The notes below the pieces were generated by a model. It worked only from the letters and a program-made list of their open reading frames with translations. It was not told the DNA's origin and did no database searches. Positions 1-40,880 of a DNA stretch of 40,880 nucleotides are shown here, one piece after another. This DNA comes from Candidatus Saccharimonadota bacterium (GTDB taxonomy: Bacteria > Patescibacteriota > Saccharimonadia > Saccharimonadales > Saccharimonadaceae): the NCBI GenBank assembly GCA_017515285.1, contig JAFWGN010000001.1, positions 1 through 40,880 on the forward strand, given 5' to 3'. Position 1 is the stretch's first letter; each line of letters starts with the position of its first letter. Position numbers and translations under genes: made by a program.

Positions 1-2
1 AC

Positions 3-887
3 AACGAACTAGTGGTTACGGAGATGCAGGAGATGACGGGGAACATTTGCAAAAACACGAATATGTGGGGAACAGGGACAGGAAATAATGCTAGGATTTA
101 TGATTATCTCGGCGAAGACAAAAACAATCCTCTTCTCGCCGCCGGCGTCGATACGGTCGGAATCTCTAGTTTTCTCCTAACCGACAACCGCGACCAGAAA
201 GATTACAAAGTTCGAAGATTAGCCGACGGAAATTGTTGGATGGTACAGAACCTTGACCTCGACCTCACCACGGTCGGCACCCTCACTTCCTCCGATACTG
301 ACCTAAAATCTAAAACTACTTGGGGACCCAACACCTCGACGATTACCGCGTCTTTCACCGACGCCACCACGCCCAGAACTTACGGCGAATACAACCTGAC
401 GTATGTTGACCCAAACAACTCCGTGCACCCAAAAGACGCGAATTATGACAGTTCTCACGCTTCGTGGTATGTAGGCAGTTACTACAACTGGTACGCAGCC
501 ACGGCAGATAGCGGCACCCCAACAATGACCTATCAAAACGCGCCAGACTCAATCTGCGCACTCGGATGGCAACTCCCAACAGCTTCCGGAGATAAAAGCT
601 GGCGTAACATGATTGTCGATGCATACCAAGGCGTTGATGAGCACTTTGAAGGAGATTTACATCTCATACCAATATCCTTAGAGCGGACTGGTTACCTTAA
701 TTTCCGAAACAATATGCCCGAATGGCGTGGAAGAAATGGATTATACTCGTCTAGTAGAGTCGGGTCCGTAGGCGTCGTTGACGGTATAGCGTTCGGTGCA
801 TGGTCAAATAATACGATTCTATTTGAAATCCCCACAAACAATTACAAACAAGACGGCTTGACCGTCCGCTGCCTTGCCCACGACTAG
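3..887 (+). CDS. FISUMP-domain surface protein, 5' end outside window
   Basis: Open to the left edge of the window, so this is the C-terminal ~295 residues of a larger protein. It contains the FISUMP core: an N-terminal stretch with TEMQEMTG and NTNMWGTG, then LTDNRDQKDYKVRRLADGNCWM, and a C-terminal GLYSSS...LTVRCLAHD ending typical of this fold. FISUMP proteins are extracellular and their ligands are mostly unknown. The region resembles residues ~450-704 of the protein encoded at 38609-40723, including a 38-nt stretch (189-226) identical to 40142-40179, so the two are recent paralogues or have exchanged sequence. By analogy the missing part should carry a membrane anchor and a long extracellular stalk. 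The stop is TAG, followed directly by a nested-hairpin element. Family call is firm; function is unknown. Confidence 0.8.
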   Translation, partial: NELVVTEMQEMTGNICKNTNMWGTGTGNNARIYDYLGEDKNNPLLAAGVDTVGISSFLLTDNRDQKDYKVRRLADGNCWMVQNLDLDLTTVGTLTSSDTDLKSKTTWGPNTSTITASFTDATTPRTYGEYNLTYVDPNNSVHPKDANYDSSHASWYVGSYYNWYAATADSGTPTMTYQNAPDSICALGWQLPTASGDKSWRNMIVDAYQGVDEHFEGDLHLIPISLERTGYLNFRNNMPEWRGRNGLYSSSRVGSVGVVDGIAFGAWSNNTILFEIPTNNYKQDGLTVRCLAHD

Positions 888-910
888 CCCCTTGTCCTAC
901 GACTACTCGG

Positions 911-1100
911 AATAATCTCAAATAAGACTTTTCGAGACATTAAGAAGCCACGCCCAGCAGTCAAAAATACCTTGATACGGATTCAAGACTCAAAAGTCCG
1001 ATGTCGAGAATCCGACTATTAAGGTATTTTTGACGACTGCGGCGAAGTCGCGCTAGCGACGGTGGCGACCCCGTCGAGAAAAGACCTATTTGAGATTATT
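911..1100 (+). ncRNA. Nested-hairpin element A downstream of FISUMP gene
   Basis: A ~190-nt multi-branched inverted-repeat structure. The outer stem is 911-938 with 1073-1100 (14 perfect pairs, then about 10 of 14). The middle stem is 960-976 with 1018-1034 (17 pairs, one G-U), extended by CGCC 951-954 with GGCG 1041-1044. The inner stem CGGATTC 978-984 pairs with GAATCCG 1008-1014, enclosing GACT/AGTC. A side hairpin, GTCGC-GCTA-GCGAC, lies at 1047-1060. The same architecture follows the FISUMP gene at the right end of the window with compensatory changes. There is no T-tract, so it is not a standard intrinsic terminator. Whether it acts as RNA (3' UTR or independent ncRNA) or as DNA is undecided. 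Confidence 0.65.
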
Positions 1101-1150
1101 ATTCAAAACTCCGACCGCAAGCCCTAGAAGCAAAACCAAACGATTTGTGC

Positions 1151-1162
1151 TAAAATTATATT
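1151..1162 (+). promoter_or_regulatory. Probable -10 region of tdk
   Basis: TAAAAT (1151-1156) and the overlapping TATATT (1157-1162) lie 9 and 3 nt before the ATG at 1166. Either would give a 5' UTR of at most about 3 nt, and no Shine-Dalgarno sequence is present. No clear -35 box is seen. Confidence 0.5.
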
Positions 1163-1165
1163 GTT

Positions 1166-1759
1166 ATGTCAAAACTCTATTTCCGTTACGGCGCAATGGG
1201 TTGCGGAAAAACCATGCAACTCCTCCAAGTCGCCTTCAACTACGAAGAACGCGGCCACCAAGTCTGCGTAATGAAGCCCAAAACCGACACTAAAAACGGC
1301 GAGAAGCTCCTCACTCGTATCGGCCCCGAGCGCGAAACTGACCTCTGTTTCGATAGGGAAACCGACCTTTTGAAGGAAGTCGCCGAAAACTTTGCGGGCG
1401 TTTCTTGCGTCCTCGTCGATGAGTCGCAATTCTTGACCAAGGAACAAGCCGACCAACTCATGCAAATCACCATTCAACTAGACATCCCCGTCATGGCCTA
1501 TGGCTTACGTCTCAACTTTCGCCAAGAAGACGGCGGTTTCGAAGGCGCAACCCGCCTCCTTCAAATCGCGCACGACATCGAAGAGCTAAAAACCATCTGT
1601 GAATGTGGCCATAAAGCAACGATGAACTGCCGCTTTCTCGACGGAAAACTTGTTACTAAAGGCCCCGACGTTCTAATCGACGGGACGAGCAAAATCGAAT
1701 ACCGCGCCCTCTGTCCCCGCTGTTTTTATAAATACCTTCACGAGGGTAAGAACTCTTGA
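1166..1759 (+). CDS. tdk: Thymidine kinase (type II)
   Basis: Phosphorylates thymidine to dTMP in the cytoplasm (pyrimidine salvage). The 197-residue length fits type II (bacterial/TK1-like) kinases. Visible motifs are the P-loop GAMGCGKT at residues 8-15, the Walker B-like DESQF, and two zinc-binding cysteine pairs (CECG and CPRC) of the lasso domain near the C-terminus. It starts at an ATG 3-9 nt after AT-rich -10-like boxes and has no Shine-Dalgarno sequence, suggesting leaderless translation. It stands alone between the FISUMP 3' element and rpsJ. Thymidylate kinase, the next step, is encoded at 22922-23548. Salvage would suit an episymbiont with limited nucleotide synthesis (inference). 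Confidence 0.95.
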   Translation: MSKLYFRYGAMGCGKTMQLLQVAFNYEERGHQVCVMKPKTDTKNGEKLLTRIGPERETDLCFDRETDLLKEVAENFAGVSCVLVDESQFLTKEQADQLMQITIQLDIPVMAYGLRLNFRQEDGGFEGATRLLQIAHDIEELKTICECGHKATMNCRFLDGKLVTKGPDVLIDGTSKIEYRALCPRCFYKYLHEGKNS

Positions 1760-1784
1760 AATTTCCCCAAAAATAATATATAAT
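1756..1784 (+). promoter_or_regulatory. rpsJ promoter
   Basis: TTGAAA (1756-1761), a 17-nt spacer and TATAAT (1779-1784). The -35 box overlaps the tdk stop codon. Predicted start is near 1791, leaving a ~70-nt leader that contains a hairpin. Confidence 0.75.
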
Positions 1785-1810
1785 ATATATACAATATCAT
1801 TTAACATCAA

Positions 1811-1845
1811 GCTCCGATAATTCGTGTCTTGTGAAGTTACGGAGC
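1811..1845 (+). promoter_or_regulatory. rpsJ leader hairpin
   Basis: GCTCCG (1811-1816) pairs with CGGAGC (1840-1845). The stem continues inward through TAA/TTA and TTC/GAA with single bulged A and G residues. TGAAGTT (1832-1838) sits on the 3' side and recurs in the same place in the rpsL leader hairpin. This is a candidate ribosomal-protein autoregulatory site (inference). The Shine-Dalgarno-like AAAGGTG lies just downstream. Confidence 0.5.
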
Positions 1846-1861
1846 AAGAAAGGTGTAAACC

Positions 1862-2191
1862 ATGGCAGAAAAAACTGCAAAGGATGAGGGCCTCAAAATC
1901 CGCATCCGCCTCAAGGCCTACGATCACCGCGTGATCGACCAAAGCGCCAAACAAATCGTCGACACCGCCATTCGAACCGGCGCGACCGTTTCCGGCCCCG
2001 TTCCGCTTCCAACCAAGCGCTCGACCTTTACCGTCGTCAAATCTCCGCACGTCTATAAGACCGGCGGCGAAGCCTTCGAAATGAAAGTCCACAAACGTTT
2101 AATTGACATCTCAAACGCCACCCCGAAGACCATCGAGAGCCTCCAAAACCTCGCTCTCCCGGCCGGCGTCGATGCCGAGATTAAGATGTAA
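1862..2191 (+). CDS. rpsJ: 30S ribosomal protein uS10
   Basis: A head protein of the 30S subunit and, in other bacteria, the NusE antitermination factor. The 109-residue product carries the family pattern: [17 protein letters not shown] near the N-terminus, then [20 protein letters not shown], and the C-terminal [13 protein letters not shown] short N-terminal extension (about residues 1-10) precedes the conserved core. S10 normally heads a large operon with rplC, rplD and rplW. Here it is detached and followed 12 nt later only by rpmE. The promoter is strong and the leader contains a hairpin that may mediate feedback control. Family identity is very firm. Confidence 0.97.
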
Positions 2192-2203
2192 GGAGTAGAA
2201 ATT

Positions 2204-2545
2204 ATGGCTAAAACTACCAAACAACCCGAAGATTACCGTTTCGTCGTCTTCTCCGACGACGCCGCCAAGTTCTCTTTCCTCACTCGTTCGACCGCAAAGT
2301 CGGAAGAAACGATTAAATGGGAAGATGGCAAGGAATATCCTCTAGTCAAGATTCAGATTTCCTCGAAGAGCCACCCGTTCTTTACCGGCGAAGAAAAGAT
2401 TATCGACACCGAAGGTCGCGTTGACCGCTTCAAGGCTCGCGCTGAAAAGGCCGCAAAGCTCCGCGCCACCCTTGGCAACAAAGTCAAAAAAGCCGAAAAA
2501 GAAGCCGAGAAAAAGGCTAAAAAAGCGGAAAAATCCAAAGAATAA
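2204..2545 (+). CDS. rpmE: 50S ribosomal protein bL31 (type B-like) with charged C-terminal tail
   Basis: The 113-residue product contains [21 protein letters not shown], then [39 protein letters not shown], which is the L31 signature (SHPFFTG...GRVDRF). The zinc-binding cysteines of the C+ form are absent, as in type B L31. The last ~30 residues are a highly basic Lys/Ala/Glu helix, longer than in standard L31. AAGGAG lies about 9 nt before the ATG. It is co-transcribed with rpsJ and followed by a strong terminator. Confidence 0.92.
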
Positions 2546-2555
2546 AATAAAAAAT

Positions 2556-2584
2556 AATGGAGCCGATTTGGCTCCATTTTTTTG
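2556..2584. terminator. Bidirectional intrinsic terminator
   Basis: AATGGAGCC (2556-2564), loop GATTT, GGCTCCATT (2570-2578), then a T-run to 2583. The A-rich stretch upstream supplies a U-tract for the opposite strand. It therefore serves both rpmE (+) and the converging VanY-like gene (-). Confidence 0.9.
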
Positions 2585-2599
2585 TGTCTAGTTTCTGCT

Positions 2600-3340
2600 T
2601 TAACGTCCCGCGACGTATTCTTCGAGCGTCAGCTCGTTGTCCATGATTGCGTGCGCAACCTCCGGGCTTCCAACGAACCGAATTTCCCCGGGCGTATAAG
2701 GAACACCAGTAATGCCCTCTTTCCCCTCCGGGAACCTTTCGATAAACCCATAATCCGCGAGCAAGCTGTCGAGAACCTGGAACGGCTCAAGCGTTACTTC
2801 AAGTGGTAGGTCATCAAACGTCCTTACGGCCGCCTCGGAATAATAGTAGTCGCGATACTCGCCAGCATATTGGTCAAACACCGTAAAGGAGACGACGACA
2901 TCGAGGAGTAGCCCCGTGTGATGCTCGGAAAAGCCAACTTCTCCGGTTCTGAACGTCGCAACCCCGCTGTCGATTAACCACTGTTGGTCTTTTGGCGTCC
3001 GATAGGCGTCGTAAAGCCCTATCTCAATGCCGTAATCAGCTTTGAGCCGCGACTTGAGTAGCATATATGCCGCAAAGGTCGCGTTCTCGATCCCGATCAT
3101 ATCGCGATCAACATCATTCGGCTGAAAGACCATTCTCGCTTCAGCCGCCCGGATATGTTCTTTGGGAATCGCTTGATGATAACCAACGATAAGGTAGTCG
3201 ATGTTCGGGTCGAGCGCGTAGTCAACATTGTCCTTCGGAAGTCCATAAACCGACTCCAGAGGAGCCCGTTCGGCGAACACCGAAGCGCAGCAAGTCAAGC
3301 AGGAAACAATAATAAAAAGTGCAGTCAGGATTTTCTTCAT
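2600..3340 (-). CDS. VanY-like D-Ala-D-Ala carboxypeptidase homologue with altered metal site
   Basis: A secreted protein of about 246 residues with a signal peptide (MKK, then a hydrophobic stretch). Either IVSC at residues 11-14 acts as a lipobox, or signal peptidase I cleaves after SVFA. The peptidase M15B/VanY pattern is visible in YRTPKDQQWLIDSG and SEHHTGLLLD, matching the SxHxxGxxxD zinc motif. The usual EPWHxRYVG, which supplies the catalytic Glu and the third zinc ligand, reads TPGEIRFVG, so both are missing. The protein may bind peptidoglycan stems without cleaving them, or use the Glu as a ligand (inference). I chose the ATG at 3340 because AGGGGGTGG lies 6 nt upstream. An in-frame GTG at 3349 overlaps that site. 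Confidence 0.75.
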   Translation of the reverse strand: MKKILTALFIIVSCLTCCASVFAERAPLESVYGLPKDNVDYALDPNIDYLIVGYHQAIPKEHIRAAEARMVFQPNDVDRDMIGIENATFAAYMLLKSRLKADYGIEIGLYDAYRTPKDQQWLIDSGVATFRTGEVGFSEHHTGLLLDVVVSFTVFDQYAGEYRDYYYSEAAVRTFDDLPLEVTLEPFQVLDSLLADYGFIERFPEGKEGITGVPYTPGEIRFVGSPEVAHAIMDNELTLEEYVAGR

Positions 3341-3381
3341 CAAATCCACCCCCTAAAACTATTAGGCAACAACCTAATTAT

Positions 3382-3410
3382 ATTATACACTAAAATTATT
3401 CAAATGTCAA
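3382..3410 (-). promoter_or_regulatory. Consensus promoter of the VanY-like gene
   Basis: On the minus strand: TTGACA (3410-3405), a 17-nt spacer and TATAAT (3387-3382), a perfect sigma-70 consensus. The -35 begins directly after the CCA of tRNA-Val. Near the predicted start, ATTAGG-TTGTTG-CCTAAT can form a 5'-terminal hairpin. Confidence 0.88.
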
Positions 3411-3487
3411 TGGTGGATCCTAGAGGGCTTGAACCTCTGACCTCACGAATGTGAATCGTGCGCTCTAGCCAGCTGAGCTAAGGATCC
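3411..3487 (-). tRNA. tRNA-Val(CAC)
   Basis: Reads GGATCCT (acceptor), D-arm GCTC...GAGC, anticodon stem CACGA/TCGTG with loop TTCACAT (anticodon CAC, decoding GUG), T-arm AGAGG-TTCAAGC-CCTCT, acceptor AGGATCC, discriminator A and an encoded CCA. The cloverleaf is complete with no intron. An extended -10 (TGTTATAAT, minus strand 3506-3498) lies 10 nt before the 5' end. Confidence 0.95.
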
Positions 3488-3497
3488 AATAGATGCA

Positions 3498-3530
3498 ATT
3501 ATAACATAGTTTTTTATTTGGTGGTATAAT
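3498..3530. promoter_or_regulatory. Divergent promoters for tRNA-Val (-) and deacetylase (+)
   Basis: The minus-strand TATAAT is at 3503-3498, preceded by TG. The plus-strand TATAAT is at 3525-3530, with TG at 3522-3523. The plus-strand -10 ends 9 nt before the ATG at 3540, so the 5' UTR is about 3 nt. Confidence 0.7.
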
Positions 3531-3539
3531 TTTAGGGAA

Positions 3540-4559
3540 ATGAGCGAACCGAAAACAGAAAGTAGCAAGGAGGTTACCCAAGCAACCCGGAAAAAACCGC
3601 CCGTTTGGGCTCTAGTTGTGATTTTGCTATTTGCGGGCCTTCTTTCTTATGTGGCCTTTCGTGTTTTAACCTACGTCCCGCCGGACGTGGACCCGCCGGT
3701 GATTACCTTGAATGGAGAACCCGAGGTGGAGATTGCGCTTGGGAGCGAGACTCCCTATCAAGACGCGGGCGCTACGGCCTTTGATGAGCGCGACGGGGAA
3801 CTGGAAGCGACGACCACTTTGCCCGAGATGGACATTTGGCGGGCGGGCGAATATGAAATCAAGTACGCGGCGACCGACGCGTCGGGAAATCTCGCCGAGG
3901 CGTCTCGGAAGGTAAAAATCGTGGCTCCGGCGCCGGTTGAGGGAGCAGTATATTTAACGTTCGATGACGGCCCGAGCGAACACACTGCGCGCTTGCTCGA
4001 CATTCTGAAGAAATACGACGTCAAGGCGACCTTTTTCGTGGTCGGGCGGGAGATGGACGACGTGATTAAGCGAGCATACGACGAAGGGCACTCCATAGGT
4101 CTGCACACGTTTTCTCATAATTATGCCCATATCTACCAAAGCACCTCAACCTTTTTCGATGACCTTTACGCGATTCAAAATAAAGTCAAAGACATTACCG
4201 GTTACAGCTCAACCCTGATGCGCTTCCCGGGCGGAAGCTCAAATACCGTGAGCGCACTTTATGATGGCGGGACGAGAATTATGTCACGGCTCGTCAAAGA
4301 GGTGGAGGCAAGAGGCTTTAAATATTTCGATTGGAATATCAGCTCCGGCGACGCCGGCGGAGCAACCACTTCGGAGGAAGTCTATAACAACGTAACCTCG
4401 CGACTCGGGCCGGGCGAGTGGGTAGTTTTGCAGCACGATACACAGGGCTTTTCCGTCGATGCGGTGGAGCGGATTATTCAATTCGGAAAGCGGAATGGCT
4501 ATCAATTCAAAGCGCTTACGATGGAGTCGAGCGGGGCGTGGCACGGGGTACGAAACTAG
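3540..4559 (+). CDS. Membrane-anchored polysaccharide deacetylase with Ig-like (DUF5011-type) domain
   Basis: The 339-residue protein has a cytoplasmic N-terminus, one membrane segment (about residues 22-43), an Ig-like DUF5011/HYR-type module (about 50-130, PPVITLNG...DAGATAFDERDG...YAATDASGN) and a NodB domain. NodB motifs are present: TFDDG, the metal-binding HTFSHNY, RFPGG, DWNISSGD and LQHD. Such enzymes remove acetyl groups from GlcNAc or MurNAc in peptidoglycan or from chitin-like polymers. It is probably a cell-wall modifier acting outside the membrane, like the neighbouring VanY homologue. Its codons end in G far more (GAG, GGG, GCG, CGG) than those of other plus-strand genes, which prefer C. 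Translation is probably near-leaderless. Confidence 0.9.
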   Translation: MSEPKTESSKEVTQATRKKPPVWALVVILLFAGLLSYVAFRVLTYVPPDVDPPVITLNGEPEVEIALGSETPYQDAGATAFDERDGELEATTTLPEMDIWRAGEYEIKYAATDASGNLAEASRKVKIVAPAPVEGAVYLTFDDGPSEHTARLLDILKKYDVKATFFVVGREMDDVIKRAYDEGHSIGLHTFSHNYAHIYQSTSTFFDDLYAIQNKVKDITGYSSTLMRFPGGSSNTVSALYDGGTRIMSRLVKEVEARGFKYFDWNISSGDAGGATTSEEVYNNVTSRLGPGEWVVLQHDTQGFSVDAVERIIQFGKRNGYQFKALTMESSGAWHGVRN

Positions 4560-4592
4560 CGAGAACTAGAACCAAGTCGAAGTCGCGGTTTC

Positions 4593-4609
4593 ATGATATA
4601 ATATATCAT
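4593..4609 (+). promoter_or_regulatory. prfA promoter with palindrome over the -10
   Basis: The extended -10 TGATATAAT (4594-4602) lies within a perfect 17-nt palindrome, ATGATATA-A-TATATCAT (4593-4609). The ATG follows at 4612, so the mRNA would start at or within about 3 nt of the start codon. Confidence 0.6.
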
Positions 4610-4611
4610 AT

Positions 4612-5658
4612 ATGGATTACGATTTTTCGAAACTAGAAACCGAAAGAAAAGCCATCGAGGAGTTCTTGGGTCGCCCCGATGCTTTCTCGGACCCCGACTT
4701 CGCCGTAAAAAGCAAACGCGCCGCGGAACTCTCCGAGATTTTTGAATTGAAGTCAAAAATCGAGAGCGACGAGGAAGCTCTAAAAGACGCTAAATCCCTC
4801 GTTACCGACCCTGACCTTGGCGACCTCGCCAAGGAAGATGTTGTAAAATTTACAACATTATTAGAGAAAGAAAAGGCAGATTTGGAAGAAAAACTCATCC
4901 CGAGAGACCCGCTTGACGACCGCCCCGCCATCGTGGAGATTCGCGCCGGCGCCGGTGGCGACGAAGCCTCGCTTTTCGCGGGTGAACTTTACCGGATGTA
5001 CGTCCGTTTCGCCGAACGCGAAGGCTTGAAAGCGGAGCTCGTCTCCCAAAACGAGAACGAAGCCGGCGGAATGAAAGAAGTGATTTTCAAAATCATCGGG
5101 CCTAGCGCCTACGGCAAAATGAAGTTCGAAGGCGGTGTCCACCGCGTCCAACGCGTCCCCGTCACCGAAAGCCAGGGAAGAATCCACACCTCGACCGCCA
5201 CTGTCGCCGTTCTCCCCGAAGCCGAAGAAAAAGACATCGAAATCAAAGAAGAAGATTTGCGCATCGACATTTACCGCTCCGGCGGTCACGGCGGCCAAGG
5301 CGTCAACACAACCGACTCCGCCGTGCGAATTACTCACCTCCCGACCGGTATTGTCGTCGCCATGCAGGACGAACGTTCCCAACAACAAAACCGTATCAAG
5401 GCCATGACAATTCTTCGCTCCCGTCTCGTCGAAAAACAACGCGAAGAAGAGCGCAAAAACGCCTCCGCCGCCAGAAAGAGCCTCATTGGCACCGGCGACC
5501 GTAGCGAAAAAATTCGCACTTATAACTTCCCCCAAGACCGCATCACCGACCACCGGATTCACTACTCCCGCTCCAATATCAGCGCAGCTTTTGCCGGGGA
5601 CATCGAAGACATCGTTAAAGAACTAATGAAGTTCGAACGCGAACAAAGAAAAGATTAA
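4612..5658 (+). CDS. prfA: Peptide chain release factor 1
   Basis: Recognises UAA and UAG in the ribosomal A site and triggers peptide release. The 348-residue product has the RF1 codon-recognition motif PVT (PxT, residues 183-185, within [14 protein letters not shown]) and the catalytic GGQ at 227-229. The RF2-type SPF motif is absent. The N-terminal helical domain, [10 protein letters not shown] and the C-terminal [12 protein letters not shown] are all recognisable. The gene is followed with a one-base TAATG overlap by prmC, whose product methylates the GGQ glutamine, a classical pairing. TGA stops elsewhere in the window imply that an RF2 is encoded outside it. Confidence 0.97.
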
Positions 5659-6284
5659 TGACCAAAGATTTTTACGGACGCGAGTTTTTCGTAGGTAGCG
5701 ACGTCCTCATCCCGCGTCTCGAAACCGAAGCAGCAATCGACCTCGCGCTTTCTCTCGCCGGAAAGCCCTATCTCCCCGGCCTTAAAGTCCCGGAAAGAAG
5801 ACTCCCCGCGCGTCCGCGAATTCTCGACGTCGGCACCGGCTCCGGTTGTATCGCGACGACCTTAAAACTTGAACTTGAAGAAGCCGAAGTTTTTGCTTGC
5901 GACATCTCTGACTCCGCCCTCGAAGTCGCAAAACAAAACGCTCGAGCCCTCGGCGCGAGCGTTTCTTTCCTAAAAAGCGACCTCCTAAAAGACATCGAGG
6001 GTAATTTTGATTTAGTCGTCGCCAACCTCCCCTATGTCGATAGGACTTGGGACTGGCTCGACCTCAAATCCCTCGCTAAGGAACCCGAACTCGCCCTCTT
6101 TGCCGAGGACGGCGGATTGAAACTCATCAAATCTCTCCTCGATGAGGCGCTCCATAGAACCAAGTTTTTAATCCTCGAAGCCGACCCTTGTCAGCACGAA
6201 AAAATATTAGCCTATAATGAGCATTACAGGCTAATCAAAACCAGCGGCTTTCAATTACTATTCCGAGTACTCGGCGAGTGTTAA
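5658..6284 (+). CDS. prmC: PrmC/HemK-type glutamine methyltransferase, lacking the N-terminal domain
   Basis: SAM-dependent methylation of the GGQ glutamine of release factors. The product begins right at [24 protein letters not shown], equivalent to the linker after the usual N-terminal helical domain, so it has 208 residues instead of about 280. The SAM-binding DVGTGSGCIATTL and an NPPY-like motif in the form NLPYV (within VVANLPYVD) are present. The start codon overlaps the prfA stop (TAATG), so translational coupling is likely. The N-terminal domain helps bind the release factor in E. coli, so substrate binding must differ here or another protein supplies it (inference). The 3' end overlaps the converging htrA by 27 nt. 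Confidence 0.88.
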   Translation: MTKDFYGREFFVGSDVLIPRLETEAAIDLALSLAGKPYLPGLKVPERRLPARPRILDVGTGSGCIATTLKLELEEAEVFACDISDSALEVAKQNARALGASVSFLKSDLLKDIEGNFDLVVANLPYVDRTWDWLDLKSLAKEPELALFAEDGGLKLIKSLLDEALHRTKFLILEADPCQHEKILAYNEHYRLIKTSGFQLLFRVLGEC

Positions 6285-7499
6285 CTCAAGGCTAATCGTC
6301 TCTTCGCCGCGCAAGACCGTCAGTGTAATCGTTTCTCCGACCGAGCGCTCCCCGAGAAGCGTCCCGAGCGACGAATTCGCGCCAATTTTGACTCCATTGA
6401 CCGCGAGAATAATGTCCTTTTCTTTAAGCCCCGCTTTTTCCGCCGGCGAACCCTTTATAACCGAGGAGACATACGCCCCGAACGTCGATTTAAGCCCGTT
6501 TTCAATCGCAGTCGTCGCGTCAATATTCGAGTATTGCACCCCGGCGTAAGCCCGCGCCGCCTTTCCGGTCGCAAGAATCGTGTTGAGCATCCCCTTGACC
6601 GCGGAAATCGGAATCGCAAAGCCAATATTGTTCCCGGAAGAAACCGCGGTATTAATCCCAATCACTTCACCGGCCGCATTAACAAGCGGTCCACCGGAAT
6701 TTCCGGAGTTAATCGCCGCGTCGGTCTGAATCATGTCGGAAAGCGTCTCGGCGTTTTGATAAGACGAATCTGTCGCCGTAAGCGACCGCCCGGTCCCGGA
6801 AATAATCCCGCTTGTCACCGTGTTTTGGTATTGCCCGAGCGCGTTCCCAATCGCAATCACCTGTTCGCCAATCGTAATCGTTTTTGAATCGCCGAGCGTC
6901 GCCGCATTTAGCCCCTCCGCCCCGTTAATTTTAAGATAGGCGACGTCGTTCAGTGGGTCGGTCGCAATCAGTGTAACGTCTTCAAAATACGTTCCATCGT
7001 CGAGCACGACGTAGATTTTTGTCGCGCTCTCGATGACGTGCTTGTTGGTTAAGACATAGCCGTCCGCGGAAACAATAATCCCGGTTCCCGCCGCCGCGCC
7101 GGTCGATTCGGTTTCCTGCATCCAAAGATTATAAGTCCTCGTTTTCGTTTCAGTAACAATCGAAACCACCGACGGAGCCACTCGCGACGCGACCTCTGCG
7201 ATTGAACCTTCCGTAAAGTTCGCCGAGTTACCGTCTTGGACAAATTCGGGAACAAAGCTAGTGACCGAGCGACCCTGATATAACTGGAGTAATAGATAAG
7301 AATTATACCCCGACGCGAGTAGCGCAACCGCTCCAAAAATAAGCCCAGTTACCGCAAGCCCAACGTGCGACTTCTGTTTCTTGCAAGTGCACCCGTCTCC
7401 GCACTTGCAATCGCCCCCGCACTTACACTCCGGACCGCACCCGCACGCTTCCTTGACGGGCTCTTTCGTAATCTCCGCATCTTTAATAACTTGTTCCAT
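6258..7499 (-). CDS. htrA: HtrA/DegP-type membrane-anchored serine protease with cytoplasmic Cys-rich tail
   Basis: Envelope protein quality-control protease of 413 residues. Residues 19-39 hold eight cysteines as four regularly spaced CxC pairs (C19/21, 25/27, 31/33, 37/39). A membrane segment follows at about 46-72. The trypsin-like domain has His154 (TNKHV), Asp185 (DPLNDVA) and Ser268 (GNSGGPL). One PDZ domain lies at about 315-405 (YAGVQ...GSPAEKAGLKEKDIIL). A very strong Shine-Dalgarno sequence (TAAGGAGGT) precedes the ATG. It is second in a minus-strand operon, 20 nt after the membrane protein gene. Protease identity is firm. The Cys tail looks like a cytoplasmic metal- or redox-sensing module, which is inference. 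Confidence 0.93.
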   Translation of the reverse strand: MEQVIKDAEITKEPVKEACGCGPECKCGGDCKCGDGCTCKKQKSHVGLAVTGLIFGAVALLASGYNSYLLLQLYQGRSVTSFVPEFVQDGNSANFTEGSIAEVASRVAPSVVSIVTETKTRTYNLWMQETESTGAAAGTGIIVSADGYVLTNKHVIESATKIYVVLDDGTYFEDVTLIATDPLNDVAYLKINGAEGLNAATLGDSKTITIGEQVIAIGNALGQYQNTVTSGIISGTGRSLTATDSSYQNAETLSDMIQTDAAINSGNSGGPLVNAAGEVIGINTAVSSGNNIGFAIPISAVKGMLNTILATGKAARAYAGVQYSNIDATTAIENGLKSTFGAYVSSVIKGSPAEKAGLKEKDIILAVNGVKIGANSSLGTLLGERSVGETITLTVLRGEETISLELTLAEYSE

Positions 7500-7519
7500 T
7501 TTACCTCCTTATATATTTA

Positions 7520-8308
7520 TTAAACGTTAAAAATTGGTTCGGAAAAACCGACGATGACGACAATTAAAGCAACGAGTCCAAAAAGCACCGGCACTGCCAC
7601 CTCTCGAGGTTTAAGCTCTCCGTCGCGCGCTTCAATTGACCGAAAAACTCTCTCGGCGATAAACCCGACTAGCGTCAAGATAACCGCAAGCTGCGGAATA
7701 ATCACCCCCATAGACATAAAGGCATAGACAATCAGCCACGAGTGGCATAAAAGCGCAATCTCCGCGAAGATAATTCCGAAAATCAGCGCCGGATAACCCT
7801 CGTCGTTCATATTATTATTTTGCGCAAGGACGTGTCTCGCCGAACCGTAGCCAATGATAAACTCAAGAACAACGAGCACCGCCGAATTCCAACTCGCACA
7901 GGCAATCGTCGCCGCAGTTGAGCCGACAAAAATCGCAAAAAGCGCTTGGACCAGGTTCCAAAACTCGCTCGTTTTCGGTTTCACGACTGTGAGCCAAATG
8001 ACATATAGCCCAGCGAGAATATAATGAATCGGGAGTAATTCCGTTCCGGAAAAATACGCAAGCGTAACGAGCGACAAACCGACGATAAGATCGACAAGGT
8101 TCGATTTTATGTTGAGCCAGAGGTAGTGAACTCTTACCGCAAACATTCGCCACTTCGAAAGTAGGACTAAAACCGCGCCAATCGTCCAAGATCCCGAGAC
8201 AATCGTCGCAAAAATCGACCCCACACCAAGCAAGATATTCATCATGACGTGCAAAAATGTTGAGAGCGCGTTGCGACTTTTTCGAATGAAGATATAATCG
8301 GATGCCAT
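7520..8308 (-). CDS. Polytopic membrane protein of unknown function
   Basis: The 262-residue protein is almost entirely hydrophobic, with about eight predicted membrane segments in paired blocks, for example around residues 18-50, 72-110, 118-150, 170-225 and 240-260. Charged loops are short (RSIEARDGELKPREV). I do not recognise a catalytic motif or a named family; it resembles conserved hypothetical membrane proteins. It heads the minus-strand operon with htrA. The ATG lies 4-9 nt downstream of two overlapping TATAAT boxes, so the message is probably leaderless. The pairing with HtrA suggests an envelope role only by association. Confidence 0.7.
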   Translation of the reverse strand: MASDYIFIRKSRNALSTFLHVMMNILLGVGSIFATIVSGSWTIGAVLVLLSKWRMFAVRVHYLWLNIKSNLVDLIVGLSLVTLAYFSGTELLPIHYILAGLYVIWLTVVKPKTSEFWNLVQALFAIFVGSTAATIACASWNSAVLVVLEFIIGYGSARHVLAQNNNMNDEGYPALIFGIIFAEIALLCHSWLIVYAFMSMGVIIPQLAVILTLVGFIAERVFRSIEARDGELKPREVAVPVLFGLVALIVVIVGFSEPIFNV

Positions 8309-8312
8309 ATAA

Positions 8313-8326
8313 ATTATATTATATCA
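8313..8326 (-). promoter_or_regulatory. Promoter of the membrane protein-htrA operon
   Basis: Minus-strand TATAAT at 8323-8318, preceded by TGA (8326-8324, extended -10), and a second overlapping TATAAT at 8318-8313. They end 9 and 4 nt before the ATG at 8308. Confidence 0.65.
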
Positions 8327-8347
8327 AATTTCTTAAAAAGAAGCTTA

Positions 8348-8386
8348 AAAACTTGAAAAAAATCATGAGCAATTTTCGCAAGTTTT
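8348..8386. repeat. Imperfect palindrome between divergent promoters
   Basis: AAAACTTG (8348-8355) is complementary to CAAGTTTT (8379-8386), with an inner AAAA/TTTT extension. It lies between the lepB promoter and the opposing htrA-operon promoter. It could be an operator or a structural element; no T-tract argues for termination. Confidence 0.35.
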
Positions 8387-8397
8387 GTCCGCGCGTG

Positions 8398-8406
8398 TGT
8401 TATAAT
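8398..8406 (+). promoter_or_regulatory. lepB extended -10, overlapping the upstream ATG
   Basis: TGTTATAAT (8398-8406). Its last bases form part of an ATG at 8405, which therefore cannot be on the transcript. Transcription should begin near 8413-8414, where a second in-frame ATG sits. This fixes the lepB start at 8414. Confidence 0.7.
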
Positions 8407-8413
8407 GGATTTC

Positions 8414-9064
8414 ATGGAGAAAGAATTAACTCACGCTACCTTCCTGCAAAAACACCCAATCCTTCGCGACATTTTAAGCCTCGTCATTTTTGTCGGAGCG
8501 GTCGCCCTCGGAACGTTTTTATTAAACACTTTTATTTTTAAGTCCTACAATGTCGTCGGCGGCAGTATGGAAAACACCCTTCTCGGCGACGACCGCGTTA
8601 TCGTCAACCGCCTCACCGTCTCCTGGTCTCACTTTTTAGGACACGAATACATTCCGAACCGCGGCGAAATCATCGTCTTCGCCAACGGTTCCTCTTCGGG
8701 CGAAATTACCTGCGCCGCCCCCGTCGGCATCAAAGACCAATATATAATCAAGCGCGTCATCGCTTTCCCGGGAGAACGCGTCAAAGTCAAAGACGGCATC
8801 ATGACAATTTACAACGACGAACACCCCGACGGCTTCGTTTATGATACCGAGTGGCGCAAGTCCGCCGACGACGGCCCGAAGGAACGGACGAGCGGCGAAG
8901 TTGACATCGTTGTCCCCGAAGGCGAGCTCTTCGTTTCTGGCGACAACCGCGAAGGCTCAAACTCCTACGATTCTCGTAACGGGCTCGGAACAATCCCATA
9001 CTGTCGTATCGCCGGCCCCGTTGTTCTCCGTCTCTTCCCCTTAAATCGCTTCCGGTTCTTCTAA
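8414..9064 (+). CDS. lepB: Signal peptidase I
   Basis: Removes signal peptides from exported proteins at the outer face of the membrane. The product has 216 residues from the ATG at 8414. An N-terminal membrane segment spans about residues 18-42. The catalytic Ser51 is in GGSMENTLL and the general-base Lys113 in YIIKRVIAFPGERV. The later conserved SGDNREGSNSYDSR box is present. The -10 overlaps the earlier ATG at 8405, so initiation at 8414 on a leaderless mRNA is preferred. It ends in an intrinsic terminator and is a single-gene unit. Many predicted substrates lie in this window, including the secreted proteins at 27174 and possibly 2600. Confidence 0.95.
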   Translation: MEKELTHATFLQKHPILRDILSLVIFVGAVALGTFLLNTFIFKSYNVVGGSMENTLLGDDRVIVNRLTVSWSHFLGHEYIPNRGEIIVFANGSSSGEITCAAPVGIKDQYIIKRVIAFPGERVKVKDGIMTIYNDEHPDGFVYDTEWRKSADDGPKERTSGEVDIVVPEGELFVSGDNREGSNSYDSRNGLGTIPYCRIAGPVVLRLFPLNRFRFF

Positions 9065-9074
9065 AAACATAACC

Positions 9075-9107
9075 ATTAAGCCCTTGCGCAAACGGGCTTA
9101 ATTTTTT
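9075..9107 (+). terminator. Intrinsic terminator of lepB, fused to the next promoter
   Basis: ATTAAGCCC (9075-9083), a 10-nt loop, GGGCTTAAT (9094-9102) and six Ts (9102-9107). The last T is also the first base of the next gene's TATAAT, and the loop supplies TTGCGC as its -35. Confidence 0.88.
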
Positions 9108-9112
9108 ATAAT
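9084..9112 (+). promoter_or_regulatory. Promoter of the envelope gene cluster
   Basis: TTGCGC (9084-9089), a 17-nt spacer and TATAAT (9107-9112). Six nucleotides follow and then the ATG at 9119, giving a leaderless transcript. Confidence 0.75.
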
Positions 9113-9118
9113 GGGGAC

Positions 9119-10390
9119 ATGACCAAAGTAATGCGGCTTAAAAAGCGCTTTTATTTTATCGTAGCGGGGTACTTCCGTTTCTTCGCAAACTTCGCTTTTC
9201 GTCGCTGGCGTCCGCGGGTAATCGCAATCACCGGTTCTGCCGGAAAGACAACCATGCTTCACATGGTCGAATTTGAGCTAGGAAAAGACGCCCACTACTC
9301 CCACGATGCCAATTCCGCCTTCGGCGTCAGTTTCGACCTACTCGGGCTCAAAGGCGTCCGTGGCTCGAGACTCCGCTGGCTCTGGCTCCTCGTCGCCGCC
9401 CCGATTCGAAGTTTATATTATAAACACAAGGAACCCTTTTACGTCGTCGAAATCGACGCCGAACGCCCCCGCGAGGCTCGTTTTCTCGCCGAATGGTTAA
9501 AGCCCGAAATCACCCTCTGGATTTCTCTCGGCCGTTCGCACGCCATCCAATTCGAACAGGAAGTAAAAGATGGTAAGTTCGAAAGCCTCGACCTCGCCAT
9601 CATGGACGAATTCGCAAAACTCCCCGAAAACACCGAGTGCCTCGTCTTTATCGACGGCGACAACAAACTCATGCGCCGTGCGACGCGAGACATCAAAGCC
9701 CGCGTCAACGCCTACTATAAATCCGAAATCGTCAAATATAGCGTCTATCCCACTCGCACCGAATTTGGAACCCCGTCAACCACCTTCCGCTTCACTTCTC
9801 CCCAACCGCGCGACCTCTCAATCCAACTCCTTATGCTCCGCGACCTCATGAAATACCTCAAAATCCCCCTAAAAACCGACTTCTCCGAGATGCCTCTCCC
9901 TCCGGGGCGAAGCTCCTATCTCAAAGGCAAAAACGGCCTAAAACTTATCGACAGTTCCTACAATGCCCACATTATCAGTATGCAAAGCATTCTCGAAATG
10001 GCCCGTGCGATGCGTGCCGCCCATAAATGGCTCGTTATCGGCGACATCGTTGACGAAGGCTCAATCGAAGAAGAAGAACATCGCAGGCTCGCCGATTTAA
10101 TTGCGGGCGCAAAACCCGAAGAAATCATTTTAGTCGGACGACGAACCAAGACCTACACCGCTCCGCGCCTTAAAGAGCTCGGCTTCTCCCCAAAAACTAC
10201 TTTAGACCCGAAAAAGGCCCTGTCCTATATCGAAAAACACACTACCGGCGAAGAAACCCTAATTTTCAAAGGCTCACAATACCTAGAGTGGATTATCGAA
10301 AAACTTCTCGATGACCCGGCTGACGCCGCGAAACTTTGCCGTCGCGAACCCGCCGCAGTCAAGCGCCGCAAGAATCGGGGGCTCGAATGA
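9119..10390 (+). CDS. MurF-like Mur ligase family protein
   Basis: The 423-residue protein has the Mur ligase ATP-binding P-loop (ITGSAGKTTM, about residues 39-48). The central-domain pattern YVVEIDAERPREA...ITLWISLGRSHAIQF corresponds to the IGxAHL region. The MurF-type PPGRSSYLKGKNGLKLIDSSYNAH corresponds to the usual PPGRM...DDTYNANP. MurF adds D-Ala-D-Ala to the UDP-MurNAc-tripeptide. The N-terminal substrate domain is short, so the protein may be a divergent MurF or a ligase for another substrate. It is first in a tightly overlapping run with a hydrolase, a DegT enzyme and two FemABX proteins; the stop overlaps the next start as ATGA. Strong promoter, leaderless start. Confidence 0.82.
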   Translation: MTKVMRLKKRFYFIVAGYFRFFANFAFRRWRPRVIAITGSAGKTTMLHMVEFELGKDAHYSHDANSAFGVSFDLLGLKGVRGSRLRWLWLLVAAPIRSLYYKHKEPFYVVEIDAERPREARFLAEWLKPEITLWISLGRSHAIQFEQEVKDGKFESLDLAIMDEFAKLPENTECLVFIDGDNKLMRRATRDIKARVNAYYKSEIVKYSVYPTRTEFGTPSTTFRFTSPQPRDLSIQLLMLRDLMKYLKIPLKTDFSEMPLPPGRSSYLKGKNGLKLIDSSYNAHIISMQSILEMARAMRAAHKWLVIGDIVDEGSIEEEEHRRLADLIAGAKPEEIILVGRRTKTYTAPRLKELGFSPKTTLDPKKALSYIEKHTTGEETLIFKGSQYLEWIIEKLLDDPADAAKLCRREPAAVKRRKNRGLE

Positions 10391-11157
10391 AACAAATGTC
10401 CCATGCCGTCCGCAAGGTCGAGCCAAAAAGGCCGGAAGAGCTAAAAAGCGTTTGGAACGGCGAGGCGCGAACTAAAAACCTCCCTAGGGCGCGTACGCTC
10501 TACATTATCCACGGTTGGACTTATACCGTCGAGCCTTGGGCGAAGACCATCGGCCTATTAAAGAAAAACGGCATCAACGTCAAGATGCTTAACGTCCCGG
10601 GTCTAACCGCCCCCTCCAAAAAGGTCTGGACTATTGACGAATATGTGAAGTGGGCGAATAAAAACATTCCGACTGGCTCCGTCGCCCTGGGTCATTCTAA
10701 CGGCGGGCGCATCCTTCTGAACCTTTGCTCAAAAACCCCGGGGAAGCTCTCGAAGCTAATCCTCCTCGACGCCGCCGGAGTTTACGAACCCTCAAAAAAG
10801 CGCGACCTTTTGAAAAAAATCGCCAAACTCGGCGCACCGCTAAAAAAACTCCCCTACGTCTCAAAGATTTTTCATAAACTCACCGGCTCGATGGACTACG
10901 AGCGCGCTCCCGAAAACATGAAAAAGACTCTCGCGAATATGCTCGAGAGCGACAAAAATCTCAAACTCGCCACTGTGACGACCCCGACCGCAATTCTTTG
11001 GGGCGAAGATGACACCATTACCCCTCCACGCCATGCGCACATCTTGAAACGTAAGCTCGCCGACTCGACTTTAAGCCTTTACGCAAATTGGACGCACGCC
11101 CCCTATATTTCCGACCCGGCGGGACTCGCAAAAGCCATTATGAAGGAGCTAAAATGA
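10387..11157 (+). CDS. Alpha/beta hydrolase
   Basis: The 256-residue cytoplasmic alpha/beta-hydrolase starts at the ATG overlapping the previous stop (ATGA at 10387). The oxyanion region is IIHGWTY, the nucleophile elbow GHSNGG, the acid GEDDTITP and the histidine WTHAPY, so the catalytic triad is complete. The substrate cannot be read from the sequence. Its place between a Mur ligase and a DegT aminotransferase suggests work on a cell-wall precursor or an activated sugar/lipid intermediate (inference). An in-frame start about 50 nt upstream exists but would lie inside the Mur ligase gene. It ends with an ATGA overlap to the next gene. Confidence 0.88.
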   Translation: MKQMSHAVRKVEPKRPEELKSVWNGEARTKNLPRARTLYIIHGWTYTVEPWAKTIGLLKKNGINVKMLNVPGLTAPSKKVWTIDEYVKWANKNIPTGSVALGHSNGGRILLNLCSKTPGKLSKLILLDAAGVYEPSKKRDLLKKIAKLGAPLKKLPYVSKIFHKLTGSMDYERAPENMKKTLANMLESDKNLKLATVTTPTAILWGEDDTITPPRHAHILKRKLADSTLSLYANWTHAPYISDPAGLAKAIMKELK

Positions 11158-12320
11158 TTTTTCTGGGACTTGCCGGAAACTACTCCGCGCGCGACATTTT
11201 TAGACATTCTTTTACTCTCGGTAGCCGCAAAGATTACGACGCCCTCGAAGCCGAGCTCGTCAAGCGTTATGGCGGAAAAGTCGAAACTTCGTCCCTAACC
11301 TTTTCCGGCCGCACCGCCATCGCGGTCGCCCTCGATTCAATGGTTGTCGCAAGACTCCTTAAAAAAGGCGACCACGTCGCCATTAACGGCTTCACTTGCT
11401 ACGCCGTCGTCGAAGCCATTAAACACGTCGGCTTAAAACCCGTTTATCTCGACCTCGAAAAGATTATGGAAAACGCCATTCTCCCGAACTTTTCGGCAAA
11501 TGCTCTCGACGCCGCCGCCTCTGCCGACCCGAAACTCAAGGCCGTTATTATACAAAACACCTTTGGCTTTCCCGCCGACATTCGCGCCATCGAAAAAGTC
11601 AGCAAAGCACATCACCTCCTCATGATTGAAGACCTCGCTCACTGTGCCGGCCGAAAGTATCCCGACGGTCGCGAAATGGGCACCGTCGGCGACGCGACCT
11701 GTTTAAGTTTCGGCAAGGGCAAAGCTATCGACACGATTCTCGGTGGCGCGGTTATCTTGCGAAACCCCGAACTTTCTCTCCCCAATTCCTTTGACAAGTC
11801 TCAACTCTCAAGGAAACAACACACCGACGGCGACGCCCCGCGCGTCTCTTGGTATCCGCTTTTTGGCGCTATTGCCCGCGGACTCACCCACCTCCACCTC
11901 GAACGTTTCTGGCTCGGGCTACTTCTAAAACTAAAATGGATTGAACGCTCCGGCGATACGAAAATTCGCTACGACAAGACCATTACCGACTGGCAAGCGA
12001 AACTTGCCCTCCGCCAAGTAAAACTCCTCAAAAACTCCGCCCTTCGCGAGTTCTATCTTGTCGATAATCGCGAGGAATGCTTGAAAGAACTGAAGCGCCA
12101 CGGCGCTCACCTCGAAGAGTTCTGGTATGAAACTCCCATTGCCCCAAAGCGCTTCTATGAAAAAGCAAAATATAAAGAAGCGGATTGCCCGAACGCCGTA
12201 TTCTTCGCAAAACACGTCGTCAATCTCCCGACATGGTATAAAACCGGCCGTCGAAAGAAACAGCTCGCGAAAGCTAAAACAATCGTCAAGTCTCACGAAC
12301 TAAAAGGAAGCGCAAAATGA
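11154..12320 (+). CDS. DegT/DnrJ/EryC1/StrS-family PLP-dependent aminotransferase
   Basis: The 388-residue protein resembles sugar aminotransferases. It has SLTFSGRTAIAVAL near the N-terminus, GFTCYAVVEAI and KPVYLDLE, the conserved IEDLAHCAGRKYPDGREMGTVGD (EDxAHxxG), and SFGKGKAIDTILGGAV carrying the putative PLP lysine. The start is the ATG of the ATGA overlap at 11154, with AAGGAG about 5 nt upstream; longer in-frame starts lie inside the hydrolase gene. Family members aminate keto-sugars used in surface glycans. In this cluster it could make an amino sugar or amino donor for the wall; the substrate is unknown. Downstream overlap is again ATGA. Confidence 0.85.
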   Translation: MIFLGLAGNYSARDIFRHSFTLGSRKDYDALEAELVKRYGGKVETSSLTFSGRTAIAVALDSMVVARLLKKGDHVAINGFTCYAVVEAIKHVGLKPVYLDLEKIMENAILPNFSANALDAAASADPKLKAVIIQNTFGFPADIRAIEKVSKAHHLLMIEDLAHCAGRKYPDGREMGTVGDATCLSFGKGKAIDTILGGAVILRNPELSLPNSFDKSQLSRKQHTDGDAPRVSWYPLFGAIARGLTHLHLERFWLGLLLKLKWIERSGDTKIRYDKTITDWQAKLALRQVKLLKNSALREFYLVDNREECLKELKRHGAHLEEFWYETPIAPKRFYEKAKYKEADCPNAVFFAKHVVNLPTWYKTGRRKKQLAKAKTIVKSHELKGSAK

Positions 12321-13318
12321 CCGAAACTTGGACCAAGATTTTACGACAATACCCCGAATCGAACTTCCTTGAAAGCCCCCTTTGGGCAAAAGCGAATCAA
12401 GAAATGGGACACAAACTCGCCGTCCGCACTTTTGACGATAAAGCACTGTTTCTAGGCATCATCAAAAACGCGCGTCGCGGTCGCTATCTCGAAATCCCCG
12501 GCGGCCCGCTCGTCGATTGGAAGGACGAGGCTGAAGTTAAAAAGGTTTTCGAAGAAGTTTTGAACGTCGCCCGCGCCGAAAACTGCGTCTTTGTCCGCTT
12601 CCGCCCCCAACTTGAAAAAACTCCCGAAAACGAAAGACTCGTGAATAGTCTAAAAACCATAAGCGGTCTCGACCTCCGTCCCGCCCCGATGCATCTTCAC
12701 GCCCAAAACACTATCATTCTCGACCTTCAAAAATCCGAAGACGAACTTTTGATGGATATGCGCCGCCAAACTCGTTACGAAGTCCGCCGCGCCGAAAAGT
12801 TAGGTTTGAAAGTCGAGGAAGACGAAAGCAAAAAGGCTTTCAAAGAGTTCCACCAAGTCCAAACCATAACCGCCAAACGCCAGAACTTCGTTCCCCCGAG
12901 TGAAACCGAACTTCTCGCCGAACGCGAGGCTTTCTCCCCGGACCACCTCAAGTTATACAAAGTCACTAACTCTGAAGGGGACCCCGTCGCCTACGGTTTA
13001 ATCCTGATTTTCGGTCGCGAAGCCGAATATTTCGAAGCCGCCTCGACCGATTTGAACCGTAAACTCCCCGGCTCGACCGCTCTGCTTTGGCGCGCTATTA
13101 AGGACCTAAAAAAAGAGGGTTTGGAGCGATTTAACCTCTGGGGAATCGCTCCGCCCGGCGTCGAAAACCACCGCTACTCCGGAGTGACGACTTTCAAAAC
13201 CGGCTTCGGCGGGCGCGTCGTCGAATACATCCCGGCCCAAGACATCGTTGTTAAAAAACTCCGTTACAAATTCGACGAACTTGTCGAAACCGCCCGTAAA
13301 AAGAAAAGGAATCTCTAG
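12317..13318 (+). CDS. FemABX-type peptidoglycan aminoacyltransferase (copy 1)
   Basis: The 333-residue protein of the FemABX/MurM GNAT-like family is expected to transfer amino acids from aminoacyl-tRNA to the peptide stem of lipid II. Family marks are FLESPLWAKANQEMGH near the N-terminus, RGRYLEIPGGPLVDW, FVRFRPQLE, the basic RRQTRYEVRRAEKLGLKVE and, near the C-terminus, ERFNLWGIAPP...YSGVTTFKTGFGG. AAAGGAAG precedes the ATG, which overlaps the DegT stop. It is separated by only 2 nt from a second paralogue, as in FemA/FemB pairs that add successive bridge residues. The amino acid added cannot be told from the sequence. Confidence 0.92.
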   Translation: MTETWTKILRQYPESNFLESPLWAKANQEMGHKLAVRTFDDKALFLGIIKNARRGRYLEIPGGPLVDWKDEAEVKKVFEEVLNVARAENCVFVRFRPQLEKTPENERLVNSLKTISGLDLRPAPMHLHAQNTIILDLQKSEDELLMDMRRQTRYEVRRAEKLGLKVEEDESKKAFKEFHQVQTITAKRQNFVPPSETELLAEREAFSPDHLKLYKVTNSEGDPVAYGLILIFGREAEYFEAASTDLNRKLPGSTALLWRAIKDLKKEGLERFNLWGIAPPGVENHRYSGVTTFKTGFGGRVVEYIPAQDIVVKKLRYKFDELVETARKKKRNL

Positions 13319-13320
13319 CC

Positions 13321-14355
13321 ATGAAAAAACCTATCATCGCCATCATCGACGCCGGCAACCGCGAACTTTGGGACGGGTTTGTCACGAGTCACGACGAGGC
13401 TAACTTCCTCCAGAGTTGGGACTTCTACGATTTTCACGCTTCCCGTGGCAATGAAATTGTCCGCAAAATCGCCGTAAATGAGGACGGGGAAATCCTTGCC
13501 GCCTACGCGGGCGTCGTCGAAGCCGCCAAGCGCGGCCGCTATCTTGCCATCGCCGGCGGTCCGATTCTCGACTGGAATAATAAACCCCTCGTCGATAAGA
13601 TTTTTGAAGACATCAAAACCGAAGGAAAAAGACACGAGTGCGTCTTCGTTCGCCTCCGTCCCCAACTCGAGTTATCGGAAAATTCCTTAAAACTTATGAA
13701 AGATCACGGCTTCCAAAAAGCCCCCATGTATCTCTCCGTCGAATATGCCGGCGTCCTTAATCTCGAGCAACCCGAGGCGGAAATCCTCAAAAACGCCTCC
13801 CAAGGCTTCCGAAGAAAACTGCGCAAAGCCGAAAAGAACGATTTGAAAATCGAAGTCTCAAGTGACCCGAAAGTAATGCAAGATTTTTGTCGCCTCGAAA
13901 CCCTTCACGCCAAGCGCCAAGGTTACGTCCCCTTTACGAAATCTTTTCTAACCAAGCAATTCGAAGCCTTCGCGAAACATAACGAAGTTTTAATGTACAC
14001 CGGGAAGAAGGACGGCGAAATCCTCGCCATGAACTTCATGATTTTTTACGGCAACGAGGCGAGCTATCATTACGGCGTTTCCTCCGACCTCGGCACTAAA
14101 TATTCCGTCGCCCCGCTTCTTCACTTGAAAGCCATGGAAGAGGCGAGAGCTCGCGGTATCAAACGCTATAACCTCTGGGGTATCGTCGAAAAAGATGAAA
14201 CAACTCACCGCTTCTTCGGCGTCTCCGAATTTAAGCGGAGCTTCGGTTGCGAAGAATTAAGATACACTCCCGCGCACGATTTCGTTTTGAACCCAATAAA
14301 ATACCAACTCACCAAACTCATCGAAACCGCAAGAAAGCACCACCGCCACGTCTAA
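13321..14355 (+). CDS. FemABX-type peptidoglycan aminoacyltransferase (copy 2)
   Basis: A 344-residue paralogue of the preceding gene, with the same landmarks: NFLQSWDFYDFHASRG, RGRYLAIAGGPILDW, FVRLRPQLE, SQGFRRKLRKAEKNDLKIE, LHAKRQGYVPF and KRYNLWGIVEKDETTHRFFGVSEFKRSFGC. The two clearly arose by duplication but have diverged widely. The tandem layout suggests sequential addition of two or more bridge residues, or a heterodimer. It is the last gene of the cluster; ftsZ follows 72 nt later behind its own promoter. No terminator separates them, so read-through into ftsZ could couple wall synthesis to division (inference). Confidence 0.92.
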   Translation: MKKPIIAIIDAGNRELWDGFVTSHDEANFLQSWDFYDFHASRGNEIVRKIAVNEDGEILAAYAGVVEAAKRGRYLAIAGGPILDWNNKPLVDKIFEDIKTEGKRHECVFVRLRPQLELSENSLKLMKDHGFQKAPMYLSVEYAGVLNLEQPEAEILKNASQGFRRKLRKAEKNDLKIEVSSDPKVMQDFCRLETLHAKRQGYVPFTKSFLTKQFEAFAKHNEVLMYTGKKDGEILAMNFMIFYGNEASYHYGVSSDLGTKYSVAPLLHLKAMEEARARGIKRYNLWGIVEKDETTHRFFGVSEFKRSFGCEELRYTPAHDFVLNPIKYQLTKLIETARKHHRHV

Positions 14356-14368
14356 ACTCCCAATCCTC

Positions 14369-14397
14369 TTGAAAAATCAAAAGTTTGCTGATAGAAT
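14369..14397 (+). promoter_or_regulatory. ftsZ promoter
   Basis: TTGAAA (14369-14374), a 17-nt spacer and TAGAAT (14392-14397) preceded by TGA. The predicted start near 14404 leaves a 24-nt leader with GCGAGGAA as the Shine-Dalgarno sequence before the ATG at 14428. Confidence 0.75.
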
Positions 14398-14427
14398 AAG
14401 GGAAAGATTTCTAAGCGAGGAATTATT

Positions 14428-15636
14428 ATGCCCGAAATTAAACCATCTGAAGTAGAAAGTACCGCTAGTATCAAAGTAATCGGCGTGGGTGGTGCTGGTG
14501 GCTCTGCCATCGACCGCATGAAAGAGGTCGGTCTCGCCGGCGTCGAACTTGTCGCCGTTAACACCGACGCGCAAGCTCTTCATCATTCCAACGCCGACAC
14601 CAAGGTCCACATTGGTCGCGGCCTCGGCGCCGGTGGTGACCCCGAAAAGGGTCGCGAAGCCGCTGAAGAATCGCGCGAGTTAATTGGCAAGGCTCTCGAG
14701 GGCGCCGACATGGCATTCATCACCCTCGGTGCGGGTGGCGGAACCGGTTCGGGCGCCGGTCCTATCGTCGCCGAAGAAGCCAAAGCGCGGGACATCTTAA
14801 CCGTCGGCGTCGCCACTAAACCTTTCACTTTCGAAGGCGCCGTCCGAAAGCGTAACGCCGAAGAAGCAATTTCCAACCTCGCTCATAACGTTGACGCTCT
14901 AATCACCATCCCGAACGACCGTCTTCTCCAAACCATCGATCCTCGCACTCCGCTTCTCGAAACCTTCAAAATCGCCGACGACGTTCTCCGCCAAGGCGTC
15001 CAAGGCATCTCCGAACTCATCACTGAACACGCTCTCATCAACCTCGACTTCGCCGACGTCAAGGCAATCATGAAAAACGCCGGCTCCGCTCTCATGGGTA
15101 TCGGCCGCGCTTCCGGCGAAAACCGCGCCACTATCGCCGCCAACCAAGCCATCGAATCCCCGCTCATCGAAGTCAAAATCGAAGGCGCCAAGGGTGTTCT
15201 CTTCTCCGTCGCCGGTGGCTACGATATGTCCATGTCCGAAATCCAAGAAGCCGCCGAGGTTATCACCGCCGCCGTTTCTCCCGACGCCAATATTATCTTC
15301 GGCGCTTCCATTCGCCCCGAGCTCCAAGACGAAATCGTCATCACCGTCGTCGCGACTGGCTTCGACTCCGACTATTACCGCGAACTTGAAGCGAAGCAAG
15401 AACAAGAACGCCTCGAAAAAGAGGCCGAGGAAACTCGCACTCGCCAACTCGAGGAAGCCGAACGCCTAAAAAAGGAACAAGACGAAGCCGCAAAGGCCGC
15501 CGAACCCGCTCCGAAAGAACCGGCTAACGACTTCACGTCCAAAAGCAGCAACAACATCTGGGACTCCATCGAAAAGCCCGAACCGGAAGAAGATTTGGAC
15601 ATTCCGCCCTCTCTACGAAGCCGTCTAAAACGCTAA
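14428..15636 (+). CDS. ftsZ: Cell division protein FtsZ
   Basis: Tubulin-like GTPase that forms the division ring. The 402-residue product has VGGAGGSAI, the tubulin signature GGGTGSG at residues 103-109, and the T7-loop motif NLDFADVK needed for GTP hydrolysis between subunits. After about residue 310 comes a charged, probably helical linker rich in Glu/Lys/Ala. It ends with a short C-terminal peptide, DIPPSLRSRLKR, resembling the DIPxFLR tail that binds membrane tethers such as FtsA or SepF. No ftsA or sepF is adjacent. It has its own promoter with a Shine-Dalgarno leader, unlike most unit-heading genes here. It follows the envelope cluster, which fits coordinated wall synthesis and division. 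Confidence 0.98.
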   Translation: MPEIKPSEVESTASIKVIGVGGAGGSAIDRMKEVGLAGVELVAVNTDAQALHHSNADTKVHIGRGLGAGGDPEKGREAAEESRELIGKALEGADMAFITLGAGGGTGSGAGPIVAEEAKARDILTVGVATKPFTFEGAVRKRNAEEAISNLAHNVDALITIPNDRLLQTIDPRTPLLETFKIADDVLRQGVQGISELITEHALINLDFADVKAIMKNAGSALMGIGRASGENRATIAANQAIESPLIEVKIEGAKGVLFSVAGGYDMSMSEIQEAAEVITAAVSPDANIIFGASIRPELQDEIVITVVATGFDSDYYRELEAKQEQERLEKEAEETRTRQLEEAERLKKEQDEAAKAAEPAPKEPANDFTSKSSNNIWDSIEKPEPEEDLDIPPSLRSRLKR

Positions 15637-15714
15637 ATTTTCGTTCAAAATGTCGCAATTTCGATACGCGCTCTAATAACCTAAATAACAGGGGTAGAAA
15701 GGAAAAGGGAAGGC

Positions 15715-16176
15715 ATGAACTACAAATACAAAATCGGCGATTCCAAGGTCCTCGAAAGCCGCGAGGCCCTAGACGGAACCATGATTCGTCGTCGCCGCGT
15801 AACGAGCGACGGCAAGCACCGTTTTACGACCTATGAACGTATCGAAATGCCAACTTTAATGGTCCGAAAACGCTCTGGCGAACGCGAAGCCTTCGACCGC
15901 GACAAACTCGTCACCTCGATTCGCCGCAGTATCGGAAAGTTTCTAAACTCCGAACTCGAAGTCGAAGAGGTTGTCGAACGCGCGATGGACATTCTCTATT
16001 CTTTTGACCGCGAACTCGTAACGAGCGAGGAAATTGGCGAAGCAATTTTAGACGTCCTCTCGACGATGAACGAAGTCGCCTACGTTCGCTACGCCAGCGT
16101 CTTCAGGAAGTTTAGGACCCTCGACGAATTTGAAGAAATAATCAGAAAACAGCGCAACAAGGGAGAGCAAAAATGA
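15715..16176 (+). CDS. nrdR: NrdR-like ATP-cone regulator lacking the zinc-ribbon cysteines
   Basis: NrdR represses ribonucleotide reductase genes according to ATP/dATP level. The 153-residue product aligns along its length: KVLESREALDGTMIRRRR...HRFTTYERIE, then an intact ATP-cone starting at VRKRSGEREAFDRDKLVTSI and ending YASVFRKFRTLDEFEEII. The four zinc ligands normally at CPxC and CxxC are Tyr3, Lys6, Thr and Gly here, while the residues between them remain conserved. DNA binding must therefore proceed without zinc, or the protein acts differently (inference). A purine-rich Shine-Dalgarno region (AAGGAAAAGGGAAGG) supports the start. The next gene begins within its stop codon (ATGA). No reductase gene is in the window. 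Confidence 0.9.
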   Translation: MNYKYKIGDSKVLESREALDGTMIRRRRVTSDGKHRFTTYERIEMPTLMVRKRSGEREAFDRDKLVTSIRRSIGKFLNSELEVEEVVERAMDILYSFDRELVTSEEIGEAILDVLSTMNEVAYVRYASVFRKFRTLDEFEEIIRKQRNKGEQK

Positions 16177-16436
16177 AAATTGCTATCGTCTATAAACCCT
16201 ATTCAGACCACGCCCGCGAATGTGAAGAGTGGATTCGCGAATTCGAAAAACGGTCGAGTGGCGACCTCGAAATTCTAAACCCCGAATTGCCTGACGGAGA
16301 ATCCTTTTGTGTCGCTCGCGACATTGTCGAATACCCAACTATCGCCGCCGTCGGCGAAGACGGAAAAACTTACGAATCCTGGTCGGGAACGCCCCTGCCC
16401 GTGATAGACGAGGTTATTGGTTATATCGTCAGATAG
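16173..16436 (+). CDS. Small thioredoxin-fold (glutaredoxin-like) protein without CxxC
   Basis: The 87-residue protein begins MKIAIVYKPYSDHARECEEW, where glutaredoxins have KPxCPxC. It later has the cis-proline YPT in IVEYPTIAAVGEDGKTYESWSG, which is typical of thioredoxin-fold proteins. The active-site CxxC is absent; single cysteines occur at residues 17 and 46. It overlaps nrdR by ATGA and is therefore cotranslated with it. An electron donor for ribonucleotide reductase would be an obvious partner for nrdR, but missing cysteines make redox activity doubtful. Fold call is moderate; function unknown. Confidence 0.65.
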   Translation: MKIAIVYKPYSDHARECEEWIREFEKRSSGDLEILNPELPDGESFCVARDIVEYPTIAAVGEDGKTYESWSGTPLPVIDEVIGYIVR

Positions 16437-16445
16437 TGTTATAAT
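16437..16445 (+). promoter_or_regulatory. ileS extended -10
   Basis: TGTTATAAT (16437-16445) overlaps the end of the preceding gene and is followed 8 nt later by the ATG at 16454. The 5' UTR would be about 2 nt, with no Shine-Dalgarno sequence. Confidence 0.65.
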
Positions 16446-16453
16446 ATACTAAT

Positions 16454-19306
16454 ATGAAATACAAGTCCGGAACGCGCCGACGTGCGCTCGAATATGAAAA
16501 AGCCATCGCCGAGTGGTGGAAGAAAGACAAGACTTTTGAAAAAAGCGTCGAGAATCGCGACGCGAAAAAATCTTATGTTTTCTATGACGGCCCGCCCTTC
16601 ATTACCGGAATGCCTCACCACGGCACTCTCCTCTCGAGCATCATCAAAGACGCCGTCCCGCGTTACTGGACCATGCAAGGCTTCCGCGTCGAACGCCGTT
16701 GGGGTTGGGACTGCCATGGTCTCCCCGCCGAGAACTTCGTCGAAAAACAACTCGGAATCACCGACCGCCGCGACATCGGAACAAAAATCAGTTTAGAAAA
16801 CTACATTTTGAAGGCCCGCGAGTCTATGGTCGCAAACAGCGAAACTTGGCGCGGGACCATCGACCGCATCGGCCGTTGGGTCGATTTTGACCACCCTTAC
16901 CGAACCATGAACAAAGATTTCATGGAAAGCGTCTGGTGGGCGTTCAAAACCCTCTATGAAAAAGGCTTCATCTACGAAGGCCGCAAAGTTTTGATGTACG
17001 ACCCCAAGTTCGCTACCCCGGTCTCCAAGGCCGAAGTAACGATGGATAACGACGCATATCAAATCGTGACGGACCCCTCCGCTTACGTTAAATTCAAAAT
17101 CAGCGGCCAGGACCGCTACCTCGTCGCCTGGACGACGACTCCCTGGACTCTTCCCGCGAACAAAATGCTCGCCGTCTCCAAAGATTTGAAATATGGCTTA
17201 TACCAAGGAAAATACCTTGTCGCCGAAAAACTCGCCGAAAAACTTTTCCCGGGCGAAAAACCGACCGAAACTTTCAAGGGTAGCGACCTCGCCGGCCTTG
17301 AATATGAAAACCTTTTAGACGATAAAAAGCTCCAAAAAGTCTTCGCGGCGGATTTCGTCGGCTCTGAAGAAGGCACTGGCATTGTCCACATCGCCCCCGC
17401 CTACGGCGAAGACGATTATAATTTATACTTGGCACACGAAAAGGAAGCCGAATTCGAAGACGTCCTCGACGGAAACGGCTACTATCTCCCCGAAATCGCC
17501 GAAAAATTGCATCGCTTAGGCGTTCGCGACACGGACGAACACGGTATCGAAATCTGGGCGGGCAACAAATTCATCGCCAAGGTCCTCGAAGAAAAAGGGA
17601 TCGTCCTCAAAATCGAATACATTAAACACGAATACCCTTTCAACCCTCGGAGCAAGTCGCGAATTATCTACCGCGCCTTCCCGTCGTGGTTCTTCGACGT
17701 CCAAAACTTGAAACCCGAACTAATTAAAAACAACGAATTCGTCAACTGGTTCCCGGACCACATCAAAGAAGGACGCTTCCGTAAAAACATCGAAGCCGCC
17801 CCTGACTGGAACCTTTCCCGCGACCGCTTCTGGGCGACCGCCATGCCTGTCTGGAAGGGCGACAAGGGAAGCGTCGTCGTCGTCGGCTCCTACGAAGAAC
17901 TAAAAGCCCTCTCTGGCGTCGAACTCGAGGATTACCACCGCCCGTGGGTGGACGCCATCGAATTTGATAAAGACGGTGAACATTTTACTCGCGTTGACAA
18001 GGTTCTCGACTGTTGGTTCGAGTCCGGCTCCATGCCGTTCGCCCAGCTTCACTACCCCTTCGAAAACAAAGAAAAGTTCGAGAAAAACTACCCCGCCGAC
18101 TTTATCGTCGAATACATCGGCCAAGTTCGCGCCTGGTTTTATTACGTCCACGTCGTCAACATCGCCCTCTTCGGCAAAAACGCTTATAAAAACGTCATCG
18201 TCACCGGAACGTTAGCCGGTAACGACGGCCGAAAAATGAGCAAGTCCCTTGGTAACTTCACCGACCCGAACGAGTTAATGGACAAGTTCTCCGCCGACTC
18301 GCTCCGCTTCTTGCTCTTGAGCTCACCCGTGGCCGCCGGCGAAGATTTTGCGCTCCTTGACAAGGACGTTTCCGACGTCGCAAGAAAACTGTCAATGATT
18401 TGGAACGTTTACGATTTCTTCACGACCTATGCCGAAGTTGACGGTTTCGATTCCAAAGACGCAAAACTCCCCGAAAAATTCGAGAATCCCCTTGACGCCT
18501 GGATTATCTCCCGCATTTTCGAACTCCGAAATAAAATTGTCGAAAACATGGATCAATACGACCTTCCGCGCGCTTTAGAGGGCGTCCTCCCGTTTATCGA
18601 CGACCTTTCCAACTGGTTCGTCCGCCGCTCGCGTCGCCGCTTCTGGAAGTCCGAAGACGACGGCGACAAACTCGAGGCCTACAATACGCTCTACTTCACC
18701 TTGGTTTACTTCGCCGAAATTATGGCCCCGTTCACTCCGTTCCTCTCCGAAGAACTATACCAAAACATGACCGGCGCGGGCAACTCTATCCACCTCCTCG
18801 ACTACCCCGAAGCCGGAACTATCGACCGAGAAGTCATAAGCCTCATGTCCCGCACGCGCGAGATTATTAACGAGGGGCTTATGCTCCGAATGAGAAAGTC
18901 GGACGAAGAAGCCCAAATTAAAATCCGCCAACCGCTCGCCAGTTTCACCTATGCCGGCGACCGTCTCACCGAGTTTTACGAAACCATCATCAAAGACGAA
19001 TTAAACGTCAAAACCGTCAAAAATGGACCCGTAACGAAGCTCGATAAAACGCTAACGAAGGGACTAAAAGACGAAGGCTTCGCCCGCGAACTCATCCGCC
19101 TAGTCCAATCCGCCCGCAAAAAAGCCGGCCTCCAAGTTGATGACCGCATCAAACTCTCAACATCTTTCGACGTCCCCGAAGACTTCCTCGATTTAGTCAA
19201 ACAAGAAACTCTTGCTCTCGAATACTCCAAAGACAACAATTTCGAATACGACGAAATCGTCAAAATCGACGGCGTCCAAGGCGCCATCAGTCTAGAAAAA
19301 GCCTAG
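16454..19306 (+). CDS. ileS: Isoleucyl-tRNA synthetase
   Basis: Charges tRNA-Ile with isoleucine. The 950-residue class I synthetase begins with a GPPFITGMPHHGT block (residues 46-58), which is the HIGH region with Thr in place of the second His. It has WGWDCHGLPAENFVE, the CP1 editing domain (WTTTPWTLPANKM) and GRKMSKSLGN around residues 592-601. The PPFxTGxPH form and the length are closer to the eukaryote-like type 2 enzymes, which are often mupirocin-insensitive, than to classical bacterial IleS (inference). C-terminal anticodon-binding regions (DAWIISR...NWFVRRSRRRFW) are present. Near-leaderless start; single-gene unit. Confidence 0.96.
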   Translation: MKYKSGTRRRALEYEKAIAEWWKKDKTFEKSVENRDAKKSYVFYDGPPFITGMPHHGTLLSSIIKDAVPRYWTMQGFRVERRWGWDCHGLPAENFVEKQLGITDRRDIGTKISLENYILKARESMVANSETWRGTIDRIGRWVDFDHPYRTMNKDFMESVWWAFKTLYEKGFIYEGRKVLMYDPKFATPVSKAEVTMDNDAYQIVTDPSAYVKFKISGQDRYLVAWTTTPWTLPANKMLAVSKDLKYGLYQGKYLVAEKLAEKLFPGEKPTETFKGSDLAGLEYENLLDDKKLQKVFAADFVGSEEGTGIVHIAPAYGEDDYNLYLAHEKEAEFEDVLDGNGYYLPEIAEKLHRLGVRDTDEHGIEIWAGNKFIAKVLEEKGIVLKIEYIKHEYPFNPRSKSRIIYRAFPSWFFDVQNLKPELIKNNEFVNWFPDHIKEGRFRKNIEAAPDWNLSRDRFWATAMPVWKGDKGSVVVVGSYEELKALSGVELEDYHRPWVDAIEFDKDGEHFTRVDKVLDCWFESGSMPFAQLHYPFENKEKFEKNYPADFIVEYIGQVRAWFYYVHVVNIALFGKNAYKNVIVTGTLAGNDGRKMSKSLGNFTDPNELMDKFSADSLRFLLLSSPVAAGEDFALLDKDVSDVARKLSMIWNVYDFFTTYAEVDGFDSKDAKLPEKFENPLDAWIISRIFELRNKIVENMDQYDLPRALEGVLPFIDDLSNWFVRRSRRRFWKSEDDGDKLEAYNTLYFTLVYFAEIMAPFTPFLSEELYQNMTGAGNSIHLLDYPEAGTIDREVISLMSRTREIINEGLMLRMRKSDEEAQIKIRQPLASFTYAGDRLTEFYETIIKDELNVKTVKNGPVTKLDKTLTKGLKDEGFARELIRLVQSARKKAGLQVDDRIKLSTSFDVPEDFLDLVKQETLALEYSKDNNFEYDEIVKIDGVQGAISLEKA

Positions 19307-19329
19307 CTCGCTACGCGGCGGAGAAAGCC

Positions 19330-19366
19330 TTGACGAAGTTTAGAAATACCGTATAATATATATAAT
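19330..19366 (+). promoter_or_regulatory. Promoter of the ABC exporter operon
   Basis: TTGACG (19330-19335) with TATAAT at 19352-19357 (16-nt spacer). A second TATAAT at 19361-19366 ends exactly 6 nt before the ATG at 19373. The two boxes would give leaders of about 9 nt or none. Confidence 0.6.
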
Positions 19367-19372
19367 ATTCAT

Positions 19373-21118
19373 ATGCTAAAACTGTTGCGTTTCTTAAAGC
19401 CCTATTGGTGGCAGATTATCTTCCTTCTGCTCACGCTTTTTGGGCAGGTTCACTGCTCGCTCAAACTCCCCGCCCTCATGGCCGACATTATCAACAACGG
19501 TGTTACCGCCGGCGACCAAAACTACATTCTCTCGACCGGTCTTTTAATGCTCGTTTATGCCCTCCTTTCTTCCGTTTTTGCCGTCGTCACGCACTTCTTC
19601 TCCGCCCGCGTCGGCGCCGCCTACTCTCGCGACCTTCGCGAAGAGTTCTATAAAAAAGTGTTAAGTCTCTCCATTTCCGAAATCGACGATTTCTCCACCG
19701 CAAGCCTCATCACCCGCACGACAAACGACATCGGCCAAGTCCAACAAGCCGTCATGATGATGCTAACCATGATGCTCCGCGCGCCTCTAATGGGAATCGG
19801 CGCCATCTTCCAAGCCTACCAAACCGCCCCCGACATGACCTGGACCATCGCCGCCGGCGTCGGCACTATCGTTTTCTTTAGCATCATCATTCTCGGACTC
19901 GCCCTCCCGAAGTTCAAGATTTACCAACAGCTCTTCGACAAAATCACCCTCATCGCTCGCGAAAATTTGACCGGTCTTCGCGTCATCCGCGCCTTCAACA
20001 ACGAGAAACACGAACAAGAAAAATTCAACCATGCGAACGGCGAGCTAACCAAGGTTGGTCTTTTTATCGACAAGGTTTTCGCGCTCCAAGACCCGCTTAT
20101 CTCGCTCATTTTTAACGGCGTTACCCTCCTCGTCGTCTGGATTTCCATCAACCGCTTCGCGACCGACCTTTCCTACGTCGGCAACATGGTCGCCTTCGTC
20201 CAATACGCTTCCCAAGTTTTGATTTCCTTCTTAATTCTGACCATGCTCCTCGTCGTCCTCCCGCGCGCCAACGTTTCCGCCGGCCGAATCAACGAAGTCT
20301 TGAACGCAAAGCCCAAAATCCACTGGAAGCCGAAAACGGCGGGCGCTCCCGCAAAAACCCCGAGCGTCGAGTTTAGAAACGTCGATTTCATTTATTCCGG
20401 CGCCGAAGAAAACGTCCTCAAAAACATCACCTTCAAAGCCGTCACCGGTGAAACCACTGCTTTTATCGGCTCGACCGGTTCCGGAAAATCGACCTTAATT
20501 TCCCTCGTCCCGCGTTTTTACGAAGCAAGCTCCGGCGAGATTTTAATCAACGGCCTCGACATTAAAAATTACAGCGAGGACGACTTAATGCGCCGCATCG
20601 GCTACGTTCCCCAACGCGGTATTCTTTTCTCTGGCACCGTCAAGGAAAATATCGCCTTCGGCAACCCCGACGCCACCGACAAGGAAGTCCATCGCTCCGC
20701 CCGCATCGCCGAAGCCGAGGGTTTCGTCGAAAGATTAACCGACAAATATGATTCCCACATTGCCGAAAAAGGCACCAACGTCTCCGGCGGCCAAAAGCAA
20801 CGCCTCTCCATCGCCCGCGCCCTCGCCAAACACCCAGAAATCTACATTTTCGACGACAGCTTCTCCGCCCTCGACATGAAAACCGACAAGAAACTTCGCG
20901 AAAGTTTAAGAGAAGAAACCAAAGATTCCGTCGTTCTAATTGTTGCGCAACGAATTAACACCATCAAAGACGCCGAACAAATCATCGTTCTCGACCAAGG
21001 CAAAATCGTCGGTCGCGGCCGCCACCTCGACCTTCTCAAATCCTGCCCGACCTACCGCGAAATCGTCAAGAGCCAATTCAGCGACGCCGAATTCAAAAAG
21101 GAGATGAGCAATGCCTAA
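19373..21118 (+). CDS. ABC exporter subunit, degenerate-ATPase half
   Basis: The 581-residue protein has an N-terminal six-helix transmembrane domain (about 1-310) fused to a nucleotide-binding domain. Walker A is GSTGSGKST (about 366-374) and the ABC signature VSGGQKQR is canonical. Walker B reads IYIFDDSFSALD, with Asp in place of the catalytic Glu, and the H-loop has Gln (VAQRI) in place of His. This pattern is known from heterodimeric exporters such as TM287/288, BmrCD and LmrCD, where one ATP site is degenerate. The partner gene overlaps by 8 nt. Substrate unknown; drugs, lipids or peptides are typical of the family. Confidence 0.93.
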   Translation: MLKLLRFLKPYWWQIIFLLLTLFGQVHCSLKLPALMADIINNGVTAGDQNYILSTGLLMLVYALLSSVFAVVTHFFSARVGAAYSRDLREEFYKKVLSLSISEIDDFSTASLITRTTNDIGQVQQAVMMMLTMMLRAPLMGIGAIFQAYQTAPDMTWTIAAGVGTIVFFSIIILGLALPKFKIYQQLFDKITLIARENLTGLRVIRAFNNEKHEQEKFNHANGELTKVGLFIDKVFALQDPLISLIFNGVTLLVVWISINRFATDLSYVGNMVAFVQYASQVLISFLILTMLLVVLPRANVSAGRINEVLNAKPKIHWKPKTAGAPAKTPSVEFRNVDFIYSGAEENVLKNITFKAVTGETTAFIGSTGSGKSTLISLVPRFYEASSGEILINGLDIKNYSEDDLMRRIGYVPQRGILFSGTVKENIAFGNPDATDKEVHRSARIAEAEGFVERLTDKYDSHIAEKGTNVSGGQKQRLSIARALAKHPEIYIFDDSFSALDMKTDKKLRESLREETKDSVVLIVAQRINTIKDAEQIIVLDQGKIVGRGRHLDLLKSCPTYREIVKSQFSDAEFKKEMSNA

Positions 21119-22889
21119 AATGACCACCGAAAAACCCAAAGACAGCAAAAAATCCCTCGCGCTCTTTCTTCATTCGATTAAGTCCTTCCGCCTTGTTATC
21201 TTCGTCGCGCTCTTCTTCACGGCGGTCTCCTCAATTCTTAACCTCTTCGGCCCCAAAATCCTCGGCCAGATGACCGACTCCGCCGTCGAAAGTTTGTCGA
21301 AAGCCGGCGCCATCGATTTCGAACCAATCAAAACCTCTATCGCTCAACTTCTCGCAATCTACGCTATCGTCGCTCTGCTTGGCTACTTTGAATACTACCT
21401 TCTCTCCCGCGCCACCTTAAAATACACCGAAAACCTCCGCTCGGCGATCGTTGCTAAAATCTCTCGCCTCCCCGTTTCTTACTTCGACAACACCCCCTTC
21501 GGCGACACCTTGAGCATTTTGAGCAACGACGTCGATACTCTCTGGAACACTTTAAGCGAAGGACTCGCCCAAATCATCACGAACTTAACCACGGTCGTCG
21601 GTTGTATAATTATGATGTTCGTCATTTCTCCGCTGCTTGCCGCCGTCGCGCTCGTCGTCGTTCCGCTCGCCACTTTCTCCGTCGCCAGAATCGCGAAAAA
21701 AGCCCAAAAACATTTTGTCTCTCAACGCAAAGTCCTAGGCCGACTCAACTCACGCGTCGAAGAAGACTATTCCGGCCAAATCATCATCAAATCCAACTCC
21801 CACGAACGCGTTTCGACCGCCGAGTTCATGAAAGAAAACCAAAAACTGTTCGAAGATTCCTGGAAAGCGCAATTTTTAGGTTCGCTTGCCTTCCCGCTTG
21901 TCCATATGTTCACCAACCTCGGCTACGTCGTCATCTGTATGCTCGGCGGGAACATGGTACTTTCCGGCGCACTCCAAATCGGCTCGGTCCAAGCCTTCAT
22001 CCAATATCTCTCCCGCTTCAACCAACCGCTTTCCAACCTCTCCGAAATCGTCGCCACCATCCAACAAACCCTCGCCGCCTCGGAGCGCGTCTTTAACTTC
22101 CTCAATCTCGACGAAGAAACCCCGGACCCTGTCCCGAAGAAGACAATCGCAAAAATCAAAGGCGCCATCGAATTCCACGACGTCAGTTTCTCCTACGACA
22201 AGAAAACCCCCGTCATCAAACACTTCTCCGCCAAGGTCAACCCCGGCGCCAAAGTCGCTATCGTCGGCCCCACCGGCGCCGGTAAAACCACCATCATCAA
22301 CCTCCTCATGCGCTTCTATGACCCCGACTCCGGCTACATCACCATTGACGGCGTCCCGACTCAAGAAATGAGCCGAAGCGACGTCCGCGCCCTCTTCGGC
22401 ATGGTCCTCCAAGACACTTGGCTTTTCTCCGGCACCGTCAAAGAAAATTTAAAATACGGAAAATCGAACGCGAAGTTAAAAGAAATCCGCGCCGCCGCTC
22501 GCGCCACCGGCATCGACCACTTAATCGAGTCCATGAAAGGCGGCTACTCCGCCAAAATCAGCGAAGACTCCGACAATATCTCCGCCGGCGAGAAGCAACT
22601 CTTGACCGTCGCCCGCGCTCTCCTCGAAAATCCGCCGATGATGATTCTCGACGAGGCGACCTCCAACGTCGATACCCGCGCCGAACAAAAAATCCAAGAC
22701 GCCTTCGAAAAATTAACAAACGGCCGCACCTCTTTTGTCATCGCGCACCGTCTCTCGACCATCCGAAACTCCGACCTCATTCTTGTCATGAAAGACGGCA
22801 ACATCGTCGAACAAGGAACGCACGACGAGCTTCTTAAAACCAACGGTTTCTATGCTGAGCTTTATAATTCCCAATTTGCAAACTCATAA
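21111..22889 (+). CDS. ABC exporter subunit, catalytic half
   Basis: The 592-residue partner has the same architecture. Walker A is GPTGAGKTT (about 384-392), Walker B MMILDEATSNVD carries the catalytic Glu, and the H-loop is IAHRLS. Its signature motif is degraded to ISAGEKQLL. In heterodimeric exporters this subunit's Walker motifs pair with the partner's canonical signature to form the one active site, while its weak signature faces the partner's degenerate site. AAGGAG lies 8 nt before the ATG at 21111, which overlaps the first gene; an alternative ATG is at 21120. The two proteins surely function together. Confidence 0.93.
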   Translation: MPKMTTEKPKDSKKSLALFLHSIKSFRLVIFVALFFTAVSSILNLFGPKILGQMTDSAVESLSKAGAIDFEPIKTSIAQLLAIYAIVALLGYFEYYLLSRATLKYTENLRSAIVAKISRLPVSYFDNTPFGDTLSILSNDVDTLWNTLSEGLAQIITNLTTVVGCIIMMFVISPLLAAVALVVVPLATFSVARIAKKAQKHFVSQRKVLGRLNSRVEEDYSGQIIIKSNSHERVSTAEFMKENQKLFEDSWKAQFLGSLAFPLVHMFTNLGYVVICMLGGNMVLSGALQIGSVQAFIQYLSRFNQPLSNLSEIVATIQQTLAASERVFNFLNLDEETPDPVPKKTIAKIKGAIEFHDVSFSYDKKTPVIKHFSAKVNPGAKVAIVGPTGAGKTTIINLLMRFYDPDSGYITIDGVPTQEMSRSDVRALFGMVLQDTWLFSGTVKENLKYGKSNAKLKEIRAAARATGIDHLIESMKGGYSAKISEDSDNISAGEKQLLTVARALLENPPMMILDEATSNVDTRAEQKIQDAFEKLTNGRTSFVIAHRLSTIRNSDLILVMKDGNIVEQGTHDELLKTNGFYAELYNSQFANS

Positions 22890-22906
22890 AAGCTCCGCTC
22901 GATATA

Positions 22907-22915
22907 TGTTAAAAT
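22907..22915 (+). promoter_or_regulatory. tmk extended -10
   Basis: TGTTAAAAT (22907-22915) ends 6 nt before the ATG at 22922, predicting a leaderless mRNA. Confidence 0.65.
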
Positions 22916-22921
22916 AAGAAC

Positions 22922-23548
22922 ATGAACGATTCTTTACTTATTTTCGTCGAGGGTCAAGACGCCACCGGCAAAGACACCCAAGCCAAACTCCTAAAACAAT
23001 ATTTCGAAGCCAAAGGTCGCGAAGTCGTCCACTATTCCGAGTCGGGCACCGAATCCACCGACCCCTTCGTCCAAGGCATCGCTAGCTTGAACTATAAAAC
23101 CGATTTTGGCATCGACAAGAAAACCCGCGTCCTCCTCTACCTCGTCAACCGCTATGAACAATGGAAACGTTTCGCCGAACCGGCATTAAAATCCGGCAAA
23201 GTCGTCATTATCACCAGAAGTTGGTTCTCAACTTTAATCTACGAAGGTTACGGCACCGGCGTCTCCAAAAGTTTTATTGCGAGATTGCACCGCGAAATCA
23301 TGCCCAAAAACTACTTCACCCCCGACAAATTCGTCATTTTCACCTTAAAAGACGAAGATCGCAAAGTCCGTTTAATCGCGCAAGGCAAGCGCAACCAGGA
23401 GTTTTTCAAGAGCAAAGACGCCGAGTTCCAAAAACGTTTGAACGACGCCTATCTAAAAGTCGCGAAAGAATACCACGTTCCGACCCTCGACGCCTCTGGA
23501 ACTCCGGAAGAAGTTTTCGAAAAGTTGAAAAAACTCTTCCAAATTTAG
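22922..23548 (+). CDS. tmk: Thymidylate kinase
   Basis: Phosphorylates dTMP to dTDP. The 208-residue NMP kinase has the P-loop region FVEGQDATGKDTQAKLL (GQDATGKD at residues 11-18). The DR-type substrate-binding region is replaced by VIITRSWFSTLIYEGYGTG. A LID region (LKDEDRKVRLIAQGKRNQEFF) follows. The general shape fits dTMP kinase; a broader deoxynucleoside monophosphate kinase cannot be excluded because the usual DRY motif is modified. Together with tdk at 1166 it would complete thymidine salvage to dTDP. Leaderless start at ATG 22922. Confidence 0.85.
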   Translation: MNDSLLIFVEGQDATGKDTQAKLLKQYFEAKGREVVHYSESGTESTDPFVQGIASLNYKTDFGIDKKTRVLLYLVNRYEQWKRFAEPALKSGKVVIITRSWFSTLIYEGYGTGVSKSFIARLHREIMPKNYFTPDKFVIFTLKDEDRKVRLIAQGKRNQEFFKSKDAEFQKRLNDAYLKVAKEYHVPTLDASGTPEEVFEKLKKLFQI

Positions 23549-23559
23549 CAAAAGCGGAA

Positions 23560-23565
23560 TATAAT
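23560..23565 (+). promoter_or_regulatory. -10 box of the FAD oxidoreductase gene
   Basis: TATAAT at 23560-23565, with predicted start near 23572. An ATG at 23573 is in another frame and closes after ten codons, so this gene has a true short leader. Confidence 0.5.
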
Positions 23566-23597
23566 AATATATATGTCTAATTTCGGTGGGCAATTTT

Positions 23598-25187
23598 ATG
23601 AATAAACTGGCGATCTATCTCAATCGCCATCTTATCGGCAACGTCTTCGACAAAGACTCGATTTTGGACGCCTATTCAACCGACCGCTCCCTCTTAAAAA
23701 TCAAACCTCGCCTCGTTGCCGTCCCCGAAACCACCTCCGACGTCAGAAAGATTTGCCGTTTCGCTAACCAACTCTCCGAAAAGGGCTACGATTTGAAAAT
23801 TGCCGTTCGTGGCGCCGGACTCTCCAAAACCGGCGCCGACCTCACCTCCGGCCTCGTCATCTCGACCGAAAAACTCAACCACGTCCGCGAACTCGACGCG
23901 CACGATCGCCTTGTCCACGTCCAAGCCGGCATGACCCTCGGAAAACTCAACGCCATCCTCGCACCGAACGGCCTCACTCTACCTGTCAGCGCCGACCCGG
24001 AAGAAACCATCGGCGGGCTCATCGCCACCGCCCCGCGCGACGATTACTCGAAACGCTACGGCGGGATTATGAACTACGTCGATCGCATCGAAGTCGTCCT
24101 CGCAAACGGCGATTTAATCCAAACCTCGCGCATCCCTTCCGGAAAACTCATCATAAAAAAAGTTGGCCACTCCTTAGAAAGCGAGATTTACGAAAAACTC
24201 GACAAACTCCTGATTAAAAACTCCGAGCTAATCTCGACTCTTCCGGAAACTTCCCGCCTCGGCTACCCGGGCTTGAAATACATCAAGCGCAACAATGGCC
24301 ACGTTTTCGACTTGCTTCCGGCCTTCTTCGGCTCCGAAGGGTCGCTCGGCATCATCACCGAAGTCATCCTCCGTTGCGAAGTTCTCCCCCCGCGCGAACA
24401 CCGTCTCTTCGCCGTCTTCAATAAACTAAAACCTGCCGAGGATTTTATGACAAGCGTCGAAAAACTCGATCCGCTCTCCGTCCGCCTCTTCGACAACCGC
24501 ATTTTCAAGCGCGCCGACGATTTTGGAAAAAAACCCGATTTGCTCACCCGTAAGTTCGACGAAGAGGGCTACCTCGTCCTCGTCTCCTTCAACGACAAAC
24601 CCCCCCGCTCTCGCCGCAAGGTCAAAAAATGCCTCCGCCTTCTCCCAAAATCCGCCTACGTCTTCCAAGAGTTCCAAAAAAACGCCGCCGAATTTGACGC
24701 CTTCGACTCGACGCTCGTCTCTTACCTTAACGACAGCGGTTCCAAGGAACGCCCGAACCTACTGCACGATTTCTATGTTCCAAAAGAAAAGCTCGAAGAG
24801 TTGGTCGAAAAACTAGCCGAACTCGAAAAAACCTACAAGCGCCCCCTCGAGCTCTACGGTTCTCATCTCACCGACGTCTATTCCGTCCGCCCCGAATTTA
24901 ATCTTGAAAAAATCGACGACCGTCGCGCCTGTTTAACCTTGCTTCGTGACTTCAATAACGTCTTAAAGGACCTCGGTGGCAATCTCGCCGGTGGTCTTCC
25001 CGAAGGCCGCCTCAAATCCCTCGTCGTCTATTCCGACATCGACGAAAAAGAAAAGAAACTCTATTCTACGGTCAAAAAGATTTTCGACAAAAACAACATT
25101 CTCGCCCCCGGCATAAAAACCGACTGCGACATCAAAAACACCGTCCGCCACCTCCGCGCCGAACCGCTAAGCGGAATCATTAACTAA
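23598..25187 (+). CDS. FAD-binding oxidoreductase (GlcD/D-lactate dehydrogenase type)
   Basis: A flavoprotein of about 529 residues in the VAO/PCMH family. The FAD-binding domain shows RLVAVPETTSDVRKICRFAN, RGAGLSKTGADLTSGLVIS, DPEETIGGLIATAPRDDYSKRYGGIMNYV and FGSEGSLGIITEVILR. The C-terminal half matches the FAD-linked oxidase cap that binds hydroxy acids, ending in the NILAPGIKTD region. Such enzymes oxidise D-lactate, glycolate or similar 2-hydroxy acids. No membrane segment is evident. I prefer the ATG at 23598, preceded by GGTGGG; an in-frame GTG at 23586 would add four residues. It stands alone between tmk and tig, so the electron acceptor is unknown. Confidence 0.88.
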   Translation: MNKLAIYLNRHLIGNVFDKDSILDAYSTDRSLLKIKPRLVAVPETTSDVRKICRFANQLSEKGYDLKIAVRGAGLSKTGADLTSGLVISTEKLNHVRELDAHDRLVHVQAGMTLGKLNAILAPNGLTLPVSADPEETIGGLIATAPRDDYSKRYGGIMNYVDRIEVVLANGDLIQTSRIPSGKLIIKKVGHSLESEIYEKLDKLLIKNSELISTLPETSRLGYPGLKYIKRNNGHVFDLLPAFFGSEGSLGIITEVILRCEVLPPREHRLFAVFNKLKPAEDFMTSVEKLDPLSVRLFDNRIFKRADDFGKKPDLLTRKFDEEGYLVLVSFNDKPPRSRRKVKKCLRLLPKSAYVFQEFQKNAAEFDAFDSTLVSYLNDSGSKERPNLLHDFYVPKEKLEELVEKLAELEKTYKRPLELYGSHLTDVYSVRPEFNLEKIDDRRACLTLLRDFNNVLKDLGGNLAGGLPEGRLKSLVVYSDIDEKEKKLYSTVKKIFDKNNILAPGIKTDCDIKNTVRHLRAEPLSGIIN

Positions 25188-25231
25188 TCCTTGCCAAATC
25201 TCTAAATCTTTGCGCTTTGTGGCATTATTTA

Positions 25232-25240
25232 TGATATAAT
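25232..25240 (+). promoter_or_regulatory. tig extended -10
   Basis: TGATATAAT (25232-25240) ends 7 nt before the ATG at 25248. GAGG occurs in those 7 nt but would be upstream of the predicted transcript start. Confidence 0.7.
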
Positions 25241-25247
25241 TGAGGAC

Positions 25248-26528
25248 ATGAAAGTTAAAACCAAGCAATTATCCGACACCCGTGTCAAAGTCACGGTTAC
25301 ACTAGAAAAATCCGATCTCGATCGCGCCGAAGACAAAGTCGTCGAGCGTCTCATTAAGGAAGTCCGACTCGAAGGCTTTAGAAAAGGTAAAGCTCCGCGC
25401 GAACTCGCCGAACGGGTCCTCGACAAAAACCAAGTCATGCAAGAAACCGTCGATTACGCCGTCCGAACCACCGTTCCCTCCGCTTTTTCCGAGGCGTCGA
25501 AGAACCCGCTCGTCATTCCGAAAGTCGAAGTAACCAAATTCGTTCCCGGCGAATCCGCCGAATACACCGCCGAAGCGGACGTTCTCCCGGAAATTAAACT
25601 CGGCGACTATAAGAAGCTGAAAGTCAAAAAGCCCGAAATTAAAGTTGAAGAAAAGGACATCGACGAAATCGTCGAAAACATCCGCAAGGCCTATTCTGAA
25701 AAGAAAGTCATGAAAAAGAAAGCGGAAATGGGCGACGAAGTAATTATCGACTTCGTCGGAAAGAAAGACGGCGAACCGTTCAAAGGTGGCACTGCCAAGG
25801 ATTACGCCCTCACTCTCGGCTCCCACTCGTTCATCCCCGGCTTCGAAGAGGGAATCGTTGGACACGAATCCGGCGACAAGTTCGACCTTCCACTCACTTT
25901 CCCGAAGGATTACGGTGAGAAAACCCTCGCTGGCGCGAAAGTTGTCTTCGAAGTTTTAGTGAAGCAAGTCAACGTAATCGAACTCCCGAAGCTAGATTCC
26001 GACTTCGCGAAGAAATGCGGCCCGTTCAAGGACATGAAGGAGCTCCGCGCCGACATCGAGAAGAACTTGAGAGGCCAAAATGAGTATCGAATCAATAACC
26101 AGTTCAAGGACGACCTCGTCGAAGCCCTCGTTAAGGTCTCGACCGTCTCCGCTCCGGAAATCTTGGTCGAAGACCAAATGCGCCTCATCCGCGCCGACCT
26201 CGAGCGAAACGCCGCCTCGCAGAAAATCAACTTCGAGAAGCTCCTCGAAGCGAGCGGCTACACCAAGGAAAGCTGGGAAAAGGAAGCGAAAGACCTCGCC
26301 GAGCACCGCGTAAAGGCGTCCCTCGTTCTCCAGACTCTCGCCGGCGAACTCAAGATTAAGATCGACGACGAAGAAGTTTCCGCGAAAATCTCCGAACTCC
26401 GTGACGTCTACAAGAAATCTCCCGAGGCCTTGAAGAACTTAAAAGACCCGCGCGTTAAAATGGACGTGAGGAATCGCATGGCGATCGAGAAAACTCTCGA
26501 CACCCTCGTCGAACTAAACTCCAAGTAA
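25248..26528 (+). CDS. tig: Trigger factor
   Basis: Ribosome-associated chaperone with prolyl isomerase activity. The 426-residue product has the ribosome-binding N-terminal domain with the signature GFRKGKAPRELAE, and a central FKBP-type domain (GDEVIIDFVGKKDGEPFKGGTAKDYALTLGSHSFIPGFEEGIVGH). A long helical C-terminal domain follows (about residues 250-426), containing PAPEI-like SAPEILVEDQMRLI. Length and domain order are standard. It is a single-gene unit with a leaderless promoter and no clear terminator. No clpP or clpX follows, unlike in many bacteria. Confidence 0.97.
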   Translation: MKVKTKQLSDTRVKVTVTLEKSDLDRAEDKVVERLIKEVRLEGFRKGKAPRELAERVLDKNQVMQETVDYAVRTTVPSAFSEASKNPLVIPKVEVTKFVPGESAEYTAEADVLPEIKLGDYKKLKVKKPEIKVEEKDIDEIVENIRKAYSEKKVMKKKAEMGDEVIIDFVGKKDGEPFKGGTAKDYALTLGSHSFIPGFEEGIVGHESGDKFDLPLTFPKDYGEKTLAGAKVVFEVLVKQVNVIELPKLDSDFAKKCGPFKDMKELRADIEKNLRGQNEYRINNQFKDDLVEALVKVSTVSAPEILVEDQMRLIRADLERNAASQKINFEKLLEASGYTKESWEKEAKDLAEHRVKASLVLQTLAGELKIKIDDEEVSAKISELRDVYKKSPEALKNLKDPRVKMDVRNRMAIEKTLDTLVELNSK

Positions 26529-26558
26529 AATAACCTTTACCTTTTTGCCCAATTTGTA

Positions 26559-26573
26559 TATAATAAATATTAT
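26559..26573 (+). promoter_or_regulatory. Promoter region of the surface-protein pair
   Basis: TATAAT (26559-26564) lies 11 nt, and TATTAT (26568-26573) 2 nt, before the ATG at 26576. TTGCCC (26545-26550) is 17 nt upstream of the second. The first box gives a short leader and is preferred. Confidence 0.45.
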
Positions 26574-26575
26574 AT

Positions 26576-27163
26576 ATGATTGGGCAAAATTCTTATCTAA
26601 ACAATAACCCTAATTCGGGCGCTCCAGGAGCAATTTACAGTCCCGCGGGAAACCGGGGAATCCCGAACTCCCCAAATCTTCCAGGAAGAAGGAATAGATT
26701 TAACAAACCCGTCCCGCTCATTATCGGTGGCGCAGTCCTTCTTATCAGTATCGTCGCGGCGGTAGTCGTTTTCCTCGTCCTCCCTGCGTTAAGCCCCAAT
26801 CCCACTACCCCCACCGCAACCATCTCCGAAGACAACAAACTCTCCATCTCCGGCGACAAGTCCACCGAAGAGGCCAAAAAGCAATTCGACGACGTCATCT
26901 CTTCCGCTAAGTCCACCGAAGAAGCCATGGACGCCACCTTCGCCAAAATCGGCTTCGAAATCATGTCCGGCGAATACGAAACCGCCCTTTCTGAACTCTC
27001 CTCGATAAACGAATCCAACCTCTCCGACTTCGACCAATACCGTCTCCATAACTACTATACGACCGCCTACACCAGCCTCGGCAACACCAAAGAAGCTGAA
27101 CGTCATCAAACCCTCGCAAGTGAAGCGCACGAACGCGACCTCGCCTCATTTACGTTGGAGTAA
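26576..27163 (+). CDS. Single-pass membrane protein of unknown function
   Basis: 195 residues: a Pro/Asn/Gly-rich cytoplasmic stretch (1-46), one membrane helix (about 47-70), a Pro/Thr linker, then an extracellular helical domain (about 85-195). The duplicated KSTEEA segment and the SGEYETALSELSSINES...YTTAYTSLGNTKEAERHQ region resemble a tetratricopeptide repeat hairpin. I recognise no named family. The gene ends 10 nt before a giant secreted protein gene and shares its promoter. It may help assemble or anchor that protein, which is inference from position. No Shine-Dalgarno sequence at its own start. Confidence 0.7.
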   Translation: MIGQNSYLNNNPNSGAPGAIYSPAGNRGIPNSPNLPGRRNRFNKPVPLIIGGAVLLISIVAAVVVFLVLPALSPNPTTPTATISEDNKLSISGDKSTEEAKKQFDDVISSAKSTEEAMDATFAKIGFEIMSGEYETALSELSSINESNLSDFDQYRLHNYYTTAYTSLGNTKEAERHQTLASEAHERDLASFTLE

Positions 27164-27173
27164 GCACGGGAAT

Positions 27174-30100
27174 ATGAAGAGCGGTAAAGAAATAGTAAAA
27201 AAACCTTTAGGTGCCGTTTTTGGGTTAATCTTCATTTTTACCCTCTCGATATCTACTTTTTTTGCCCAAAGCGTTGACGTTTCGGCAGCATCGCAATACA
27301 AGAGTTGTTATTCTCTGGGTTTACCGAACAATTGCAGCGTTAAGGATAAATGTCTGAAAATGGCAAAAAATAAATACGGTGAAGCAATCTACGAAATGAA
27401 CAAAAAAACCTTCGTGACTCGATGTGGGAAAGTACAGGATAATGGCCAAAACTACGGCACCATTATCCTTGCCGACAGATACTATCCTGAATTACTCGGA
27501 CCGTATAGTACAAGGCTGAACGTCATTCGTGTTGTTTTGGGTCCAAAAGGAGGGAGTGCGGATGGGGCAAGAAACAATACAGAGACCTGCTTCAAGCCCC
27601 TCAATGGAAGTTTCACGCCAAGCTCGGTCAACATCGGTCCCGTTTATATGTCAGCTAATTATGGTTGGTCGGATTTAGAAAGAGCCGGCTACAATAGCAT
27701 TAACGTCAATCTAAACAATATAGAAATCACCGAAGAATCCGACGGTAAATATAACGGAGAAGTAGAATTTCGTTCTTTTTTGAACTCGCCCGATTGTTCG
27801 AGAAATGGATCCGATAATAAAATGTATTTTGGATTTTATAAAATCACCCAAATCAACCACGGCCAACCAAAAGTTGACAAAAGCGGCACCGAGACTAACC
27901 CCGTAACTGTTTCTATTGACGATAAAATCACCTTTACTCATAGCTTGAGTCGCAACGACGGTTGGGGTGGCAACTCGGCGGAATTTCCGGAAGTTTATAG
28001 CTTGAGCGGAGGTGAATCATGGTCGAGCTTTAAGTTCGGGAAAAGCGAGGAATATATAAAAATCACTGAAGAAAAATCTATTACGAGCCTTAACCTCGAG
28101 CCAAACAAGGTAACTAAAGTCTGCTCGAATTTAATTCACCATAACTACCTTGGCTATAATGGATATACTCCTCGCTCTCGCGAAGATAGTGTCGGCGAAA
28201 GCGAAATCTGCACCTACGTCAAACTCGGCCGCACCTTTACCGCAACCAATCTTGGCTATTCCGCCGCAACGACGAGCACCGGCCAAACCGCTTATGACCG
28301 AACCTCGACCCTCATCAACCTCCCGAACGGTTACCAAACTTCCGTTTCCGGCGATGGGGGGATCCTCGTCTCGAACTACAGCGTCGCTTTCGTCCACAAG
28401 GTTGCCACCGTCAACGGCGAAGACAACAACGTCGAGTTTAAATATAAAGTCGAGCAAAAAATCGACGGCGGTTCCTGGACCACCGTCGTAAACGAAACGA
28501 CAATAAAACGCAAGTCGAGCGGAGGCTGGCTCATGGTCCGAGATGCCACCGGGAATAACGCCGTCGCGTTCACTCTCGACTTTGGTGAGTCAAAAACCGT
28601 CTGCGAAAGATTAACCATCACCCCGGTTACCTCGGTCTTTGGCGGCGACGGCACCATTCTTACCACCGAAAGCGGCGAAAGCACATCCACTGTCTGTGGA
28701 ACCATCACTAGAACAACCCCACGGTCCGAGACGCGAAAAACCAGCGTAAAGTCCACCGTTGACGCCAGTAGCATCTCCGCCACCAACACGGAACAAGGCG
28801 AAGGTAACATTGCCAAATTCGAAGGCAATTCCCGCCTCTCGAGCTACAGCGTCAACTTCGGCCACTACCTGAAATTCCCGGCCCCCGAATCCCCATATTC
28901 TTACGGCGACCAATCTTTCACCTACACCGTCGAGCGAAAAGTCGACAATGGCGCCTATGCCGCCGTCTCGAATGAAAAGGACGTTTCCATAGCCGTCTCT
29001 CCCGACGGGGAATATCATCTCCTCCGATATAACGGTGACGTCACCGCAAACATTCCAAACTTCGGCCAAACCACCACCGTCTGCGAACGCGTTACGGTAA
29101 AACCCAGTGAAATTACTTTCTTCGAAAAGGGCGCCAAAGCCCCCGTCCCAAAGGATAGTTATATCACCTCCGAAGTCTGCGCCGAAATCAACCGCCCAAT
29201 ACCAAAAACCCTAGAAATCACTGCAACCACTTCCGCCGGGCTAGACGGCGCGAACACGTCAAATGACGGCACCTACTATGTCATCAGCTCCGACCACCAA
29301 CTTATCTTCTACCACAGTTTCCGAAATGATTCCGATACCAAAAAAACCCTAGTCACTAACTACAAAATCAAATACACCAAAACCCTAAATGGCCAAACCG
29401 AAACCGGCGAAAAAACTGGCAAAGTTTCCGCTCCCGACCGCAATTCGAACCCCGACGTCGCTACTAGCCCTTGGAAACTAAACTTAAAAGACGGCGACCA
29501 AGTTAGAATCTGCGAAAGTGTCGATTTTACCCCCTCGAATTACTATCTTCATAGCGACTACACTTTGGAAGCCCTAAACGTAAGTGGCGGCTCCAAAGAA
29601 CACTGCGTTACGATTATCCACCCCGCTCCGACCGAATATGAAGACCCCAGCCCTAATCCGTCCGATGCGGGTTATAACATCACCGTCGATGCCACTTCTA
29701 CTGCCACGCCCGCGAGCCCCGGCACCGAAGTCTCCGACACGCCAAGTCCCTCCGGCGCTTACTATATAAAATCCAACACCGTCGCCGTAAATTACGCCCA
29801 CCGACTCTCCCGCAGGAACGTCGTCCACACCGACGTCGATAGCACCCCGACCGGTGACGTCTCCGTCTATTATCGCTTTGCCGACCCGTCGTCCAATTTT
29901 AGCGCAGCTTCCCTCCGCTCCACTCATGTCGCCACTGCCGCTATCGTAAAAAACAACTCCGCGACCGACTGGCTCACAAGCAATTCCACCGACCCTCTAA
30001 AGAAGGCCAACACCATCGTCTCCACCGTCCCCGTTAGCGAAACCCCAACCACCGTCTGCCAATCTATCTACTATCTTTCGAGCCGTTACTTGAGCTACGG

Positions 30101-31604
30101 AACCTACTGGTCCATAAACGGTGTTAGGCTCAAAGACATCAATCCAAGCCTTTCCTACGCCAACAAGCTTCTCCGTTCCCGCATCGTCTCCGTCGATACC
30201 GTCGGAAAATCTTCCCCCGCCTGCGTAAAACTCATCCGCCCCTACAACTTCCACATCACCGAAATCGCCTCGCATAGTAACGAGACCGCCACCGTCGTTA
30301 ACTCCGGCTCAACCACCTCCGGCAGTTTCGACATCACCGTCGGGAAAAACGACCCAAGTTACCTCTTAACCGACATCCCGAACGCCGAAATTCGCACCAT
30401 CGGCTTCGTCTTGAACAACAAGCCCGCAAATTTGAACGGCGGCGTTACCTCCGGCGACCCGTGCGCACTCTTCGGAAACGCCACTAATTGTAATTCAAAC
30501 CTCGCCTCCGAGACCACCAACATCCACGCTTCAAACGCCTCCGCAAGCGGCACTAACTACTACGCTAACGGCGACACCTACACCTTCACTTTCCGCACCC
30601 AAAAATTCACCGTCCCGACCCTTGCAACCAACCAAAAATACTGTCTCGCCATTGCCGTCTCTCCCACCTCTTCCGGACCTAGCGGCGGCGTCGGCTTCTC
30701 GGGCAACTTCGACCGCACCTGGACCGTCTCGAGCGCGTCTTGCGTCAACATTGGTAAAAAACCAACCTTCCAAATCTGGGGCGGTTCGCTCATGACCGCC
30801 GGCGGTGTCAAAACCTCAACCACGAGCGTCATCGACGGAAACGGTAACACCGCCTACTTCGGCTCATGGGACGACTTCGCCATCATCGCCGCAAAAGAAG
30901 CTAAATCTCCCGCCTCCGGAGCGACACTCATTTCCGGACTCCCCTCGGGAACTTACACCAAATGCAACATCTCCCCGCTCACCATCGCCAACCAAAAATG
31001 CGCCGACGATTACGTTGGTAATTCCGGCATCATCCGCTCAAACACCGTTTTCAAAAAACTCTACGACCGCTACCTTGCCGACCCAACTAAATATCTCAGC
31101 CGTTCAACCCTCTCTCCCGCCGATTTTGAAGCGGCCGTCGCCCTCGCCAACAGCAACCAGTCTCCTGCCGTCATTTATAGCGAATCAAATCTATATATTG
31201 ACACTAACATCTACATGAACGGAAGAACTAATACACCGAACCGTATCTACCCCGCCTTTATCATCGCCAAAGGCGACATTAATATCTCCCCGAATGTCAT
31301 CAACCTCGACGCTTGGCTCATCTCTGACTCTGGAACCGTCAACACTTGCGCCGACTCCGCCGGAAACTCGTTGCGCTCTAGCGCTGACACTTGTAACGCC
31401 CCCCTCCACATCCGCGGCGCAATCCTCGCAAACAAAATCATCTTCGACCGCACTTCCGGCGCCGACCTTGCCGAAGGTACCATCAAATCCCCCGCCGAAC
31501 TAATCGACCTAAGCCCCATCTACTATCTCTACTCCATCAGCGAATCCACCACCGACGCCCAACCCGTAACCACTTATCTTCGCAAAATGCCCGTCCGTTA
31601 CTAG
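27174..31604 (+). CDS. Giant secreted/surface repeat protein
   Basis: 1476 residues with a signal peptide (positive start, hydrophobic stretch to FFAQS, likely cleavage near VSAAS). The mature part is Ser/Thr/Asn-rich beta-type sequence. Six successive units share paired cysteines: VCSNLI...EICTYV, VCERLTITP...TVCGTI, VCERVTVKPS...EVCAEINRP, ICESVDFTPS...EHCVTIIHP, VCQSIYYLSS...PACVKLIRP and YCLAIAVSP...ASCVNIG. A distinct C-terminal domain begins at KPTFQIWGGSL and ends YYLYSISES...; it shows no LPXTG or C-terminal helix. I do not recognise a named family; adhesin or host-contact roles are plausible. The ATG at 27174 precedes the signal peptide; an earlier in-frame GTG (27120) lies inside the previous gene. 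Confidence 0.85.
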   Translation: MKSGKEIVKKPLGAVFGLIFIFTLSISTFFAQSVDVSAASQYKSCYSLGLPNNCSVKDKCLKMAKNKYGEAIYEMNKKTFVTRCGKVQDNGQNYGTIILADRYYPELLGPYSTRLNVIRVVLGPKGGSADGARNNTETCFKPLNGSFTPSSVNIGPVYMSANYGWSDLERAGYNSINVNLNNIEITEESDGKYNGEVEFRSFLNSPDCSRNGSDNKMYFGFYKITQINHGQPKVDKSGTETNPVTVSIDDKITFTHSLSRNDGWGGNSAEFPEVYSLSGGESWSSFKFGKSEEYIKITEEKSITSLNLEPNKVTKVCSNLIHHNYLGYNGYTPRSREDSVGESEICTYVKLGRTFTATNLGYSAATTSTGQTAYDRTSTLINLPNGYQTSVSGDGGILVSNYSVAFVHKVATVNGEDNNVEFKYKVEQKIDGGSWTTVVNETTIKRKSSGGWLMVRDATGNNAVAFTLDFGESKTVCERLTITPVTSVFGGDGTILTTESGESTSTVCGTITRTTPRSETRKTSVKSTVDASSISATNTEQGEGNIAKFEGNSRLSSYSVNFGHYLKFPAPESPYSYGDQSFTYTVERKVDNGAYAAVSNEKDVSIAVSPDGEYHLLRYNGDVTANIPNFGQTTTVCERVTVKPSEITFFEKGAKAPVPKDSYITSEVCAEINRPIPKTLEITATTSAGLDGANTSNDGTYYVISSDHQLIFYHSFRNDSDTKKTLVTNYKIKYTKTLNGQTETGEKTGKVSAPDRNSNPDVATSPWKLNLKDGDQVRICESVDFTPSNYYLHSDYTLEALNVSGGSKEHCVTIIHPAPTEYEDPSPNPSDAGYNITVDATSTATPASPGTEVSDTPSPSGAYYIKSNTVAVNYAHRLSRRNVVHTDVDSTPTGDVSVYYRFADPSSNFSAASLRSTHVATAAIVKNNSATDWLTSNSTDPLKKANTIVSTVPVSETPTTVCQSIYYLSSRYLSYGTYWSINGVRLKDINPSLSYANKLLRSRIVSVDTVGKSSPACVKLIRPYNFHITEIASHSNETATVVNSGSTTSGSFDITVGKNDPSYLLTDIPNAEIRTIGFVLNNKPANLNGGVTSGDPCALFGNATNCNSNLASETTNIHASNASASGTNYYANGDTYTFTFRTQKFTVPTLATNQKYCLAIAVSPTSSGPSGGVGFSGNFDRTWTVSSASCVNIGKKPTFQIWGGSLMTAGGVKTSTTSVIDGNGNTAYFGSWDDFAIIAAKEAKSPASGATLISGLPSGTYTKCNISPLTIANQKCADDYVGNSGIIRSNTVFKKLYDRYLADPTKYLSRSTLSPADFEAAVALANSNQSPAVIYSESNLYIDTNIYMNGRTNTPNRIYPAFIIAKGDINISPNVINLDAWLISDSGTVNTCADSAGNSLRSSADTCNAPLHIRGAILANKIIFDRTSGADLAEGTIKSPAELIDLSPIYYLYSISESTTDAQPVTTYLRKMPVRY

Positions 31605-31630
31605 ACAATTTTAAGAAGAAGTAGTATAAT
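31602..31630 (+). promoter_or_regulatory. rpsL-rpsG promoter
   Basis: TAGACA (31602-31607), a 17-nt spacer and TATAAT (31625-31630). The -35 overlaps the stop codon of the surface protein gene. The leader is about 75 nt. Confidence 0.8.
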
Positions 31631-31649
31631 AGAAGTAATAGAGTTTCAC

Positions 31650-31679
31650 GTCTCGAGGCTATGCTGAAGTTGTCGAGAC
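31650..31679 (+). promoter_or_regulatory. rpsL leader hairpin
   Basis: GTCTCGA (31650-31656) pairs perfectly with TCGAGAC (31673-31679). The 16-nt interior includes TGAAGTT (31665-31671), placed as in the rpsJ leader. The CTCGA...ATG...TGAAGT order also resembles the E. coli 16S rRNA segment around CTCGACTCCATGAAGTCGG, part of the head region bound by S7 (from memory). Possible autoregulatory S7 site; inference. Confidence 0.5.
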
Positions 31680-31711
31680 AATAAATCTAATAAATAAAGG
31701 AAATTTTTAAC

Positions 31712-32125
31712 GTGCCAACTATCAATCAGTTGATTCGAAAGCCCCGCAAAAAGGCTGCCAAAAAGTCAAAATCCCCGGCTCTCGGCTCCATCGTCAACAC
31801 CTTAAAGACCCGCTACTACGACCAAGCCGCCCCACTCAAACGTGGCGTCTGTATCAAGGTAACGACCAAGACCCCGAAGAAGCCGAACTCCGCGCTTCGC
31901 AAGGTCGCCCGTGTCCGCTTGACTAACGGCCAAGAAGTCTGGGCCTACATCGGCGGCGAAGGCCACAACCTTCAGGAACACGCCGTCGTCCTCGTTCGCG
32001 GTGGACGCGTCCCGGATCTTCCTGGTGTCCGCTACCATATCGTCCGCGGAACGCTCGACCTCCAAGGTGTCGAAGGCAGAAAACAGGGCCGCTCGAAATA
32101 TGGCGCCAAGAAAGGAGATAAATAA
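31712..32125 (+). CDS. rpsL: 30S ribosomal protein uS12
   Basis: Decoding-centre protein of the 30S subunit. The 137-residue product starts at GTG with AAAGGAAA 8 nt upstream. Conserved segments include [13 protein letters not shown], the streptomycin-relevant [57 protein letters not shown] and a basic C-terminus. Lys in TPKKPNS is the residue at which streptomycin resistance usually arises; here it is the sensitive form. It overlaps rpsG as TAATG. fusA and tuf, the usual next genes of the str operon, are not here. Confidence 0.98.
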
Positions 32126-32604
32126 TGCCTCGTAAAACCACTAAATCCCTAGAGCGCAAAGTCTCCCCCGACCGCCGCTACCAAAGCGTCCTCGTTCAGC
32201 GCCTAATCAATAAGTCCATGCTCGACGGCAAGAAACAGGCTTCCGAGCGTGCCGTTTACGCCGCTTTGGAAGGCGCCGCCAAAAAACTCAAGAGTGAAGA
32301 CCCGGTTGAGGTTTTTGAAAAGGCTCTCGCGAATATCTCCCCGGATTTCGAAGTTAAATCCCGCCGCGTCGGTGGTGCGAACTACCAAATTCCGTTCCCA
32401 ATCGCCGGCCACCGTCAACAACATTTCGCCTTCACTTGGCTCGTCCAAGCCGCCCGCGCTAGAAAAGGAATGCCCTATTCCAAGCGCCTCGAGGCCGAAA
32501 TCATTGACGCCTACAACGAAACCGGTGCCGCCTTCAAGAAGAAAGAAGACTGCCACCGCATGGCCGAAGCCAACCGCGCCTTCGCGCACTTCGCCCGAGC
32601 GTAA
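32125..32604 (+). CDS. rpsG: 30S ribosomal protein uS7
   Basis: Primary binder that nucleates the 30S head. The 159-residue product shows SPDRRYQSVLVQRLINKSMLDGKKQ, the conserved VKSRRVGGANYQIPFPI and a complete C-terminal helical part (ARARKGMPYSKRLEAEI...CHRMAEANRAFAHFA). The ATG overlaps the rpsL stop (TAATG), with AAAGGAGA upstream, so translation is coupled. In E. coli S7 regulates the str operon by binding its mRNA. Here the hairpin upstream of rpsL is the obvious candidate site. A large inverted repeat follows the stop. Confidence 0.98.
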   Translation: MPRKTTKSLERKVSPDRRYQSVLVQRLINKSMLDGKKQASERAVYAALEGAAKKLKSEDPVEVFEKALANISPDFEVKSRRVGGANYQIPFPIAGHRQQHFAFTWLVQAARARKGMPYSKRLEAEIIDAYNETGAAFKKKEDCHRMAEANRAFAHFARA

Positions 32605-32625
32605 TCTGCGAATTCGTAAAAGCGT

Positions 32626-32747
32626 AAAACAAGAAAAAGTCTTTCCGAAACCGTGTCCCGAAATTCTTACGAGAATTTCGAAGTGAGCGAACCCCGTAAC
32701 GACGGGCGTGAGCGAACAGGGTTGAGAAAAGACCTTTTTCTTGTTTT
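32626..32747 (+). ncRNA. Nested-hairpin element C after rpsG
   Basis: The outer stem is AAAACAAGAAAAAG-TCTTT (from 32626) with the complementary strand at 32726-32747 (14 pairs, one bulge, then 5 more). It encloses a perfect 9-bp hairpin, CGAAATTCT-TACG-AGAATTTCG (32659-32680), and CCCGT-AACG-ACGGG (32693-32706). Two GAGCGAA repeats flank the second. The 3' arm motif GAGAAAAGACC (32724-32734) is identical in element A (1076-1086), while the distal stem differs but stays complementary. It may act as a terminator or boundary between rpsG and gapA, or as a stable RNA. Confidence 0.55.
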
Positions 32748-32771
32748 CCGAAACTGCTTAATCTTGCCTTT

Positions 32772-32801
32772 TTGCAACGTTTGATGTATATTATATATAA
32801 G
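32772..32801 (+). promoter_or_regulatory. gapA promoter
   Basis: TTGCAA (32772-32777) with a TATATA/TATAAG -10 at 32794-32801 (16-18 nt spacing). A strong Shine-Dalgarno AGGAGG (32809-32814) lies 8 nt before the ATG at 32823, so this unit is not leaderless. Confidence 0.6.
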
Positions 32802-32822
32802 CACTATTAGGAGGTATTTTAT

Positions 32823-33824
32823 ATGGTAAAACTAGCAATCAACGGCTTCGGCCGCATCGGGCGAAACGCCTTAAAAATCGCGCTTGAGCGCCGCGACGTC
32901 GAGGTAGTCGCAATTAACGACTTAACCGATACGAAAACCCTCGCCAAACTTCTCCAATACGATTCCAGCTACGGAATCTACGACGAAGAAGTGCGGTTCG
33001 ACGAAACCGCCCTCATCATCAAGGGCAAGCGCATCCGCGTCCTGTCCGAAAAAGACCCGGCAGCTCTCCCCTGGAAAGATTTAGGCATCGACGTCGTCAT
33101 TGAATCAACCGGCCTCTTCACCGACCCCGAAAAAGCCAAGGCGCACATTGAAGCCGGCGCCCGTAAAGTCGTCATCTCCGCCCCGGCAAAAGGCGAAGGC
33201 GCCAAAACCATCGTCATCGGCGTCAACGAAGACATTCTCGACAAGAGCGACGTCATCGTCTCCAACGCTTCCTGCACGACTAACTGTATCGCCCCCGTGA
33301 TGAAGATTTTGGAAGACAACTTCGGCATCGACAAGGCCATGATGACCACCGTCCACTCTTACACCGCCTCGCAGCGTTTGCAAGACGCCCCGGCGAAAGA
33401 CCTCCGCGAAGCTCGCGCCGCCGCCGAGAATATCGTCCCGACGACTACCGGCGCCTCCAAAGCCGCCGCTCTGACCATTCCGAGCTTGACCGGTCGCTTC
33501 AACGGTCTCTCCGTCCGCGTCCCAACCCCGGTCGTCTCCCTCGCCGACATCACCGCCGTCTTGAAGCGAAACGTCACCAAGGAAGAACTCGTAAAAACCC
33601 TTAAAAAAGCCGCCGCTGAACCCTATTACGAAGGCATTGTCGGCGTCACCGAAGAAGAGCTGGTCTCCACCGACTTCCGCGGCAACGCCCACTCCGCCGT
33701 GATTGACTTGCCCCTAACCGACGTCGTTGGCGGCAACCTCATCAAAGTCGTCGCCTGGTACGATAACGAATGGGGCTACTCTAACCGCCTCGTCGAGCTA
33801 GCTTCTGACTTCGGAAAGGACTAA
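32823..33824 (+). CDS. gapA: Glyceraldehyde-3-phosphate dehydrogenase
   Basis: Converts glyceraldehyde-3-phosphate to 1,3-bisphosphoglycerate. The 333-residue product has the NAD-binding INGFGRIGRNALK, the catalytic cysteine in SNASCTTNCIAPV (about residue 150), the catalytic histidine in TTVHSYTASQ, and the C-terminal WYDNEWGYSNRLVEL. All expected residues are present. It heads a carbon-metabolism run with rpiB (3 nt downstream), rpe and a PfkB kinase, linking lower glycolysis to pentose phosphates. AGGAGG precedes the ATG. Confidence 0.98.
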   Translation: MVKLAINGFGRIGRNALKIALERRDVEVVAINDLTDTKTLAKLLQYDSSYGIYDEEVRFDETALIIKGKRIRVLSEKDPAALPWKDLGIDVVIESTGLFTDPEKAKAHIEAGARKVVISAPAKGEGAKTIVIGVNEDILDKSDVIVSNASCTTNCIAPVMKILEDNFGIDKAMMTTVHSYTASQRLQDAPAKDLREARAAAENIVPTTTGASKAAALTIPSLTGRFNGLSVRVPTPVVSLADITAVLKRNVTKEELVKTLKKAAAEPYYEGIVGVTEEELVSTDFRGNAHSAVIDLPLTDVVGGNLIKVVAWYDNEWGYSNRLVELASDFGKD

Positions 33825-33827
33825 CGG

Positions 33828-34343
33828 ATGCAAATTTTCGTCGCTTCCGACCACCGCGGGTTCGATTTGAAGGGCAAAATTGTCGCATTTTTAACACGCG
33901 CTCCAATCGACCCCTCGACCCCCGTTAAAGTCGTTGATCTTGGGCCCAAAGCGTTTGATAAAAACGACGACTATAACGACGCCGCTCGCGCCGTCGCGAA
34001 AGCCGTTTTGACCGAAGAAAAAATCCGTAAAGGAAGCGACGAAGTTTTTGGCATTTTAATCTGTGGCTCCGCCATCGGCATCTCAATCCAAGCCAACCGC
34101 TTCAAGGGGATTCGCGCCGCTGTCGTCACCGACCTCGAAACCGCCGAGTCCGCCAGAAGCCACAACAACGCCAACGTCCTCTGCCTCTCCGCCGACCGCC
34201 TCAATTCCGCCAAAGACCCCCTAGAAACCGAGTCCACGCTCGAAGATTTATTCGCCCTCATCGAGAAATTTCTCTCCACCCCGTTCTCGAACGAGGAGCG
34301 CCATTTACGAAGAATTAAACGTCTTGACGAGGAGAAACTCTAA
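33828..34343 (+). CDS. rpiB: Ribose-5-phosphate isomerase B
   Basis: Interconverts ribose-5-phosphate and ribulose-5-phosphate. The 171-residue RpiB/LacAB-family protein shows ASDHRGFDLKGKI near the N-terminus, DYNDAARAVAKAV, the catalytic cysteine in GILICGSAIGISIQANRFKGIRAA, and RSHNNANVLCLSADRL carrying the conserved histidine. A C-terminal extension with EERHLRRIKRLDEEKL is present. The start lies 3 nt after gapA; the stop overlaps rpe as TAATG. Identity is firm. Confidence 0.95.
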   Translation: MQIFVASDHRGFDLKGKIVAFLTRAPIDPSTPVKVVDLGPKAFDKNDDYNDAARAVAKAVLTEEKIRKGSDEVFGILICGSAIGISIQANRFKGIRAAVVTDLETAESARSHNNANVLCLSADRLNSAKDPLETESTLEDLFALIEKFLSTPFSNEERHLRRIKRLDEEKL

Positions 34344-34993
34344 TGGCAACCATAGTTCCGACCATTCTCACTAGCGACAAAAACCTCTATCGTCGCCAAT
34401 ACACCTCTTATTCCGCCCTCACCAAGCGCATCCAAGTCGACATTTGCGACGGCGTTTTCGCCCCGACCGTTACGATTGACTTGCCGAGCGTCTGGTGGCA
34501 ACAAGGTTGGGCGTCGCTCGACCTTCACATGATGGTTATGAACCCCTCCGCCCACCTCCCGACCATCTTGCGCCTTCGCCCCTCGCTTGTCATTTTCCAC
34601 GCCGAAGCCAACGAAAACCTCCTCCCCCTTTTCGCAACCCTAAAACAAGCCGGGATTAAATCCGGCGTTGCCATCTTAAAGCAGACCTACCCCGGCAAAA
34701 TCGCCCCCTATCTCCAAGCCGCTGACCACGCCCTGATTTTCGCCGGCGCCCTCGGACGCCAAGGCGGTCAAGCCGATATGCTCCAAACCGAAAAAGTCCC
34801 CTTGATTAAATCCATCAACGGCAGTCTCGAAATCGGTTGGGACGGCGGCGCCAACATGAGCAACATCCGCGCCCTCGCCCACTCTGGAATCGACGTGATT
34901 AACGTCGGCTCCGCCCTCTCCACCGCCAATGACCTCAAAACCGCCTATGACGAAATGGTCAAGGAAACCGACCAAAACGGAGTCGTCATCTAA
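34343..34993 (+). CDS. rpe: Ribulose-phosphate 3-epimerase-like protein
   Basis: The 216-residue TIM-barrel protein belongs to the Rpe family by PTILTSD, VDICDGVFAPT, DLHMMV, IFHAEAN and IGWDGGAN. Rpe interconverts ribulose-5-phosphate and xylulose-5-phosphate using a metal held by two His and two Asp. Here the first His (normally HVD) is Gln (QVD), while the second His (LHMMV) and both Asp remain. The phosphate-binding NPGFGGQ is changed to AGALGRQGGQ. Activity may be retained with another ligand, or the substrate may differ. It sits between rpiB and a PfkB kinase, joined by TAATG overlaps on both sides, which supports a pentose-phosphate role. Confidence 0.8.
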   Translation: MATIVPTILTSDKNLYRRQYTSYSALTKRIQVDICDGVFAPTVTIDLPSVWWQQGWASLDLHMMVMNPSAHLPTILRLRPSLVIFHAEANENLLPLFATLKQAGIKSGVAILKQTYPGKIAPYLQAADHALIFAGALGRQGGQADMLQTEKVPLIKSINGSLEIGWDGGANMSNIRALAHSGIDVINVGSALSTANDLKTAYDEMVKETDQNGVVI

Positions 34994-35967
34994 TGGCAAG
35001 GATCGTTTCTCTCGGCTCCGCCCTCCAAGACATCTACCTAATCGACCGCGACGATTTCGGTTCAATCGAATTCGGCAACGTCAGCATGTTCAAACACCTC
35101 GAAATCGGCTCGAAATACGACATCGACAAGCTCGATTTCTTCATCGGCGGTGGCGGAACCAACTCCGCCGTCACCTTCGCGAGAAACGGACACGAAGTAA
35201 TCTACATGGGCAATCTCGGGCGCGACCCCGCCGGTGAAGCGATTCTCAAAAAGCTCGACGAAGAGGGCATCGACACGAGCTATATCGCCTTCCCGCCTCG
35301 CGCCAAGACCGGCTGCTCCGTCATCTTGCTAGATAGCAAAACCGGCGAGCGCACCGTCCTCACTTTCCGTGGCGCCTCCGCCAAATTCGACAATCTCTCT
35401 CCGCGCGACCTCGAGTTTATCGACCCCGACTGGCTCTACGCCACCACCCTCCGCGGCAACATGGGGACCCTCCTCGGCTTCTTTGAAACCGCAAAATCCC
35501 TCGGCGCAAACGTCATGTTCAACCCCGGCAAACTCGAACTCGCCGTCCCGGACCAAGTCCTGCGCCTCTTAAAATACGTTGACGTCCTTCTCCTCAACAA
35601 GCGCGAAGCTGCCATGCTCGTCGGCGGTTCTCTCCTCGAAGAACTTCTGAACAAATTAAAGAATTACTGCAAAACCGTCCTCATCACCGACGGCGCCATG
35701 GGCGGAATCGCCACGAACGGCGACAAATCCTACCGTTTCGGAATCTACGAAGACGTACGAATAAAAGACACGACCGGTGCCGGCGACGCCTTCGGCTCCG
35801 GCTTTCTCGCTGCTCTCGCAAACGGCGCCAGTTTCAAGCAAAGCCTCGTGTTTGCGAGCGCCAATTCCACCTCTGTTGTCCAACATCGCGGCGCGAAGAA
35901 CGGACTCCTGGACTCCGATGTCGAACTTCACCCGATGCTAATTCAACTTTTGAAAGGAAACTTATGA
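34993..35967 (+). CDS. PfkB-family carbohydrate kinase
   Basis: The 324-residue ribokinase-like protein has an N-terminal GSALQDIYL and the substrate-binding GGGGTNSAVTFARNG. It continues with GNLGRDPAGEAILKKLDEEGID and ends with the ATP/catalytic signature DTTGAGDAFGSGFLAAL, whose Asp is the catalytic base. Family members phosphorylate ribose, fructose-1-phosphate, adenosine or related sugars; which one cannot be told. Its place after rpiB and rpe favours a pentose or nucleoside substrate (inference). Overlaps on both sides (TAATG before, ATGA after) indicate tight translational coupling. Confidence 0.9.
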   Translation: MARIVSLGSALQDIYLIDRDDFGSIEFGNVSMFKHLEIGSKYDIDKLDFFIGGGGTNSAVTFARNGHEVIYMGNLGRDPAGEAILKKLDEEGIDTSYIAFPPRAKTGCSVILLDSKTGERTVLTFRGASAKFDNLSPRDLEFIDPDWLYATTLRGNMGTLLGFFETAKSLGANVMFNPGKLELAVPDQVLRLLKYVDVLLLNKREAAMLVGGSLLEELLNKLKNYCKTVLITDGAMGGIATNGDKSYRFGIYEDVRIKDTTGAGDAFGSGFLAALANGASFKQSLVFASANSTSVVQHRGAKNGLLDSDVELHPMLIQLLKGNL

Positions 35968-36749
35968 AAAACCCCGAACAAGAAAACCTAAATCGCGCGC
36001 AAATGCCTAAAGGCGAGCGCACTAAACCCGAAGATTATCGCCGCCTCCGCGAGACCCTCGAAGACCTTGAGGCCGCCGACTTCGAACGCGTCTCCGCCTA
36101 TGGCAGGGACCTTCTTTCCGGCCTCAAAATCGTCCGCACTTTCCCCCAAGGCGTCACTATTTTCGGCTCCGCCCGCCTCAGTGAAAACAATAAATACTAT
36201 AAGGAGGCCCGCAAACTCGGCGAACTTCTCGCCGCCAACGGACACGCCGTCATCACCGGTGGTGGTCCCGGTATCATGGAGGCCGCCAACCGTGGCGCCT
36301 ACGAATACGGCGGCCGCTCAATCGGGCTAAATATCACTTTAAGCCATGAACAACACCCCAACCCTTACCTAACCGACACTCTCCAATTCGAATACTTCTT
36401 CGCCCGCAAAGTAATGCTCGCCATGAGCGCAAAGTGCTACGTTTTCTTTCCCGGCGGTTTCGGAACCATGGACGAGTTTTCGGAAATCCTCATCCTCATG
36501 CAAGAGGGAAAAATGCCCAAAATGCCCATGTTCCTCTTTGGTAAATCCTTCTGGCGCCCCCTCGACCGTTTCTACGCCACGAAGCTCACCGCCCTTAAAA
36601 CCATCAAACCCGAAGATCGCAAGATTTACAAACTCACCGACAAAGTCGAAGACATCGTAAAGGCCGCCAACAAAATCGGCCACCCGAAGATAAAGACAAA
36701 CTATTACGACGGCTTCTCCGCCGCCAAACACGACAGTTCTGTGATATAA
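35964..36749 (+). CDS. LOG-family (TIGR00730-like) nucleotide hydrolase
   Basis: The 261-residue Rossmann-fold protein of the SLOG/LOG superfamily shows TIFGSARLSENN, ITGGGPGIMEAANRGAYE and the family signature FPGGFGTMDEFSEIL (PGGxGTxxE). LOG enzymes cleave nucleoside 5'-monophosphates to base and ribose-5-phosphate. Ribose-5-phosphate would feed the rpiB and rpe products upstream, so nucleotide salvage into carbon metabolism is a consistent reading (inference). Often misannotated as lysine decarboxylase. AAGGAAA precedes the overlapping ATG. The final codons and stop lie inside the iscS promoter palindrome. Confidence 0.9.
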   Translation: MKNPEQENLNRAQMPKGERTKPEDYRRLRETLEDLEAADFERVSAYGRDLLSGLKIVRTFPQGVTIFGSARLSENNKYYKEARKLGELLAANGHAVITGGGPGIMEAANRGAYEYGGRSIGLNITLSHEQHPNPYLTDTLQFEYFFARKVMLAMSAKCYVFFPGGFGTMDEFSEILILMQEGKMPKMPMFLFGKSFWRPLDRFYATKLTALKTIKPEDRKIYKLTDKVEDIVKAANKIGHPKIKTNYYDGFSAAKHDSSVI

Positions 36750-36756
36750 TCACAGA
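36738..36756 (+). promoter_or_regulatory. iscS promoter with 19-bp palindromic operator
   Basis: TCTGTGAT-ATA-ATCACAGA is a perfect 8-bp inverted repeat covering the extended -10 TGATATAAT (36742-36750). It ends directly at the GTG start (36757). The half-sites TGTGA/TCACA resemble CRP/FNR-type sites but with 5 nt between them instead of 6. A bound regulator would block the promoter. Confidence 0.65.
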
Positions 36757-37935
36757 GTGATATATTTAGACTATTCCGCGACCACACCGCTTTTACCCGA
36801 AGTCAAAGCGGAGATGAACCGAATCATGAACCTGGACTACGGCAACGCCTCAAGCCTCCATTCTTACGGCCAAATCGCCAAAAACGAGTTGATTAAAGCG
36901 CGCACGAAAATTGCGACACTCATTGGGGTGGCACCCCTGTCGCTAATTTTGACCTCTTCCGGCTCTGAATCAAACAACACCGTCGTTCGCACTTTCGAGA
37001 ATTGCCCGATTTTCGTCTCCGCCATCGAACACCCTTCCGTCTTAAAACCCGCCGAGACTTATGGCTCCCCTTGCGTCAAAATCCCGGTCAGCCAAGAGGG
37101 AATTATCGACCTCGTCTTTCTCAAAGCCAAACTCGAAGAAACTATAAGAAAAACCCCAAAAACCAAAATCCTCGTCTCCGTCATGCTCGCCAACAACGAA
37201 GTTGGCACCATTGAGCCGATTAAAAAAATCGCCGCCCTAATCAAAGAACTAAGAACTAAACACCGCACCAAAATCTACTTCCACACCGACGCCACCCAAG
37301 CCGTCGGCAAAATCTCGGTCGATGTAAAGACTCTCGGCGTCGATTACCTCACCTTCACGGGACACAAACTCGGCGCCCCCGTCGGCGTCGCCGCCCTCTA
37401 CTCCCGCCTCGGCGCCCCCCTAAAACCGCTCATTCTCGGCGGCGCTCAAGAGTCCCACCGCCGCGCCGGCACCTCGAACGTTCTCCTCGCCTGCGCCTTT
37501 GCCAAAGCCTGCGAACTCGCCAAAAAAAACCTCGAAAAATACCAAAAAGTTGAAATATTGCGCGACTATCTAAAAGAAGGAATAAAACAAAAAATAAAAT
37601 CTCAAATCGTAATTACCCCTAAAAATTCCTTACCAAATCTCCTATGCGTCTCCTTCCCCGCCTCTGAAGGCGAGTCAACCCAACTCTACCTCGACCTCGC
37701 CGGCTTCGAAGTCTCGACCGGAAGCGCCTGCGCCTCGGGCGACCTCGAGCCAAGCCACGTTTTAATGGCGATGTTTCATGACGCTGAAATCGCGCACGGC
37801 TCCGTCCGCTTTTCGCTAGGCCCGAAAACGACAAAAAAAGAAATCGACCTCCTCCTCGAAAACCTCCCCCCAATTATCGAGAAAATCCAAGATTTATCAA
37901 CCCTAAACAAGGAAAATCCCAATGTCCGAAAATAA
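36757..37935 (+). CDS. iscS: Cysteine desulfurase (IscS/NifS)
   Basis: PLP enzyme that takes sulfur from cysteine for Fe-S clusters and thiolated tRNA. The 392-residue product has the expected MIYLDYSATTP start, HTDATQAVGK, the PLP lysine K204 in TFTGHKLGAP, the HRRAGTSN loop, and the catalytic C325 in STGSACASGD of a class I (IscS-like) mobile loop. It begins at GTG exactly 6 nt after TATAAT, so a leaderless GTG start is likely; the only Shine-Dalgarno-like bases are in the palindrome. iscU overlaps its end by 14 nt. Confidence 0.96.
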   Translation: MIYLDYSATTPLLPEVKAEMNRIMNLDYGNASSLHSYGQIAKNELIKARTKIATLIGVAPLSLILTSSGSESNNTVVRTFENCPIFVSAIEHPSVLKPAETYGSPCVKIPVSQEGIIDLVFLKAKLEETIRKTPKTKILVSVMLANNEVGTIEPIKKIAALIKELRTKHRTKIYFHTDATQAVGKISVDVKTLGVDYLTFTGHKLGAPVGVAALYSRLGAPLKPLILGGAQESHRRAGTSNVLLACAFAKACELAKKNLEKYQKVEILRDYLKEGIKQKIKSQIVITPKNSLPNLLCVSFPASEGESTQLYLDLAGFEVSTGSACASGDLEPSHVLMAMFHDAEIAHGSVRFSLGPKTTKKEIDLLLENLPPIIEKIQDLSTLNKENPNVRK

Positions 37936-38329
37936 CGCCAACCCCTTCGCCTACACGGAAATCGTCAAAGACCATTTTTTGAACCCCCGCAATTTTATCA
38001 TGGGCGACGAGAAAGAATGGCAATCCGACGGCGAGGGTATCGTCGGGAACCCAGTCTGCGGCGACCAAATGCTTGTCAAAATCCGCGTCAAAAACGGCAA
38101 GATCGAAGACATCGGCTGGAAAACCTACGGTTGCGCCAGCGCCATCGCGTCAACCTCCGCCCTCTCCGAGCTCGCGAAAGGCCAGACTCTCGAGGACGCG
38201 GACAAAATCACCGCGAAGGAAATCTGCGATTTTCTCGGCGGCCTCCCGGAACACAAATTCCACTGCTCCGTCCTCGGCCACCAAGCCCTCCACAAAGCCA
38301 TCCAAAACTATCTCGAAAAAACTTCCTAA
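37922..38329 (+). CDS. iscU: Fe-S cluster scaffold protein (IscU/SufU type)
   Basis: Scaffold on which Fe-S clusters are built from IscS sulfur. The 135-residue product has the three conserved cysteines: C46 in NPVCGDQM, C71 in YGCASAIAS and C115 in FHCSVLGHQAL. The Asp of CGD is present. The HCSVLG form and LGGLPEHKFHC ending are closest to the IscU/NifU N-terminal family; there is no SufU-type insertion of length. It overlaps iscS by 14 nt, and AAGGAAA lies upstream of the ATG. Together they are a minimal two-gene ISC system with no hscA, hscB or fdx nearby. Confidence 0.94.
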   Translation: MSENNANPFAYTEIVKDHFLNPRNFIMGDEKEWQSDGEGIVGNPVCGDQMLVKIRVKNGKIEDIGWKTYGCASAIASTSALSELAKGQTLEDADKITAKEICDFLGGLPEHKFHCSVLGHQALHKAIQNYLEKTS

Positions 38330-38383
38330 TCATATTAGACCACATTTTCGCATAAAAAATAGTCTATACAATGCTTATTCTCG

Positions 38384-38392
38384 TGCTATAAT
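38384..38392 (+). promoter_or_regulatory. Promoter of the structured leader / FISUMP gene
   Basis: Extended -10 TGCTATAAT (38384-38392), with TATACA (38365-38370) at 16-nt spacing as a weak -35. The predicted start, 38398-38399, is the first base of the leader's long outer stem. Confidence 0.7.
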
Positions 38393-38397
38393 AATAA

Positions 38398-38552
38398 GTG
38401 CGTAAGTTATTCAATATTGTTTTAGAGAAATCTAAAAACAACCGTTCATTATTCAACAAATAATTTCATGAATCAAATACTAAATCGGCCCCGTGAGGAA
38501 GCCAGAATATATTTGATTCGTGAAAACGGTCGATATTGAATGACTTACGCAC
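38398..38552 (+). ncRNA. 155-nt structured leader RNA
   Basis: P1: 38398-38419 pairs along all 22 positions with 38531-38552, including two U-G wobbles. P2: TTTTAGA-GAAA-TCTAAAA (38420-38437), capped by a GNRA loop. P3: ACCGT with ACGGT (38441-38445/38526-38530). P4: 38464-38479 with 38510-38525 (16 pairs, one U-G). A small terminal stem has CC-GTGA-GG (38491-38498), a second GNRA loop. All wobbles are 5'-U/3'-G, pointing to a plus-strand RNA. It may be a cis-regulator of the FISUMP gene or a stable ncRNA. A short inverted-repeat mobile element is the main alternative. I recognise no Rfam class. Confidence 0.6.
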
Positions 38553-38586
38553 CTCGCGGTGCCGATTTTATATGCAGCCTTCGAGG
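38552..38586 (+). promoter_or_regulatory. Hairpin between structured leader and FISUMP start
   Basis: CCTCG (38552-38556) pairs with CGAGG (38582-38586), enclosing GGTGC/GC-A-GCC. It sits between the leader RNA and the Shine-Dalgarno AAGGAGG (38599-38605). It could be an expression platform if the leader is regulatory; its first base overlaps P1. Confidence 0.4.
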
Positions 38587-38608
38587 TTTAACAAAATCAA
38601 GGAGGACT

Positions 38609-40723
38609 ATGCAACCAACCAGAACAACAACCTTAACCGACGCAGGAAACGACCTGAAGAACCGCGGGCTCTACCGCCGACTCTTCTTCGGCTCCCTCGC
38701 GTCACTTTTTCTGTTTATCTTCAGCTTCATCCTCATCCCCGCTTTAATCGCCGAGGCTTCCGCCACCAACCTCGTCGGTGTCGGCGCTAACTGGGCGGTG
38801 ATTAGTTTAACTTTAGACCCGGATTACGAAGCGACACAATCCGCCGTTGACCCGTCCGCCGAGCAAGCTCTCGCTACGCATGGCAACATCGACTTCGGCG
38901 AGATTACTCCGACCGCCAAGGCTTCGGGAATCTCCAACTCTTCTTTTGGCAACGTCGGCACTCTAGAAATCCAGAGAAAAGTCATTCGCGTCGATACCAC
39001 TGGAAATTATTATCAAGTCTTCCTCTCCACCGCCGACGACGAATCGAATGCCCTAAAAAACAATACAAATTCCTATATTACTATCCCCGCGATTTCTAGC
39101 GACGGGACTAATAGTGGCGCTTGGTCTTCTCCGGCCTACTTTTCCGCTCAAGGTTGGGGCTATGCCGTTACGGGAGACACGGAGGCTATTACTCTTCCGA
39201 CTTTCTTTACAGCTTCTACCGCCGCTATCACGTCTTCGCTCGGAAACGAACTAACCTATATGAACGACGAAGCGGTTTATTCCGGCGTCAAGTTCTCCGC
39301 CGTTCCTCTACTGTCCAGTCCCCAACAAATCTACAAGAACACGACAAACGTCGTCGGCGGTTTCTCGGACAATAACGCCGATACGTTTAATGTTTATTAT
39401 GGCGTAATGGTTAACACTGATGTTCTCTCCGGTACTTATAGCAACCAAATCATCTATACCGCTCTTGCTTCCGCCGCTAGCTTGGACGAAGTCTCGACTA
39501 ATGTCTATGTAGAAAAATACATTATAGCAAAAGATGTCGAACAAGAAATTTCCTTCGACCTTGCCGCTAGCACTATTCCGAGCAACATTACTGCTGCCAA
39601 TACTCATGTCTATCTCGTTCCGCATTCAGAGATGTTGGCCGCCGGAAACGATGGTTACGACATCGAAGAACTAGCCGGCTATGCCAACCCGGCGAGCCAT
39701 TACAACGAATGTGAAGTGACGAGCATCAACATCGCGGAAGATAAAAGCACTCTTCTTTGCGACTCCCCCGAGAGCAGCAACGGCACCGCCGATGACTTAA
39801 CTAACGGCACGAATGGTATGTTTGATTATTGGATTCAGATTTCCGGGCTAAACTTCAACTACGTCTCTAAAACCGCCGACGGATCAGAAACCGTTGCCTA
39901 CATTGGTTTACAGTCAACTTACGAAGAAGAGAACGAAACCACCGGCGAGACCGAAACCAAGAACTATGTAACGGAAATGCAAGAGATGACGGGAGCGTTT
40001 TGTAAGAATACGAATATGTGGGGAACTGGAACTAGCGACGATGCCAGGATTTATGATAACCTCGGCGAGGACGGCAATAATCCTCTCCTTGCTGCCGGTA
40101 CCGACACGGTCGGGATCTCTAGCTTCCTTCTAACCGACAATCGCGACCAGAAAGATTACAAAGTTCGAAGATTAGCCGATGGAAACTGCTGGATGGCGGA
40201 GGAACTAAACCTCGATGTTGCCAGTGTAAATATATCAGATACGAATACCGACAATCCAACCGCAAAGTTTATAAACGAGCATGGAACAAATAGCGAATCC
40301 TGCACCGAGAACGCCACGGCGTGCGTCGAAAGAGTCAATTATCTGACTCACCCCCGCCTCACGGGAGCATTAGAATATAATTATTATACCGCTACGGCGG
40401 GAACGGTTGGCTATAGCAATACGGATGCAACCGGTTCGATTTGCTCGAGTAACTGGAGGCTACCGACAGCGGGCGGCTCCGGTACGGATTTTTACGAGTT
40501 GATTACTGGATACTATAGCATAGCTGCTAACGAACCAGACTTGTTGATAGGCTTACCGCTCTCTTTCCAAGACGGAAGATTCATATATGCCTCGTCTTCG
40601 CATACGACCAATGTAATTACTGCCGGAGACTTGTTTTACGACACCAGTGAAGACCGAATTGTTTTTTCGGATCAAACAGCCAAGTTTTATTGGTCACTAA
40701 TCCGTTGCGTCGCCCGCGACTAA
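38609..40723 (+). CDS. Membrane-anchored FISUMP-domain surface protein
   Basis: 704 residues from the ATG at 38609, chosen because AAGGAGGA precedes it; an in-frame ATG at 38540 lies within the leader's P1 stem and has no ribosome-binding site. A cytoplasmic N-terminus is followed by one membrane segment (about 28-50, RRLFFGSLASLFLFIFSFILIPALI). A long extracellular beta-rich stalk spans about 55-450 (NLVGVGANWAVISLTLDP...IDFGEITP). The FISUMP domain covers about 450-704, with TEMQEMTG, LTDNRDQKDYKVRRLADGNCWM and a final LIRCVARD. The domain's last third differs strongly from the paralogue at the left edge, while the core is nearly identical in DNA. Probably a displayed adhesin-like protein (inference). 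Confidence 0.88.
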   Translation: MQPTRTTTLTDAGNDLKNRGLYRRLFFGSLASLFLFIFSFILIPALIAEASATNLVGVGANWAVISLTLDPDYEATQSAVDPSAEQALATHGNIDFGEITPTAKASGISNSSFGNVGTLEIQRKVIRVDTTGNYYQVFLSTADDESNALKNNTNSYITIPAISSDGTNSGAWSSPAYFSAQGWGYAVTGDTEAITLPTFFTASTAAITSSLGNELTYMNDEAVYSGVKFSAVPLLSSPQQIYKNTTNVVGGFSDNNADTFNVYYGVMVNTDVLSGTYSNQIIYTALASAASLDEVSTNVYVEKYIIAKDVEQEISFDLAASTIPSNITAANTHVYLVPHSEMLAAGNDGYDIEELAGYANPASHYNECEVTSINIAEDKSTLLCDSPESSNGTADDLTNGTNGMFDYWIQISGLNFNYVSKTADGSETVAYIGLQSTYEEENETTGETETKNYVTEMQEMTGAFCKNTNMWGTGTSDDARIYDNLGEDGNNPLLAAGTDTVGISSFLLTDNRDQKDYKVRRLADGNCWMAEELNLDVASVNISDTNTDNPTAKFINEHGTNSESCTENATACVERVNYLTHPRLTGALEYNYYTATAGTVGYSNTDATGSICSSNWRLPTAGGSGTDFYELITGYYSIAANEPDLLIGLPLSFQDGRFIYASSSHTTNVITAGDLFYDTSEDRIVFSDQTAKFYWSLIRCVARD

Positions 40724-40740
40724 CAATTTAACAATTCGTT

Positions 40741-40880
40741 TCAAGAAAATCTTGAATAAGCCTTTTCGAGACAATAAGGAGCCACGCCCAGCAGTCAAAA
40801 TAACCTTGACACTGTTTCGAGCACGAGCTTGTCTCCGCGCGGAGAAACAGCCTGTTAAGGTTATTTTGACGACTGCGGCG
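40741..40880 (+). ncRNA. Nested-hairpin element B, cut by window end
   Basis: Second copy of element A. The conserved left arm is CCTTTTCGAGACAATAAGG followed by GCCACGCCCAGCAGTC. The middle stem is 40794-40810 with 40854-40870 (17 pairs). The inner stem CTGTTTC (40812-40818) pairs with GAAACAG (40844-40850), and the right arm ends GACGACTGCGGCG. Stem differences from element A are compensated on both strands. The outer 3' arm lies beyond the window. Confidence 0.6.

Follow-up and report, generated by a model that had tools for sequence, protein, structure and literature searches.

Palindromic inserts that keep the reading frame open have long been known from Rickettsia and Wolbachia. The RPE and WPE, as portrayed in excerpts of two papers, are multi-copy, taxon-restricted hairpins of about 100-150 bp that lie both between genes and in frame within conserved protein genes, and orthologues can carry different families at the same site (PMC3767692, PMC2229807). 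Target duplication for RPE is listed as unknown in the excerpted part of the review (PMC2229807). REP, REPIN and MITE repeats (including Correia/NEMIS and ERIC) are likewise small, non-autonomous and hairpin-forming, and some repeats of the REP or MITE type carry ORFs fused in frame, according to the same excerpt (PMC2229807). Two further systems come from mitochondria. The coding palindromes of Nematomorpha have arms that encode protein and stay matched, and template switching has been proposed for their upkeep (PMC6649704). The Byp elements of Magnusiomyces, insofar as they are cited in PMC6649704, are palindromic inserts within protein genes. Our literature search found no report of palindromic inserts in Saccharibacteria or Patescibacteria.

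Here we describe such a repeat from a Saccharibacteria genome. The window, the whole stretch of DNA that was analysed (40,880 nt), is one whole contig (C5) of an 850-kb genome in 20 contigs (G000), and carries one copy near each end, A and B (Table 1). Both probably belong to a mobile repeat that is dispersed, non-autonomous and able to form hairpins, that resides between genes as well as in frame within them, and of which an arm can mirror the host flank.

Folded as RNA, A and B are more stable than their dinucleotide shuffles (z = -11.2 and -7.2, respectively), and A folded as DNA gives a z of about -9 on either strand. The shared arms reported in the preliminary description are borne out: GCCACGCCCAGCAGTC has just two exact sites in the window, at 947 and 40781, with a chance expectation of 0.09 even when three mismatches are allowed. 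In A, 960-976 pairs with 1018-1034 (17 bp) and 978-984 with 1008-1014 (7 bp). A and B differ at three pairs of the longer stem and two of the shorter, and all five differences are compensated, as had been stated. Their inner cores are different insert types within the same shell. A proves larger than first described by virtue of an extra outer arm, whereas B, cut by the contig end, is without its 3′ outer arm. The outer part of A's left arm is peculiar to that locus; the outer arms of other copies differ from it but are self-complementary. At gathering thresholds, Rfam identified only a tRNA in the window and no known RNA family at the element.

Table 1. Features of the two element copies and their neighbouring genes (positions in the window).
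Feature	Position	Strand	Basis
Element A, whole hairpin with its locus-specific outer arms	911..1100		fold z; own-genome BLAST copies
A left outer arm, AATAATCTCAAATAAGACTTTTCGAGAC	911..938	+	pairs with 1073-1100
A shell arm GCCACGCCCAGCAGTC, with invariant CAGCAGTC	947..962	+	exact search; 16-copy alignment
A middle and inner stems, covarying core	960..1034	+	A versus B and other copies
A shell arm GACGACTGCGGCG, with invariant GACGACTGC	1032..1044	+	fold; 16-copy alignment
A side hairpin GTCGCGCTAGCGAC, 3′ side	1047..1060	+	fold; typical of the subfamily of this genome
A right outer arm	1073..1100	+	pairs with 911-938
Element B, truncated by contig end	40748..40880		BLAST; contig end
FISUMP-like gene upstream of A, truncated at its 5′ end by the contig edge	3..887	+	motifs NCWMV and VRCLA
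FISUMP-like gene upstream of B	38540..40723	+	motif only
Thymidine kinase gene downstream of A	1166..1759	+	Pfam TK, E=5e-30

The window's genome holds at least eight copies of the element beside or inside unrelated genes. Besides A and B, BLAST against the genome itself recovers two copies on C11 and others on C6, C14 (at 95% identity) and C15; copies on different contigs share 95% identity over about 160 bp. Judged from the translations of their neighbours, the copies adjoin rsmA, rmuC/recR, gpsA and typA, and lie in frame inside valS and tsaE. Contigs C5, C6 and C11 all terminate within the element, which is what a repeat that interrupts assembly would produce. A gene for a DUF559/MTES_1575-like putative endonuclease adjoins an element copy on C14 (L002:2034-3164).

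The two copies in the window sit after FISUMP-like genes, and the preliminary description had tied the element to that family as a structured RNA, a 3′ UTR stability element or a recombination site. The identity of both genes is motif-based; neither has a Pfam match at E<=0.01. Conserved pairing and the position of the two copies suit such a role, but among 104 distinct copies collected with their flanks only three have a FISUMP-like neighbour, all in the window's genome, where most of the 15 listed Fib_succ_major matches are without the element. The association was rejected on these 104 copies. About a third of the copies are in frame within protein genes, many of them essential, and a single genus accounts for the whole family, which disfavours a 3′ UTR element or small RNA as well; with no Rfam match either, a role tied to FISUMP genes is exceedingly unlikely. 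The alternative that had been named as fatal to the claim, a scattered repeat family, largely describes what we find, except that its members do covary.

Two observations on the FISUMP-like genes themselves may be recorded here. Outside the window, at C14:37396-39754, a 398-aa reverse transcriptase frame lies about 1.2 kb from a Fib_succ_major match, and diversity-generating retroelements could act on FISUMP proteins here. Two other FISUMP-like genes of this genome, without the element core (L011 at C14:108304 and L012 at C17:1403), match B's 3′ flank and left arm through GAC(A/G)ATAAGG and diverge thereafter; this may be a truncated element or a recombination joint.

The host genus appears to be Candidatus Nanosyncoccus, since, of the ValRS relatives retrieved, only Candidatus Nanosyncoccus alces bears a species name; the rest are Saccharibacteria MAGs, many from ruminant guts. 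The exact pattern CAGCAGTCN{45,75}GACGACTGC, scanned in 174 genomes of the genus plus controls, yields 23 copies in 11 of the 174 and zero matches in the controls. At E<=1e-3, 58 of 170 genus genomes match a covariance model of the family, with at most 16 copies in any one. When this model was run on 380 genomes sampled over the window's own phylum, three matched, all of the same genus, and an RNA conserved across the phylum was rejected. Nearly all of these genomes are MAGs, in which inverted repeats may be artefacts of assembly or amplification; that they recur with intact frames in assemblies made independently by several projects argues against such an origin.

Two copies alone, such as A and B, cannot show selection for pairing. 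The covariation itself is real. When 16 copies from the wider family are aligned, both sides have changed at 16 of 31 consensus pairs and 97% of cells are able to pair. The covariation score is 0.400, compared with 0.141 +/- 0.015 in 500 shuffles, all of which it exceeded, and at most 0.12 in controls with slid partners, every one of which fell below it. The core is a nested hairpin whose stems covary and whose mismatched internal loops are invariant: GACGACTGC and CAGCAGTC together form a conserved CA/GA internal loop whose bases are the same in 16 of 16 aligned copies, as is the whole of CAGCAGTC. Because this loop is invariant, the stems are not simply perfected palindromes. Several core types occur within one shell, A and B being one such pair.

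Residence within genes is frequent. With a copy counted as in-gene when at least 50 codons of open frame lie to either side of it, a count that rests on open frames rather than curated gene models, 32 of the 104 copies are in frame, 27 with the + strand of the element as sense and 5 antisense. All the antisense copies lie in apparent orthologues of a single membrane-protein gene. The other hosts, named from translations, include ValRS (three sites), IleRS, Der, ObgE, TruB, PriA, TsaD, TsaE-TsaB and CTP synthase. Between genes, insertion is mainly at 3′ ends (27 copies convergent, 34 tandem and 1 divergent).

Across 92 genomes the three ValRS sites have bimodal insert lengths, and a fold z<-3 is found at 57 of 72 filled sites compared with 3 of 74 empty ones. 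The inserts fall into several unrelated sequence groups, that is, unrelated hairpin families occupy the same sites. At site 3, close relatives (G134, G145 and G146) hold different inserts, which points to fast turnover; in another pair (G035 and G004), the direction of change is ambiguous. In two ValRS genes, of G134 and G018 (L200 and L202), a second hairpin sits at the tip or loop of the first insert and the frame is open. In-frame copies are presumably translated, as tolerated surface loops. In an AlphaFold model of ValRS, a weak one (mean pLDDT 59), the inserts at 228-280 and 666-727 stand at about 25-33. That essential enzymes contain long hairpins at all might instead suggest that the copies are cut from the mRNA or bypassed by the ribosome, as palindromic bypass elements are known in mitochondria (mentioned in the excerpted text of PMC6649704). 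Neither removal nor bypass would require a copy to stay open in the frame of its gene, yet the copies counted as in-gene do so and insert-bearing ValRS genes retain one open frame; we consider this reading very improbable and take the in-frame copies as putatively translated.

Beyond the conserved element, the outer arms are different at every locus, but each pairs with its partner. When the two 35-nt flanks of one copy are paired with each other, the mean duplex energy is -32.4 kcal/mol; flanks taken from different loci give -9.2 (n=101). The former figure includes a short element-conserved stretch by the core that the mismatched-locus control shares. Own-flank pairs fall below the first percentile of mismatched-locus pairs in 90% of cases.

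Empty orthologous sites reveal where the arms come from. Between mscL and a convergent YjbR-like gene, 7 of 30 loci are filled; at the empty ones the two stop codons are mostly 0-15 bp apart without a hairpin, and some have an ordinary terminator or other genes instead. A filled locus (e.g., in G138) reads mscL...GAAAAGAAAGCATAATTGCAG[element]CTGCAATTATACTTTCTTTTC, in which the second arm is a mirror copy of the last part of the mscL coding sequence, and empty sites lack it. The native form of ObgE, GT(I/V)(V/I)-KK(D/N)G, occurs in four genomes: GTIV-KKDG-EL-IADL is encoded by ACTATCGTAAAAAAAGACGGCGAGCTAATCGCCGATTTG in G115, and G080, G089 and G004 are similar. In filled genes the right flank still codes (I/L)ADL and the left arm in most is its inverted copy, for example GGTCAGCAAATTAGAGCC with GGGCTCTAATTGCTGACC in G138 and AATCAGCACAAAAAG with CTTTTTGGCTGATT in G024. 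In most genomes the arm follows that genome's own third-position changes (GCC/GCT, GAC/GAT). The arms score 30.4 on average with the flank of their own genome and 17.0 with others, and the observed total was reached in 0 of 100,000 permutations (p<1e-5); in G097 and G147 the mirror ends before the IADL codons. In both ObgE and mscL, then, the arms consist of a stretch of host sequence and an inverted copy of it. These comparisons of filled and empty sites are between separate species, and take in arm creation at insertion together with any later homogenisation. Direct repeats flanking the arms are no commoner than between different loci, so no direct target duplication rises above background.

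Two single loci are worth a mention. The ObgE gene of G088 (L327) has a short insert, YRIDAGDRPPERIF, that resembles a scar from deletion of the hairpin core; some short sites may be deletion scars of this kind. Between hisS and glyS in G119 (L137), TATAAT in the right arm immediately precedes the glyS start codon and recurs, mirrored, in the left arm directly after the hisS stop, which places a promoter-like box in an inverted duplicate. Usable orthologous empty sites upstream of glyS are few because the upstream gene varies between genomes.

Could the locus-specific arms be old stems, the element having inserted into the loop of a pre-existing hairpin such as a terminator? The location of intergenic copies at gene ends would fit, as would the hairpin upon a hairpin in the two ValRS genes. 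But no hairpin occupies the site in empty orthologues of mscL and ObgE, so that one was not simply waiting there; moreover, conserved coding codons lie in the arms and T runs do not follow those inspected. We regard this origin as unlikely.

A stronger competitor holds that the arms arise after insertion, palindromes being extended and corrected all the time by template switching, with covariation a mutational by-product and no selection for pairing. The orthologous mscL insertions of G138, G119 and G097 differ in their arms and yet keep them paired, noncoding and coding copies behave alike, and arm conversion has been proposed for the coding palindromes of Nematomorpha (PMC6649704). Blind correction, however, should erase mismatches, and the CA/GA loop has kept its own in every aligned copy. 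We give this account appreciably less than even weight.

What moves the element may be an enzyme or the host itself. A hairpin of this form could be a REP/RAYT or IS200/605-type unit moved by a Y1 transposase, or an element linked to a reverse transcriptase. We searched 170 genus genomes for Y1_Tnp (PF01797) and RVT_1, and no mobility enzyme or autonomous partner of either kind tracks the element. Reverse transcriptase genes are frequent (94 of 170 genomes) but their presence is independent of the element (odds ratio 0.99), and Y1_Tnp occurs in just 6 of 170 genomes, one of them among the 58 that bear the element, and is unassociated with it. Such a driver is hardly credible.

Instead, we would picture copying via a single-stranded hairpin, the 3′ end of which folds back and copies its own flank by a template switch. 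Synthesis would then return to the chromosome, leaving host sequence, inverted flank, hairpin, flank and host sequence in that order, and repeated template switching would keep the arms matched. Since no transposase tracks the element, the host replication machinery may suffice. Fold-back priming and template switching at quasi-palindromes are known in other systems, as excerpts of PMC10622511 and PMC10710837 indicate. The mobility of the copies is putative, as read from their distribution among sequences. More broadly, several unrelated hairpin families of the genus may share an insertion process that duplicates the host flank in inverted form, probably by transposase-free fold-back synthesis, and that repeatedly rewrites the same loops of essential enzymes; we put this forward tentatively, as a proposal falling only a little short of an even chance.

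How does the element compare with the known systems? It is a palindromic repeat of about 100-150 bp that folds into a long hairpin, with intergenic and in-frame copies both found, and would work like RPE and WPE, a likeness drawn from their descriptions. It differs most clearly in that its outer arms can mirror the host flank, a feature unstated for RPE in the excerpts of PMC3767692 and PMC2229807. Unlike REP, REPIN and MITE repeats, it is not associated with a RAYT, and direct target duplication was not detected. Byp elements are not translated (as cited in the part of PMC6649704 consulted), whereas the copies here keep an open frame. The Nematomorpha palindromes seem the nearest parallel for matched coding arms; no common core is described for them (PMC6649704), whereas the element has a repeat core between locus-specific arms.

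In closing, the covariation of these repeats carries a caution, that covariation within an inverted repeat does not necessarily imply a functional RNA. If the proposed process is true, target duplication here would be inverted rather than direct. The genus provides many copies, several families, multiple invaded sites per gene and real empty sites, and with these the entry and persistence of hairpins in essential genes become testable. Where an inverted copy of host flank follows a conserved gene through its synonymous changes, the process has left a direct molecular trace. For the organism, whose genome is reduced, the element can supply new protein loops.
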